The notes beneath the pieces are model-generated. The model was not told where the DNA came from and searched no databases. It saw nothing but the letters and a program-made list of their open reading frames with translations. From Pocillopora verrucosa (lineage: Eukaryota > Cnidaria > Anthozoa > Scleractinia > Pocilloporidae), in the NCBI RefSeq assembly GCF_036669915.1, contig NC_089325.1, positions 15,913,463-15,977,462 of the forward strand: a stretch of 64,000 nucleotides of DNA. The letters are read 5' to 3'. Shown here piece by piece: positions 1 to 64,000 of this stretch. The position numbers and the translations under genes are program-made. Within the stretch, counting starts at the first letter, position 1. Every line of letters starts with the position of its first letter.

Positions 1-129
1 AGCACATATGCCTGACTAACCATGCAATTGGGTGGCATAAGTCTAAAATTATCACAATTAATCGGCGTTACCACTAGCGCCTTTGTTTGGAAGCTTGGCA
101 TATTAACTCCGCCAACGCTCTTTTAAATC

Positions 130-345
130 GCGATGACGGCAACTGACTTCCTGACGCCTATTCACACCTCGTCAGAAAAAAAGGCAGCTAATAAGTGATC
201 GTATAAAAGGACCTCTTGTTGCAGCGTTTAGATCACCCCTGAAGAAGGAACTAGACAGGAGTGTCGAAACGTTGGGTCTATGAATTGTAACTTCTTCGGT
301 CACATTCATTAAATCTATAAACCAGAGTAGCCTCAAACTGTGTCT
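130..345 (+). repeat. Interspersed repeat carrying a GAAGAAGG...CGAAACG motif
   Basis: This block abuts the GPCR pseudogene and replaces the 5'UTR seen at the intact gene. At 238-278 it carries ctgaagaagg, a potential small stem (gaca..tgtc), then cgaaacgttgg. The same order (ctgaagaagg, stem, cgaaacg) recurs at 21075-21100 inside a palindrome. Such motifs recur in animal retroelement and MITE ends, and the order recalls a hammerhead ribozyme core (CUGANGA, stem II, GAAA), although the fit is imperfect. Boundaries are approximate. Confidence 0.4.
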
Positions 346-349
346 AAAC

Positions 350-555
350 ATGACATTGTTCTCCGAAAACAGCACACAGACAACCAGCCATGCAGCCTCG
401 AATAATTCCGACCAAGCTTGTTAATTAACAGTCGACTCCGCTATAGAGGTTACAGCAAAAGCTCTGGCATATACTTTCATTTTCCTGATTTCAGTTTTCG
501 GAAATATCTTTATTCTTGTGGTTATTTATAAGAACAAGCAGCTACGAAAATCCAA
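350..555 (+). pseudogene. Truncated class-A GPCR pseudogene (N-terminus to TM1/ICL1)
   Basis: The region is a clear duplicate of the first ~70 codons of the intact GPCR at 8081-9232. Both start ATG-ACA, share the SENSTQ N-terminus, a Cys at residue 24, and a TM1 with GNIF..LVVIYKNKQLR. Codon 25 is TAA here (GAA in the intact gene). Similarity stops abruptly after 'LRKSNK' at about 555, before TM2, and the following sequence is unrelated. The copy therefore has both a nonsense codon and a 3' truncation. Its 5' side is joined to a repeat instead of the GPCR 5'UTR. It is a dead paralogue fragment. Confidence 0.85.
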
Positions 556-1555
556 CAAGGCTCAGAAATCGTGTCGGTAGGAATAAGAGAAATTTTGTCA
601 ACACGCTTGTCTTTATGAAAGTTTCTATTCAGAAGTTTGAGAGATTTTGTGGAAAAGGACCCCGCGTTTCTTGAGGAAATCAAGGCGGAATTCTTGGCGG
701 AATCTGGCGCCATAGATCAGCGTGTTAGTATGCAAAACACCCTGGTAGCGATTCCAAAGGAAGGAAGGGCCGATATTCTGTCAATTTGGAAATGTCATAG
801 GTCATTTCTAGGATGTGTGGCGTTTTTGTTCATGTAGGTTCAGGTAGGAACAAGTGATTTAAAATAGAGGCTGATTTCAACCAATCTCTGCCGTTTTCGC
901 CCCACTTGCTCATTAGTGTATTAATTCCCTTTTTCCTACGTCTGGTTATTTGTATCAAATGCCGCAACAAGCACAATGCTTCTGTGAAGGAAATGCCTAG
1001 GGTTTCTTTGGAATCAACAGACATGCAAAGACGGAAGTATGTGATTCTTGCGCCTATGTGAGGTAAAAGAGTTTGTGCGAATAAAAAGCCTTTGATATTG
1101 GTGCATGCGGTTGTGTATATAAGCTAAGATACATAACCTTTTTCCAATAAAAAAAAAGCTTTTCGGGCGGTAATTATTAACAAGGAAACTTAAATAATTA
1201 ATTATAGCTTACTGGCATGGTGTCTTGCCTGTATCGAGGATCTCGAGGTAGTTGCCTTTGCAAGACACACCCAGAAATATATTTATTTGTATTGATTCAG
1301 TTTTTGTTGATATTTTTTTAACTACAAAAAAAATGTTCCTGGTGCTAAAACGGTTCGCCTGCGCATTAGGTGCTCGGCGAAAAGCCTGTAGCAAGCATCG
1401 GAGAGAACAGATACGATGTCTTTCGCTCGCGTGACTTCTCGCTCGCGCGTACTACTTTGAATCACTCGCGCCTAGCCTGTTACCCAGCTTATGTGTAAAC
1501 ACTCATATAAAACTTGGTATCTTTTATCTAAGGCCAAGCAAAGATGCCACTCTAG
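556..1555. other. Intergenic stretch, no supported gene
   Basis: There is a 66-codon plus-strand open frame at 637-837 containing FVEKDPAFLEEIKAEF. It has an amphipathic, charged composition but no ATG in good context, no recognised family and no splice partner. I could not support it as a gene. The rest shows nothing notable. Confidence 0.3.
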
Positions 1556-1559
1556 AAAA

Positions 1560-2940
1560 GTTCAAACTTGTTCGTCATGCCTAACGTGGTGTGCATAGTG
1601 GCCTAGTGCTCCGTCATTAATTAATACATGGATCATTGCAAAGAAACTGGATTTCAATCGATAAGTAAATCCACGATGTGGAGAGTACTAAAAGTTCAAG
1701 AGGCCACATTGCGTGGTCTCCACAATACTGCGGCTGAGGGAGCGGATGGTTTTAAGGATTTTCTCCAAATTATAGACGAACTGGAACGCATGGGAGCAGA
1801 GAAGGATTGGTGTTAAGAAGTTCGGAAGAGGCTTCAGGAAAACAAGTTGTATTTGAAAACTACATATCGTAATCACTGCAAAGATGATGATAGCAAATGT
1901 GCCGATCACTGTAGGGTCTTTGCATTGAACGATGCTTGTGACACTGGCTTTCGGAAAGTATGCAGTCACAGTCATAGTCACAACGTGAAGTATGAGGATT
2001 GTGAGAAGCTGATCAGAAGAGTGTTCTTGAAGAAGTAAGAGATGCTATTTCTAAGTACACAGTGTAATTGGGTAACGTTCAAGAGGAAGACCATCCGTAT
2101 GAAACGAAAAATGCCGCCGCTGAGATCCTTGAATGAAAAGGGCATATCCTGAGGGCAGATAACCAGGATCTTGATTCTTTGAGGGAGATGAAGCATTTAT
2201 ATTAGTTGACTGGGCAATGAAGTTCATAGCTATGAAGTTCCGGAAAACTGAGTAAGCAGAATGGTTTGCCAAGAGGGGAATCAATTAGCATGTGAGTAGT
2301 GTTGTTGTGAGACAGGAGGAAAGCCTAAAAGTAACCTGCTACGTACACCTTCTTAACAGCTGTAAACAAGACTGGTTTTCAGTGCTGTCAGTCCTTTAAA
2401 ATTTTTATTTCATCATGAAGTTGCAAAATCCAGGAATAAAAAAAGGCTTTCTAAGATCAGATGAGTACGTTGTTGTCACAAAAGTAAGCTAGTGTCATCC
2501 TTACGAGAGCTCGGACATCGCTAAGGAATCGAACTCGTGAGGTACGATCATTCTGAGCCACAAGCTGGAAAAGATATGGGTGACAGGATTCTGTTTCCGT
2601 TAAAAGCATCAATCAGGAGATACTGCAACGAAGGTCATGGTGTTGTTTCAGCCAAAAACATGTATACCGCATTGAAAGAGAGACAAGTCAGGGGAACGAC
2701 GGCGTCAGTGTGCATAGTCCAGGAACAGAACTCAACCCTAGAAATTGACAAGATTGCCAATTTCAACAGCCTACACCACTTTGAGTTTACACAAGAGGGC
2801 TTGCACGTGTGGAGAGCGTTTAATGTTGGACCTGGGAAGTTTATTTCATGGAATAAAATTGCAATTTGTCCACAAAAAAAGACGGATCTTGTGGAGGAGA
2901 TCCCATTCTTTCCCACTACTTCTCGACGATTTGCATAGAC
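1560..2940 (+). pseudogene. Decayed copy of a multi-copy cnidarian protein family (probably transposon-derived)
   Basis: Successive plus-strand fragments in different frames read as one protein. At 1628-1816 is a segment with STMWRVLKVQEATLRGL and NTAAEGADGF; at about 1820-2038 a Cys/His-rich stretch (NHC..DHC..FALND..CEKL); at 2085-2285 a segment with DWAMKF..KFRKTE..WFAKRG; at about 2560-2880 a segment with RRYCNEGHGVVSA and HHFEFTQEGLHVWRAFNVGPGK. At least three frame changes and several stops separate them. I recognise this order from uncharacterised, highly repeated proteins of corals and anemones with Cys/His-rich and possible nuclease/transposase-like parts. That identification is from memory and the function is unknown. 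The copy is non-functional. Confidence 0.6.
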
Positions 2941-4400
2941 GATTTGGTTCTCAAATGTTCATACAGGTTTGAATATTTTAAGCTGTCAAAACTCAAATAT
3001 GAAATAACAGAGATCGAATTTTTAAAAAAGAGTTTCTATCAAGACCTTGACCGAGCACCAATCAAATCATATGATTCGATACGTTGTTATTGACGTTTTT
3101 CATCACTAGATAGCAAGATTTGTCAAAATTTGGCCTTTTAAAATATTAAGAGTGTTAATCGGTGACGTCTAAAAGCTCTTTCCTACTATATTTTTCACTT
3201 AAAATGGTTAAAATCTAAGATTTACTAGGCTACTTATATAAAACGGTAGGAGTTTGCTCCACGTACTAGTTTGCATAATTCAGTGAAAACTACTAAAGAT
3301 TTGAAATCATCACGGCGAAGAAAATTAATAAGTACAAGATGTTTTTTTTTTTTTTTTTTTCTGCCGCCAAACATCTTATCAGAAGAGATCCAGCGGATGT
3401 TTCAATGGTCTGCTCTGGACTTGAGCAAAGTCAACCAAGAAAGAAAGTGTACTTTTGACCAATTTCAGAAAGCTTCCTAACGAGTGTTTTTAAATAGATT
3501 GTCACCAACCTCTGATTAAACGAATATCAAAATTGATATGCTTTTTATACACCTTACGTATTACACAGTTTAAGAATACAAAATAATATTTGCTGAATGA
3601 GGTGTGATACGATGATCGGGCTTTTCAACTTTTGAAATTTTCGATGTCGCAAGAGGTCAAAAAAGGGCCTTTTGTAGCTCTAACTATTGAGAACTCTAAA
3701 AATTTTATTTTAACGTATCCAGAAACTATGGTTGTGGTTTTATTTACTTGCTACCAAAGATAGTTTATTGGGTAAAGTTTGAAGGAAAACTTTGTTCCGA
3801 TGCGAAATGCCCTGAACCACTCTTACAGAGATCGCTACTTAACACTTAATTTAAGAGGCTTTATTACATCGTATTCTCAAAGTGGCAGACTGCGTCTATT
3901 TCATGTTTCCAACAGCACAGCACAAGGGGGACGTCAGGAACACGGCGACAAGCGGCATGAAAGTTTAATGATGCGGATTTTTTGATCAGTGGTATAGATA
4001 GAGGCCTATTGTTACAGAAATCTCTTCTAATGCAACTGTAATACTCTAAGCAGAATATATATTTTTAATTATTCTTAAGTGTCTTTTGTGGGTATTTTTA
4101 CGACCAATAATCAAACTTCAACTTTGAGGAACAAAATTAAATAAACCAATGAGCATAACTTCTGATTACATGTTTTAAGCTACAAATATTTTGCTCTCAG
4201 CAAAATAAAAGACCGACATGAGGAAAAAAAGGAAAACCCGCAATTATTAAAATGACCGCTTCCTTATATCGTCTTTTGTTTTAATTCAATGGGAAGTCGA
4301 TATTGTTATGTCGTGGGACAAGAGGAATTGTTTATTTTTAATGTTAGTACTGATAAATGTATCTAGTTTGCCCACACATATTTGTATTAATGTCTTGTTA
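2941..4400. other. Intergenic stretch, no supported gene
   Basis: AT-rich DNA with an 18-base T tract near 3342-3360. The short open frames here (for example 3779-3985) lack recognisable domains or splice partners. I see no gene. Confidence 0.4.
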
Positions 4401-4404
4401 ATTG

Positions 4405-4512
4405 GAATTATAAATAGAACCCACCCTCACTAGACTTTAGTCAGACCAAACGGTAACTTCAACGAAACTAAGAGGTGCTATTTAAACAAACGATCATGAA
4501 CCTTTAAATATT
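4405..4512 (+). pseudogene. Relic of the GPCR promoter and 5'UTR
   Basis: The block matches the region upstream of the intact GPCR (about 7924-8015). Both contain a TATA element (TATAAATAG at 4409; TATATAGG at 7927), then gaaccca/ggaccca, then ctttgatcagaccatacgg-like and acttcaacgaa, and an aaacaa..cgatcatg/cgatcgtg segment. Downstream the similarity is lost and no receptor coding sequence follows. It is a second, independent duplication remnant of the same locus, separate from the coding fragment at 350. Confidence 0.6.
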
Positions 4513-7500
4513 CTCGAGTAGAATTCCCAAACTACCCGCAGAGAAGGAAAAGATGACATGTTTACGCCTTAAGATACTTTTTCGACAGAAAAAAGGATTT
4601 TCATTTCAACATGTGAAGACCAATGGTAGTTCTGTTATACATCCCAATGCAGCAGAATATGACACGAAACTCATAGTTTTCAGGTTCATAAATTGCTATC
4701 AATAAATGACCTCGTTTTTTATATATATGTAATACAAGCAAGTTTAACTCAACCATAGGGAACTTCGGCCAAGCGATTTGCCGGTGCATGGAAACGTCAG
4801 CAGGATTTCTAGTTACCAATTTCAGATCTAACTAAAAATAATCAGAACTAGAATATTCAAGATTCGCTCAAAAGGAGTAAATTTGTCTTTGAGAGTTGAC
4901 CGTAAATTCCACTGCATTAGCTACGATCAGCGATCGTTTAATTCTTTCACGCAGCCGTTCCTAAGCAGTGGTATAATCTTCATTAGAAACAATATGAGGC
5001 TGATTTATCATGATTAGAGGTCGGTTAGTTTCGTGTCCTCGATCTCCATAGGGACCGATTCTTCTTATGATTGAGGGTCAGGGGAGGCTGCAATTATAAA
5101 ATTTTGTTCATCTAGTGGTTCCTTAAAATCCTCAATTCTGACAACGTACATTGTCGAGTTTCCTATCCTTCAAACTTGGCTAAGCTATGTATATATTTCT
5201 TTGATTCTCTTTATCAGGATAATCACAATTTAATACTACTGAAGTGCGGATGCTACTAAAGGGTGGATTTAGGGAGCCTCTCATAAAAATTTAATAAGCA
5301 GCCAAAGCACTCGTTACATGTCCAACGCGCTCGTTAATTATCTTCCAAGAAAACGACTCGAAGCGAAGCGAAATAAAGCGAATTGAAAGGAATTCGGTCA
5401 GTCGAATTGAAGCGGTTGCCATAAACAGATGATATAAATTGAAAATTATTACGATCATAGATAAATGAATTGACTGAACAAGAAAACATAAAATAAAGAA
5501 AAGCAAATAAAGTCATTTGCAAACGTTATACGAGATCTGGAAAAAATGGGCAAATTGACAATGTCGTGAAAAGATTGACGACGACATTTGAATGGTTTGC
5601 ACGATAGATCCGAATAATTGAAATCAAGAATGAATGAAACATATTTGCATAAAAGCGATAGGAAGAAAGGAAATTATTAAAAAAAAAGACAGAATGTTGA
5701 TGGAAGTTCTGTGGGCTGAACAAAGATGTAGCAAAAAGACAAAAAATGCGAATTATCAATAAAATGCAGCATCCACGATCCATCAATGGCAAGGAGATGA
5801 AAAATATTCATTTTACTTCTATTTTCTCTATGGGGATTTATTTCTCTCGTTCAGGTGCCAGATTTAGTTTCCATCGTTTAAACGTTTATTCCACAAAAAT
5901 TTCTTCATCAGTTTGCCTGAGTTTAACGCCCTCTACCGCCGATACTAGAATTCATTTTGCTGTCACAGGAAAAGTGAACGAGACTGTAATTTCTATCAGA
6001 CACAACGTGGGTACAACTTTCTTCATTACACTGCGTTCAACAATGGGCAGTCGTTAATAATAGCAACACAGGTGCCTTTCGAGTATAATTCAGTCCTTTC
6101 ATGCCTTGAGGGCCTCTTCACCACACTTAAAACGTCTCTTTGTCAAAAAACTTTTCTAGATGATGCATGTATATTGTATTTCACGTAGATTTTTTTTCAG
6201 GTAGTATCACATTGGGCATTTAAACAACAGTCGTTTTCGCCATCGGAGAGCAATTTCTTATATCTTTCCCGATTAAACCTATCGTTGAGAAAAAGTTCAT
6301 CTTGGAATTTCCCCTTTTGGATTCTAGGTAAAAGCGAGATCTAAAGTAGTGTTTATTTTGCGGTTAGAACTTCCTCACAAGCATTCGCGATCGATATTGA
6401 CACTCCAATTGTTATCCCGTTTCACCAAGAGCAAAACAATTAATTTTAAGACGCATTGACGGAGTGAAACTTTTCAGTTCGCACATTTATCATTATGCCG
6501 ACCCCTCAGTGTTAAGAACGGCTTTGTTAAAGAAAACGCATCACGCCTTTTGAGAATAAACTCAGTGCAAGTGAAATCTCAATTCTAGCTGTTCAATCGA
6601 ATATACCTCAGGTGTACTTTGACAAGTTTCTGTCTGAAGTGAACTTCTCATTCGGGCAAACCGCTTTATAATCTTAAAAGTTATTGTGAAAAATTAGTAT
6701 CTTATCCGAGACAATGCAGATCTTGCGAACATATTCGAGCTAAAAGAGCAAATTGTTGGATATCGATCGGAAGGAAAGATATCTGAAAGACTTTCCTGTC
6801 AAAGCGAAATTATCTCTTTTCATATAGCATGGGAAAAAAGAGAATATCCCCTTGAGCTGGAGAGATTTTGCTGACGTCTTGACTGAAAAGAGTTATAAGA
6901 GATTATGTTTTGTGAAATAGTATCCAAAACTTTAACACACCAACTATCCGGTAAGAATCCCTCATAAATGTACTTCCACTTGAACCCCACTGATGCTCCA
7001 TCTATTTTTCAGTGAAACGTGATTTTAGCACGTACTAGCTCGTGATTCTTTTTCTCGATTTTCTCATTATTTGGATAAACGTGACATAATTTTGGCTTAT
7101 ATCCTGTACACGCGAGCAAAGACTGAATATTTGCACGTGATTGTAATTTCCACATAGTTTAATGGAAGCACGTAAGCAGGCTCGGAGAAATTGATTGAAT
7201 GACAATTCAACAAGGCCTCTACAGAGCAACAAGATTGCTAATTGGAGGGAAATGCTGAAACTGGCACTGGAACCTTCGCAGATTCACAATGTAATGATCG
7301 AGTGTTTTGAATTATTACCCGCCTCCGTGTTTTAAAATCTGCTCGACAATAGTAAAGGGGAACCACGCATCTGCTCTGCAAATTATTATAAAGAAAAATC
7401 AGTGTTGATCTCCTAGGTCGCTGAGTGCTATTTTTTATCATTATTATTTTCGTGACTTTTGTACAAACTAGAAACTTCGAAAGAGAAGAACCAAATTAAT

Positions 7501-7920
7501 AAAATAAAAAAAATTGCATAACTTGTAATTCTCTCATAACTACCCAGCCCTTGGCAAAAAGCTCTGCCTCATGAAGAAAAAAAAAACTATATCCTAAGAT
7601 TATGAATAAAACCTTAGAAAAAAAATAAAAATACGGCGTCCTCGATCCAGCATACTTAAATAGTCTTTAATACGATTTTCCATCTGCTCCCTTTTTATCT
7701 GCTTTTATTTTATTTCAAAGGACAGTCACTACCATGAGGAATCCATCCATCATTAGCCTCTAAATTCGACAGTCTCTATACATCGTCTCTTTTGCGGGGT
7801 AATTTCTATTTAACGTTAATCATGATTGCTTTCGTTGTCAGCCTTGCCCCCATTTAATTGTATTCATCTGTCATTTATTTGTATTTATGTATTCAAATGA
7901 ACTTTAAAACGAAACGAATC
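4513..7920. other. Intergenic stretch with one weak candidate exon
   Basis: Mostly AT-rich, featureless sequence. A possible acceptor (tttctctcgttcag, ending 5854) is followed by 66 open plus-strand codons to a TAA at 6055-6057, with Ser/Thr-rich, beta-strand-like content (SVCLSLTPSTADTRIHFAV). No upstream partner exon was found, so I do not call it a gene. Confidence 0.3.
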
Positions 7921-7926
7921 TTCAAG

Positions 7927-7932
7927 TATATA
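7927..7932 (+). promoter_or_regulatory. Possible TATA box of the plus-strand GPCR
   Basis: TATATA lies about 150 bases upstream of the receptor ATG. It is retained as TATAAATA in the duplicated 5' relic at 4409, which supports a promoter role. No initiator was resolved. Confidence 0.4.
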
Positions 7933-8080
7933 GGACCCATCCTAAGAACTTTGATCAGACCATACGGCGACTTCAACGAACTCAGTGCTGCGATTAAACA
8001 AGTGATCGTGTTAAGAACTTTGTATAGCCTTTTCGTAAATTTGACGAACATCAGAGAAAATTATAACGGTGAACACAACC

Positions 8081-9232
8081 ATGACATTCTTATCCGAAAA
8101 CAGTACACAGATAACCATCCATGCAGCTTCGAGTAATTCCGACCAAGCTTGTGAAATAACAGCGGACTCCGCTGTAGAGATTACAGCTAAAGCTCTGGCT
8201 TATATTTTTATTTTCATGGTTTCGTTTTTCGGAAATATCTTTCTTCTTGTGGTCATTTACAAGAACAAGCAGCTACGAAGATCCATCAACTACTTCGTTT
8301 TCAACATGGCTGTATCTGACCTCTTCAACCCTTTGACCGTCATAACTGTGAAGATCGTTGAGATCATTTCAGGCTCGGAATCCTGGAAAGTTGATCGTCC
8401 GTGGCTGTTAGGAAACATTCTATGCAAACTTGCCTACTTTCTGCCAGATGTTTCCCTTTTGGTTTCCATCGGAAGCCTTCTTTTGATCTCGATAGACAGG
8501 CTCTTCGCTGTCGTCTTTCCACTGAAGGCCAAACTTATCTCCTCAAAAGTACGATTGATCAGCATACTAATCACGTGGTGTGTCGCCATCGTCTTCCACG
8601 CACCTTATTTTTACAGTTTCAAACTGATCCTCTACGAAAATAAAACGTATTGTATTTTAAATTGGGGACCAGCACTCGACCACCTGAAAACACACAAGGG
8701 ATTTGTTACGGCATCGTTTATAACTTTTACCCTCATTCCTGTAATTATCCTGGTTATTGTGTATAGCATTATCATATGGACAATAAGAAAAAAGAACAAG
8801 AAAAGTAAAGAGCGATTGTCTTGTCGCCAAAACCATCGAGATCAGCAGCTGAGGAAAATTGTCCAAATGACGATGGCCATCATGATTTCCTTTGTTTCCT
8901 GCATGACTCCACTGCTTATCTATTTATTTCTTCATATTTTTGTATGGAATTGGGAATCGCCACCCGTTTGTGTATTTCAAACAATCATCCCATTTATTTC
9001 TGCCTTTCTGCTGCATTCATGGAGTGCAGTTAATCCCTGCATTTGTTTTATCTTTAGCAAGAACTATCGCAACGGCCTTAAGCAATGTTTTCATTGTGAC
9101 AGTCTCAGTCGAAGGTTATCAAGTATGCAAGAGCACTATCGAATGCGAACGATGACGAGCTCCTATGGAGACAGCTCTCTTCAGATTCATTCAAGTAGCG
9201 TACACATTATCTCGTACAGCAGAAACACATGA
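8081..9232 (+). CDS. Rhodopsin-family (class A) GPCR, peptide-receptor-like
   Basis: An intronless 383-residue seven-transmembrane receptor, predicted to sit in the plasma membrane and signal through G proteins. Landmarks: glycosylation sites at N7 and N187; GN in TM1 (N52); MAVSD in TM2 (D80); C115 before TM3, pairing with C191 in extracellular loop 2 (ENKTYC); DRL in place of DRY at 139-141; W166 in TM4; P220 in TM5; CMTP at 274-277 where most receptors have CWxP; NPCIC at 318-322 in place of NPxxY. A basic third loop (RKKNKKSKER) and a Ser-rich tail follow. The start is ATG 8081 (acaaccATG); an in-frame GTG at 8069 merely extends the frame. It resembles the cnidarian expansion of neuropeptide-type receptors and is paralogous to the receptor at 60766-61896. 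Its ligand is unknown. Confidence 0.9.
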   Translation: MTFLSENSTQITIHAASSNSDQACEITADSAVEITAKALAYIFIFMVSFFGNIFLLVVIYKNKQLRRSINYFVFNMAVSDLFNPLTVITVKIVEIISGSESWKVDRPWLLGNILCKLAYFLPDVSLLVSIGSLLLISIDRLFAVVFPLKAKLISSKVRLISILITWCVAIVFHAPYFYSFKLILYENKTYCILNWGPALDHLKTHKGFVTASFITFTLIPVIILVIVYSIIIWTIRKKNKKSKERLSCRQNHRDQQLRKIVQMTMAIMISFVSCMTPLLIYLFLHIFVWNWESPPVCVFQTIIPFISAFLLHSWSAVNPCICFIFSKNYRNGLKQCFHCDSLSRRLSSMQEHYRMRTMTSSYGDSSLQIHSSSVHIISYSRNT

Positions 9233-12200
9233 GCTCGCTATATATTTAGATCCTAAATCAGAGAAGCAGCAGTAGAATCATTGGGTATGCACCTCGAACC
9301 TTTAAGTTGGGTTCAGAGATGGTTTGCAACGTTATGTGAAAACTGATAGTCTTTCGATTTCATGGAAAACATCAAGGACCGCGTAAGGACTAAATGCGAC
9401 ACACTTAAGCACCAGAAGCTAAAGGACATTATTCTCAGATCACGATATATCTGTTCTCTCCGTCAGCTGATTTCCTTTTGCAAATTTCGTGAGATTCAAA
9501 CGATAAAGTCCAGCAGATATTAGCGGCAGAGCCACAATGGGTCGCTTGTCCTAGTTAAATTTTTTGTGTAGGCATTTTCCGCGATGAAAGATGATCTATG
9601 AATTATTTGCACGGTATATTTAAAAGCATATCATTATGGACTGAAATCAAGAGAATTATCTTGATTGAAACCTCAAACCTTTTTAAATAAAATGAACGTC
9701 TCTTTTATACACGATCATGTTTCGGTGAAATTAGCTACCGTTCGACATCTGTGGTTTTTTGCTTCTTTTTCATTGACCTTCCTATCGTGCTCTCACGAAA
9801 ACCCAAAGTTAATTTGCCTCATATATTCCATAAGGTTCACGGAATATAATTTATTTGCTTTTAGCCCTTAAATTTTCGTCTTCTCGTTTATTTTTAGGAA
9901 ATATCAGCATTTGACAGCTTCGATTCAGTCTGACAATTGAGGCGACACTTTTTACCGTATTTCTCACCCTCCTATTTTTTACCACCTCCACCTTGTCTCA
10001 CATGTCTTATTTTACTTCGAGCCTTAGAATTAAATCATAAGTTCTCCACTCAAACTGTCTATCCTCTCTCTATTTTTCAGTTATTTTATTTTTCATTGTA
10101 GAACGAATATATTGAATACGTATTTCATACATTAAAGTGTAACTGCTTAGCGGTTTCAAGTAGTCAAACAATAGGGCTCAATCTCACGCCTCCGTTTATA
10201 CGCTCGCGATCAGGTGTCAAACCGATAATGGGCTAAAACGGGGGAAGGAAAAATAGATTAAGCGTGATGTTTGCCAAGCCATGTTCATTAAACAACAGCA
10301 GATATATTTGTCCAAATTGATTATAATTTTCAGCTGTTAATTGCTGAACATTTTTCTTTCATAAGACCCGCAAACCATGTACCTTAGCCTTCAAATGCGA
10401 AGGGAACTCCGTTATCCATTCTTTTCTTAATATTTTTATTTTGTTTACTGTTTCTTCTTCACCATTATCCCCGAGAGTACTTCCAAATATTCCTCTACAA
10501 CCAAAGTTCATATTTCTCTTTCCCGTATTTGGTTTGCTTTTTTATTTTGTTTGTTTGTTTTTTGTTTTGTTTTTTGTTTTTTTGTTTGTTTTTTTTTGCC
10601 ATGTTTGCTGGCTTTTTCTATCAATATTATTTTAGTCTGAAGAGCATGATGTTTAGTAACTATCCACAGGGACGTCTTTATCTCTACGATGATGATTATT
10701 AAATAGCAAAACCGTCTGATACCATATGAATAGCGCAGAAAAATAAGCTTCTTTAATCCGAAGGCAGTCTACAAGCATCGATAAAAGACATAACGTTTTC
10801 ATCAGGAATTTTATCTCCCACTATTATAGCGAAAGCAACAAGAAAGAGGGCTTTCAAATTTTATGAAAACTTATCGGGTTCGTTTCTAAAATAATTATTT
10901 CTTAAATTCATCACCGAGCATCTGATTTCATGGAGACGTGTATCTTAATTCATTAGATATCGCTGGCGTCGGTAATGCTTTGTAATATCAAAGCCTCGTC
11001 GCCCCATTACGCTTTCGATTCTTGTAGTGGTTTTTTACGTTACAAGGTTAATTGCTTGTTGAGTAAACATTTTTTCCCTTCGGGTGCGTTGATGTTATTA
11101 ATGTCTGATGGTGCACGATTACCCAGTTAAGCCAGATGAAGTTGATATTGTATGCAGAACGAGTTGCTCATATTAACCATGAACTTATTAAGGTTTACGC
11201 GTCGCTGTTTTCCAATAAAATACAAATACTTTAGTTACGCTGCACGATAGCTTTATATTTTTGAAGGACTATTTGAAAATACTAGGAAAACCCTACGGTG
11301 GGAATTTTTGGCTTCCTCTATCAAGAGTTAAGCAATTTTTGTCCGATCCACTCTAATCCATTCTAATTTTAAATATGTGTACAGGATATTAGAAGCTTTC
11401 AAGTGAATCTACGTAAGCTGCCATGGCCTGATATACCAGCGATTACAGAAGAAAGCCCATCTCAAAGGAAAATAATCTCGTGGGAGGGAGAACAGCGGCC
11501 GTTCTATCAAGTCAAGGTTTCCTTTGCCAAAATCCAGATCCGAATTTCTTTGAAGCTCGAGTGGTATAAATTTATTTTGAAGCTCGATTGGTATAAATTG
11601 CTCGACTTTTGGTCGATCCCTATATCCTCAAACTCATTTGCAAGATTCCGTACTCTTCCAAGCTAATCACCCATCTCTAGTAAAATTCAGGAAGTTATTT
11701 CAGCCATAAGTTGTAAATTTTGGGCTTTTCGGTTTTTTACTCCCATACTTTGCGATCCGTGAACAAACCCCTTAACCATAAATGGACCGCCAATAATCAA
11801 TTTTCCATCCAAAATCCTCCATAAAAGAAAGTAAACTCGGGTATTACCTGAAAGCTAGAAAAGATGTGTGTGTAGTATTATCTTTCATTTTTTTTTTCTT
11901 AGAGGGCACGGTAACAAATCCTGTAATCTGATTTGTTTTTAGCGCGGTGCTTATTTTCCTATCTCTACCCACGGGCACGGTAACGCTTTCATGAGTCGCC
12001 GAGTTCATCCCTACCTTCGCTGCCATTTTTCAAATATAACTTTCGTTTCTCCGGCTTGGCAGTATTTTTAATTAAGCAAAGACGTCGGTCACTACCTCAA
12101 GCCGATAAATAGTTAATTAATTCTCTCTTTTCACCCGCTCAAATAACTTTGGTTGAAAGAAAAATGTTGATTTCGAAATGAATTAATTTTTTATAAGCAG

Positions 12201-12390
12201 TAGTGTCATTATATTGGTTGATAAGCGGCCTAAAAACCGTCTGTAATTAATTATATTCCTTTACAAAAAGTACCTAGACGGTTAAAACGTGAGGTATTTG
12301 GTTATAATTGAGATAATCGAAGGAACTTTCATTCGTCTAATATCTAAATTCTCTCAAACAATTGGTTTGTAGTGAAAGGGCAAGCCACAG
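9233..12390. other. Gene-poor stretch with one weak candidate exon
   Basis: AATAAA at 9686 could end the GPCR transcript. T/G low-complexity sequence lies at about 10530-10610. A candidate exon at 11385-11516 has a good acceptor (aatatgtgtacag) and 44 open codons (DIRSFQVNLRKLPWPDI), but a poor donor and no partner. The sequence just after it contains a short tandem duplication of a ggtataaatt unit. Nothing else is supported. Confidence 0.3.
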
Positions 12391-12921
12391 GCCGCCCAAG
12401 CTCCAGCTGTGAGGTGATAAGAGAATGAGTTGCCAATAATCGGATCCTTGTGTTTGCGCAAAGATTTCTAGGATCACCACGAGGCAAACATTTTAACTCA
12501 CTAGAAGGAAATGTATATCGAAAGGTTGTTCCGACGTCCAAAAAAACGATTTTAGAAAGAGATTATCGCTTTTTCGCCGCTCTTTTATCGGAAATGGATT
12601 TGGGTAATGCTTATACAAGGGAAGCGCAAGTTTTTGTTTGAAAAACAGTGAAATATGTAGTAAAATCTACCAATTAGCACTCCATGCCGACTCAAGGTTG
12701 AATTTGAATTTGATATCGCGTAATGGTCTCGAAATTTAGAAAACTAACTATAAATCTCTAAGGAATTACTCAACAAAGCCTTTTCAGTTTTTTGTACGTG
12801 TGTTAAGTCTACTTCTAGCTTTTTGCGTGGCTTGGTACTGCAAAAGAGCGCTACGAAAGTTACCTTAAGGTAGCAGGAGATTGAAATGACGTACTTGAGC
12901 AATAAGTCTTATTGTGGTACA

Positions 12922-13132
12922 TTAACCCTTTAACTCCCAGATCAAATTTCTCTTTCTCCTTATTGTCAACCATACAATTCCTATAATGTTAGGTCAGAGA
13001 ATTTAGTATTGGATCGACTAATTATCCCCAAATTGACATTTTTCTTTATTCTCATCACTTATCTGGTTGATATTGTATTGATATTAAAAGGAGAAATTAT
13101 GTCTTGGTCACTTATGGGAGTTAAAGGGTTAA
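12922..13132. mobile_element. TTAA-flanked MITE (piggyBac-type ends)
   Basis: A 211-base element begins TTAACCCTTTAACTCCCA and ends with the reverse complement TGGGAGTTAAAGGGTTAA. The terminal TTAA fits a target-site duplication of the piggyBac type. It has no coding capacity. It sits inside the spacer of the larger foldback repeat, so it inserted later or was carried along. Elements with these ends are, from memory, very common in stony-coral genomes. Confidence 0.75.
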
Positions 13133-13253
13133 AGTGACAAAACACCTACGCTGCTTCTTTGATGTAATCAATGAGAACGAATCACGAGTGTTGATAATCG
13201 GCTCAATACTGAAATCTTTCTCACTGTGACAATGAGTGATACAAATTGGTCTC

Positions 13254-13559
13254 TTAAGGAGCGATGCACAACTGATGATATAATTTTCTACCGGAGTTCC
13301 CCGGTGTGATCTTGCTTTTCTTGACGCGATCCTTCAAGGAGTTCGAGAAGAAAAGTTGCAGCTCAGAGACCTTTGGATTTTTCTCAAACATACTATCACT
13401 TGACTTAGGGATTTCCGCATGTTTTTCATCATCGCTTATTTCATCCTTACTGAGAGCAACAGCTCGGTAAAAAATTGTTTCCATCTCCGCTGACAACGAC
13501 TTCTCTCCTTTGAGGAGGTATATTTTCAAACGTCGTAATTTTTCTATTAAATACGTCAA
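13254..13559 (-). other. Open frame in the foldback spacer (possible captured exon)
   Basis: A 101-codon minus-strand frame, charged and probably helical (GEKSLSAEMETIFYRAVALS), ends in TAA. A plausible acceptor (catacttgttcag) precedes codon 1 on the minus strand, so it could be a 3' terminal exon. There is no ATG near its beginning, no recognised family and no partner exon. It could be a gene piece trapped between the inverted arms, or chance. Confidence 0.25.
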
Positions 13560-13967
13560 CTGAACAAGTATGAAGACAGGCTTTACATATGTAAATAAAA
13601 CTAAAAAGACCTAAATTAGTTATTTCCTAGCGATTTATGGTTAATTTTGGAATATTTCGAGACCATTACGCGATGAAAGTTTCAAAATAGACCTTACGTA
13701 AGGAGAGAAGTTTTACGGTGATTTTAATAACATATTTCGTGGTAATTGCAACAAAAACTTACATTTCCCTCGTATCAACATTATTTTTATCCATTTTATA
13801 ATAAAACTGCGGCGAAAAATCCATAATTTCTCGCCAAAATCGCTATTTTGGACGTCCAAACAACCTTTCGCAATACTCTCCTTTCTAGCGAGTTACAATG
13901 TTTGCCCCGTGGCGATCCCAGAAATCTGTGCGCAAACGCAAGGATCCGATTACTGGCAACTCATTCA

Positions 13968-15586
13968 TTAAAAGAGTTTGTATCGGAATATTTACGACCG
14001 CTCTTGGGAATAAAAAAAATACAATCACATTCTTAATTAAAAGACCTCACTTTTACTTTCACAGTGCATTGTTATCCGACCGCTTACTATTATTTAATCT
14101 CATCGACGGTTAATTAATGTACGAAAATTTACCTCTGTTCAGTAAGTAAATGGCAAGGAAAGTAGTTGTAACTAAATTCAAATTTTTCATTTTGAAGTTG
14201 TGAGAGCTTGCTCGTTTGTCTGCTGCAGTGGCGTGTGTATACCTGGTCTTTTCTCCTAAAAAACTAAATTCGAATGAGGCATTTAATGTGGCTTTTCCTT
14301 ATTGAATTCCTTCTGTAGATTATTCATCGGTCAAGTGACTCGTCTTATTCCTCTGATTCGACTGTCCTTGATTCAGTAATCAAGATAGAATATCTACCAT
14401 ACAATATTCATAATTAGTTATTTTCCTTTTACTTTGGAAAGTAGATTTATAACACGATTAGGTAAAAGGAAGTTTCCTTACAGCGGTAACGCTATGTAAT
14501 GCAATATACTATACCTTCAGTTTCTGTTGAGCAATTGAATGGACTTGGAAAGACTCACCGAAAGCATATTTTTAGCAGAACTGAAAGCTTCGCTCACCCA
14601 CAGGCGGCTCAAGCTCCAGCTGTGGGACGATTACCTTAATTCCGTAAGATCATTGACTGTTTTAAAAGAAAACATCGTCGTGACAGTTCTTGTTAAACTA
14701 GTTCCGTTGTTTTTTCTAATAAAAGTATACCTGCGTTTTTTTTTCTTACGCGGTCTCTAATTGACGGTTGTCAGATGGTGACAGATACTTGTAAAAAAAA
14801 TGGAAGCCTCTTAAAATTTACGCAAATGAAAATGTTTCGGTGATGCTTCTCTCTTTAATTAGCATTACATCTATTTTAACTACCATTTACTCATTAAAAA
14901 ATTGTTTAGTTTATGGAAGACCTTGTGTAAATTAAAGCCCAAAATCATTTGGGTTCTTTTGGAAAAAATTTCGCTAAGTTGTAGGGAAAAAAATAAAAAT
15001 GTCATTCACCAACCACAGTAGGAAAAACTGTGCCCTCTGTCTTGAGTACTGAGACCAGACCCCGAGCTCAATTTTTCCCATTACGGACTTCCCGGCTGGC
15101 CAATAACATATATGTATTCTGAGAATGAGCAAGTTTAAAATTTTCCATACTCATAAACGGATACCTTAAATCGGGATTTTGCCGTAGACAGCACTTTCAG
15201 TTTCTGTGTGTCTATAACAGTCTGATTACAACGTGGGCAATTTGCAACAAAAGCTATTTATCACGCCGCGATGTTTACTTTCTGAGCGCTATTGCTCCTA
15301 TATTCACCAACTAATCATCTTACTTGCGTTTCAAGAAAATGAAAGGAGTTCATAGCTTCGGTATACGGTAAAAAACAGCTCATGTATCGTTAAAAAAGAC
15401 ATGAATTAATACGTAATGAGTTTGAGGTAGGTTAGGGGAAGTCCCTTTTTTCGATTTGCATCGCGAAGTTTTTTCCACGGTCGAGCGCCTTCCTTGTGTT
15501 GACTTCGACGAACATATGCTTGTCACAGCATTTCCTGAAAGATTAGATTTGCGAGTTGAAAAGACCAGAGGCCTTCAAAAATTATC
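13968..15586. other. Intergenic stretch upstream of the ten-exon gene
   Basis: Contains a second copy of the short imperfect palindrome (cacaggcggctcaagctcc.., about 14598). No gene was identified. The last ~200 bases should contain the promoter of the downstream gene, but I see no clear TATA box. Confidence 0.35.
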
Positions 15587-18500
15587 ATGAATGCCGCGAA
15601 CTGTTGTGATATTGGTGTTCGAGAATCGATCGATGGTAAGTTTTCTTTTTTTTAACTACATCTGACAGCTGCTTCGAAGGTAAAATATATATGAAAATGT
15701 TCCATTCTAATATTATTGCTATTTGGAACAAATGTGGACATGAAAATGAAAGATGACGGCCGAAAATTTCCATATTCTGATGTAAGCCGAATCATGTATG
15801 AATCAAGAAGGCAATCATGGCTTTTGAGTGATCTTATTTAAACCTATCGGTCCGGCGGCATAAGCAATCGTCCGTTCTTTGATGATATTAGGAAGACAGG
15901 TATTAACATCAATTCGTTCTTAGTCACACGGGTACGCCGTTCAGCTATAAGAGTTCTTTGCTAAGCTCTTTTTGTAGAACTTCTCAGTAGGATTTTTGGT
16001 AATTTTCGCCATATCAGACGGACTTAAACAGAGATATCGCAAACCGGAATTGTTTTTTGCGCATCATTTCAGTCTGTGCTAATTGTTTATATTGGTTGTT
16101 TACATATAATTCAAGAGAGATTTTCTTGCTTAAAAGTCACCGGTTCTTCTTGTCAGCTAGGAAACGTGAGGCCGATTTTTTTTTATCTTATATCCACCTC
16201 TCGAGGGCAAGAAAATTACTGATTGTCTTTTGAATCCGGCAAATTTAAGAAAAGCGAGATAGGATACATTTAACGAGCTGAGGACGACGAATAAAGGACT
16301 GGGTATCAGTAAAATCTGGAATTGAGATTTAGGACGGACAGCATGTTACGGATCGTGTGAAGAACATTGATAAGTATAATTTTTTTTTTCCTTTTTATTG
16401 TTTTTAGACTTTTTTTTCAGCTGAACATAGCCGCTATGGCTCGGTAGCGTCGTAGGAATGATCACATTCAGTACATTCAATACAAATTCCTGCGCTTCTT
16501 ACGGCCTGGAGAGTGATATTTTCAAGCCCTTTGAGGGAATCTGGCTTTGCAATAAGGGTCGTAAAAAAAAGTGAACGAGAGCAACAATAGCTAGTTATTT
16601 GTAGTCAACACTTTTTACCCTGTTTCGTGAGACGTAATCCATGTAAGTCTAGGTCTGTAACATGTAGTCCGTATTTTTTCGCAGTCTGAAGTCCGTAAAT
16701 ATATGTCTGAGGTCCGACGGCATGTTTTATACTGACCACTCCGACTTACTGTACCACTTTTTCTCCTAAATATCCAAATACCGCTACACTGATGGAATGA
16801 TACACAACTTCCAGCAATTAAAGACTGATCTTTTCTCAACTGCTGTTAATTGAAATCAGTTAACACTGTGTACATTTACTGTCTTTTCCATAAAGCAACA
16901 CATCCAACCACAAGTACTTTCCGACCAAATAGAGCTCGATTAGTAATTATTCAGAAATGCCGACAGCTATCAGACGAAATATATTTTGGTCAGTCAAGGA
17001 GAATCCAACTGCATCCCTGTGTAATCCAGGTCCCCTTTCTTGCTCTGGTGGTGCAGTTTGTTGTTGCAGTGATAGACATAGATACTGAGGAAATCTGGGA
17101 CTGCCATGCTTCGCCACATTTTAAGGATCTGTATCTCACTGTAAGTAGCTAAGAAAAAAGTATATAATGAAGTTATTGACCTTTTTTCGGTAAAAGGTTA
17201 GCGAACCAAGGCAAGAGAAAACAACACAAGAAACTGCGTATCTGTATCAAGACAACAGAGCATCTTTAAAGACCCTAAATGAATTTAAAGGAGAAACATA
17301 TCATAAAATTATTCATTTTTTCACTGTTTAATTTAAGAAAAGTAAATTCAAATTGGAGCTGAATTAAAAAGTTGATGAGTTCTTTTGTTGGCTTGTTTTG
17401 ATAAAAGTTCAAAGGGGTTAAAATTTTAATGATATTTGTGTTGTTTCTACTTTTCTTAATTTTGAAGGAATTTTTTATTTTCGTTTGTTTATGTTAACTA
17501 CCGTTTTTTCGTTTGTGTGCGATCCGTATTCAGCGAGATGGAGGCTTCAAAATTGTGCCGAAAGTGGTGCCTTACGCTTGGATGCTCGCAACCAACACTG
17601 ATTGCAGAAATAAACAGCTTCCCTCATACGCCGGCAACTTAGTGTTTGTGTTACCGGTGAAAAATGAAACACCCATCACTTACACGATTAGGATTACACT
17701 TTACCAGAAGATAACAGAGTATGAAGGTGAATTTAACACAATACGCCATTAATAATTAGGACCTTGACATTTTAACTAATGATGACGACACTTAAATTAA
17801 TGGTAATTTAAATAATAACTTATACTCAGCGAGCGCAAGGGCCGCACTGAGGAATATTGGCCCATGATTGTGGCAGTAGTTTATTATATGGCAAGTAAAC
17901 TAAACTTGTTTTTTTTGTTTTGTTTTGTTTTTTTTAATCTGCCTGCTTTCGAGAAGAAAAATCGCGGTTTATGACCGTGGAAACGGTCCGTATGACAAAA
18001 TCCTGACCAAAAAGAACAAGGGAATACAAATAGTCTATTTTCTCTTGGTAAGAACCAGTCTCAACTCTCAGAACTCAAGATTACTTTGCTATGATCATAA
18101 ATCATAATAATCATTGTCAGAACTTGTTATGGTGATTAACTTTGCACTATTCGTGAGGGAATTTTCGTTCACTGTGTTATATATATTCATTCAGATATAG
18201 AGTTGGACATGAAGCAATTGACTGTCAAGTCACATGAAAGAAACACAAATCTATGGGATTATCAAAGTGGAAGAACTGTAATGGAAGTAGAGAAGCCTTT
18301 ACCAAGAATTAAAATGTCAGGTATATAATACAAACGTTTATAGTTACTTCGGCTTTAGCTCTGAATGTCGTAAAATTTCAGTTAACGCAATTAAATTTGT
18401 AAACTTTATCTTTTTTTTTTGTTTGTTTATTTCTTCTTTTTATTTGACCAAGACAGTTCAGTTGTTTAAAACGTAATTCTAGCTCAAGTACACCGTTATT

Positions 18501-21169
18501 TTAAAGAGAGTTCTATATCCGACCCCGTTAGGACTTGGCCGGATGTAGTTGACAACTTTGGAATCTCAACTGGAAATTTTTCTTTCAGCGTAGCGACAGA
18601 AATGCTTTAATGGAGTCTTCAACAAGCGTTTACTATGGTCTTATTGAAATATTCGGGTATTCGTGTGAACACCGTTTCCTAAAACTCTCCCGGTCACATA
18701 TCTTATTAAAAGTAAAATTTTGTACGCGATTCACCGTGTTCCGTACCGAATCACGTGTCTTGAGTCTTTACGCGCTTTTCTTTCGTCTGTCGTTTGGAAT
18801 GAAGTCTAAAAAACACCAAAAAGTGTTGACTCTCAATCTCGCTGAAAATTAAGTCGTGAAGTTTAAGTCTTAGGAATATTTTCGTTTGACACATTTTTGA
18901 AGTAATAGGGCGCTCTCGATTTTTTTTTAAAATTTTTTAATTAACACTACCTCGCGCCAAATAAACACATTTCCAAAATGTGCAATTTCATCAACTCCTC
19001 GTTCACTTTTGATTATAGGTGTTTTGTCAAAGCAGAGTGGAAGAACCGTAGTGATGCACTTTCAAAAACTTGGTGATAATGGTTTGTACTTTTCTTTTAC
19101 AGCTACTAAATACCAGTGCAATGAAAACATGGAAGGAAGAATATATTTTCTTAAGGAACAGCAAAGACAGATTTAACTACTCATATATCAAATTGTCGTT
19201 AAATTTAATTCCCTTTGGTCGATTATAATTTCAGGTCAATACAATCAGTTTCTGATAGATAAACAGAAGCTTACTGACCGTGTCGATGGAATTGTGAGGT
19301 ATCAAGACCTCTACTTAGCTGTTCGTTTGGAGGTAAGGCTTCTAGAGGCATTACAATGTCCTGGCGTGCATTACAAAGCGAGAATGATATCTTCGGCTAT
19401 GCCCCCTAGGGATCGTGATTAAGGCAATTGCCTTATTCAGCTCTTCAGCAAAACCATCAAAATTTCTGCAAATGCAATTGGCGCAATAGCTGCTTCATTT
19501 TTGAGTACTTATTCTGTGCAATTGCAATCGGACAGAGTAATCGGGGAGTTGGCTGTAATCGGACACCTGTAATCGGACAGTTAAAGCAGTCAATCATACT
19601 AAATCCACCTATCACAGAATTGATTACAAATTACCATAGCAACAACCACTTCCCCACAAAACTGGCAAAACTCCAAAATGTAGGAATATTTAATTAAGTC
19701 AATGTCTCTACTATAGATATTTTTCCCAAGGATTTAAAACGAGGAACTCGGCTGACTGGTTTTCAGGTTTAGCCAGGAGGCCATTTCCATTTTACAGTTG
19801 CGTAATATTTTTTTCCGTTGTCACCGTTACTTGAACTATCATTTCTTGCTACGGGGTATCGCTATGAAGATGATTAAATTAATCTTATTTTTACCACCCT
19901 TATTTTTTGGTGAAGGAAGCCATAATACAGTTCGCTCAGAACAAAATGGATGACTGTTTAGCCATTTGCCGAGATGTTGCTGCACGTGCCAAACGTTCTA
20001 ACTCAGGAAATTGGCCTTTTCTAATGACGAAAGCATATTACATCATCTCTGCCATACATAGACAGGCAGAAAATTTTGACCTTTCCGCGGAGTACATGGA
20101 AAATTCCACGGAGGTAAGATAGCACTCTCTTTCACTTGACTCACGTTCATACACAATTGAATGATGGGACATGTATGAGAGCAGCGATTGACCAGCGGAC
20201 TTAAGCAAGCTGTAAAAACTTGACTAGGGAGAGGTCACTCAAGTGAACACACGCCTGCGCGTGTGCAAACGTTGTAATGACAAGGTGGCGTGCTTTCAGT
20301 ATGACACTTTTTGGTAAAGCTCAAAACGGAATGGTCAACAGGACACCTGTACTTGAATAAGCCTTGTCTCGTGTCAAAAAGTCTCGAGTTTCCCTTTTGC
20401 CTACTTCTGTTTCCTTTTAGAGATATCTTTGAACATTTCAATTATTTTTTGCTTATTTTGCGATTGTATATTCTATATATTTTCGTTTGAAATTCTGCGT
20501 GGGAATTGGAGTGTGTGAGGCCCGAATTGATTCCCTTATGCATACCCAATGTTTAACCGCTGCGTTGGTTAACAAGAGCGCATAATAATAGCCTCCTGTA
20601 ATTACTTATTTTTAAAATCAAGGAAACCCAAACCTGTGTTGATGAAAATGTTACACCTTATCTTTCCCCAAATTTAAAGCTAGAGGTACACGCAAAAAAT
20701 AAAAATTATATACATATATATATATATATATATACATAAGTTCAAGAATTAAAGACGACGCATCGATTATCGATTATCTGTGACTCGCGACTAAGTGCTC
20801 GTCAGACAGAGCGCTTAGGCGCGAAACTCAGAGTTACAGACAATCGATGCGTCCTCTTTAATTCTTTAACTTATGTATACTTAGCTATGCTACCACAGCA
20901 TTAGGCACTTTATGCCAAGGTAGACTCTACCCCCACATTCATATATGTAGAGAGTAAAAAAATGCGAGGATGGACAACTTCTGACGTAAAAAAGATAAAA
21001 AATTAAATAAAATCGTTTCGGTCAGAGACCTTCTTCAGTTATTTACCAGTCAGTTACATATTTAGGTAAATAACTGAAGAAGGTCTCTGACCGAAACGTT
21101 TTTATTAAATTTTACGTCAGAAGTTGTCCATCCTCGCATTTTTTTGCTGTGAGGTTTGGACTGCGAATC

Positions 21170-21229
<60 letters not shown>

Positions 21230-23912
21230 ATTTGGGGATCAAACAACATTTCCTTACCATAACTGGCCAAGAATCCATCACGTGACCTGCAAGTGGCTGT
21301 CTACTAATAATAATCTCTTCATGCGTAATGTAGTCTGATTGTGTTTTGCTGTAAATGATATCAATGTTCTACTCATGCGTTAATGTGCGCACTCTCATCC
21401 TTAAGAATTGGCCGGGTTCCCTCCCTTTTTTCAGATGGTAATTTCTGTAAGTAATCAGAAAAAAAGAACGTAAACTTTTTCCTAGCTTCTTCGGCTCTTG
21501 TCTTCACGCCAGCTCTTCTCCCTCTCTTTGGATAGCCTACGGCCATCGTAAAGGGGAAAGAGTGAGTCACTTCGTTAGAAAAGAATCCGTGAAGAGATGT
21601 AACTCCGCTCCGTTGACTCTGCGAGGGTTGTGATGCTTGAGCGGTTCCAAGGATTGCGATGAAAATTACTCCAAAATGGAGCTCAAAACGGACTACATAC
21701 GAACAGAAAGGGCGCAAATCAGTATAAAATAATATTTCTAACGAGAGTAATGAGTAATGAGAGTAATGAGAGTAATGAGAGTAATGAGAGTAATGAGAGT
21801 AATGAGAGTAATGAGAGTAATGAGTAATGAGTTAAGTCTATCTAACTATACTTATTCTAATGAAGATATGTTTCATCTATTCGTTTGAATCATTTCATGG
21901 CCAGTGCCTTGAAGTTGCTTGCGTGAGTGAAGAGACCGCTGTCAACAAGTACAACAAAGCAGCGTTGATACAAGCCAAATCAGCTGCCATTGGAATAACA
22001 TCAGAAGAAGATCGAGAAATCGAAGACATTTTCGAGGATGTTAAGATAATCTGGGCACAACAGGAGCAGAACGATAGCATGCGCTGCATCAGTAGGATGA
22101 GCATCAGGATGATCTACCACTATTTAAGTTCCTCCCGCCAAAAGTTCCCAGATCCAAGGTAACGAGTTGCGATAAACAAATCAAAGAATACTCATGGCCA
22201 ACTCGTGCACAAAATACTTAAACTATAGATGAAACATGGTTGTGAACTTTACTGGTCTTGCAGCAATGCAAGGTTGCTCCTACCTCCATAGACAATCTTC
22301 CAGAAAAACAAAATTATCCATTTCACTCTACAGAATATTTAAATGTTACGAAAAGTATCCTGCGTTTATCGAATTTCTGTTTTCAAAATCACCTCAAATT
22401 TAGACGCTGTGATCCAAATCCTTCTTCACCTGCACAAGCCAAATTCTCCTATTTTCCATTTTTATGTCACGTTTCGCCTCACAGGTGCTAATTACCGTGT
22501 GTGACTCATTTGCATATCCTGGGAAAAAAAAACTCGTTTCACAAGTTAAAAAATAGCTTTAAAATACTGGGACGACATGACCCAACGAAAATCTTCGATT
22601 CAATTTCTTTTATAATCTCCTATTTGCACTTCACCCAACTTATCAATCTCGTTTCGCAGCCAAGTAAAGACACGTTCGAGTCGTATTCCATGTTCATGTG
22701 CAGGCCTAGATTGCCCAGTTCCAGGATCTATAAATAGCTAGATTCCTAAAAAATACGCACTTGTTGGATCGTTAACAAGGGTTTTTTTCCATTTTTACCA
22801 TTCGTTTGCAGAAAGGATGTTTCCGCTGTAAATATTGCTAAAGCAGACCGTATAATCAAGGAAGTTGAAAACAGGTTGCTTCCTCAGTGTAAAAAAAGAT
22901 TCAAGGCAACTTTCCTTATTGCAAAGGCAGATTCCTCCATTCGCAAGGCGCTGCAACGGGATACAGAATTTACAGAACAAGAAAGAGTTGCATACTTAAG
23001 AGAAGGTAAACTGTTTGCCTTACGTTGTACGACAGGTCCAACAAATAGATAGATGAATCATGACATGCCCATGCATGGCGTTGCTTCACATGAAATCAAA
23101 TCACATCATGTGCAGGAAATATCAAATGGCTGCACTTGGATACGATGTGTCATTGATACATCGATTTCATTGGAGACAGTACGAAAACTCCACATACTCG
23201 ACATACTCGTTTCCCACGCACGGCCATTTATAAGCTTTTGAGTGGTCCACTGTGAAATATCTTATGGGAGGCAAGTGGGATATCGTACTGTATACACAGC
23301 AAAGTTTTGCATGACTATGCCGCGCCACATACACGTATTATATGACCTCTTGGTAGAAATCATCATGAATCCCTTTGAAGTAGTTTTTTTCTTTCTACGT
23401 TTCTTTAGAAGTATTTCTCTCCTTTCCTTCATGTTGCAAATTGCTAAAAATGCACTTTATATATGAAGTTATTCTGATCCATAACCTGAATAAAACTTGA
23501 AAAGGTGCATTATAACGGAAGGTTGGGTGTGAAATTATATACATAATATATGGGTGATATTATGAATTACTATATTTCCATGGACTTTATTTCCTATAGC
23601 AAGGTTAAAGGCGTTGAATGTCATCAAAAGAGTGAACATGATAATTCTAATCTTACTCTTCCTTAATCGATAGCTGAGAACGTTCTCAATCAAGCAGAAC
23701 AAATATCCAGAGATCTTAAAATGCAAAACGAAATACAGGGAATAAATGACAGAAGGCATAACATCCAAATTCTTCTTCACCGAGGCTTCTGGCTCCAACC
23801 AAGACCGGGCCAAGTGCAGCCGCAACGAAGGCCTGAAGAGAGGAACACAGATGATATTGATGATCTACTGGATAATTTGCTTCTAGAAGAGGGAGGAGGC
23901 AACAGACGATGA
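15587..23912 (+). CDS. Ten-exon gene for a 494-aa, mostly alpha-helical protein of unknown function
   Basis: Predicted coding exons: 15587-15635, 17070-17140, 17534-17726, 18195-18320, 19019-19081, 19235-19332, 19916-20113, 21905-22158, 22812-23005 and 23674-23912. Every junction is AG/GT and all phases agree, giving 1485 coding bases. Exon 1 starts at ATG 15587 and ends GATG|gtaagt. Residues ~1-170 look beta-rich, with two SGRTV repeats (YQSGRTVMEV, KQSGRTVVMHF). Residues ~200-460 are helical with TPR-like pairs (DDCLAICRDVAARAK, MTKAYYIISAIHRQAENFDL, KADSSIRKAL). The C-terminus is acidic (DDIDDLLDNLLLEE). No signal peptide or membrane segment is evident, so it is probably cytosolic. AATAAA follows at 23943. 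The first two exons are the least certain; an undetected exon could lie between 15636 and 17069. I do not recognise an orthologue; a TPR-solenoid scaffold is the best guess. Confidence 0.65.
19480..19655. repeat. Diverged interspersed repeat with repeated taatcgg motif
   Basis: Within an intron, gtaatcgg/gtaatcggac occurs three times in about 60 bases, followed by cagtcaatcatactaaatccacc and attaccatagcaac. The composition recalls a repeat family common in corals. The exact class was not determined. Confidence 0.4.
20731..20879. repeat. Palindromic repeat 1 (intronic hairpin)
   Basis: The left arm (tatacataagttcaagaattaaag..cgcatcgat) is mirrored by the right arm (atcgatgcg..ctttaattctttaacttatgtata). 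Arms of about 70 bases are imperfectly complementary around 20806. An (AT)n tract at 20706-20734 borders it. It is intronic, probably a foldback MITE. Confidence 0.65.
20956..21145. repeat. Palindromic repeat 2 with GAAGAAGG...CGAAACG motif on both strands
   Basis: The left arm starts aaaaaaatgcgaggatgg and the right arm ends ccatcctcgcattttttt. Near-perfect complementarity of about 85 bases per arm flanks a ~20-base loop. The motif ctgaagaaggtctctgaccgaaacg is present on both strands because of the symmetry. An (AT)20 tract follows at 21181-21220. This is a strong hairpin former inside the intron before exon 8. Confidence 0.7.
21373..21717 (-). other. Minus-strand open frame in an intron, possibly a secreted basic protein exon
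   Basis: A 114-codon open frame antisense to the ten-exon gene. It contains a hydrophobic run (FGVIFIAILGTAQA) followed by a basic region with PKRGRRAGVKTR. No in-frame ATG precedes the hydrophobic run, and a very good acceptor (tctgattacttacag) lies within the frame. The gene structure cannot be resolved, and it may be chance coding. Confidence 0.2.
21742..21832. repeat. 9-bp tandem repeat (agtaatgag)n
   Basis: About nine near-perfect copies of a gagagtaat unit lie just upstream of exon 8 of the ten-exon gene. Confidence 0.9.
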
Positions 23913-23942
23913 GGAAATCGATCTGCTGGGTAAAAGATGAAA

Positions 23943-23948
23943 AATAAA
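23943..23948 (+). terminator. Poly(A) signal of the ten-exon gene
   Basis: AATAAA lies 31 bases past the TGA at 23910-23912. This is a close but plausible 3' end. Confidence 0.5.
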
Positions 23949-24511
23949 AAGAAGGATATTTTGAAGTTTGAATCATTGCTGTTTACTATTCAGTTGTATG
24001 CAGCCATGATACATGAATAGCGACTTCTTCTAAGTTGGTTGTGGAATTCTGGATTAGAACAAATTTTATAAAGCTGCTATAGAATAATCTTGGTTAGAAA
24101 CCAGGCAACCTCTTCTACCTACCCACTGGAAGAGATGAGATACTGGATAGATACAAGAAAATGGCCGTAGCCTCTAGGTTTGAGTTAAAGCTCCACAGAA
24201 GAGTTCTTCTTGTAATTTATTGCACAAATATCCGAAAAGGGACATCCATCGGTCTTAGTATTTACTTATCAGGGGCTACGTCGTGTTAAACAGCCAAATA
24301 AATGCGTAGTATGTATTAGCAATGAAAAATCGCCAAGAGCTTGTGAAGTATATAATATGAGTTTTCTAAAACTCGCTTAAGGTTAAGCTAAAACCTGCCT
24401 GTTCTTGGAAAAAAAAGGCGATATTTATTATTCTTAGCTCATTTCTGAAAAAAAATTCTCATAACACCACAATGCGGTTGCAATGTATTAATATATTTCT
24501 TGTTGTTATAG

Positions 24512-24607
24512 ATAATATTTGTAAAAGAAGTTTCTGAAATGTTTGGTCGTGCTGACTTCATACCATCGAGCTTTCTGGAACATTTTATTAGGCCACGCAA
24601 TTATAAG
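24512..24607 (+). other. Orphan candidate exon
   Basis: A good acceptor (tttcttgttgttatag) and donor (AAG|gtaaca) flank 32 open codons including KEVSEMFGRADF and FLEHFIRP. It is phase 0 at both ends. No neighbouring exon could be joined: it lies after the stop of the ten-exon gene and could be an alternative or relic exon. Confidence 0.2.
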
Positions 24608-25910
24608 GTAACACTACCAAAATATTTATATTAAGCTTCCGGATTGTTCTAAATTTCTTTGTAAAGCTATACCGAGAAAGAGTTATTAAAAAAGATTGCT
24701 CATTTCAAGAAACTTTGGAGACAACTGTGAGTTGGTGTCAATGGTGAGCTAAGATACAATTTGAAGTGGGCTTAAGGAAAACATCAGTAAAACATTACGG
24801 TAAAGTTGATGACTAAAACGACTGTGATAACTAAAAAAATATATTTTTTAAGCGTTTTCGTTGATGTTTTGGAGTGATATTTTTGAAAGAGGTAATAACT
24901 CATGACCCTTTCCCCTCCTTGATTTGATTAACAGTTCTCCTCACGGTCTGCCGTAAACTTATTATAGTTGCATGTCAATAATTTGTTGCAATAATTGTTG
25001 CCATAGTTGGGAGAAATTTCTTGTAGGTTACCCCTGAGAGAGGGGCGATAAAAGGAGCTGAGTGGTGCATATATAATATAAGAGTTGGAATGGAAATACT
25101 TAAATACATTGTAAGCGGTCAGACAACAAGCAATGCACTATGGAAATAGGTGACGTATTTTTATTTAGAATATGACTGTATTTTTTCATTCCTATTCCCA
25201 AACCAACTCTTATGTTTTCGCCATGACTCTTACTATGCAAGATGATCATCTCACAACTAAAGCTTGGGCTGCCTGTGATTAGAGTAAATTAGGTGCCCTG
25301 ATCTTTTAATGTACCTTTCAAGATTAAATAAGTCCTACAAAATATTTCATCAGACAAAAAAAAAGGGCCTGAATGTAAACTTTTCTTTCGCGCTTTATTT
25401 ATGAGCTGGTTCAATGAAACAAGCCTTGCTTTGTAATGGTGATCTTTCTAAATAAAACTAAACTCTGTAAATCGGGTCTTCCTGAGGTTTTTCTATCAAA
25501 TTTAAGACGATAAATCTGCTCGAGCTTGTTTCTTATGTTGTTTGTTTTATTTTCAAATCAAAGTAAGATGAAGTGATATGGGATTCTGCGCCAACGATTT
25601 CAAAACCATTTTCTCTCTACAGTAGAAAATAACCATGTTTTAGTTAGCACTGGTGACGCATTATAGATATTATGGCATTTCTTGAAAGTTAAGCCAAACA
25701 AAAAGAAAACTTAAATGATTCATGAAGTTATCATCCGTCGAAGTTTCTGTCATGCACAAACTATTTAATTCATTTTTAAACTTTTCTCTCACAGCGTAGT
25801 TTGCAGTATTGAAGGGTTTTTTAGCTCTATTTCAATTTATTTCCACGTTACCGCCATATAATATGTTGTAAAGAAACAAAAGAATGACACTGTACAATTG
25901 AGTTTTAATT

Positions 25911-25916
25911 TTTATT
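25911..25916 (-). terminator. Poly(A) signal of peptide gene 1
   Basis: Minus-strand AATAAA about 95 bases past the stop codon. It is conserved at the same position in peptide gene 2 (29692-29697). Confidence 0.6.
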
Positions 25917-26010
25917 CGCTCATATGGACCTTTTCATATTCCTGAAAGGAGAGATGTTACGTTATTTATGAGAAAAACTACTTCTTTCCATCAACATCTA
26001 GAATCACATT

Positions 26011-26675
26011 TTAACATCCCACGCGCTTAGCCACGTCACACAACCGACGTTTCATGATGATATTTTCATCAGCGTCCTATGGAAAGAAAACGAAATAAAG
26101 AAAATTGACAGAAATAAAATAAATGCGAAAACAAGGTTATCCAGGAATTCTAAAATTATAACTAATATAAATTTTCCATTTCCGTACATCAAAGTTTCAG
26201 ATACCTCACAGGTGAGATTTTTTCTAACTTATAAACTGTTTTAGAATCTTTATGTTACGAACTTGCCACAAGCAAGCACTCAAATCAAATGGGAGTAGGT
26301 GTGACGTCAAAATTGTCATGTACGGTGGAACCAAATAAAAATAAAATTGGTTTAATTTCTGAGTTTCGAAAGACTTTTACTTCATTTCTCCAATAGTTTT
26401 CTCGGTCTTTCGTGATTTTTAGACCTAATCTTTTGTTAAGAAAAATTTTATCGTGCGGTCAGCTATGCCAAATCACATTCATTATGTAAGAGGTAAAAAA
26501 GGAAAACAAAACTCATAGCGTTGGAGGTACTTACCTGAAAGTCACTCAACTCCTCGAGGGCTCTTTTACCAGGTATACCACTATTTCCTCCGTTTGCAAA
26601 GGCATCAGACTCGGTTGGAAATAACACCAGAAGGGAGAGCAAACCGATCAGACATGGAAACAATTTGGCTGCCAT
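26011..26675 (-). CDS. Secreted peptide precursor 1 (C-x7-C family)
   Basis: Exon 1 is 26535-26675 (47 codons, donor CAG|gtaagt) and exon 2 is 26011-26076 (21 codons plus TAA, acceptor ttccatag); the intron is phase 0 and the product 68 aa. The start is ATG 26675; the upstream in-frame GTG is ignored. A signal peptide (AAKLFPCLIGLLSLLVLFP) is probably cut after ESDA. It leaves FANGGNSGIP followed by Gly-Lys-Arg, a classic amidation and dibasic cleavage site. Exon 2 encodes an acidic spacer, MKRR, then LCDVAKRVGC at the very C-terminus: two cysteines seven residues apart. Thus two peptides are probable: an amidated linear one and a disulphide-looped one. A neuropeptide, hormone, antimicrobial or venom role is possible. 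The family is unrecognised. Confidence 0.8.
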
Positions 26676-26756
26676 TCTTGCACTGGGCACTTTCTAGTCA
26701 ACGATAGCTTGTCTTGGTTGCCGACGTAAAATACTCTGGGCTCCTTGTTTGTGGTA

Positions 26757-26763
26757 TTTTATA
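26757..26763 (-). promoter_or_regulatory. TATA box of peptide gene 1
   Basis: Minus-strand TATAAAA (in gcttataaaatacc) lies 82-88 bases upstream of the ATG. It is conserved at the same distance in gene 2 and similarly placed in gene 4. Confidence 0.6.
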
Positions 26764-27420
26764 AGCTGGATTTACCATGAATTATTTAAACGAAATAAAA
26801 GAACATTCACAATTTTTGGTTGGTTATTAAACGGCCATCTTTAAGAAAAAAGGAGAAAAAAATGACAGGTCAGAAACAAAGAAATAGAAATGTTCATGGA
26901 AGAAAAATTATTTCATTGAGAAAATAATAAAGATTGGCACCATGTTTGAATGGTTATTAAAAGTAAATCGTAAAAAACATAATAATTAGTATCGTCGAGG
27001 CATTAATTAATAAAATATTACTCTGTGCGAAATTATCATGATCTAAATAAGAAAAAAATTAATAAGATTTTGTAGCACTGCGACATTCAACTGTCCTTCA
27101 CTTAAGATATCGATGTTTTTCATGTTTTAGGATCACCATGCCTTTTTAGTTTCATTTTGATATCCTTTGTTAAAAGAAAGTTAATAAAAAAAAGCATACC
27201 TTTATAATGATATAATGATAAGTAATGGATGAAAACATATTTGTTTCTTGTTTATCAATAATTGACCACATGCATGCTGCTCCTTTGTGTCATTACGTTC
27301 TGACTCGTATTTTGATCCATAAAATACTATTTACAGCTGAAACTGCATTCCTCACTGATTTTTGTAAGTTAAAAAGTTAAACTGGTTCTTAAATACCTCT
27401 AGCGATTCCCCCCCCCGCCC

Positions 27421-29204
27421 CCCAAAAAGATTATTGACTTGCTTTTGGATTACCAATCCAAATGAAAGAGATGTTGGTGAAATTAGTTTCCCTCACTGCC
27501 ATATAAACATTATGTGGATATTGAAACTATGGGTGAAAATAAATTTTATTTAGTTGAACATGGTTGCTTACATGCCTTCTTAAGTAAAAAGATCCCGGGT
27601 AACAATTGCGCACAAGCTGGAGCAGGGAAGGGAGGAAGGGATGGGTAACTTCTCTTTTCACCAGGATACAGCAGGAAAGACAAGAGCAATATTTTTAGTC
27701 ATTCAAGATTCTCACAGGCTCCTCTATCCGTACGTCCGCAAAATTGCATCAGAAACACCATGTATTAATTGATATGAGTCACGCATTGCCTCACGCATCC
27801 CAGTCTGCAGGGTAATTCATGATGGCATTAATTGCTTTTTTTATTTCGTACGCATTACTTCCGAGCATCACATTCCATTGAATGAGCTACGAAGCTGCTT
27901 ACAACCTCTAACAAGACCAATCCGGGAAGTTTGAAGGAAGCCGAAAAGTTCGATTCCAATTTTTTATTTTTCATTTTTTAAATGATATGCAAAGTACACG
28001 ATTCAAAAAGAATGAAGTTATAATTACAAGCTTATGAATAATTAGACGATGTAATCAGTACTTTAAATAAACGTGTCGTATTCACCTACACACAAGGTTT
28101 TATTATTATTTGATTCAGTGTTTTCTTGCAACATTAATTTTTGTAAAGAGAAGTTTAAAATATATGGTTTAACTAAATAACAAAACATTACTTACAATAA
28201 AATAAATTACAGCACATTTTTACAATAGACAACACTACGAGGTTCATACAATGATATTTGGAAAACTTACTGTTAATGAAGAATCACCTGCTCGAATTGC
28301 GAAAATGCTAATATCATGATATTTCAACATTTACGGTCACAAAATGGAGATCAAATTTTTACGAAAAATTGGTCTGAAATGCTTTTAAATGGAAATAAAA
28401 AGAAACTCTCGCCGGTCATTCAAGCTTCTAAATCTTTGTTTTTGTTTTTTCGTTTTTTTTCCAAAAACAAGTGTATCATATCATATCAGGGGTGTCCATC
28501 GGGGGCGACAATGACTGTTTCATTTAGGTTTGGTCTGATTGATTTCTAACTGACCATTTCATGAAAGTGCTTGCAGAATATTTCCAGCTTTTGCTAGACT
28601 AGCGGCACATTTTTGGCAGATAGAGGTGTTATCAGGGGCAAGGAGAGGCCAAGAAAAACTGACTCCAATATCTTTTGCATTGACTGACCAGGTGATAGGT
28701 TTATTTATCTCTGCTCTTTGTGTAGTGCATATAACAATGCACCGACTGACGAAAGCCCAACACGGATCTTTCGACAGATGTGTTGATCGTCTACCAGGAT
28801 GTCCAGTCTCACCCTATGTATCTGGTAGAGGTTCAGAGACAGATATTGTTTTTAGTTCTGTCAGGATGCTCAGTTTCATTCTCCACACCCTCCAAGGGGC
28901 GGGCTTGCCGGTTGAGTTGCCGACTTTCCGATCCATGAGACAGGTAATACCGGTTGTCATGGTTACCCAGTAGCAAGGAAACCAATGCCTAACTTGACAC
29001 ACGAAAAAAGGGATTTTAATGAATATGCTCTGACCTATATCTTTGTCCATATCGTAAGTTGAATTTACAATCTGACGCTCTTTGTGCCACTGTCACCCGT
29101 GCTCTAGAGTTAGGAAAGGCAAAATTTAATTGTATATAAAGACTCAGTCGTTTAGTAGAAGTAGTTACTGTTGTCGGGAGTGACTGACTGCTTGGAAAGC
29201 TATA
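27421..29204. other. Intergenic stretch between the two duplicated blocks
   Basis: An open frame at 28626-28973 (115 codons, plus) contains RQVIPVVMVTQ, but it shows no family, signal peptide or splice partner and I do not call it. A TATA-like tgtatataaag at 29133-29143 precedes copy B. Nothing else is supported. Confidence 0.3.
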
Positions 29205-29791
29205 ATGAGAAAGAATTGTTACGAAAGATTGCTCATATCGAGAAACTTTGGAGACAACTGTGAGTTGGTATCAATGTATACAATTTGAAGTGGGCTTAAG
29301 GAAAACACCAGTAAAACATTACGGTAAAGTTGATGACGAGAACGACTGTAATAACTAAATAAATATATTTTTAAGCATTTTCGTTGAAAGCCTAGATATC
29401 AATTTTCTTTTGTTGCGAAGTAAGAAAAGATGTATTTTTGCAGAAGGCGCTTTATTTATGAGCTAGTTCAAGGAAACAAGCCTTGCTTTGCTAAATCGCG
29501 GCTTCCTGAAGTTTTTCCATCCAGTTTAAGACGATAATTTTGCTCGAGCTTGTTCCTTTTAACCCTTCTCTCTCACAGAGTAGTTTGCTGTATATAGGGT
29601 ATTTTAGCTCTATTTGTTATATTTCCACGTACCGCCATATTATATGTTGTAAAGAAACAAAAGAATGACACTGTACAATGGAGTTTTAATTTTTATTCGC
29701 TCATATGGACCTTTTCATGTTGCTCGGAGGAGAGATGTTATGTTATTTACGAGAAAAACTGCTTCTTTTCATCAACATCTAGAATCACATT

Positions 29792-30500
29792 TTAACATCC
29801 CACGCGCTTAGCCATGTCACACAATCGACGTTTCATGATGATATTTTCATCAGCCTCCTATAAAAAGAAAAAGAAATGAAGAAAATTAACAGAATTTTAA
29901 AAACATCCGAAAAACAGATTCTGAAATTATAAATACAAACACAAAAGAAAACGTCGACAAATTGCCTTGAATATTCAATATTCTTCTTTTGATGAACCAA
30001 ATCTCTTGCTTTTCTTTTTTCGCATATCAAAGTTTCAGATACCTCACAGGTGAGATTTTTTCTAACTTATTAAGCGTTTTGGAATCTTCATGTTACGAAC
30101 TTGCAGCAAGCAAAAGTGTGACGTCAGAATTATCATGAACCAAATGAAAATAAAGTTAGTTTAATTTCTGAGTTCCAAAGACATCTGAACAAGAGAAAAA
30201 TACTTTTCTTTCATTTCCCCAATAGTTTTCTCAGCCTTCGTAGATTTTAGACCTAATTTTTTTATTGAGAAACATTTTGTCGCACGTACCCAGTTATGCC
30301 AAATCACATTCATAATGTAAGAGGTAAAAAGGGAAAACAAAACTCATAGCGTTGGAGGCACTTACCTGAAAGTCACTCATCATCTTGAAGGCTCTTTTAC
30401 CACCGCTAAGTGCTCCGTTTCCAAAGGCATCAGACTCGGTTGAAAATAACACCAGAAGGGAGAGCAAACCGATCAGACATAGAAACAATTTGGCTGCCAT
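29792..30500 (-). CDS. Secreted peptide precursor 2 (C-x7-C family)
   Basis: Exon 1 is 30366-30500 (45 codons, CAG|gtaagt) and exon 2 is 29792-29857 (21 codons plus TAA); the phase is 0 and the product 66 aa. The signal peptide is nearly identical to gene 1 and ends ESDA. The peptide after it, FGNGALSG, is followed by Gly-Lys-Arg. Exon 2 begins EADENII, then MKRR and LCDMAKRVGC. Differences from gene 1 are concentrated in the first mature peptide and the spacer, while the C-terminal loop peptide changes at one residue (V to M). It lies in duplicated block B, so it is a tandem paralogue of gene 1. TATA box at 30582-30588, poly(A) signal at 29692-29697. Confidence 0.8.
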
Positions 30501-30581
30501 TCTTGCACTGGGCACTTTCTGGTTAACGATAACTTATCTTGGTTGCCAATGTAGAATGCTCTGTGCTTCTTGTTTGTGGTG

Positions 30582-30588
30582 TTTTATA
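30582..30588 (-). promoter_or_regulatory. TATA box of peptide gene 2
   Basis: Minus-strand TATAAAA in the same context (cttataaaacacc) as gene 1, 82-88 bases before the ATG. Confidence 0.6.
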
Positions 30589-31268
30589 AGCTGGATTTGC
30601 CATGAATTATTTAAACGAAATAAATTAAATCGGTTGGTTATTAAACGGCCGTCTTTGAGAAAAAAGGAGAAAAAAAAAGACAGGTCAGAAATAAAGAAAT
30701 AGAAATGGTCATGGAAGAAAAATTGACTTTATTGAGAAAATAATAAAGATTAGCACACTATGTTTGAATGGTTATTAAAAGTAAATCGTCAATAAACATT
30801 ATAATTAGTATCGCTGAGACATTAATTGATAAAATATTACTCTGTGCGGAATTATCACGATCTAAATAAGAAAAAAAATTAGTAAGATTTTGTAACACTG
30901 CGTCATTCAACTGTCCTTCATTTAAGATATCGATGCTTTTTAAGGATAACTAAACCTTTCTCAGTTTCATTTTGATATTCTTTGTTAAAAAAGAAAGTTA
31001 CTTAAAAAGCATACCTTTATAATGATATAATGATAAGTATTGGATAAAAACATGTCTGGTACTAGTTTACCTATAATTGTCATATCCTGCTCCTTTGTGT
31101 CGTTACGCTCTGACTCATGTTTTGATCCATAAAATACTATTTGCTGCCGAGACTACATTCCTTGCTGATTGTTGCTTGTTTGATTTATATTCCAGAGCAG
31201 CTTGTTACTGCCACTTAAAGTTTAAAATTCAAAATGGGGCTTAAATACTTCTTTTAGCGATTCCCCCC

Positions 31269-32807
31269 TGGATTGTAAAGAAGTTTGTTTGATTGTGCCA
31301 ACGAATTACAAAAATCATATTAACTCCGCCACCCCGGCGGAGATGAGCCAGGGTGGCGGCGATAAACCCTAACAATCAAGACAACAGAATTGAAAATTTT
31401 TGCCAAAATAAACTGCTTTTTTTTTACGATGAAATTAAACTTTAAGATAAAACTTACTGAATGATGTTTTTGCTAACTGCTGTTTTATCTAGTTTAAGAC
31501 AAGACGTCTTACGAGTTTATTCTTTACGGGTTAAACGCCGTTGCTGTCTTTCTAATTCCTTTATGGTTCTGCGATTCAAGACGTTTATAATATTCCGGTC
31601 GGAGACACAGTGTAAGGAACAATTTACATGTTAGAAGACTCCTGAACACACCCAATCGAATCTGTGTTTTCTACGACAGGATTCTTTCAGCGTTTGTCTC
31701 TTGTAACCAAGGTGAAGGACTGCAAAGGGTATATTTCTATCAAACTTCAACCTTCTGGAAGAATCAAGAGTTGAAGGTTTGATAAGGACATACAGCGATC
31801 GTTTCAACATGAATATTGTGAATATTATGGGGAAAAATGCTCATTAAGTGTATCATAAAATAGATGCATTGACAGCACCTTTATCAATTAGTGGAAATTA
31901 AAGTAATACATCTGTTTAAACTTCCTTTTCTGTAAAAAATATAAATTAAAAAAATTAAAATATGAGAAAAAACAGCTTGTTTCACCTTGGGCAAATAATT
32001 ACGAAAGCATCTCAATGAAGAATTGAAAAGTCAACATCAGATGAACCTGTGATGTGTAGTGATGATTAAAAGATGTCAAAAAAATGTCTTAGTTTTAGCT
32101 ATTTCAAAGCTATAATAGTTTAGACATTTTGACAGTCACAATGTTTATGGGCACTGAAGTAGATAAACGAAACGCTATCTCATTTAGAAACGGTGGAACT
32201 TTTTCTTGTTTTTCCGCGTTGAGCTCTTTGCACACTGACTGCGTGGAAGAGTTTTTTTCCTTCTTTCACGCAGAGGGTTTATTTGAGAATTATGCGGAAA
32301 GAGAGTAAAATGCAAGCCAATCAATAGTTACATTAAGTCATCTTAACTGCTTTTGGGGCTTTCTCGTTTTAGGGCAGGTGCATGTAATGAAAAAATAATT
32401 TCCATTCAAATTTTATGGTACGATGATCAACAGATCCAGTAATTTTTTGATAGGATTTTTGTTTTGGTAGAGGATTTAGAGCTCGTCCTTTCGTTTAACT
32501 TAAAAACACCATTGCTTGTGTAAAGCTCCGATCAACAGGTGCTTGATGTAGTCTACATTTTATGCATGCACTCAGGGTTGTTTAAAGAAAATGTTCCATT
32601 AACGATTATATCAATAACGATAATAATCAAAAATCAAACGGGAGGTTTTAGCATTTACTTTCCTTTAATTCTTAATTCTCACACGACAACGTGTATTTTT
32701 CATCAGTAATAATTTTTCATAACTTTATATTGTTTCTGTGCCATAACAACATTAAAAATCCTAATCGATGGATACGTGTCTGATTCAGCTGCTTCTGTAA
32801 TTCTGGT
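31269..32807. other. Intergenic stretch with three hairpins
   Basis: Three inverted repeats stand out: a GC-rich 9-bp stem (ccgccaccc/gggtggcgg) at 31326-31359; a ~15-bp imperfect stem at 31738-31784 (tatcaaacttcaac/gttgaaggtttgata); and an AT-rich stem at 32074-32134 (tgtcaaaa..atgtct/agacattttgaca). No coding sequence was identified. Confidence 0.5.
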
Positions 32808-33362
32808 TCAGCAACCCATTCTTCTTGCCACTTCACACACACGGCGTTTCATGAGGACATTTTCGGCGTCGTCCTGTGGAGAGAAAGGGAGAGAAAGGAA
32901 GAGTAAATGATTGTAGCAAAGTTTATATGACACCACTAGTATGCCAAAGATGATTCCTTTGTTATTCCCCTTCTTGAAGTTAGTGATATTTTGGCGAGTT
33001 GTTTGATCGTTTGACCAATTCATCGTCTTGCTAATTTTAAACGAATGATGAATCAGGAAATTTATGCATTTTGGTAAACTGTTGTCACTCTTTTTGTTTT
33101 TCTTTCTACTCTCTTTGACACATTTTTCGTAAATTTGATGAACGTGATGGGCTTGCTGCAAAAACTAAGTAGTTAGGTATTGTGAATAATCCAAATTAAA
33201 AAACCAATAGTTCGTACTTACCTTCTTTTCCTTTTGTTCCAAAAAGCCTTTTTTACCTGGAGAACCGTGCTTTGCCCCATTTGCAAAGGCGTTAGATTCA
33301 GGTGAAGATAACACCATCAGGAAAAGAACAAAAGCCAGACAAAAATAGAATTTGACTGCCAT
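32808..33362 (-). CDS. Secreted peptide precursor 3 (C-x7-C family)
   Basis: Exon 1 is 33222-33362 (47 codons, AAG|gtaagt) and exon 2 is 32808-32873 (21 codons plus TGA, acceptor cctctccacag-like); the phase is 0 and the product 68 aa. The signal peptide (KFYFCLAFVLFLMVLSS) ends in ESNA. The first predicted peptide, FANGAKHGSP, is followed by Gly-Lys-Lys. Exon 2 has DDAENVL, MKRR and VCEVARRMGC. The architecture is identical to genes 1 and 2, with substantial divergence in the linker (FLEQKEKK). It lies outside the duplicated block, so it is an older paralogue. Confidence 0.8.
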
Positions 33363-36345
33363 TCTATCAGTTGACAATTTTTGTTCAGAGAATTGCCTTA
33401 ACTTCTGCCTTAGAAAGTTTTAGAGTCTTTTATTAGCTGTCTTTGATAGGCTTTAATTTGTGTCGAATTATTTAGAGAAAATTATCAAAACTATAAGTAT
33501 CTGATTGGTTCAAGTGATTTTAATAACAGAAGGACGGAGATGCGATAAAGAAAGAAATTACCACGCGAAATAGGAATTTTCAGGATAATTTTACTTTTAT
33601 CAAAGGGATTGCGAACAATAACAGACTATGTATAAATGTTCATTTGATGTGAATATTAAATGGTAAATTAACTAGTCACGGTGAGAGAAAATATTGGATA
33701 TTAACTATCTGAAATTACAGTGTAATGAAACTTTATGAACTCATCACAGGTCTTATGAAGATGACTCGACAAATATGACATCGTCGGTTTATTTTACCCC
33801 TTGTTTTGGAGACAATTAGACTGAAAAATGAAAGCTATCAGTTTTGATTTTGAGTTTTTCTGATGGAAAGGTAACCAGTTGTGTTCATATAGCTGCCTTA
33901 CAGGCGATTGATCGAAAAGGATCGATTTCCGGTCTTTTACTATTAATGATAACTTTTTTTTTCCTACATGCTGATTCTTTGGTTTTCGTTTTATTTGCCC
34001 ACACTTCACAAATCATCCATCCTAAGGCTTAATGAAAGTTTAATGACAATCGACCATGCTCTGACATTGTTAAACTCACTGAAAAACACACCTGTTGTTT
34101 AATATACTTAAACCTACAGCCCAAACCTTCAAAGGGATTGTCTTTTAAATAGTTGTCGATGTTCGAGGTGTCAATCAATTGACCGCTTGGCTTTCCAGCG
34201 CCTGATTGCTATTACATTTGTAATTTAGGTCTAAAAGTTCAATTTTGTAGATCTCAATTGATAGACTGCTGGAAAACCTTGAAACCTTGAATTCAAGTTC
34301 ATCAATCATAGAATGAACACCGTCCTGTTTTCTCCAAAAGTTAGTATAAAGCCGTTGAAGGAGTTTCACCCACTTTTAGGGTCTGCAAATTAGGCCACGC
34401 TTTGAAAAATTCTGTTACAGCATATGAGTTATAACGAACAATACATGAGAAAAAACATTCATCAATCGGTCGATTGACGTACAGCTGTTCTTGCTACCAC
34501 TCAGCCACACAGCGTGATTAAGTCCAATTGCTACATTATTATATACAGTCGACCTCCAGATCGTAGTAATAAATTTTTAACCATGCTTACATGTGCAAAT
34601 TAGCAATGAATACAAATATTAACAAAGCTTTATTGACAGACACGTGTGACAACCTTCTATTCAGTTGCAAGCGTGGCAAGAAAGTAAAGAAACGTTCACC
34701 GAAAAAAAATCGTCGATTTTTTGTTGGCTTATAAAGAGCTATAAGAGTGATGACACGGGCTCGACGTTTGAAAGTCTTTCAAATTAAACTTGACTTTGCT
34801 ATCTTTTAGCTCTAAGTAATAAAATAGAGGCAGGGAAACTCTCCAAAGAGTACTGACAGAAAGACAAAACAATACGCACACACGCACACGTGTGTTTTAC
34901 ACGACCTGGCTCTGATCGTAGTTGTTTAATTAACTTTTTAGATATTCTTATTTTTCCTAAAAAAAAATGCGATTTTATAAAACGAAGAGGGCTTAAGTGA
35001 AAGAAATAAATTTCTCCAGTAGTTGTATCTTCATTTACTCATTGAAGGCCAATGCTAAAATAAGTGAAAGCTCGTCAACTTCACTTTTTATGTCACGGTA
35101 AGAAATAACAGCTTAGCTTGCAAATATTAAATGAGAGCAGTGCAAGAGGACTTGTTTCCACCTCCAACTTCTTTTAAATTTTGAAATTTACAAATTCCGG
35201 GTCGGAAGTGAAACAAAATGAAAAGACGCAGGAGAGCGCAGACAGAGTTATGAATTACACCAAGAGATTGTGGACACTAATTTGTATGTTTCACAGTGTT
35301 CAACCTTTCTGAGCTTCTAGATTAAGTTATACACTTTTTCATCAGGAACACTCATGAGTTATTTTGAAATTTATTTCAGAATAAAAATCTATATACAGAT
35401 TTACTCATAATTATATCCAGATAAATGCTCAATTCAGAGTTTCCCTAAGTTTGACCTGTTTTAGTCCGTCATCGACGGCAGTTTACCATCATTGTTCACA
35501 CGCGGACACAGTTAGTGTGTCATTTGACTCAGTGGCGTACCTTTTTGCTCACTTAAACCGCATGCAATTTTATCCGACAACCCAGGTACTAATATTCTTG
35601 GTCGTGCCATCGGACACTCAGAAGTCGCCACGTCTTTTCAGTTACTTCCTGTTGTCTGTCGTGTCATTTTACTGTACCCGTACGCTCTCCTAATTATACT
35701 TTTTCTCGTGGAGAGTCACACAGCATTTCCAGACACATCAAAGCCGATCAAATGGAAGCAACGTCTTAGCCACCACGAACATGCCAAACTAGCATGAACA
35801 TAAACTTAAGGATATTTGCCGTAGCAGTCAATCTTCAAGTTTTCATGTTATCAAAGGCGTCTTTCCTCGCGGCCCGGGCGATTTTCAAGTTTCGGGAGGT
35901 TCTTGCATGTTACTACAATTGGTACCCACCATTATTATACCTTTGGTTAGATAACTATAATGCCTTGTCCCTGGGAGAACGATTGATTCAAAGGATGTAA
36001 AGATCCATGGGAAAAGGAAAGTCATGTAACGACAAATAAACGCACTCGCTGATTGCAGAAAGAAGGATCAGTTTGAGTCTCAACAGTCAATAACAGTGTT
36101 TGCAGTAATCGCAATCGCTAGACGATAAACATACGCAAGTATATTTTTGTTATCTTTATTTAAACAACAATCACGTGGGGCTAGATCATTAGTTTTCGGT
36201 GTTTAATTTACACATCCCAACCTGTTTTTATGTCATCAATGGACAGTAAACATTTTTGTTTCATTTAATTCATATGTTCTGAAAAATTATTAAATTAACA
36301 GCTTTGACGAAACTTCGTTTATCATTCTGCATCACAAATTCCAGC
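33363..36345. other. Intergenic stretch, no supported gene
   Basis: A TATA-like element (minus-strand AATAAAAG near 33427-33434) fits the promoter of peptide gene 3. A (CA)-like short tract lies at about 34878-34895. Short open frames at 35451-35693 and 35794-36000 show no domains or splice structure. Confidence 0.4.
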
Positions 36346-36920
36346 TCAGCAACCCACGCGTTTTGCAGCGTCACACAAACGGCGCTTCATAAAGGCACTT
36401 TCAGTATCGTCCTGTAAATACGGAGTGAGAAAGTAAAAAGAAAAATGGAAAACATATCAAATGAGATGTACATGTTCAATAGTTAGGGAATTATATACAC
36501 CTGCCAAAAAATAGAAAAGAAGAAAAAGACCCCGCTAACAGTAAATATATGACTCTGAACTAACTCGAAGAGCTACAAATATGACAAGGATATTTATTCG
36601 TGGTGTGAACTTTACTTTTCTCGGATAAAATAAACCTAGACAACTGACTTCATTTCATCAGGGCTTTTGAAACACCCCGGCATAACATGACTTTTCCCTT
36701 GTGTTAAATGAATAAAGGAAAGGGTTAGCCCATACGAAACTTTGCAGTATACGCACATACGTACATGAAAGTTGATCTTCCGCGAACGTTCAACTTTGCG
36801 ACCACAACGTCCTGGGGGAAGGCCCATACACGCTCCGTTTAGGGAGGCATGAGATCCAGGAGAAAACAGCATTACAAGGAAAAGAAAACAAAGGAGACAG
36901 GAAAACAATTTGACTGCCAT
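36346..36920 (-). CDS. Secreted peptide precursor 4 (C-x7-C family, with an extra cysteine pair)
   Basis: Exon 1 is 36765-36920 (52 codons, CAT|gtacgt) and exon 2 is 36346-36411 (21 codons plus TGA, acceptor tatttacag); the phase is 0 and the product 73 aa. The signal peptide (KLFSCLLCFLFLVMLFS) is probably cut after GSHA. The first peptide differs from the other members: SLNGACMGLPPGRCG followed by Arg-Lys, so it has its own C-x7-C loop before the Gly-Arg-Lys processing signal. Exon 2 encodes DDTESAF, MKRR and LCDAAKRVGC. The exon-1 frame stays open past the donor; the splice site was chosen because its phase and position match the other members. TATA box at 36995-37001; poly(A) signal at 36155-36160. 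Confidence 0.75.
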
Positions 36921-36994
36921 TCTGTCCTCGGATACTTTTCGATCAGTAAGGATCTGTTTCGGGTTGCTGCTGTGAAATGCTTGTAGGCCGCTTA

Positions 36995-37001
36995 TTTTAT
37001 A
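36995..37001 (-). promoter_or_regulatory. TATA box of peptide gene 4
   Basis: Minus-strand TATAAAA (gatataaaataag) lies about 75-81 bases before the ATG, like genes 1 and 2. Confidence 0.55.
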
Positions 37002-37009
37002 TCTCAAAT

Positions 37010-39552
37010 AGGCTGAAACGACTTTAAATTATTTAAGAAAAGTGACAGAAGTCTTTTATCAAGCGGTCTACTAAGTAGAAAAAAAGACTAGAAAGCAATC
37101 AAACTGTCCGTGAAAATGAAAATAGTTGGCTTTACCCTTTTCATAAGGATTAATAAAGAGTGGCACACAATGGGTGCTCACTAATTAAATATATGGATTT
37201 AATTGTAGCATTATTTACTGGTTATAAATTTAGGTATTAAGTCCTCGGGTATCAATTACGTCCTTTTAGTTTAAAAGATGTACCCATTTAAAGGAAAATA
37301 TATAAAAAAAAAAATTCATCATGATACTTAGTAAACTCGATTGACTGCACACGTCTTTGAAACCGTCAACCGATAGAAGATGTCACTTAAAATGTTTCAT
37401 AGTTATTCCACTATCATTGTTATTGTTATTGTTATTTTCATTTTTTCACTATCTTTTCATTTTTTTATTGATCTGTACTTTGGATCAGAACCGACAATGT
37501 CTTAACACTCGTTTATCAGATTTCAAATTCGAAGGAGTATCATAAGTTTAGTCATGAACCAACATGCCCCAATACTGTCAGTCAAACTAGGTAAGAAAGT
37601 TTAAAAGATCTTGCAAAAACGATTATTATTTTCTTTCCCTTGCTAAGTATTTTTGAACTCTTACTTTACTGATGTAAATTTAAGAAAATTTGATAGAAGT
37701 CAATGAGAATCGACTCCCACATTGAAGATGACCCATATGAGCGTCAACACTTAGCAATCGAGCATAGATATCATTTTCACGTGAACGTAAGATAATCCAT
37801 TCTAACCAACTCTTAACCGCAAATTAGTGAGTTTTTAGCTTCTTTCTTGAGTAGTAAGAGTAAATAAACCTGGCCCTATCCTTAAAAAGAGTAACCATCC
37901 ACCCGCTACAGATGCAATATGTTTTAAAAAAAAGCTGCTGACGGAGCCATCACAGTGAGATGGAAAAAAGGAGGAAAAAAAATCAAAGAAAGTTTTGGAG
38001 GAATTTTCAGCTTGCCTAAGGTGAAATATCAAGCCATGGCTCAGATAGTTTCTTCAAAATTATTCCGCCCAGCGTATTTTAAAACGCTGCGTTTCAGTGC
38101 GGACAGATGAAAATGAAGGCTATTGAAAACGATGACGAACAAATTAACAGATTTGATCTGTTCCAGTCTTAAGATGGTGTATAACCTTATGATGTTTTCC
38201 TTGCTGTTTATAAGCTTTGTTCAATGTCTTCAGCTAGACATAGCCTTGTACAATTCGCGAGCCAACTTCAGAAGAAGAATAGGGATCATGCAAAGATTGG
38301 TATTATTTTCAATCCCATGTCCCACTTTGTGTTGAAAATTGAGGACCCCGCGAAATCATTGGTGTGGTGAGAAATACTTTGCTTCACTTTCGCCTACATG
38401 AAAACGAAGACTTTTGAAAACGTATAAGTGTGGCCATGGTTCATTCATGTATAGCCTATTTCAAAAAAGCGCCTTATACTTATTTCCGGTTTAGTGACGT
38501 TTCCAGGGCAACAACTACTTTGTTTTCAAAGGCAATTGTTGCCGTAATTGACCTCAAACTTTAGTCTACAATTCTAGTCTAGGTGTATTTAACTCTCCAG
38601 GGTTAGCCAACAAAACATTTATTAGTTTAATGGCCGAGCAGTTTGGAGATTCAGCTAATGATTTGAAGTACCGGGTAGTCAATCTCGGTTGACATATATT
38701 CCGACTTCTTTCACCGCCTCTATCTCTAATTCATTTGTTAGTGCATATGATTACTAATTTTTATTTGTAACTACGTGATTTTGCTGCCAGCTGAAGTCAG
38801 ATAACTTCTGAAGATTTCGAAATATCTTTAACGATTTTCGCTATACCAGTACCAAATCACCAGTCAAGGCTCGAGATATTTTTTGTTTTGATAGCAATAT
38901 AATTGTCTTTTTATGAAATTATCTAAAATGTTAATTTCGTGTATGATGTTCTGGTGCCTAAAACTGGTTTGGCTTTTTACTATAATCAGTCATAAACAGC
39001 CACTGATTAATAAAGTTTTATAAGTGTTACTTTCATCCCTAAGCCTACCGTAAGAATTCTATCCCGCTACATAGGAGGAAAATATGCTCAGTAGAGCTCT
39101 GAAATGCTCCTCTGAGAACTAATTGCTACATAAATTTGCCTGTCTCGCGCTCTTCAAGAGACAAAAGAAATATGTTTTGAATGATAAAACCAGCACACTC
39201 AAATGATGATTAATCCATCCTTGCGTAGCACCGCGTACTGAAAAAAATTAATCGAGAGCGAAGAAAGTTTTATTGCATCTTCTCGTCCTTTAAATGTATG
39301 CCAACCTCCCTTTATCGTTTAAGAAGGAAAAAGCGAAATGAATTCAGGTTTTATTCAAAGACAAAACCCCGAATTATTCCTTCCTATATTGTTATTCTAA
39401 TGATGAGGTAATAAACGCGTGAAAAAACTCGACAAGGGCGACAATTCATCGCACCTTCTATGAATCTTGGTTGAGTTTCGATCTTGCGTCATAATCGCAC
39501 TGTCACGGTTAGAGATTCGTTCTGCCAACAGTTATCGCCAGTTTGTTTCACA
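37010..39552. other. Intergenic stretch with one weak small ORF
   Basis: A plus-strand ORF from ATG 38132 to TGA 38333-38335 (67 aa) includes a hydrophobic leader (NLMMFSLLFISFVQC), then LQLDIALYNSRANF, RRR and a CPTLC end. It resembles a secreted precursor in outline, but it has no homologue here and could be chance. The rest, including the collagen promoter near 39.4 kb, shows nothing clear. Confidence 0.25.
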
Positions 39553-42500
39553 ATGAAACATCTCACCACGAAAAACGTTCGCCTTTACTTCTTTACTGCC
39601 TTTTTTATCTGTTTGGCCTTCCGTTGCCTCCTGGGTATGGCCAAAACCACGCGAAGTTTCAGTCGCGGACAGAGAGCGTTTAAAGATAACACCACGGGTT
39701 TGCCAGACGTCCTCAAGCGATTGAAATCCTTGGAAGAAAAGTAAGACTTGGAGATTGCTTAAGAACCGAGTTTGAATCATTGCACCTGAAAACGCGAGCG
39801 GCAAAATTCAACTCCGTTCCTGTTCTTCCAACCCGCGCATTCCACAGAAAAAACAAACAAGCAAACAAAAAACCAAAAAGAAACCTGTAATTCACAACAA
39901 ATACAGAATTAAATTATTACCAAAACGGTTGGAAGGCAGACGGCAAAATTTGAATTCTAATGCGCACTTTCTACGGCTATAACGAACCGTAAACCACCGG
40001 TGTCAGTATCATAGTAGGACGAAATGAACGAAAAGATGTTCTTCAAATTTGGGAAGTTATGATCGATTCGATGATGGGAATTATTGCATTACCGTTTAGA
40101 TAAGGACATACAGTATCTCCTTTATAGAAACGTTTTTAAATCAATTGATGGCATGACAAAACAAGGCGTAGGAAAGGATTTCTTAGAAGCCTTTTTCAGT
40201 CTCGATAGCCTCGAATTGCAAAAAATTGATTTAACTTAAGCGTTCATTCAAAAATGCCCATAAAAATTTAACTTGACACACTATTAGCCTTTATATATCT
40301 CCTGCATTATTTGCCTTTATTTTAAACCAGCGTTTACACTAAGATACCCGAGAAAAATAAACTAGATAGAATGTTATAATTTTCTTTCATTCTGTATTAA
40401 TTCAGGTCATCGCATAATCATTCTTATAGTGTTTTAAATAATTGCTTGAAGGATGAAAGAATTTTACTTCAAGAATTCAGTTCGTGTTCGATGTCAAACA
40501 CCAATCCTAAAATTGAAATATCTTAAGGAGGTTCCATAGAGTTTTTGCTAAATGTTGGCACACGCGCCAGCGTCATGTTTTTCTAAAAAAAAATTATGTT
40601 TTCACTTTTCAAGGTCACTAACAACTATCAAAAGGCAATGAGCAAGGTTCGGACTATCGTTTGCTGTAGTAAATATTATAAAATTAAGCTAAGGCTCCAC
40701 GAAGGGAGACGCTCGCCAGCGATAATTTGGGTTTGCTTTTGATTTTCTTCAATTTGCTTTAATGAAATATCTCAAAATTTTCACAATTAGTGAAAATTTT
40801 CCTGCCGATCATTTAAAAACAGAAAAAAAGGGGTTACAAAGGCAGTCTCCTCGCTATTTGCAATTTTGATAACTGACTCTTATTGTCAGCTTCATGATTG
40901 TTCGTGAACCGATGATTTCAGCTGATGATAATTTTTCGAGGTTATTTAAGAGGCTTTACTTAATGATGCCATCAGAACCTGATGATATTTAATATCAGAT
41001 TTTCTTCTCTGCAAATTTCGTCCAAATTAGTCTACTTTTTACTGTGACTATTTTTAATTTTTTTTTTTTTTTTGCACAGGATAGATGCGTTACTGAAACC
41101 AAGACTTCAAGACTCGTGGCTTTTGGCCTACCTTTTAGGTTTGAATAATAACGGATCCTTTGGCTTTGTGTAAAGTATTCGAATTAATAGCGTGCAAGAT
41201 AAGCTGTTCGCGAAGTATCGCAGAAAGTTAGGGCTTCGTTCAGGGAAAAAGAGGCGTTTTGGAAATTAAATACATTATTTTTCCAGCAATGCTAATCTTA
41301 ATCTTAAAAGATTATCTGCGAAATACTATTTAAGATAGAAACTGCAGGTTTGTGATGGCTCAACGCTACTTACTGAATTTATTAAAGATTGACAATTATG
41401 AAAGGCCAACCAGAGATTGTCAGTTTGAGGCAAGAGGATACAAACAAAAATAAACACAAAGTATAAACACCTACAAAGAAATAAACAGAGATGGTGAGCC
41501 CATAATTAGAAAAGAAAAACTTGTTCAAAAAGGTGGGAAAGGATCAAAATATACCATTGTACAATCAGTCGGTTAATGACAGACAGAAAGACAGAAGTAT
41601 TGAGGCTTAAGTGAGTCAAACAGATAGGAGACCAAATGAAGTAATATAATGAAAAATTTAGTAAACAGAGATGCAGAGAGACTCTTGAAATGACAAAGGG
41701 TGAGCAGTGTTGAAATAATTTACGGAAAATAGTTTCTATTTAAAACCGGCAAGCCGTACTGAGTTTCAGTGTGTTATTTTAATGTGTAGTACGATATATG
41801 TCGCTATATCGTAGGGGTTCATGGGAGAAGTAACATGAAAGGCTTAATGGGACCACCTGGGCCACCTGGACTTCCTGGAAAACCTGGACGAATCGGAGAA
41901 AAAGGTGAGCTATTGAGGAAAACCAAAGACTAAAACTAAAGAAGAGAAGCATATCAGTAGCTGAGCAATTTGTTTTAATCATGATAATGATCATAATAAT
42001 AATGATTATGATAATGGTGGAGGTAACTTGACAATTTTATCTCTGAATAAGATGAGCTGATTAAAGTGAGAACTGAAAAAAAATATTGAACAGGAAAAAA
42101 TCTCCATTTGTTTACAATGTCAATCATTTTATGCTGCAAATGGTTGTAACGAAGAATATTCCTAACGTACAATATGAAAGTGGTATGAGGCTCTGTCGCA
42201 ACAAGCCCAACAGTTCATAAAAACTGCACAAAAATCCACCACAATGACAAAATATGTTCAGCAGATTCAAGCGATCATCTTCGAAGGTGCTCGTTTAAAA
42301 TGTTCCATTTAGTTTATTACAAAGCAAACAAATTTCTCCAACCAAAAAGCCGACGTTTCAATTAAATTTTTGACAGGAGAAGAGAGAAAACCAGGAACCA
42401 TAAAATCTGTTCCAGGCTCTCCAGGTCCTAAGGGGGAACGTGGAGCACGTGGAAGTCCTGGAACCCAAGGGGCTAAAGGAGAGAAAGGGCAACCTGGGAG

Positions 42501-43295
42501 GTCCGGTGTGAAGTATGTTCGCTGGGGAAGAACCACGTGTCCCAGTGGTGCTCAGATTGTCTACAAAGGTAAGGGTCATTAAATAACTAGAATTGCACGT
42601 CAGTTTCAAGAGGTTGAGAAGTACACTACTCAATTTTATGACGTAGTAGCGTCATAATCATGCGTCACATTCGAAATTCCCGATCGAAGGGTTTTTTCCC
42701 CCTATATAAACGGATTTAAGGTACCAGAATGCCTTACTAAATCGTTATTTCACTGAGTGCAACACCAGTGAGTGTTGATGAAAGATTAATCTTTTTTTTA
42801 CAAAACTTTAGTGCTCCCAAATAGTCGAGTAACATACCAGAGTTCCCTTTTTATTGAATCTTGCTTTTATAAGTCGAGAAACAAGGGTCATCAACAATTT
42901 TCATTTTAGGATTGATAGGTGGCGAACGTTACAATCATCAAGGCGGTGGAGTAAACTATCTCTGTCTTCCAAGCAGCCCAAAGTATGACAAGTACAAAGA
43001 TGGACGTCAGAGCGCGGGATTCGTGTATGGAACTGAGTATGAAGTAAATTCTTTCAACCCTTTTACGAAATCCCTCGATGACCACGATGCACCGTGCGTT
43101 GTATGTTTTGTCAGGTCACGTGCCTCAATGCTTATGATGCCTGCAAGGAATGATTGTCCATCTGGGTGGACCGAGGAGTACCATGGGTACTTGATGACTG
43201 CATACTACGACCACAAGAAGCAGCGCGACTACGTATGTGTTGACAAGGACGCAGAGGCTCGCCCAGGTACGGCGGTAAGCAAAGATGGTGCATAA
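39553..43295 (+). pseudogene. Short-chain collagen C4-like gene with premature stop
   Basis: Exons 39553-39740, 41080-41138, 41815-41904, 42377-42568 and 42910-43295 join with matching phases (2, 1, 1, 1), giving 304 codons before TAA at 43293-43295. The N-terminus is a signal peptide or anchor (VRLYFFTAFFICLAFRCLLG), followed by a charged helix and two short Gly-X-Y blocks (GPPGPPGLPGKPG; GPKGERGARGSPGTQGAKG) with an interruption between them. A cysteine-rich C4-type domain follows (TTCPSGAQIVYKG, APCVVCFVRSR, DCPSGWTEEYHGYLM). After the TAA the same frame continues for 29 codons, holding the family's usual ending (GVCGSLPC..., GRELTCAVCTK), to TAA 43383-43385. One base (TTA to TAA) would explain it, so this is a recent pseudogene, a null allele, a truncated product or an assembly error. 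It is predicted to be extracellular matrix or secreted. AATAAA at 43501. Confidence 0.8.
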
Positions 43296-43500
43296 CTGTA
43301 CCCCGTGGAAGGTGTTTGTGGTTCACTCCCGTGTCATCCATATGTCGCCGGCAGAGAGTTGACCTGCGCTGTATGCACCAAGTAACAGGAGGGCAGATTC
43401 CTCTTGTTCACAAGCGGACATTATTAAACCTTGGGGTCTTGATTCTAGAGACTGTAGCGATTATTTTGTCAAAGAAAAGGTATTTGTACTGAGTTGTAGG

Positions 43501-43506
43501 AATAAA
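43501..43506 (+). terminator. Poly(A) signal of the collagen-like gene
   Basis: AATAAA lies about 115 bases after the distal in-frame stop at 43383-43385. Confidence 0.55.
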
Positions 43507-43662
43507 AGGTAAAAAGCGATGGCTAAATTTTAATGAGTCCTTAAACCATGGCACTTGTATGTCTTTTGCCTTGTCAGCAGTTTGCCTCTATTACCTCTGA
43601 TTTCTCTCTAACTCTGCCAACCAGCTGTTGAACTTGTCTACGGCCCAAGCCTATTCCATACC

Positions 43663-45686
43663 CATAGGCGTACGGGCCGGGGGGGCGGGGGGGGCTGCAG
43701 CCCCCCCAAAATTTTGGGCAATTCAGATTTTTTGGGCAGCAAGAGAAATTTGGGCAAAGCCAGTTTTTAAAGATGTTTTCAAGTTTTTTATTGAAATAGA
43801 TAGATATTTTCTATTTTTACCTGAATTTAAAAATGGAAAGCCAGTTAAATTCACACGAGAAAGCGGTTGCCTAGCACGTGACGAGCTTCTGGTCATTAGT
43901 AAGGGGGGGTTATAAGTTGATATACGTATTTCTATTTTTTGTGTTTGTTCTTGGGCATTGTACTGTACTGTACCGCACTGCACTAGCTGGTGTTGTAAAT
44001 TAATTAGAATCAATTTCCGCATAGCTTTGTAAAATAATATCGTAGATTATCGACTGGAGACTCTCAGAAGATCGGAGTCACGTGCTAGGCAACCACTGTC
44101 TCGTGTGAATTTAACTGGCTCTACCATGGGCTTTAAGTGCCTAAAGCCAGTTAAATTTACGCCCGTAGTTTCGTAAAAAGTTACGCGACCGTGGAAACTG
44201 TTAAATTCACACGAGACAGCGGTTGCCTAGCACGTGACGAGCTTTTTTGTACACTATACATACCAAAAAGTTCGGTATCTACGTCCACTGTTACGGGCAT
44301 GTGCTCAACCTCGCACTTCAGGATACTATGACACAGATTGAACCACTGCAAAACGCTTTGGGGACTATCCAGGCTCTGCACAACTTTTTAGATGCGAGTC
44401 CCAAACGACACGCCCTGTTTAGTGACACAGAAGTACAAGGCGAGGATCTGAAACTGACGCTGAAGTCATTGAGTGCCATGCGATGGTCATGCCGGTGGGA
44501 AGCCGTAAAAGCCGTATACGGGCAAATAGAACGTATTGTAAAAGCCCTGCTCACGCTGTCTGCAGACAAAGATCCGAAAACCTACTCTGAGAGCAGAGCC
44601 TTGTTGACCGCCATTTGTGACTTGGAGTTTATCTTCGGACTGTGTTTGCTGAAAGTAATCCTGAGCAACACCAGTAGTTTGTGTCGATATCTTCAGGGGA
44701 AGACGGTTGACGTCATCTCCGCTCGTAGAAATGCCGACATGACCATTCAGACCCTACGCCAGTGTCGGAATGAAGAAAGTTTCAACAGCGTATGGCAGTT
44801 AGCATCAGCAATGGGTCTGAAAATTAAGAAGTGGCTGACCAATTCTGAGTTTGAATTACGAGAGGCCAGGGCACCCAGACAGACGCCATCGCTCCGCCTT
44901 CAAGCCTTTGTAGATGAACGACAAACGCAGCTGACACCGGAATCGCACCACTGTATTAACACCTACTATGCTTCCATCGACAAGGTGCTGTCCGTGCTTG
45001 AGCTCAGGTTTAGCAGAAATGACCAGGATATCCTCTTTGCTTTGGGAAATATCTGCCACAGTGAAACACCTGATAAAGAAAGCTTCTCCCGCATTGCTAA
45101 GTTTTACAACATCGACGGCGAGATTCTGGAAGCCGAGCAGAAAATGTACGCGAGTTTTCGTCATGTGCGCGGATTGGGCTACACGACTGTTTCAGAAATG
45201 CTAGAGACAATGCGTGAGAATGATCTATTCGATAGGTTTCCAGAGTTTTCCAGTGTGGCGCATATCCTTGCAGTGATACCTGCTACATCGTGTTCAGCAG
45301 AGCGATCATTCATCAGTGCGTTGCGCAGATTGAAAACTTACCTCCGCAGCACCATGGGGCAACAACGTGTCAGTAACATTGCACTTATCAACATTGAAAG
45401 GGCGTATGCCAACTCTGTAGTCAACAATGACATGGATCGTATCATTGATATCTTCGGTCGTCGAAATGGCAGAGACAGTTATTTCTTTTAAGTTTTAGTG
45501 TTTTTTGAGCTCATATGATAGATTCATAGGTAAGAATATATTCACTTCATATGTAGGCCATTGTTAGTGCATCGTATGACCCTCGTTTCCTTCCAACTGT
45601 TTCGTAAAAATTTGGGCAACTTGTGAGAATTTTTTGGGCAAACGGTTCACTGCCCCCCCTGGCAAAAAAATGCCCGTACGCCTATG
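43663..45686 (+). mobile_element. Internally rearranged hAT transposon
   Basis: Terminal inverted repeats CATAGGCGTACGGGC (43663) and GCCCGTACGCCTATG (to 45686) bound the element. Inside the ends lie G/C tracts (43679-43707 and 45653-45661) and repeated 'ttgggcaa' motifs. The 5' third does not encode the transposase N-terminus. Instead a ~50-base unit (ttaaattcacacgaga..gcggttgcctagcacgtgacgagctt) occurs three times: about 43844-43890 (+), 44077-44119 (-) and 44197-44244 (+). No clear 8-bp target duplication was found. It lies just downstream of the collagen-like gene. Confidence 0.75.
44247..45491 (+). pseudogene. hAT-family transposase, N-terminally truncated (ZMYM1-like)
   Basis: A 414-codon frame lacks the zinc-finger/BED-like N-terminus and the first part of the catalytic core. 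It begins near the conserved YVHCYGHVLNLAL segment, passes through MRWSCRWEAV and a long helical insertion, and ends with the hAT dimerisation region (SCSAERSFISALRRLKTYL...NIALINIERAY). The family transposes DNA by a cut-and-paste RNase-H-like mechanism in the nucleus. Without its N-terminal DNA-binding part and with no proper ATG context, it is probably inactive, although the remaining frame is free of stops, which suggests recent activity. Confidence 0.8.
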
Positions 45687-45691
45687 TGTTC

Positions 45692-48600
45692 AGTGAAATT
45701 CGGCCCAATCGTGGCTCACAAAAATACGCAAGTCATTTCATATGACAAGTAGAAAACAAACTTTTCAAGGCGAGTGTATTATGAATGAACAACAGCCGAA
45801 TTCACTAAGAAATGAAGATCGCTCGGAATGACAGCGCCGTAAAACTCGGTTGCAGTGAATGATCTGCCCTTCCACTCAACGCATCGGAAATGAAATCAGG
45901 ACAAGCTCTTATTTTTTCACTCGAAGGGTGGTCGATTTAGTTCCTGAGGCTTGCTCCACTGCGATGACCGAAGATCGCCATGATTAGCTAGCCGCGATAG
46001 ACCTTAAGTCGCTCTGACACCGTCATGATTAGTATGAATTTTAACAGTTATGCCAGGTTATATTTTTCATCATTCCTGTATTTTTCTGTTTGAAATCGAA
46101 ACTTTATATATTATACAAGTGTTAGCTGTGTTTGATTTTTATTACCGTACGTAAACTCGCAATCTAACTGAGCGTGAAAACCGTTAAAAAACTCGGACTG
46201 TCTATCTTGTTTCATGTTTGAGGATTTTTGTCTCTGCTCACGTTACAGTGACGTAAATTACTGCGTCTGGCATTTTTGCAAACCTTGCTCGCTTGTTCCG
46301 AAATTTCACTTTCAATTAACGAAAGAAAAGCTAGAAAGAAGTCCCAGAAAAGGTCGGACATAGTACGATTTGGCAGATGGCGTGACAGCTTTAGCTCAGT
46401 TCTATGCTCTATACTCTCATAGAGCACGCTCTTTCAACCAAGGACAGTACGTGTTATATCCGAGCTTTATTATAATGATAATTTAGTTCTGATCAAACCA
46501 CATCGCGCCACTCCCAACGTCAGACCCTCTAACAGTTAAGAGCAAGTTGCATTTTGAGACCTTGTTAATCGTCCTGACAGCCGTCCGCATATTCTCTCGT
46601 AAAGCGAACCTATTGAGCGACACAAGACACAACGAGTTTCTATCGGGAATACTAAAAGATAATTGGGAGTTTTCGCCAACGCATTATTGATTTAGTTGAT
46701 ATCAACGACTTGGTCACCAAATTCGGGCTCGGTTCAATGGAACTCCAGCTGTATTTGTTGTCGCACCAGTAATAATCGTGCCACCTTGTAATGCTTGCCG
46801 CATTTTGAAATAACATTTGTCTTACTCTGTTATAACACTTGCCGTGCCTTGAAATGACACTTACCGCACTTTGTAATCCAAAAGCTGTCACACCATTTTA
46901 ACAAGAAACCATTATAAAGTGCGACAGTTTTTTTTATGACCAAGAGCGACGGGACCTGGTCTTAAAAAGTGAAAAAATTTTATTACATTTTGCGACAGAA
47001 CACTATACCGGCTAATGAAAATACCTAATGGGAATACTGAAAATTACACAAAAGCTACCCAACAACATCTTGACTCGGATAACTGTAACTGTTGCCTAGA
47101 GACGGTGAGAGAAAGTGAAACGGTGAAACGCATTCTTAGCCTGTAGAGCAGACGTAATTTTGGCGAGCGAGTGCTCAGTAATTTCATAACGAATATTATG
47201 GCCGCCATTTTTTATTTTAATGGCAGCGGAAGGCTGTGGAGAGAAATAAATTTGTACCAAGGGGGCGGTCGACGATCAAAAGTAAGGGGAGGGATGGGGG
47301 TCGGGGAGTGAAATAACAATAAGACGCTTGCATTGCAGGCTAACGCATTTTGAAATATTTACCTCTAGCACCAAAAATTAGAGCCTCCAAGACGAGAATC
47401 GAAACTAAGACCTCCGTATTTTACGCACTGAGCCACAAAGACTCTACAGAGAGCTAAGTTGCTACTGTGTTGATATATGGCAAGCGTTCTGCATACTGCG
47501 ATAATGATAATGTAGTTTGCACCTTTAATAAGGGTAACCAAGGTGTTACTTTGGAACTAACAACAGATTATCACACATTCACGTCACTCCTTCAGAGAAA
47601 GATTGAATGAGTCTGAAAATAATTTGACTCATATTAGAAAACTGAAAAGGTCAACATTGATTTTACCTGACAAGAATGATATTCCTTATAATGGCCAACC
47701 GTTAAAATCGCTAAAATTTAATTGAACTTTTAACCGTGAAAGGGCTGAAAGAAAGATATTTATATAAAAGAAATATAAATTGAAAGCTGAGGAGTTTCTA
47801 AAAGCTTATCGAGAGATTATAAATAGTATGCAACCTCTCGCCTAATTGAGCAAAGGAAAATTATAATGACAGCAAATGGAGTTAACTGATGCTTTCTGAG
47901 AACATAATACAGAAAAACGATAAAACGACCGTAAAAAATGATTATTTTTCAATTTTTATCCGCATGGCATCTTGATTGTCGTATCAACAATTTTGAATGA
48001 CCTGGGGAAAACTAAGCTTTTCTAAATTTTTTAAACTGTCTAGCCTCAGTCCGTAAATCTTTGATCAAAATGTCAATATTATGCATAATATATTATTCAA
48101 GAAAACGACTTGAGACTATTAACACCATCAATACATGTTTAGTTGAACCAGTTTTAACCGTATAAAAATCAGCTGAAGAAAACTGAAAGATTGAATTTTG
48201 AATAGGCCTCAAGTAATCACGAATTTGTGTTGTTATTGGAAAAAATCGAGAAACAAAAATTTAAGCAACTTCTCTCAATATAACAAATTCAAACTGCGTT
48301 TTTCAGAACTGCTTTAAAACGTGTTATTATCTTTGGTGTCAATCTAGTATCACGGTTTTACACTCATTAGTGATCAAGTGAACTGCCTTATGCGGGAAAA
48401 AGCCATTTACCACTTTACTGACGCTAAGCACTTCCTGGCGATGCCGTAGAACAGCGAAAGCTTGAAATTAAAAAAAAAATGAGTGTAACTGTCGCTAAAC
48501 ACCACAATCGAACCGTCCGTTTAACCCACATATTTCTGAAAGATAACTCAAAGGTTTACTTTCGGTGTTATTGTAAACAGGAACAAAATTCAATTTTCAA

Positions 48601-50555
48601 CGTGAAATTTATACATTGCTCTCTGATCGTGCTCTCTGTGGAATAGAAAAAAACTGTTATAATAAAAAGTCATTTGGTTCTGAAGTATTTTGAAGGATCC
48701 CAATTTCATCGCTGATATCACGTTTGTTTTCTCTGTTGTTTGAAATTTGTTAGGGGTCGCTCAACATGACAACTGAAACAGCCATAAGAAATAATAAATT
48801 TGGCCACGAATCCAAGGTGCAAAACATTTTGTCATGACAGTTAGTGACTTTCACAGTCATTAGTAAGTGACGTGAAATGGCCCCTTGCGTGGGAAAGTGT
48901 GATTGATTTTCACTGACACAACACCTACACTTTTAGTTGAACTAATGGTGATGTAAGTAAATAAAATCCGAAAACCGAGTTTACATTTGTGATGCTCGGT
49001 CAATTGCTTAATAGAGGAAGTTGAAAGAGCAGTTTTTTAAAGTTTTCTGAAGATAGTAACCGCAGAGGTGTTCATTTACTATCTGATTTGGATTTTGCTT
49101 CGTTTCGGTGACGCTCGTAATTACGTCAAGAAAGTTAATCAGCTGCAGTTCAACAGCTGTTGGGTCAAGAGACATTTATTACCTTACTTTAAATAATAAG
49201 TCTGTCTTTTGTTTGTTTTATCAACTCTGCTGCGGCGAAAATTCGCTTCTAGCTGAGGAGAAAACAGTAGGGCAAGACTTAAGAATTGCTTTTCTCCTTC
49301 ATGATCGCTTAGAAGGTAAGTCACTTGGATATTAATCATAGAAAGTAAACTTGAATTTATTAAATACGTTAATGTCTTCTTCGATTTAAGAAGTGCTACG
49401 TTTTAATTAAAACCGGTTCATTCGAGTAGAAGCAGCTTTGAAACTAGCAATTTCCTTAGTTCCAATAGAAGAAACTAAACAACATATGTCTATCGATATT
49501 ATTCTTGTTGATTTTGAATTTCTACACCGTTAAAGGCACATTAGAACTGCTCGAAAGAAAGATGAAGTACAGAGGTTTTATAGAATTGTCATCTTCTCTC
49601 CTGCTGTTATGTTTTACGTATTGACGACAAATTATAAAGCGCGGAAAACAGCCTGCATTAATTCGTATGGAATAAGTAACAGCTTTGTCCAGGCCAGTTC
49701 TTAATCCTTATTTGCCAGAGATACACTTTAGCATTCTGTTCGTGACCAAAAAATTAAATTCTGGGTAAACATAGTTTTATTTGTAGGACAAAGTAAAGTC
49801 CTCCATTATTTTCTTCAGCGTTGCTTTTAATCAAAATATTTTTTCTTTTTTTTATTGTTTTTATTTTCTGTGTTTGTTCGTTTGCTTGCTAATTTATTAT
49901 TCTCTCTCTCCCTTTTTTTCCCCCTTTTTACTGTTGTAATTTGTTTGGAGCTACGCCTTTTTGGCAAGGGAATCCACCTGGAGTGTTTGACTGTTAATAC
50001 TTTCCGTTATGTAAATCTATTTCTCTTACCTTTATTTCACCTCAGTTATAGATGAATAAAGACCAAACAGTGATATCGAACGGGCCTTTGCTTTCTCAAA
50101 AATTTGGAAAAGTGCTCTTCAAGTCTGCAAACACCAGTTTTGCTTTTTGCAAACCCGGCGCTTTTGGCTTTGCTTTTGCCACATTGATAAATTATCTTTG
50201 CTTCTGGAGAAAATCAAGTGCGTTTAAAATCTCGAGCACTGTCTGAATCAAAGTAAAATTTCCAATGAAACCATGATTAAAAACAAAATGAATTAAAGAA
50301 TAAAATATTCCCCTTAGCGTTTGGGTTGAAATAAAAGGTATTTGAATTTATAATTATCATTAAACGATTTTGCAGATGTTATAATATGATGTACCCTACA
50401 GATTTACAAAATGGCAGGCTTAAATTTCCACGTGTCAGATTTTATTTAAACTTCTTCATGTAAATGACATATTGCTTGCGCGTCTTTTCGAATAAATACG
50501 ATCCTCTAGCCGATTTTTGCCTCTCTAATTCCAATGAAGTAATTGTTGGGTTACA
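45692..50555. other. Gene-poor stretch with minisatellite and one weak exon
   Basis: Apart from the minisatellite at 46.8 kb, only one exon-like segment is visible: 49253-49315 (+), acceptor cgcttctag and donor GAAG|gtaagt, 63 bases, phase 1 at both ends (EEKTVGQDLRIAFLL). No partner could be joined with confidence. T-rich low-complexity DNA lies near 49840-49930. Confidence 0.3.
46770..46882. repeat. 22-bp minisatellite
   Basis: Four consecutive 22-base units begin at 46792, 46814, 46836 and 46858 (for example cacttgccgtgccttgaaatga), with partial diverged units on both sides. Units differ by several bases, so the array is old. Confidence 0.75.
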
Positions 50556-51783
50556 TCATTTCTCTACATTTTCTGAACTTCTTCTGAATTCCTTGTAACA
50601 GCCAAGCATCTTTGCAGTCAAACACAAGTCGGTTTTAGTCCCTGGTGCTCTTGCAATCTTGCTCTAGAAAATAGTTAAAGTAAAATAAAATTTATCTTTT
50701 TCAAAGAAAAGAGCACCGGAAATTTCCTAAGACCCGATCTCTTCATTTTCGATATTTTGCAATAAATGCATACAGATTCATGTGGAAACAAAGAATAATG
50801 TCAGTACGGGTACAGAACAATACAATGAATTAATAAACAGTTACGTTTAATTTTTATAAACTTATAAAAATTAATTGCATAATTTGATAAATACTTGAGT
50901 TTCAGGGGACGGATTGAAAATTATGAAAGTTTGGAATCTTGCATGGTCTTAAGGAAATTAATGCAATGGTAAACCAAAGCATCTTTTTTGCCAGATGACC
51001 GAAATATGAATTAATCAAATAAGTGATTTCTATTTCCAATGTCATTGCCAAGCCGAGCTACCTCAATAAAGAATGTCTACAAATAATAGGAACTAGGGAG
51101 CCCACCCGTTCTTAAGTCATTTCTGGAGCTACTGATAAGCTCTAGTTGAACAATGGTAGATTTTTTTCTCAATGTAAGATGCCTTTTGACACTTTTTTAC
51201 TTCTCTTGTTAACATGCCTCAACCTGTCTCAGCCTTTGCCATCAATTGCCATAACGAGCGCTGAGTCGCGAATGATTTTCTCGCACATTTTTTGTCTTAA
51301 AATTCAGAGTTATTCAAGAGTAATATTATTCTTTTGTTTAAAAAGCTTTGCCGATGTGCTGTAAAATAGTGAGGGCAATCCTTGCATTGCCGAAAAATGA
51401 AGTCAGAACAATGGAAAACTGTGCTAGATCTGCGTTCACTTCTACATTTAACGAGCAAGTAACTAAAATATAGCGGATAAAACGCTGGCTTTTACATGTT
51501 GAGGGAGATATGCCGACTGCTGTTTTAAGTTACCTAATTGCAAAGCTAAGGGGACTTTTTCCAAGAGGCCAAAACAGGTTACATTTAATTTGCAAAGATA
51601 GCGAAGCTATTTTGAGACAGGTTACATAGAACTTACTTTCGCCCAAATTTCAGTTTTCTTCCTCCTACCCGTGTTCTCGCCACCGCTCCCATGAGTCCAC
51701 GGAGCGGTGTATCCGTTAACTTCTGTAGTTGTCCAAAGAATAATCAAGGCACACAAGAGCACTGGAAAGATCTTGATTTCCAT
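50556..51783 (-). CDS. Secreted peptide precursor 5 (diverged C-x7-C family member)
   Basis: Exon 1 is 51637-51783 (49 codons, donor AAA|gtaagt) and exon 2 is 50556-50663 (35 codons plus TGA, acceptor ttttctag); the phase is 0 and the product 84 aa. Both exons are too short to stand out as ORFs. The signal peptide (KIFPVLLCALIILWTT) ends in EVNG. The first predicted peptide, YTAPWTHGSGGENT, is followed by Gly-Arg-Arg-Lys-Lys. Exon 2 contains LCLTAKMLGC, matching the loop of the other four (LC..AK..GC, seven residues between cysteines), with a 13-residue basic tail after it. The monobasic/dibasic site before the loop is not kept as KRR (TKTD instead). Same strand, intron phase and layout as genes 1-4, separated from them by the collagen gene and the hAT element. 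Poly(A) signal at 50441-50446. Confidence 0.65.
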
Positions 51784-52905
51784 TCTCGTAGCAGACTTTA
51801 TTATTTCTCTTTCAACAGTAGGAACTCTTTTTTAGAATGGGTGGTTTTCCACTCGACGGGAAATTGGTTTTAGTTGTCACTTACGCAAGGGGATATCTTT
51901 ACTGAGACGTGACATAAACTGGCTATTTGTTTTGTTTGCTTAAGGATTTATTGGTTTTATGAAGTTTGCTAATCCTTTTGACTAATAAAACTCTTTCGAA
52001 ACTGACGAGGACAGTTTAACCAAGAGTTCATCCTTATCGATTCTTTCCGGTTTTGCATTCTGTATTATAGAAAATTATTTTATGATGTCTAAGACCAAGA
52101 TTATTTCATTTATCAGTTTGACGCAATTAGTTTCTACAGATGTTTTACCTGCTAAAGAAGATTCATTATTGTTTGTTTTAAATGGCTTAGGTTAAGCAGG
52201 TGTCCGTGTTGGTTATTTGAACAACAAATTAAGCGAGCTCCAAAAAACATTAGCGTTATGAAAGTGTATTTTAAGTTTAACTGGCCTTAGTTATCTAGAT
52301 CTGCCTTTGGATGGAAATACCTCAGTTTCATGCGGCGAACGTCTAAAGTGCCGCAGTGTATTAAAGTTTCACAAGGACTTAATTTATCTGCCCTGTCAAA
52401 CCTAGAACGTACTGTAATATCATTTGTCTGAAAAAAACAGGAAATTACGCATCCTGACAGTTAAATTCAATGTAAATAATTTGTATAATTAAAAGACGCG
52501 AGAGTCGGTATTTTTACATTCTGTGTTTCCTCACCTGCTCAATCGTGTTATTTCATCTGTTACAAAAATTGTTTTTATTTGTCAACGCGAAAAAAGTGTT
52601 CCGTTTGCTTGAAATTTCATTACTGTTGGTGCATGGTTGGCTACTTAATGGAAAATATGACCTTTTATTTGCTTTCACGTTACAGTTTGAAAGCTATGCG
52701 AAAGTAAGCAGATTTATTTAAGCATGAATGAGTGGGTGTCAGTTTCATGTTTTCATTATTTGAAGAGGAAATGAATTTGACCTCTGCGGAAAATAGACCT
52801 CAGGCAATCTGAAACAAAAATGAATGTGCGCCATAATCAAAACCACCGTTGTGCTTGGAAAGAACACACGTTTCATGTGTTAGGGGCAATTTTGAACTAC
52901 TAAGG
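51784..52905. other. Intergenic stretch, no supported gene
   Basis: Contains the presumed promoter of peptide gene 5, with only a weak A-rich TATA-like element (minus-strand ctaaaaaagag near 51828). Nothing else is supported. Confidence 0.35.
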
Positions 52906-53392
52906 ATGGAACCTCAAACGTTTCTTTTGTATTCTGGCTTACCGAAAACCAGCTACCACTACTACCATTTAAGAGTTGCAGATGAAGATGGAAAAGTAAA
53001 TTTGTGCAACTTGTGTCATGATTTTCCTTATTTAAATCATTGCAACTCCATCGCTTCTTTGGAAATCCTTGCGAATTCTATCCCGACAGGTAATCGTGAG
53101 TTACCCGGGGTTATTTTTTTTCTCAGTCCAGTTATTCTGCCATTTGATAGAGACAATATTCCGTTTCAATTGGCTTCTCAACCAAAACGTTTCCAATTTG
53201 TACTCAGAGCCGACGACAAAACCTCTTCTCATAGGTGAAGGCGAATTATTTATTTTATCCTTGGATAAATCATCCTTGGATTCCAGACCTGATTTATGGA
53301 TAGTTTCACACCTGCTTATCTCAAAGGGAACTTTAAAGCGAATTGAATGCTCGAAGAGTCCCACTGACACATCATTTCATGATTTTCTCTGA
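52906..53392 (+). CDS. Possible small two-exon gene, unknown product
   Basis: ATG 52906 in strong context (aaggATGg) opens 184 bases to a donor ACAG|gtaatc at 53089. An acceptor cttctcatag at 53234 leads into 158 bases ending TGA 53390-53392. The phases match (1/1) across a 145-base intron, giving 113 residues. The frame is also open upstream of the ATG to about 52884, after a possible acceptor, so it may be the 3' end of a larger gene. Visible features: MEPQTFLLYSGLPKTSYHYY, a cysteine/histidine cluster LCNLCHDFPYLNHC, and a hydrophobic C-terminal half. There is no signal peptide. I do not recognise a family. Confidence 0.4.
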
Positions 53393-54768
53393 CAGGGCAT
53401 GCCATGATTGGCATACAAGGTCGTATATCACAGCCTGCATTTTGCTCTACCGCTCACAATTCAGCACTAAAACACATGACAATTAGAAATCATTGCCGAT
53501 TTCCCGAAACTTTCTGAATCTGGCTCGCTAATAATCACCCCCAAACTATCTGCATTCATGCGGACACTAATTTCGGCGAATTAATACGAAGAATGATCGA
53601 CAATTTTATGACGACACGACCAATCCTGGCAAATTGTATGTAAATGGGGTGTAAAAGATTAATCAAGATTTAGAAGCAGCTGAGTTATGGATCACGAAAT
53701 AAGGTTGATTGACAAATCAGTTAGGTTAACATCATAATCTTATCTTGTCTTCAGATATCTATGTTATGCAGGTGATGATAATTATGAATTTTTCAAGCGG
53801 TTCTGAAGTGAATCATACGTATCAAATCAGTCTAGAGATATTTTCTATCGATTGCTGTAATACCGTTACACCAAGAGAATATCAACAGTTGATATTCTAT
53901 TGGTTACTTTAAAGCATGTTGGTTTATTTCTTCCACATCCATCGTAGCCAATTTTTTTTTTTTTTTTAACCTACATCGACGCGTACTGACTAATCGTTCC
54001 AATTATACCCTGAGTTTCATGATGCACCTTTACACGTGTTACGGAAACAAATCCTCCCACCGGGAGCCTCGTTAACCTTGATTATCGTTTGGATGCATTT
54101 TTTAATCCATGTATTTCATCACTGGAAGCAAAGTTTTACTCAAGCTTTTCCTTTTATCTCTTCACCTATCCAAAGATCTGATCAGCACCTCCTCCTTAGT
54201 GAAACAATTTTGTGGTGTATCAAGATAAGTCTTCCGAGCTGATAAGTTCGCACTATTCGGCAATGAAATTTCCAGAGGTAAATTTTTAGTCTTCGTTGTT
54301 TCCCAAAAGCAAATGCTACGCTCTTACCGCAAAAGATTGACAGTTACCTCAACTCCATCTTGCCTTCATGAAACCTGTTGTCAACTTTCTAAGGAAGCCC
54401 ACCTCTCAAGAAAACATTTGCAGGCAATCGGGGTGTAAAATTTGACAGACCGAAAATTTTACGTTTGCTTTTTAGTAAAAGTTCCATAAAAAAGGCAATT
54501 CAATTCTAGAGTCGAATTTTGGACCTGGCCTTTCAGCAGTGGCAAGTACAGTGCACTTGCGTGCGAGTTTCCAGTTGAGTGGTCTCATAAAGTCATGCGG
54601 TCTGCCGCTGAGGCAATAGGAGGTTCATAATTGTACATGTGCACTAATCTTTCCAAAGCTTCCGCCAGATCGAAATCAGCGGAACTAAGCCGCTGTGTTT
54701 TTTCTCGAACTCTAAGCAGGGCATCTTCATTTCAGACCAGCTCATCTAGCCTCTGAATTAAGGAAGTA

Positions 54769-54805
<37 letters not shown>

Positions 54806-57800
54806 GATTATCAAGTCAGTTGATAATACTTAATTACCTGGTTAGCCTCTAAATTAATAGTCTCGTGTTTCTCGGCTAAGGATAACCAAGTGTTTTCAAT
54901 TCAATGACTTACACTCAGAATGACTCGCGATGCCTTAAGTCAGAAAACTTTGGTTTTTGAAAGCGGAGCAGCTTTTACCACAAGTAAAAATGAACTGATG
55001 AAATACAATTTAAGATTAGTTGGCAGATTTTTTGTTAACTGGAAATATTTCCACACGGGGCATTTGTAGGATCAGAGGAAAGATTTTTCACGAAAGCTTC
55101 TCTAGTATCATAGCTACCAAAACTAATTCAGGAGCAGCAGTTGACACTGGGGAAACAGATAAATTAACGAGATAAGTTACTATCCAATCATATTAGTCCA
55201 ATGACGTCAACAGCAAATACACCTTTGCACGAGGAACAACAAAATGCAAGGTAACGATTAAAGGGTGAATGAACCAGGTTGATGGGCAGGGGCATGATTG
55301 TTAGGCTCATCGATGCAGCAAAAGAATTAATTCGTTAATGCAGCGAATTACAGGTTAGAAAGATCAAAACGGGTCTTGATCAAATGTCACATTTGGTGAA
55401 AACTATTACAACCTTAATATGATGTAAATGAGAGTTAACATGGGGAGAGGATGTAAACCAATTAAGCTATTCGTAAAGCCTCAGATCTGTATGGCTGATA
55501 CAATTATTTCTTTTTGTCAGCTGCTTTTCCGGCACAAGTGAGAGCAGTGGACATGATATATGCATGGTTGGCTTCAATTTGGTGGCTTTGTGCTGGTAAG
55601 TGCTTAGGGGGTAAATTGACTGTTCACAGCTGTTACTGTTTTATGATAGACTGTTCGCGAAAGAGGGTGATACTTGAACTCGACTCTGGAATCGTAGTCA
55701 TTGTTATACCTACTGAGATGTGAAGAAACCGCTAAGGAGACGCTTTTATAGTAGTTAAAGGAAAAGCGACTATAACAATTATTATCGGGAAGATTTTCCG
55801 ACAAACAGCATATTAATTCAAATGGCGTGGCTTAGAAAAACGAATGTGAGAAAACAACTTTGATTTGAGATTGTTTGTGTCATCTAGTTGAAACTTCAAA
55901 GACTGATAGAGAAGCCTTTGAGGTAAAAAAAGGTTTTTCCGAGTTGAAGATCCATTGTTTAAGTGATATATTTTTTTGCCGCTATTTTAACATGCACTAT
56001 CAGTGTTGAGCAAGGCAGCTTACTGTTGTTTGTTTAGTTGTAAGATCTTTTACATTTAGTTTTATTTGGAATCCGAGCAGTCTGAAAAAAGTGCTTTTCT
56101 TAAGGACTTTTCGCATATAAAAACATTCCATAATTGAAGTCTCAAGTTGTTTTGAGGGGTAAATTGGTTTCCCGGCATCTGTCATGTAATTTCGTTTTAA
56201 GTGCCTTGCAATCCACGATCTGTCAACAGCTTACAAATCATGTTATATGGAATCGATTGTTTCAACAGCAAGGCAGTCTGTTTGTAACATCAACAGCAAA
56301 GAGTAACTCTGCGCTATCCCCTTTTTTTAATTTTTATACCATTAAGCATGATTGAAAGGTATTTACCGTCTCAAGCGAGGTCAGAAAAATTCACCCTCAG
56401 AGGGTCTTGCTGAATGATAACAAAAGCGTAAAGGTCATATCTTAAATCTACCAGTGAACTCTCGAATTATCTGTATTACACAGACGCGTCATTAAGTGAC
56501 TTAGAGTTTAACTTCTTCGAGGTGACTCGTGCATAATTTGAAAAGGGATTGTTTTGAACACTGAGCTTGAGGCTATATATATTTTATTTCTCCTCCAATT
56601 TCTCTTTTGCATATTAATACTGATATGTCGACCTTCAGAGAGAGGGCATTAGTCAGCATGGAAAGGTTGATGTTGAGTTCTTTAACCTGATATTTCGATA
56701 ATTTTTTAATCAGCAAGATACAGGCATAACTCTCATTACTTGCACAATGTTAGATAACCACATGATGTAAACAAACTACACTGCTTTAATAATCGGTAAT
56801 TATATCGATCACGGAAGAGGTTTCTCGACACAAAGTGGAAATAACATTAGCACTTCACTTCTAGAGGGAAAAAATGTGTTTTGACGCGTGCCTCAATTTG
56901 ACAACCTGTCGGTGAAATGTATCCAGAGAAAATTGGTTCAAAGGAAACTGATACAATTTGCTAACATTGACCATGGGCGAAGATTGCCAGTGGCTCTCAC
57001 CTCCTTTTAGCTTCCTGGTATCAATATCTGCCTCGCATGTCTTGTTTTTGAGAACTTGGATGGAAATCGAGGACTTAAAGCAAGAGCTGGTAGTAAACAT
57101 TGCCATGATAAATCGATTTCATTTACTCAATGTTCGCTCTTAGAGGGACACCAGGTTGACAATGGATGAATTGATTAATTTTTCGTCTTTTTATCTTTAA
57201 GTATGAGATCACCTTCATGGTTTGCGTCTTTCTTATCACATCGTGTAGGGAACTTTTTTGGCAACCCCACAAGGAAACTTTAATATCATATCTAGCGTGG
57301 AACAGGAACATAACAGGGTTCTTTTTACATGGTAAAGTTTGATAAGATTAGCTTTTAGGGACGTCACTTTAAAAGACGGCTATTGTGTCTTAACTTACGA
57401 TAGCAATTTCAGTTAAAGCAATTACCGTTCCCTGAGCCCCTTAGCGGATTTACGAGGTACGAGAGCTGAGAGACTTGAGTGTTCTGGTCATTTTAGTATA
57501 TTTGGAACATATTCACACCCGGATATTACGTTTGTCGCGAGTATTTTAAACACTTTGTAATTCTTACAGGCACTGTCTAATCTTTAGTGACAATCTTTAA
57601 ATATTGCTGCTATTCTCGGCCCCCCTTAAGCGGTCAAAATTGTAAACAATTTGTGTCATTCACTGTAGAGTAAAAGTTGATAGGTTTCAATTCAACCCTT
57701 GGACAATATAGTGAAATAAAAAATTTCCTCGGGGGGGTGGGTGGGGGGTCCAGTAGACCACTGTTGTTCATCCTTTTTTAAAAAAGCCGGTTTAAAGGCT

Positions 57801-60463
57801 TCATGTCTTCAAACGGGTGCCCGCCTCGAGGCCGCTCAACTGCATTAGTGATGTTTGTTTTTCCGATACAGTTCTCCTTCGTCTATGGTTTTTAAACGAC
57901 AAAACTTGGTGGAAAATACTGGAGAGTAGAAAGTTACAATTTTCACTACGCAATACCCTTCTTCCCTTTGCTTAGTATGCTAATAAAAGCCGATATGACA
58001 AGCAAACGAGGTTCTCGGTTGCAGAACTGCAAAATCAAAAGTGACATTATTGATTTGTGGTTTTCCCCATTTCCATATTACAGGGGAGGTAAACGAATAT
58101 TAAAATGGTGTGTTTTGCAGAACGGTGCAATTAAAATATCGTTGACTTGTTTATAGATTTTGCCGCACATAAAAAAGAGTAGGTGTAGAAGAAAAAAGAT
58201 GCTAGCACACTTCTACTTTAAGGATCGATATTTGCCACTAGACTAGAATTACTACTCAGTAAGTGTACTAAGTGAATGCGGAGTTTTTTCGCCTGATTTT
58301 ATATTATTGATGTCCGTATTAATTCGAGCAAAGAACTTAATCCTGTTAAGTGGTCGATTGTTCTGCCATAAATATCTAATCCAAGAACGGATAGTTCGCA
58401 GGCAATTTAATCGAAAAAATTAACTCAATTTTGCACACCGTCGGCCCATTCAAAAGAACAAAAGCACGGTGAGTTGTTTCCAATAGCTTTTAATCAAATG
58501 CACGAATGTTTTTCAACAAACCGCTTTCTTTAAGCGCGATAGGGTAAATATGACTTTGTGGTTAATCTACGCGCACACGCTTAAAAGAGTTGTGTGTGTA
58601 AGGGTCTCCAAAGAAAGAAAATTTTGTTCGTTTTAAATATTCGAAGGAACTAAGGTGAGTCTTTTAGTACATAAGTACATTCTTCTCAGGTCTACTTTGC
58701 ATCACAAAACGACTTATGTAAGACCTTTGAAATATCCGTTTATTTACAATAGATAACAATACCACGATGATTTTAAGAATTCAGTTACATTCTAGTAAGG
58801 TCAACTGTTTGCGAGAAACAGCTTCCGTTTTTTCGAACATATTTCCCCCAGAATTTACTACAAATAACGTTTGGGGAATGGTATGTATGATTCTGTTATG
58901 ATTATTTTACGTAAATGCAGAGAGAGAAGCTCGACTTGGAATTTGGCGTGAGGGAAACCAAGGTTTCATTCCGTGACTTTGACAGCGAACTCGAACAGCG
59001 AACGGCAAAAGGAGCCTTCAATTCTGCATAATCTGCTTGAGCCCTGAAGTGCAAATATTTGTATTTGCTCTGAGTAGGAGGTTTTGTCTAAATTTCCGTC
59101 GAATTGATTCTGCCAGATTTAGGTAAAAGAAAAATAGATAAAAAGTTAATTTGTTTTCTTTCCATTGCTGGGACTCTCGCTCACGGCAAGGTTGCCGGTC
59201 ATAGAGCTTCTATTGAAATATGTGTCTGGGGACCTTTCTTCTCCTAGCAGCTTTTATTTTTCCATATTGAGATATTTATCATATTCAAATTATGACAGGG
59301 TAGACTCTTTTTGAGATGATCCAAACTATTAAAAGTAAGTCCATGATAAGATAATTGTACACAATTTATTTCATCGAGGGAACATTATGATTTTTTCCTT
59401 CAAGAAGGTTTTTAGTCATATTCAGTCTTCACATCCTCGTAAATACACTGTAAGACTATAAATAGAAACTATAAATGAATCCGATGAATAATAGAGAGGA
59501 TGTTTATAATTTTGTCCAATTATACCGATATACATTATTAAACAGTAATGTCCACTTTCTATTTTTGCCATCATTTAGATACCCATTTTGATATGTTACT
59601 ACGTTTCAACGTGCAATAATTTTTAGCGATAAAATGATATTATTTTTTGAATGAAATAATTAAGGCAATAAGATGCGTCATTTATTTATACAACCATTTC
59701 TACATCAATGTATCGTTGTAATATGTGGTAATTCACATTACATTCCGTCGTCTTCGATAAGATTCTTGATTCATGATTTCGTTCATACCTTAGGCAGTTC
59801 TTTATGAAATTTTATATGTGAAACTGTGCCAGACCAGACCGAACTGTTTCATGAATTTCTATTTCCATTCTTGAATAAATATACTAGGGCCTCATAAGTT
59901 TTTTTTTCTCAGTGGAGCGTTGTTTCTTATTGGTATTCCAAGTCATTCACTGTCGGTGAACTATGACAAACTTCTACACAATAAATATCTTCCGTATCAT
60001 AGGTGGAACAGTAGGCTAATACATATTAAAACTGAATTAATCGTTAAAGGGGCTCGATCAAAGTTAAATCAACTCGATCCTCCTTTAGTTTTGCCAATGT
60101 CAATGTGACGCAGTAGTGCTGTTCTCTTTTCCAACCTGTAAAAAATAGGATGATTAAAATTATCATCCCTTGATTGCGGAAATAAATTGGGTTCAGTCAG
60201 CGAGCTTTAAAATTAACTGACGCTACTATACAAATTCGGGAATTCAAACTCAATCCAAGATGCGTAGCCAAGAACTTTCGTTGCAGGGTCTTGTTCATTT
60301 TGACATATTTCTTTGCAGTAAGGGTATATATAATGAAAATTGTGGCTTTATTGTGTCTTATGAAATCGAATGTATGTGTCAACTTCTTAAAAGTTCAACC
60401 GTTTAGGAGTTTTAAAGGACTTAAAAGACTATCGAAATCGACATCGCGCAGAATGCACGATGT

Positions 60464-60506
<43 letters not shown>

Positions 60507-60765
60507 AATGATGCCAGCGAAAATCAAAATGAGAATTTTAACTCCTGATTGTTTTTCATTAGTTCTGTGAATATTGACCTCTTATTTACTGCAAAAATAA
60601 GTGTCCGGATGGTACATCTTGTAGCGCTGTACAATCAACTTTGAAAGTGAGGCTACGGATAGCATTCGCTCGTACCATTATCCTCAGTTTAACAAAAATT
60701 TATGTATAGATTTAATTTTATGCTGATTAAATTTAAAACAAGAATGATTTCAAAAACGGTCCGGC
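53393..60765. other. Gene-poor stretch with isolated exon-like segments
   Basis: 55521-55595 (+) has a good acceptor (tttttgtcag) and donor (GCTG|gtaagt), is phase 1 at both ends, and encodes a hydrophobic segment (MIYAWLASIWWLCA). 58920-59031 (+) follows atgcag and runs 37 codons to TAA (LDLEFGVRETKVSFRDFDSE). The two do not join in phase, so I call no gene. G-rich sequence lies at 57731-57749 and a (GA)n microsatellite at 60465-60505. Confidence 0.3.
60465..60505. repeat. (GA)n microsatellite
   Basis: About 20 uninterrupted GA units. Confidence 0.95.
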
Positions 60766-61896
60766 TTAAAGCTTATCCATGTACTCATAATGGAGATTAG
60801 TTTCAGGTGGATTTCCATCGGGGCGGCCCAGATTAATTTCCGATATTTTGTTCAAATCGAACATGGCAACTGCCTTTGTTCGTTTTACTCGAGTTCTCAT
60901 CTTCAAAGAGCAAAATAAGGCCTTCAATCCACTTCGATAATTTGTGCTAAAACCAAAGATGACGTACGGGTTGATGGCGTTATTCGCGTGAGCGAAGATG
61001 ACGATGAACCTAACCATGGTTCTTGCAACACATGACGGGTTAAGATCCCAGTAGAAGAGAATCAGGTAGATGGAAATATTGAATGGAAGCCAGGACAAAG
61101 CGAAAACAACAACAACAGCAATGACAGTTCTGAGAACATTCCTAGTGCGCCTGTTCCAAGAGTTCTTCTGGATGCTTGAATGATTAATTACCTGCACTTT
61201 GCGCTGTCGTAATTTAGAAATGACGAGAGAATATAGAATAATCATCGTTACCATAGGGAGAATGAATAAAAAAAAAGACAACACAAGGAAATATTCCTTG
61301 CTAGCATTATCCTGTTCATAAAACGGTCCCCAGCTGTAGATACAAAACGTCTTATTTTCATGAGAGGATAGGCGCCAGGCATATATGTAAGGTGCGTGGA
61401 ATCCAAATCCCACAACCCAAGTAAGGACAATGAAGATCTTCCTTATCGAAGGCGTGACAATGTTGGTTCTCAAAGGGAACATGATCGATCGAAATCTATC
61501 AAAAGCTATTACGACTAAACTTTCAATGGAAACAGCAGTGGACACGTCTTGGACGGTGTGTGTCATCCTGCAAAGTACTTCTCCAAGGAATCCATTGATA
61601 TGCCATTCAAACGGGGCGGAGAGTGTCTCTGTTATCCTGCGAGGTACGACTGTTATGGCAAACAGAATGTCGGAGCACGCCATGTTGAGAATAAAGAAGT
61701 CTACTGTAGTGCGCAAGTTCTTCTCCCTGTAACAAACTATCGCGATGAGAGAGTTTCCAACGAAGCTGAAAACGAGTATAGCAGCATATGCCAAACTTTG
61801 GCCAAGCTTAGCCTCGTTATCCAAATGAAAAGAGTCCGAGTCGCATTTCTCGTTAGATGAATTAAAAGGGGACGAAATATTTTGATCGATATCCAT
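60766..61896 (-). CDS. Rhodopsin-family (class A) GPCR, peptide-receptor-like, second paralogue
   Basis: An intronless 376-residue seven-transmembrane receptor starting at ATG 61896 (cttgATG? context caagATGg). Landmarks: glycosylation sites N6 and N12; GN in TM1 (N48); NMACSD in TM2 (D76); C109 pairing with C185 in loop 2 (HENKTFC); DRF at 133-135; W160; P214 in TM5; SWLP at 268-271 in TM6; NPYVIF at 309-314 in TM7. It shares LGxxLC, DVS..VSI.SL, FHAPY.Y and ENKT.CI..WGP with the receptor at 8081-9232, so the two are paralogues from one cnidarian-type subfamily. It keeps a more canonical TM6/TM7 than its partner. It is on the same strand as the five peptide genes. The ligand is unknown. Confidence 0.9.
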   Translation of the reverse strand: MDIDQNISSPFNSSNEKCDSDSFHLDNEAKLGQSLAYAAILVFSFVGNSLIAIVCYREKNLRTTVDFFILNMACSDILFAITVVPRRITETLSAPFEWHINGFLGEVLCRMTHTVQDVSTAVSIESLVVIAFDRFRSIMFPLRTNIVTPSIRKIFIVLTWVVGFGFHAPYIYAWRLSSHENKTFCIYSWGPFYEQDNASKEYFLVLSFFLFILPMVTMIILYSLVISKLRQRKVQVINHSSIQKNSWNRRTRNVLRTVIAVVVVFALSWLPFNISIYLILFYWDLNPSCVARTMVRFIVIFAHANNAINPYVIFGFSTNYRSGLKALFCSLKMRTRVKRTKAVAMFDLNKISEINLGRPDGNPPETNLHYEYMDKL

Positions 61897-64000
61897 CTTG
61901 GTTCGTTACAAACACCGTGCACGAGCGTCTTACTTCACAAAACACGTTGCTGATCGACAATTTCCCGGGTGGTCGAATCCTGCTGAATTTATATTGAGCG
62001 GTGAAAATGTTTGATCAAATAGCAATTAGTTTTTCTACTAATCGCCGAACACTTTTTTTATCTGGTTGCCTTGATTATTTAAGTTTGGAAGGAAATTGGA
62101 GAAATCTTGCTCTCGGATAGGGGAAAACTTCTGCCACTTTTTGCCACTGCTACAATAGATCTTAATATTAACAGGTTGAAAGCAACACTTTTTTAAATGT
62201 GAATTTCATTTTAAAAGAAGATCAATATCTATAAGCAAACAATAGTGCCTTACAAATTTAAATGAGGAAATATGGGTAAATACAGATGACAGATAAGTGT
62301 GACTCAATAAACATAATTTATTTTCTGCAATTTAAAGTTCTTTTTATTTCTATAATTCAAGAAATTACCAGATGCAATGCATTATGTCTTCCATGAATCA
62401 GAACAAAGTCCAAAATGCGTTTTAACTTTATTTCATTCATCCCAGTTACAAATGAAAAAGTCTTGATTATGATTTATAACGGTATAAAACGCATCATTAG
62501 ACGGGTGGGAAGTCGTTTGATTCTACTCACTTTAAAACGAAAAAAAAAAAAGGATGTGATAGGATCTCTAACTCGAGGATTACCATAACTCAAGTATTAT
62601 ATGAAGGTTCAATCAATGAAAGTGAAACAAAATGTTTTACTCGTACTCAGAATTTAGGAAAAGTGTTCCTTTTTATGGGTCGAGTTGAGTTGTCGATCAA
62701 AGTCAACTAACAAACTCATATGAAAAGGTAATGTTTCGACAGTGTTATTTGAAAAGTAGCTGAGCAAGCCACGAATCGAAGACGCGATAAGAGCATACTA
62801 ACCAAAAATCATAGAACAAACGAGTGCTACTTGTAACAAGACTCATTTCGCGTTTTTTACATAAGCTGAATTACAAAGGGCTGTGAACACTGACCAACTA
62901 AATCATACAACAAAAGACAACTACTCGTAACAGTAATAATTTCATAATTTTACATTACTCGGATACAGAAAGGATGAAAACAGTGCTACGAATCAGATGT
63001 CAACAGGATACCAACAAAGTCAAACAAGAAAAGTAATGACAGTCTCTAGGAAATTACCTAACCACCCCAATACGAATCTGACCTTATTTTGCGACGACAA
63101 AGAAATTCTACTCAAAATTTTAAGAGACTATATCTTGGGAAAATTCGATGTTTCTTTCTTTTATCATTTCTTATTATTTCCAGGGTTATCGAAAAAAATA
63201 TTGAAGGCTTTGAATAATGATACATATATCGCGGCTGCTTTTATAGTTTATTTGAAACCTTATTTTTTTACTTTCTACTCCACTCACTTTAAGGAAAGGA
63301 ATTGGGGCGAATGGTGACGTGAAACAATGATAAGTGCCAAGTTATTTTAGTTAAAGAGTTAATTTTTCATAGTTTTCATTCTGAAATGCACGGGAACGGT
63401 ATTGGTTTTCGAGTGATTTTCCAAAGAAATTCACCCATTAGCCAATGCTAATTTGCCATTTTGTGCACCACTACCCGTACTGCTGAAATGTTATAGAGTC
63501 CAAGCAGATTGGGCAGTTTATTTCGAAACTGATTCACTTTTCATAAAATACAAAGACCTTTCCATCGTTCGTTTAGCAAAAAAAGGTAAGGAAAATTCGT
63601 TCTTGATTTTCTATTCCGTCACGTATTTATCTGCCGTTATTTTGTTTTTATTTGCTCATCTACACTTACAAGATTATCAATTCTAGATCTGCGTTGCTTT
63701 ATGGCAATAAGTCAGTGTTGGAGTTATCCTTAGAATTCAAATGCTTTTCGATATCCCAAGAGACGATTTGAGTAATGAATCCGAAGGTAACGAAGTAAAA
63801 GCGATATTTTGGGCCCCAGGTGCTTTCTCGCATGAGATTCTCTCATCTCTTATCTGTGTTTACCTAGTTTTGGTGTGCTTAAGATAAGAAAAAAATTGAT
63901 CCCAAAAACTTGTAATTTAAAATCTTCACTTAACTGATATGCAATTAAACCTCTATAAAAAAATTTTTAACGCCTTTATACGAAAAGTGAAAATGACAGC
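61897..64000. other. Upstream region of the second GPCR and featureless window end
   Basis: A TATA-like element (minus-strand TATAAAT, 61987-61993) lies about 95 bases before the receptor ATG. Beyond it, open frames at 62997-63317 and 63453-63686 show no domains; the latter contains a possible donor (AAAAAG|gtaagg near 63586) and could be part of a gene running out of the window. Confidence 0.35.

Follow-up and report, generated by a model that had tools for sequence, protein, structure and literature searches.

In Bilateria, allatostatin C, somatostatin and urotensin II are ligands of class-A receptors that carry a C-terminal disulphide ring behind a basic cleavage site. Their ring size and residues differ from those of the coral gene family described here, with no similarity shown. 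Among cnidarians, the Cubozoa and Scyphozoa have cyclic FRamides (CxGQMCWFRamide and CxSPMCWFRxamide), reported as not found in Staurozoa or Octocorallia in the part of the source covered (PMC6909153). These resemble the present family in being short peptides with one predicted cystine ring, encoded by secreted cnidarian precursors; however, as far as that part of the source describes them, they carry WFR(x)amide after a C-x4-C ring, and one precursor holds several similar peptides (PMC6909153), whereas the family here has a single copy of C-x7-C, followed by a stop or an unrelated tail, and a different second peptide. Hexacoral preprohormones (RPamides, QITRFamides, GLWamides and PRGamides) share the signal peptide and the dibasic and amidation sites, but their products are amidated and often present in many copies, and the sole cystine mentioned among the matches listed from that source is that of vasopressin (PMC7523074). 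For LW-peptide precursor A of Hydra, the text on the LW-peptide in the part covered mentions neither cysteine nor disulphide, and we saw no sequence resemblance (PMC12440616).

Here we describe tandem genes in a 64,000-nucleotide window (the whole stretch of DNA analysed) of the Pocillopora verrucosa genome. Judged from sequence, they probably constitute a lineage-restricted prepropeptide gene family, the most likely products of which are peptides that signal outside the cell, as neuropeptides or peptide hormones do.

Gene models, paralogues and relatives

Four two-exon minus-strand genes occupy positions 26011-36920, as the initial annotation had proposed, and all models check (Table 1). Each combines a signal-like N-terminus with a phase-0 GT..AG intron (458, 508, 348 and 353 nt in genes 1 to 4, in order) and a second exon of 66 nt including the stop, or 21 codons; the first exons are 141, 135, 141 and 156 nt in length. 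The four proposed endings, MKRR followed by a decapeptide, were all recovered. A TATA-like string lies 73-88 nt upstream of the ATG, and AATAAA or ATTAAA begins at most 140 nt past the stop, in every window gene. Genes 1 and 2 lie in tandem duplication units that share ungapped blocks of 74-93% identity at an offset of 3.8-4.0 kb. A scan of the window against Rfam gave no matches at gathering scores.

Table 1 Coordinates of the peptide genes, duplication units and receptors in the window (stop, stop codon)
Feature	Position	Strand	Content
Receptor A	8081..9232	+	Intact single-exon class-A, 383 aa from first M; Pfam 7tm_1
Tandem duplication unit with gene 1	25468..27364		Partner 29492-31174, with gene 2
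Gene 1 exon 2	26011..26076	-	DADENIIMKRR-LCDVAKRVGC-stop
Gene 1 exon 1	26535..26675	-	Predicted signal peptide + FANGGNSGIP-GKR + spacer; spliced relative P0001, 96% identical
Gene 2 exon 2	29792..29857	-	EADENIIMKRR-LCDMAKRVGC-stop
Gene 2 exon 1	30366..30500	-	Predicted signal peptide + FGNGALSG-GKR + spacer
Gene 3 exon 2	32808..32873	-	DDAENVLMKRR-VCEVARRMGC-stop
Gene 3 exon 1	33222..33362	-	Predicted signal peptide + FANGAKHGSP-GKK + spacer
Gene 4 exon 2	36346..36411	-	DDTESAFMKRR-LCDAAKRVGC-stop
Gene 4 exon 1	36765..36920	-	Predicted signal peptide + SLNGACMGLPPGRC-GRK + spacer
Receptor B	60766..61896	-	Intact single-exon class-A, 376 aa from first M; Pfam 7tm_1

Two further members of like anatomy, genes 5 and 6, were found in the flanking DNA outside the window, and all six genes have KRR-x-C-x2-A-x-R-x-G-C in common. 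The conserved loop directly after KRR has the consensus C-[DE]-x-A-x-R-[VM]-G-C. The C-x7-C ending that had been described as fixed is so in the four window genes but not in genes 5 and 6, which continue for 13 and 7 residues, respectively, beyond it. We rejected the idea of another processing site at the K-R inside the ring, because genes 5 and 6 read LR and ER at that position. A search of the same genome with gene 1 as the query (E<=0.001) matched only the array.

In 5.77 billion proteins searched we found 14 relatives (P0001-P0014), none of which has a name or a Pfam domain. Nine (P0001-P0005, P0008-P0010 and P0012) are close to the window copies; the other five (P0006, P0007, P0011, P0013 and P0014) represent divergent exon-1 types and were matched by exon 1 only; P0006 and P0007 come from a contig of 1.29 Mb and P0013 from one of 578 kb. 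The only full-length independent relative is P0001, which is 80 aa long, comes from a contig of 1150 bases and is close to gene 1 (96% identical). At exactly the predicted exon junction it runs from ...LSDFQ into DADENIIMKRRLCDVAKRVGC, and it probably derives from a transcript. In P0012, the exon-2 reading frame resembles that of gene 3, with W at the position of the gene 3 stop, reflecting either a frame called under another genetic code or an allele that runs past the loop. The exact degenerate exon-2 pattern had no matches in IMG/VR contigs or in GTDB genome contigs, so that, at the sensitivity of an exact pattern, neither a viral nor a prokaryotic form was seen.

Precursor layout and selection on the loop

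The best 16-residue stretch of the N-terminus has a mean hydropathy of 2.4-3.0 in all nine exon-1 types compared, each with S or C at -3 and A at -1 of a cleavage site hand-placed at residue 25. A peptide of 7-14 residues separates this presumed site from G-[KR]-[KR] in 10 of the 11 distinct exon-1 types (the nine compared and gene 6, but not gene 5), so most precursors look as though they yield two products. This qualifies the proposal of conserved ends around a variable middle: the loop is indeed under purifying selection, but the middle holds a second probable peptide. That peptide ends in -P-GK[KR] in genes 1 and 3. None of the nine types compared has an RFamide, RPamide, GLWamide, PRGamide, RWamide or HIRamide motif before G-[KR]-[KR]. 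The N-terminal peptide of gene 4 has a C-x7-C of its own.

Across the 13 codons that run from KRR through the final cysteine, pS exceeds pN in all 15 pairs of the six paralogues, with one-sided Fisher p<0.05 in 11 pairs and no significance in the other 4. Genes 1 and 4 are identical at 12 of 13 residues of KRR and loop, yet 8 of 9.5 synonymous sites differ. These codon comparisons, which apply to paralogues the dN/dS check initially proposed for related species, support purifying selection on the loop where the paralogues are deeply separated. KRR, C, A, R, G and C are invariant in all seven aligned sequences (the six paralogues and P0001). In none of the six window pairs are KRR and loop less conserved than the first 25 residues: they are clearly more conserved for genes 1 and 4 (12/13 versus 13/25) and genes 2 and 4 (12/13 versus 14/25), modestly more so for the three pairs with gene 3 (8-9/13 versus 12-14/25) and equally conserved for genes 1 and 2.

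Genes 1 and 2, the youngest pair, differ by 13 nonsynonymous and 2 synonymous changes over the whole coding sequence, which is without a purifying signal (dN 0.089, dS 0.047; the nonsynonymous excess is not significant, p=0.31). Relaxed or diversifying evolution fits this excess of amino-acid changes as well as a hormone does. The absence of a purifying signal in this pair is also what small, non-functional ORFs that are decaying or arose by chance would give, but that reading is barely credible beside the matching splice sites, the TATA-like and poly(A)-type strings, the spliced relative P0001 and the retention of the invariant residues in six paralogues in which silent sites have mostly changed. 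Chance is also a poor match for the pattern itself: the degenerate exon-2 pattern occurs 4 times in the window versus 0 times in 100 dinucleotide shuffles, and KRR.C..A.R.GC-stop 4 times versus 0 in 60 Markov windows; the looser [KR]R.C.{7}C-stop occurred twice in those 60.

Signalling, defence, venom and inhibition as candidate roles

The genes have features expected of neuropeptide or peptide-hormone precursors: a signal-like N-terminus, no Pfam domain in the five genes scanned, basic convertase-type sites around a conserved peptide and purifying selection on the presumed mature peptide. We propose that the signal would be cut after the alanine at about residue 25, that GK[KR] and KRR would be cleaved by prohormone convertases and that the first peptide would be amidated. 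An intramolecular disulphide would join the two loop cysteines. The C-terminal 10-mer (net charge +1, and a free acid in genes 1 to 4) would then be the conserved ligand, presumably of class-A GPCRs.

Neuropeptide, hormone, antimicrobial and venom roles had initially been said all to fit. They do not fit equally: an antimicrobial peptide or a toxin is less favoured than a signalling ligand, since the charge is low, there is one ring and conservation of the loop matches or exceeds that of the signal. A part in antimicrobial or mucosal defence, as a tandem family of small secreted cysteine-loop peptides expressed at body surfaces, seems unlikely, although the products are small, secreted and tandemly duplicated, the loop arginine is conserved, and bactenecin has a ring of equal spacing. 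The loop carries an acidic residue that is conserved and a net charge of only +1 in all four window genes if the cut falls after KRR, and so is not clearly cationic; an uncut KRR would make the C-terminus more so. In the middle of exon 1, 9 of the 10 changes between genes 1 and 2 alter the protein, a non-significant excess that would suit defence, but change in the loop is purifying rather than diversifying, and the processing sites are conserved.

Sea anemone toxin genes share a signal-propeptide-dibasic-mature layout and tandem duplication, which recommends the idea of a venom component delivered by nematocysts. Their families are defined by multi-disulphide scaffolds, and in toxins and antimicrobials the signal is usually more conserved than the mature part. 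The loop has two cysteines, hence one possible disulphide in 10 residues, with neither a multi-disulphide scaffold nor a match to a toxin model; no Pfam match was obtained in any of the five genes scanned (all six except gene 2), and gene 1 has no relative in the PDB (one match, E 2.2). Moreover, in the gene 1-gene 4 and gene 2-gene 4 pairs conservation is higher in the loop than in the signal, opposite to what toxins usually show, and we regard a venom role as improbable.

A C-x7-C ring with an invariant arginine might also act as a small canonical-loop protease inhibitor, its basic residue offered to an enzyme of the trypsin or furin kind, and the ring of the sunflower trypsin inhibitor is of this size. 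Bowman-Birk and SFTI-type inhibitors have a reactive loop of the T-K/R-S-I-P-P type. No such loop was found in the six genes, the C-terminal rings of which lack proline; the residue before the invariant arginine varies (K, R, L or E) and the genes scanned have no Pfam match, making inhibition more improbable still than venom.

Support for describing these genes as selected, secreted precursors of a family without a name comes from selection on the loop, the spliced relative, the lack of Pfam and PDB matches within the scope given above and the lack of any literature match to the loop strings of genes 1 to 4. We found no description of the family among the matches listed from the main texts searched, nor in the parts covered of PMC11087051, PMC7523074, PMC6756747, PMC9545775, PMC6909153, PMC12440616 and PMC9525235. 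The strings MKRRLC, IMKRR and LMKRR occur in 8 papers, none of which is titled as work on a cnidarian peptide, and these 8 lack KRRLCD, KRRVCE and MKRRVC; for motif strings of the N-terminal peptide, the best 15 of 162 matches all fell on the word 'fanga'. According to the parts of the sources covered, one anthozoan screen left non-amidated peptides out of its database (PMC6756747) and another used dibasic and amidation sites to filter a secretome (PMC11087051). With such reliance on amidation sites in published anthozoan work, a conserved ring peptide whose C-terminus is free could go unnoticed. Should the loop prove to be a ligand, it would add a peptide class to the orphan-receptor problem of corals and anemones.

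Receptors around the peptide genes

The peptide genes lie inside a 304-kb cluster of 15 intact class-A receptor ORFs on one chromosome. Eight A-type receptors come first and are followed by genes 1 to 4; next are receptors B and C, then gene 5, then an ORF that is receptor-like but more distant, then gene 6, and last the remaining five receptors. We offer the neighbouring receptors as hypothetical targets of the loop peptide; if the loop is a ligand, they form a short list of candidates. The fuller proposal, that peptide genes and class-A receptors expanded together as a linked locus in which two-product precursors with cyclic, non-amidated loops supply the native ligands of the adjoining receptors, is an attractive but speculative one that we doubt. 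Class-A receptors are very common in this genome, such that the linkage may be due to chance, and we claim no significance for it, as the genome-wide count consists of 3887 first-look candidates, of which 147 were scored. The leading PDB relatives of receptors A and B are peptide receptors. Receptor A is the rightmost of the A-type copies that extend to the left of the window; receptor B is 34% identical to it and has neuropeptide FF receptor 2 as its best PDB relative.

Gene structure and relatives of the prepropeptide genes

Genes 1–4, the minus-strand two-exon prepropeptide genes of the window, have the layout described in the initial annotation: each opens with an ATG and a hydrophobic, signal-like stretch, is interrupted by a GT..AG intron in phase 0 (458, 508, 348 and 353 nt, respectively) and finishes with a 66-nt exon, stop included. 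The exon-2 pattern matched four times in the window and in none of 100 dinucleotide shuffles. All four genes have a TATA-like string 73–88 nt upstream of the start codon and a poly(A)-type signal downstream of the stop. Genes 1 and 2 lie in a tandem duplication (offset of 3.8–4.0 kb; ungapped blocks 74–93% identical); genes 3 and 4 are old, judged by divergence, as their introns and flanks align to those of the other genes and to each other at only 0.45–0.56 identity.

The window occupies positions 15913463-15977462 of contig C14. A gene-1 search of the whole genome (353 Mb, 52 contigs) gave five matches at E ≤ 0.001, all inside the array. Flanks of 240 kb were added, for a total of 304 kb, of which 32.5 kb is N; 17.5 kb of this adjoins the left edge of the window. 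By six-frame motif scan, C..A.R.GC occurs six times in the 304 kb: in genes 1–4 and in two flanking relatives on opposite strands, genes 5 and 6. Both retain the phase-0 intron and KRR-[LI]-C-D-x-A-x-R-M-G-C; their tails after the last cysteine of the loop (the C-x7-C segment that follows KRR) are 13 and 7 residues in length, respectively.

Three database searches returned 14 related proteins (P0001–P0014). Only P0001 is full length: it lies on a 1150-base contig, shares 96% identity with gene 1 and spans the predicted exon junction with the intron absent. Its source label, 'lgn', we take to denote an assembly of public reads, though P0001 could conceivably be a processed gene copy. Twelve of the other 13 proteins read as exon 1 extending beyond the donor site, as expected from bacterial-style gene calling on eukaryotic DNA; for the divergent relatives among them, this run-on is what we infer. 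P0012 has a gene-3-like exon-2 frame entered from the intron, with W at the gene 3 stop position; either the frame was called with a different code or this allele lacks the stop.

Conserved loop and probable N-terminal peptide

Eight residues from the basic site to the end of the loop (K56, R57, R58, C60, A63, R65, G67 and C68), together with M1, S23 and A25, are invariant in all seven aligned sequences (six paralogues and P0001). Across the 13 codons from KRR to the last cysteine, a larger proportion of synonymous than of nonsynonymous sites has changed in 15 of 15 pairs, and the loop-codon test is significant in 11 of these (one-sided Fisher, p < 0.05), the pairs being non-independent through common ancestry. 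For the whole of exon 2, the five deep pairs in the window have dN of 0.18–0.26 and dS of 0.72–2.21 (p from 0.0004 to 0.062). The young pair, genes 1 and 2, has 13 nonsynonymous versus 2 synonymous changes in the coding sequence (9 versus 1 in mid exon 1), with no significant deficit or excess of nonsynonymous changes.

The region between signal and loop had been described as a variable middle. It does vary, but it is more than variable: with signal cleavage assigned by eye to the position following alanine 25, all nine exon-1 types in the comparison (near-identical database copies left out) have 7–14 residues and then G-K-R, G-K-K or G-R-K. A glycine ahead of basic residues is the usual signal for amidation. 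The predicted peptides are FANGGNSGIP, FGNGALSG, FANGAKHGSP and SLNGACMGLPPGRC in genes 1–4, and FANGAGAGKP, IGNGAGAGIP, FGNGAGSSVPAKT, VAHGGGL and FGNGALA in relatives. Gene 6 also carries the site (TIISGPSLCPKNGC, then GRRRR) and gene 5 is without a GKR site, giving 10 of 11 types with a short peptide and a G-basic site. The N-terminal peptide of gene 4 has its own C-x7-C spacing ahead of the amidation-type site, and the N-terminal part of gene 5 has C-x6-C. As genes 4, 5 and 6 each have two cysteines in this part, cysteines may pair between the two peptides. In P0008, a close copy of gene 4, H replaces R inside the N-terminal C-x7-C.

Neighbouring class-A receptors

Within the window, the array is flanked by two class-A receptors, A and B. 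Among the best 60 of 314 PDB relatives of A, ghrelin and neuropeptide FF receptors lead; among the best 60 of 476 for B, neuropeptide FF receptors lead and histamine H2, an amine receptor, is also high. Of the 32 open frames in the 304 kb that reach 150 residues or more, 15 are hits to A or B at 1e-15 and look intact, with lengths of 343–396 residues; the three checked (A, B and C, the last in the right flank) all match 7tm_1 in Pfam. Eight are A-type, the last ending at 9.2 kb, and group in a tree as one young clade (support 100/100); the other seven lie at 61 to 154 kb. Broken copies are also present.

Features of the locus, in window numbering extended outwards
Feature	Position	Flank pieces	Strand	Source
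Intact single-exon class-A receptor ORFs (15)	-102747 to 153999	L006-L029 + window
Non-LTR reverse-transcriptase-like ORFs	-106476 to -105667; -94244 to -92976			by eye
Broken receptor copy, 68 residues	350-553
Receptor A	8081-9232		+
Nine-base tandem repeat	21739-21824
Genes 1–4	26011-36920		-
Gene 4, exon 1	36765-36920		-
Collagen-like ORF	42873-43295
417-aa ORF	44238-45491			Pfam
Receptor B	60766-61896		-
Gene 5	70110-69958 and 69570-69460	L008 6110-5958, 5570-5460	-	motif scan
More distant receptor-like frame	86335-87321
Gene 6	93706-93846 and 94293-94379	L010 9706-9846, L011 293-379	+	motif scan

The order at the locus (A-type set, genes 1–4, B, C, gene 5, the distant receptor, gene 6 and five more receptors) suggests a ligand–receptor cluster. 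A peptide gene adjoining receptors by chance is not improbable, given 3887 first-look 7tm_1 candidates genome-wide (147 of them scored) and other dense clusters among these, for example, C5 near 28 Mb and C6 near 5 Mb.

The locus also contains a 417-aa ORF carrying the dimerisation region found at the C terminus of hAT transposases, reverse-transcriptase-like ORFs among the receptor copies, 9.8 copies of the repeat TAATGAGAG and an ORF that resembles the short-chain collagen C4-like proteins often found in cnidarians but gave no match in a Pfam scan. The initial annotation treats the source animal as a cnidarian; to this the present analysis adds the collagen-like ORF, the abundance of class-A receptors and a genome of 353 Mb with spliced genes.

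Proposed role and known cnidarian peptides

The gene structure, signal-like start, conserved basic sites and conserved loop are established, and we consider it moderately likely that the genes encode signalling peptides, with a processed ring peptide acting on a class-A receptor. The precursor would be cut after KRR, the two loop cysteines would close the ring and the first peptide would be amidated; release would be from neurons or gland cells. Three other roles rank below signalling: a defence peptide is unlikely, a venom component is distinctly improbable and a protease inhibitor is the most doubtful.

The loop strings of genes 1–4 were not found in the literature searched. In that literature, the nearest counterparts described in cnidarians are ring peptides of Cubozoa and Scyphozoa, namely C-x4-C WFR(x)amides (PMC6909153); they differ in sequence, in ring size and in being amidated, so the peptides here are not members of that family. 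The hexacoral families in the available part of PMC7523074 are amidated with known endings, and the genes here match none of these. A 2025 study (PMC12440616) reported a cnidarian neuropeptide that is bioactive without being amidated and, as far as its authors knew, the first such case.
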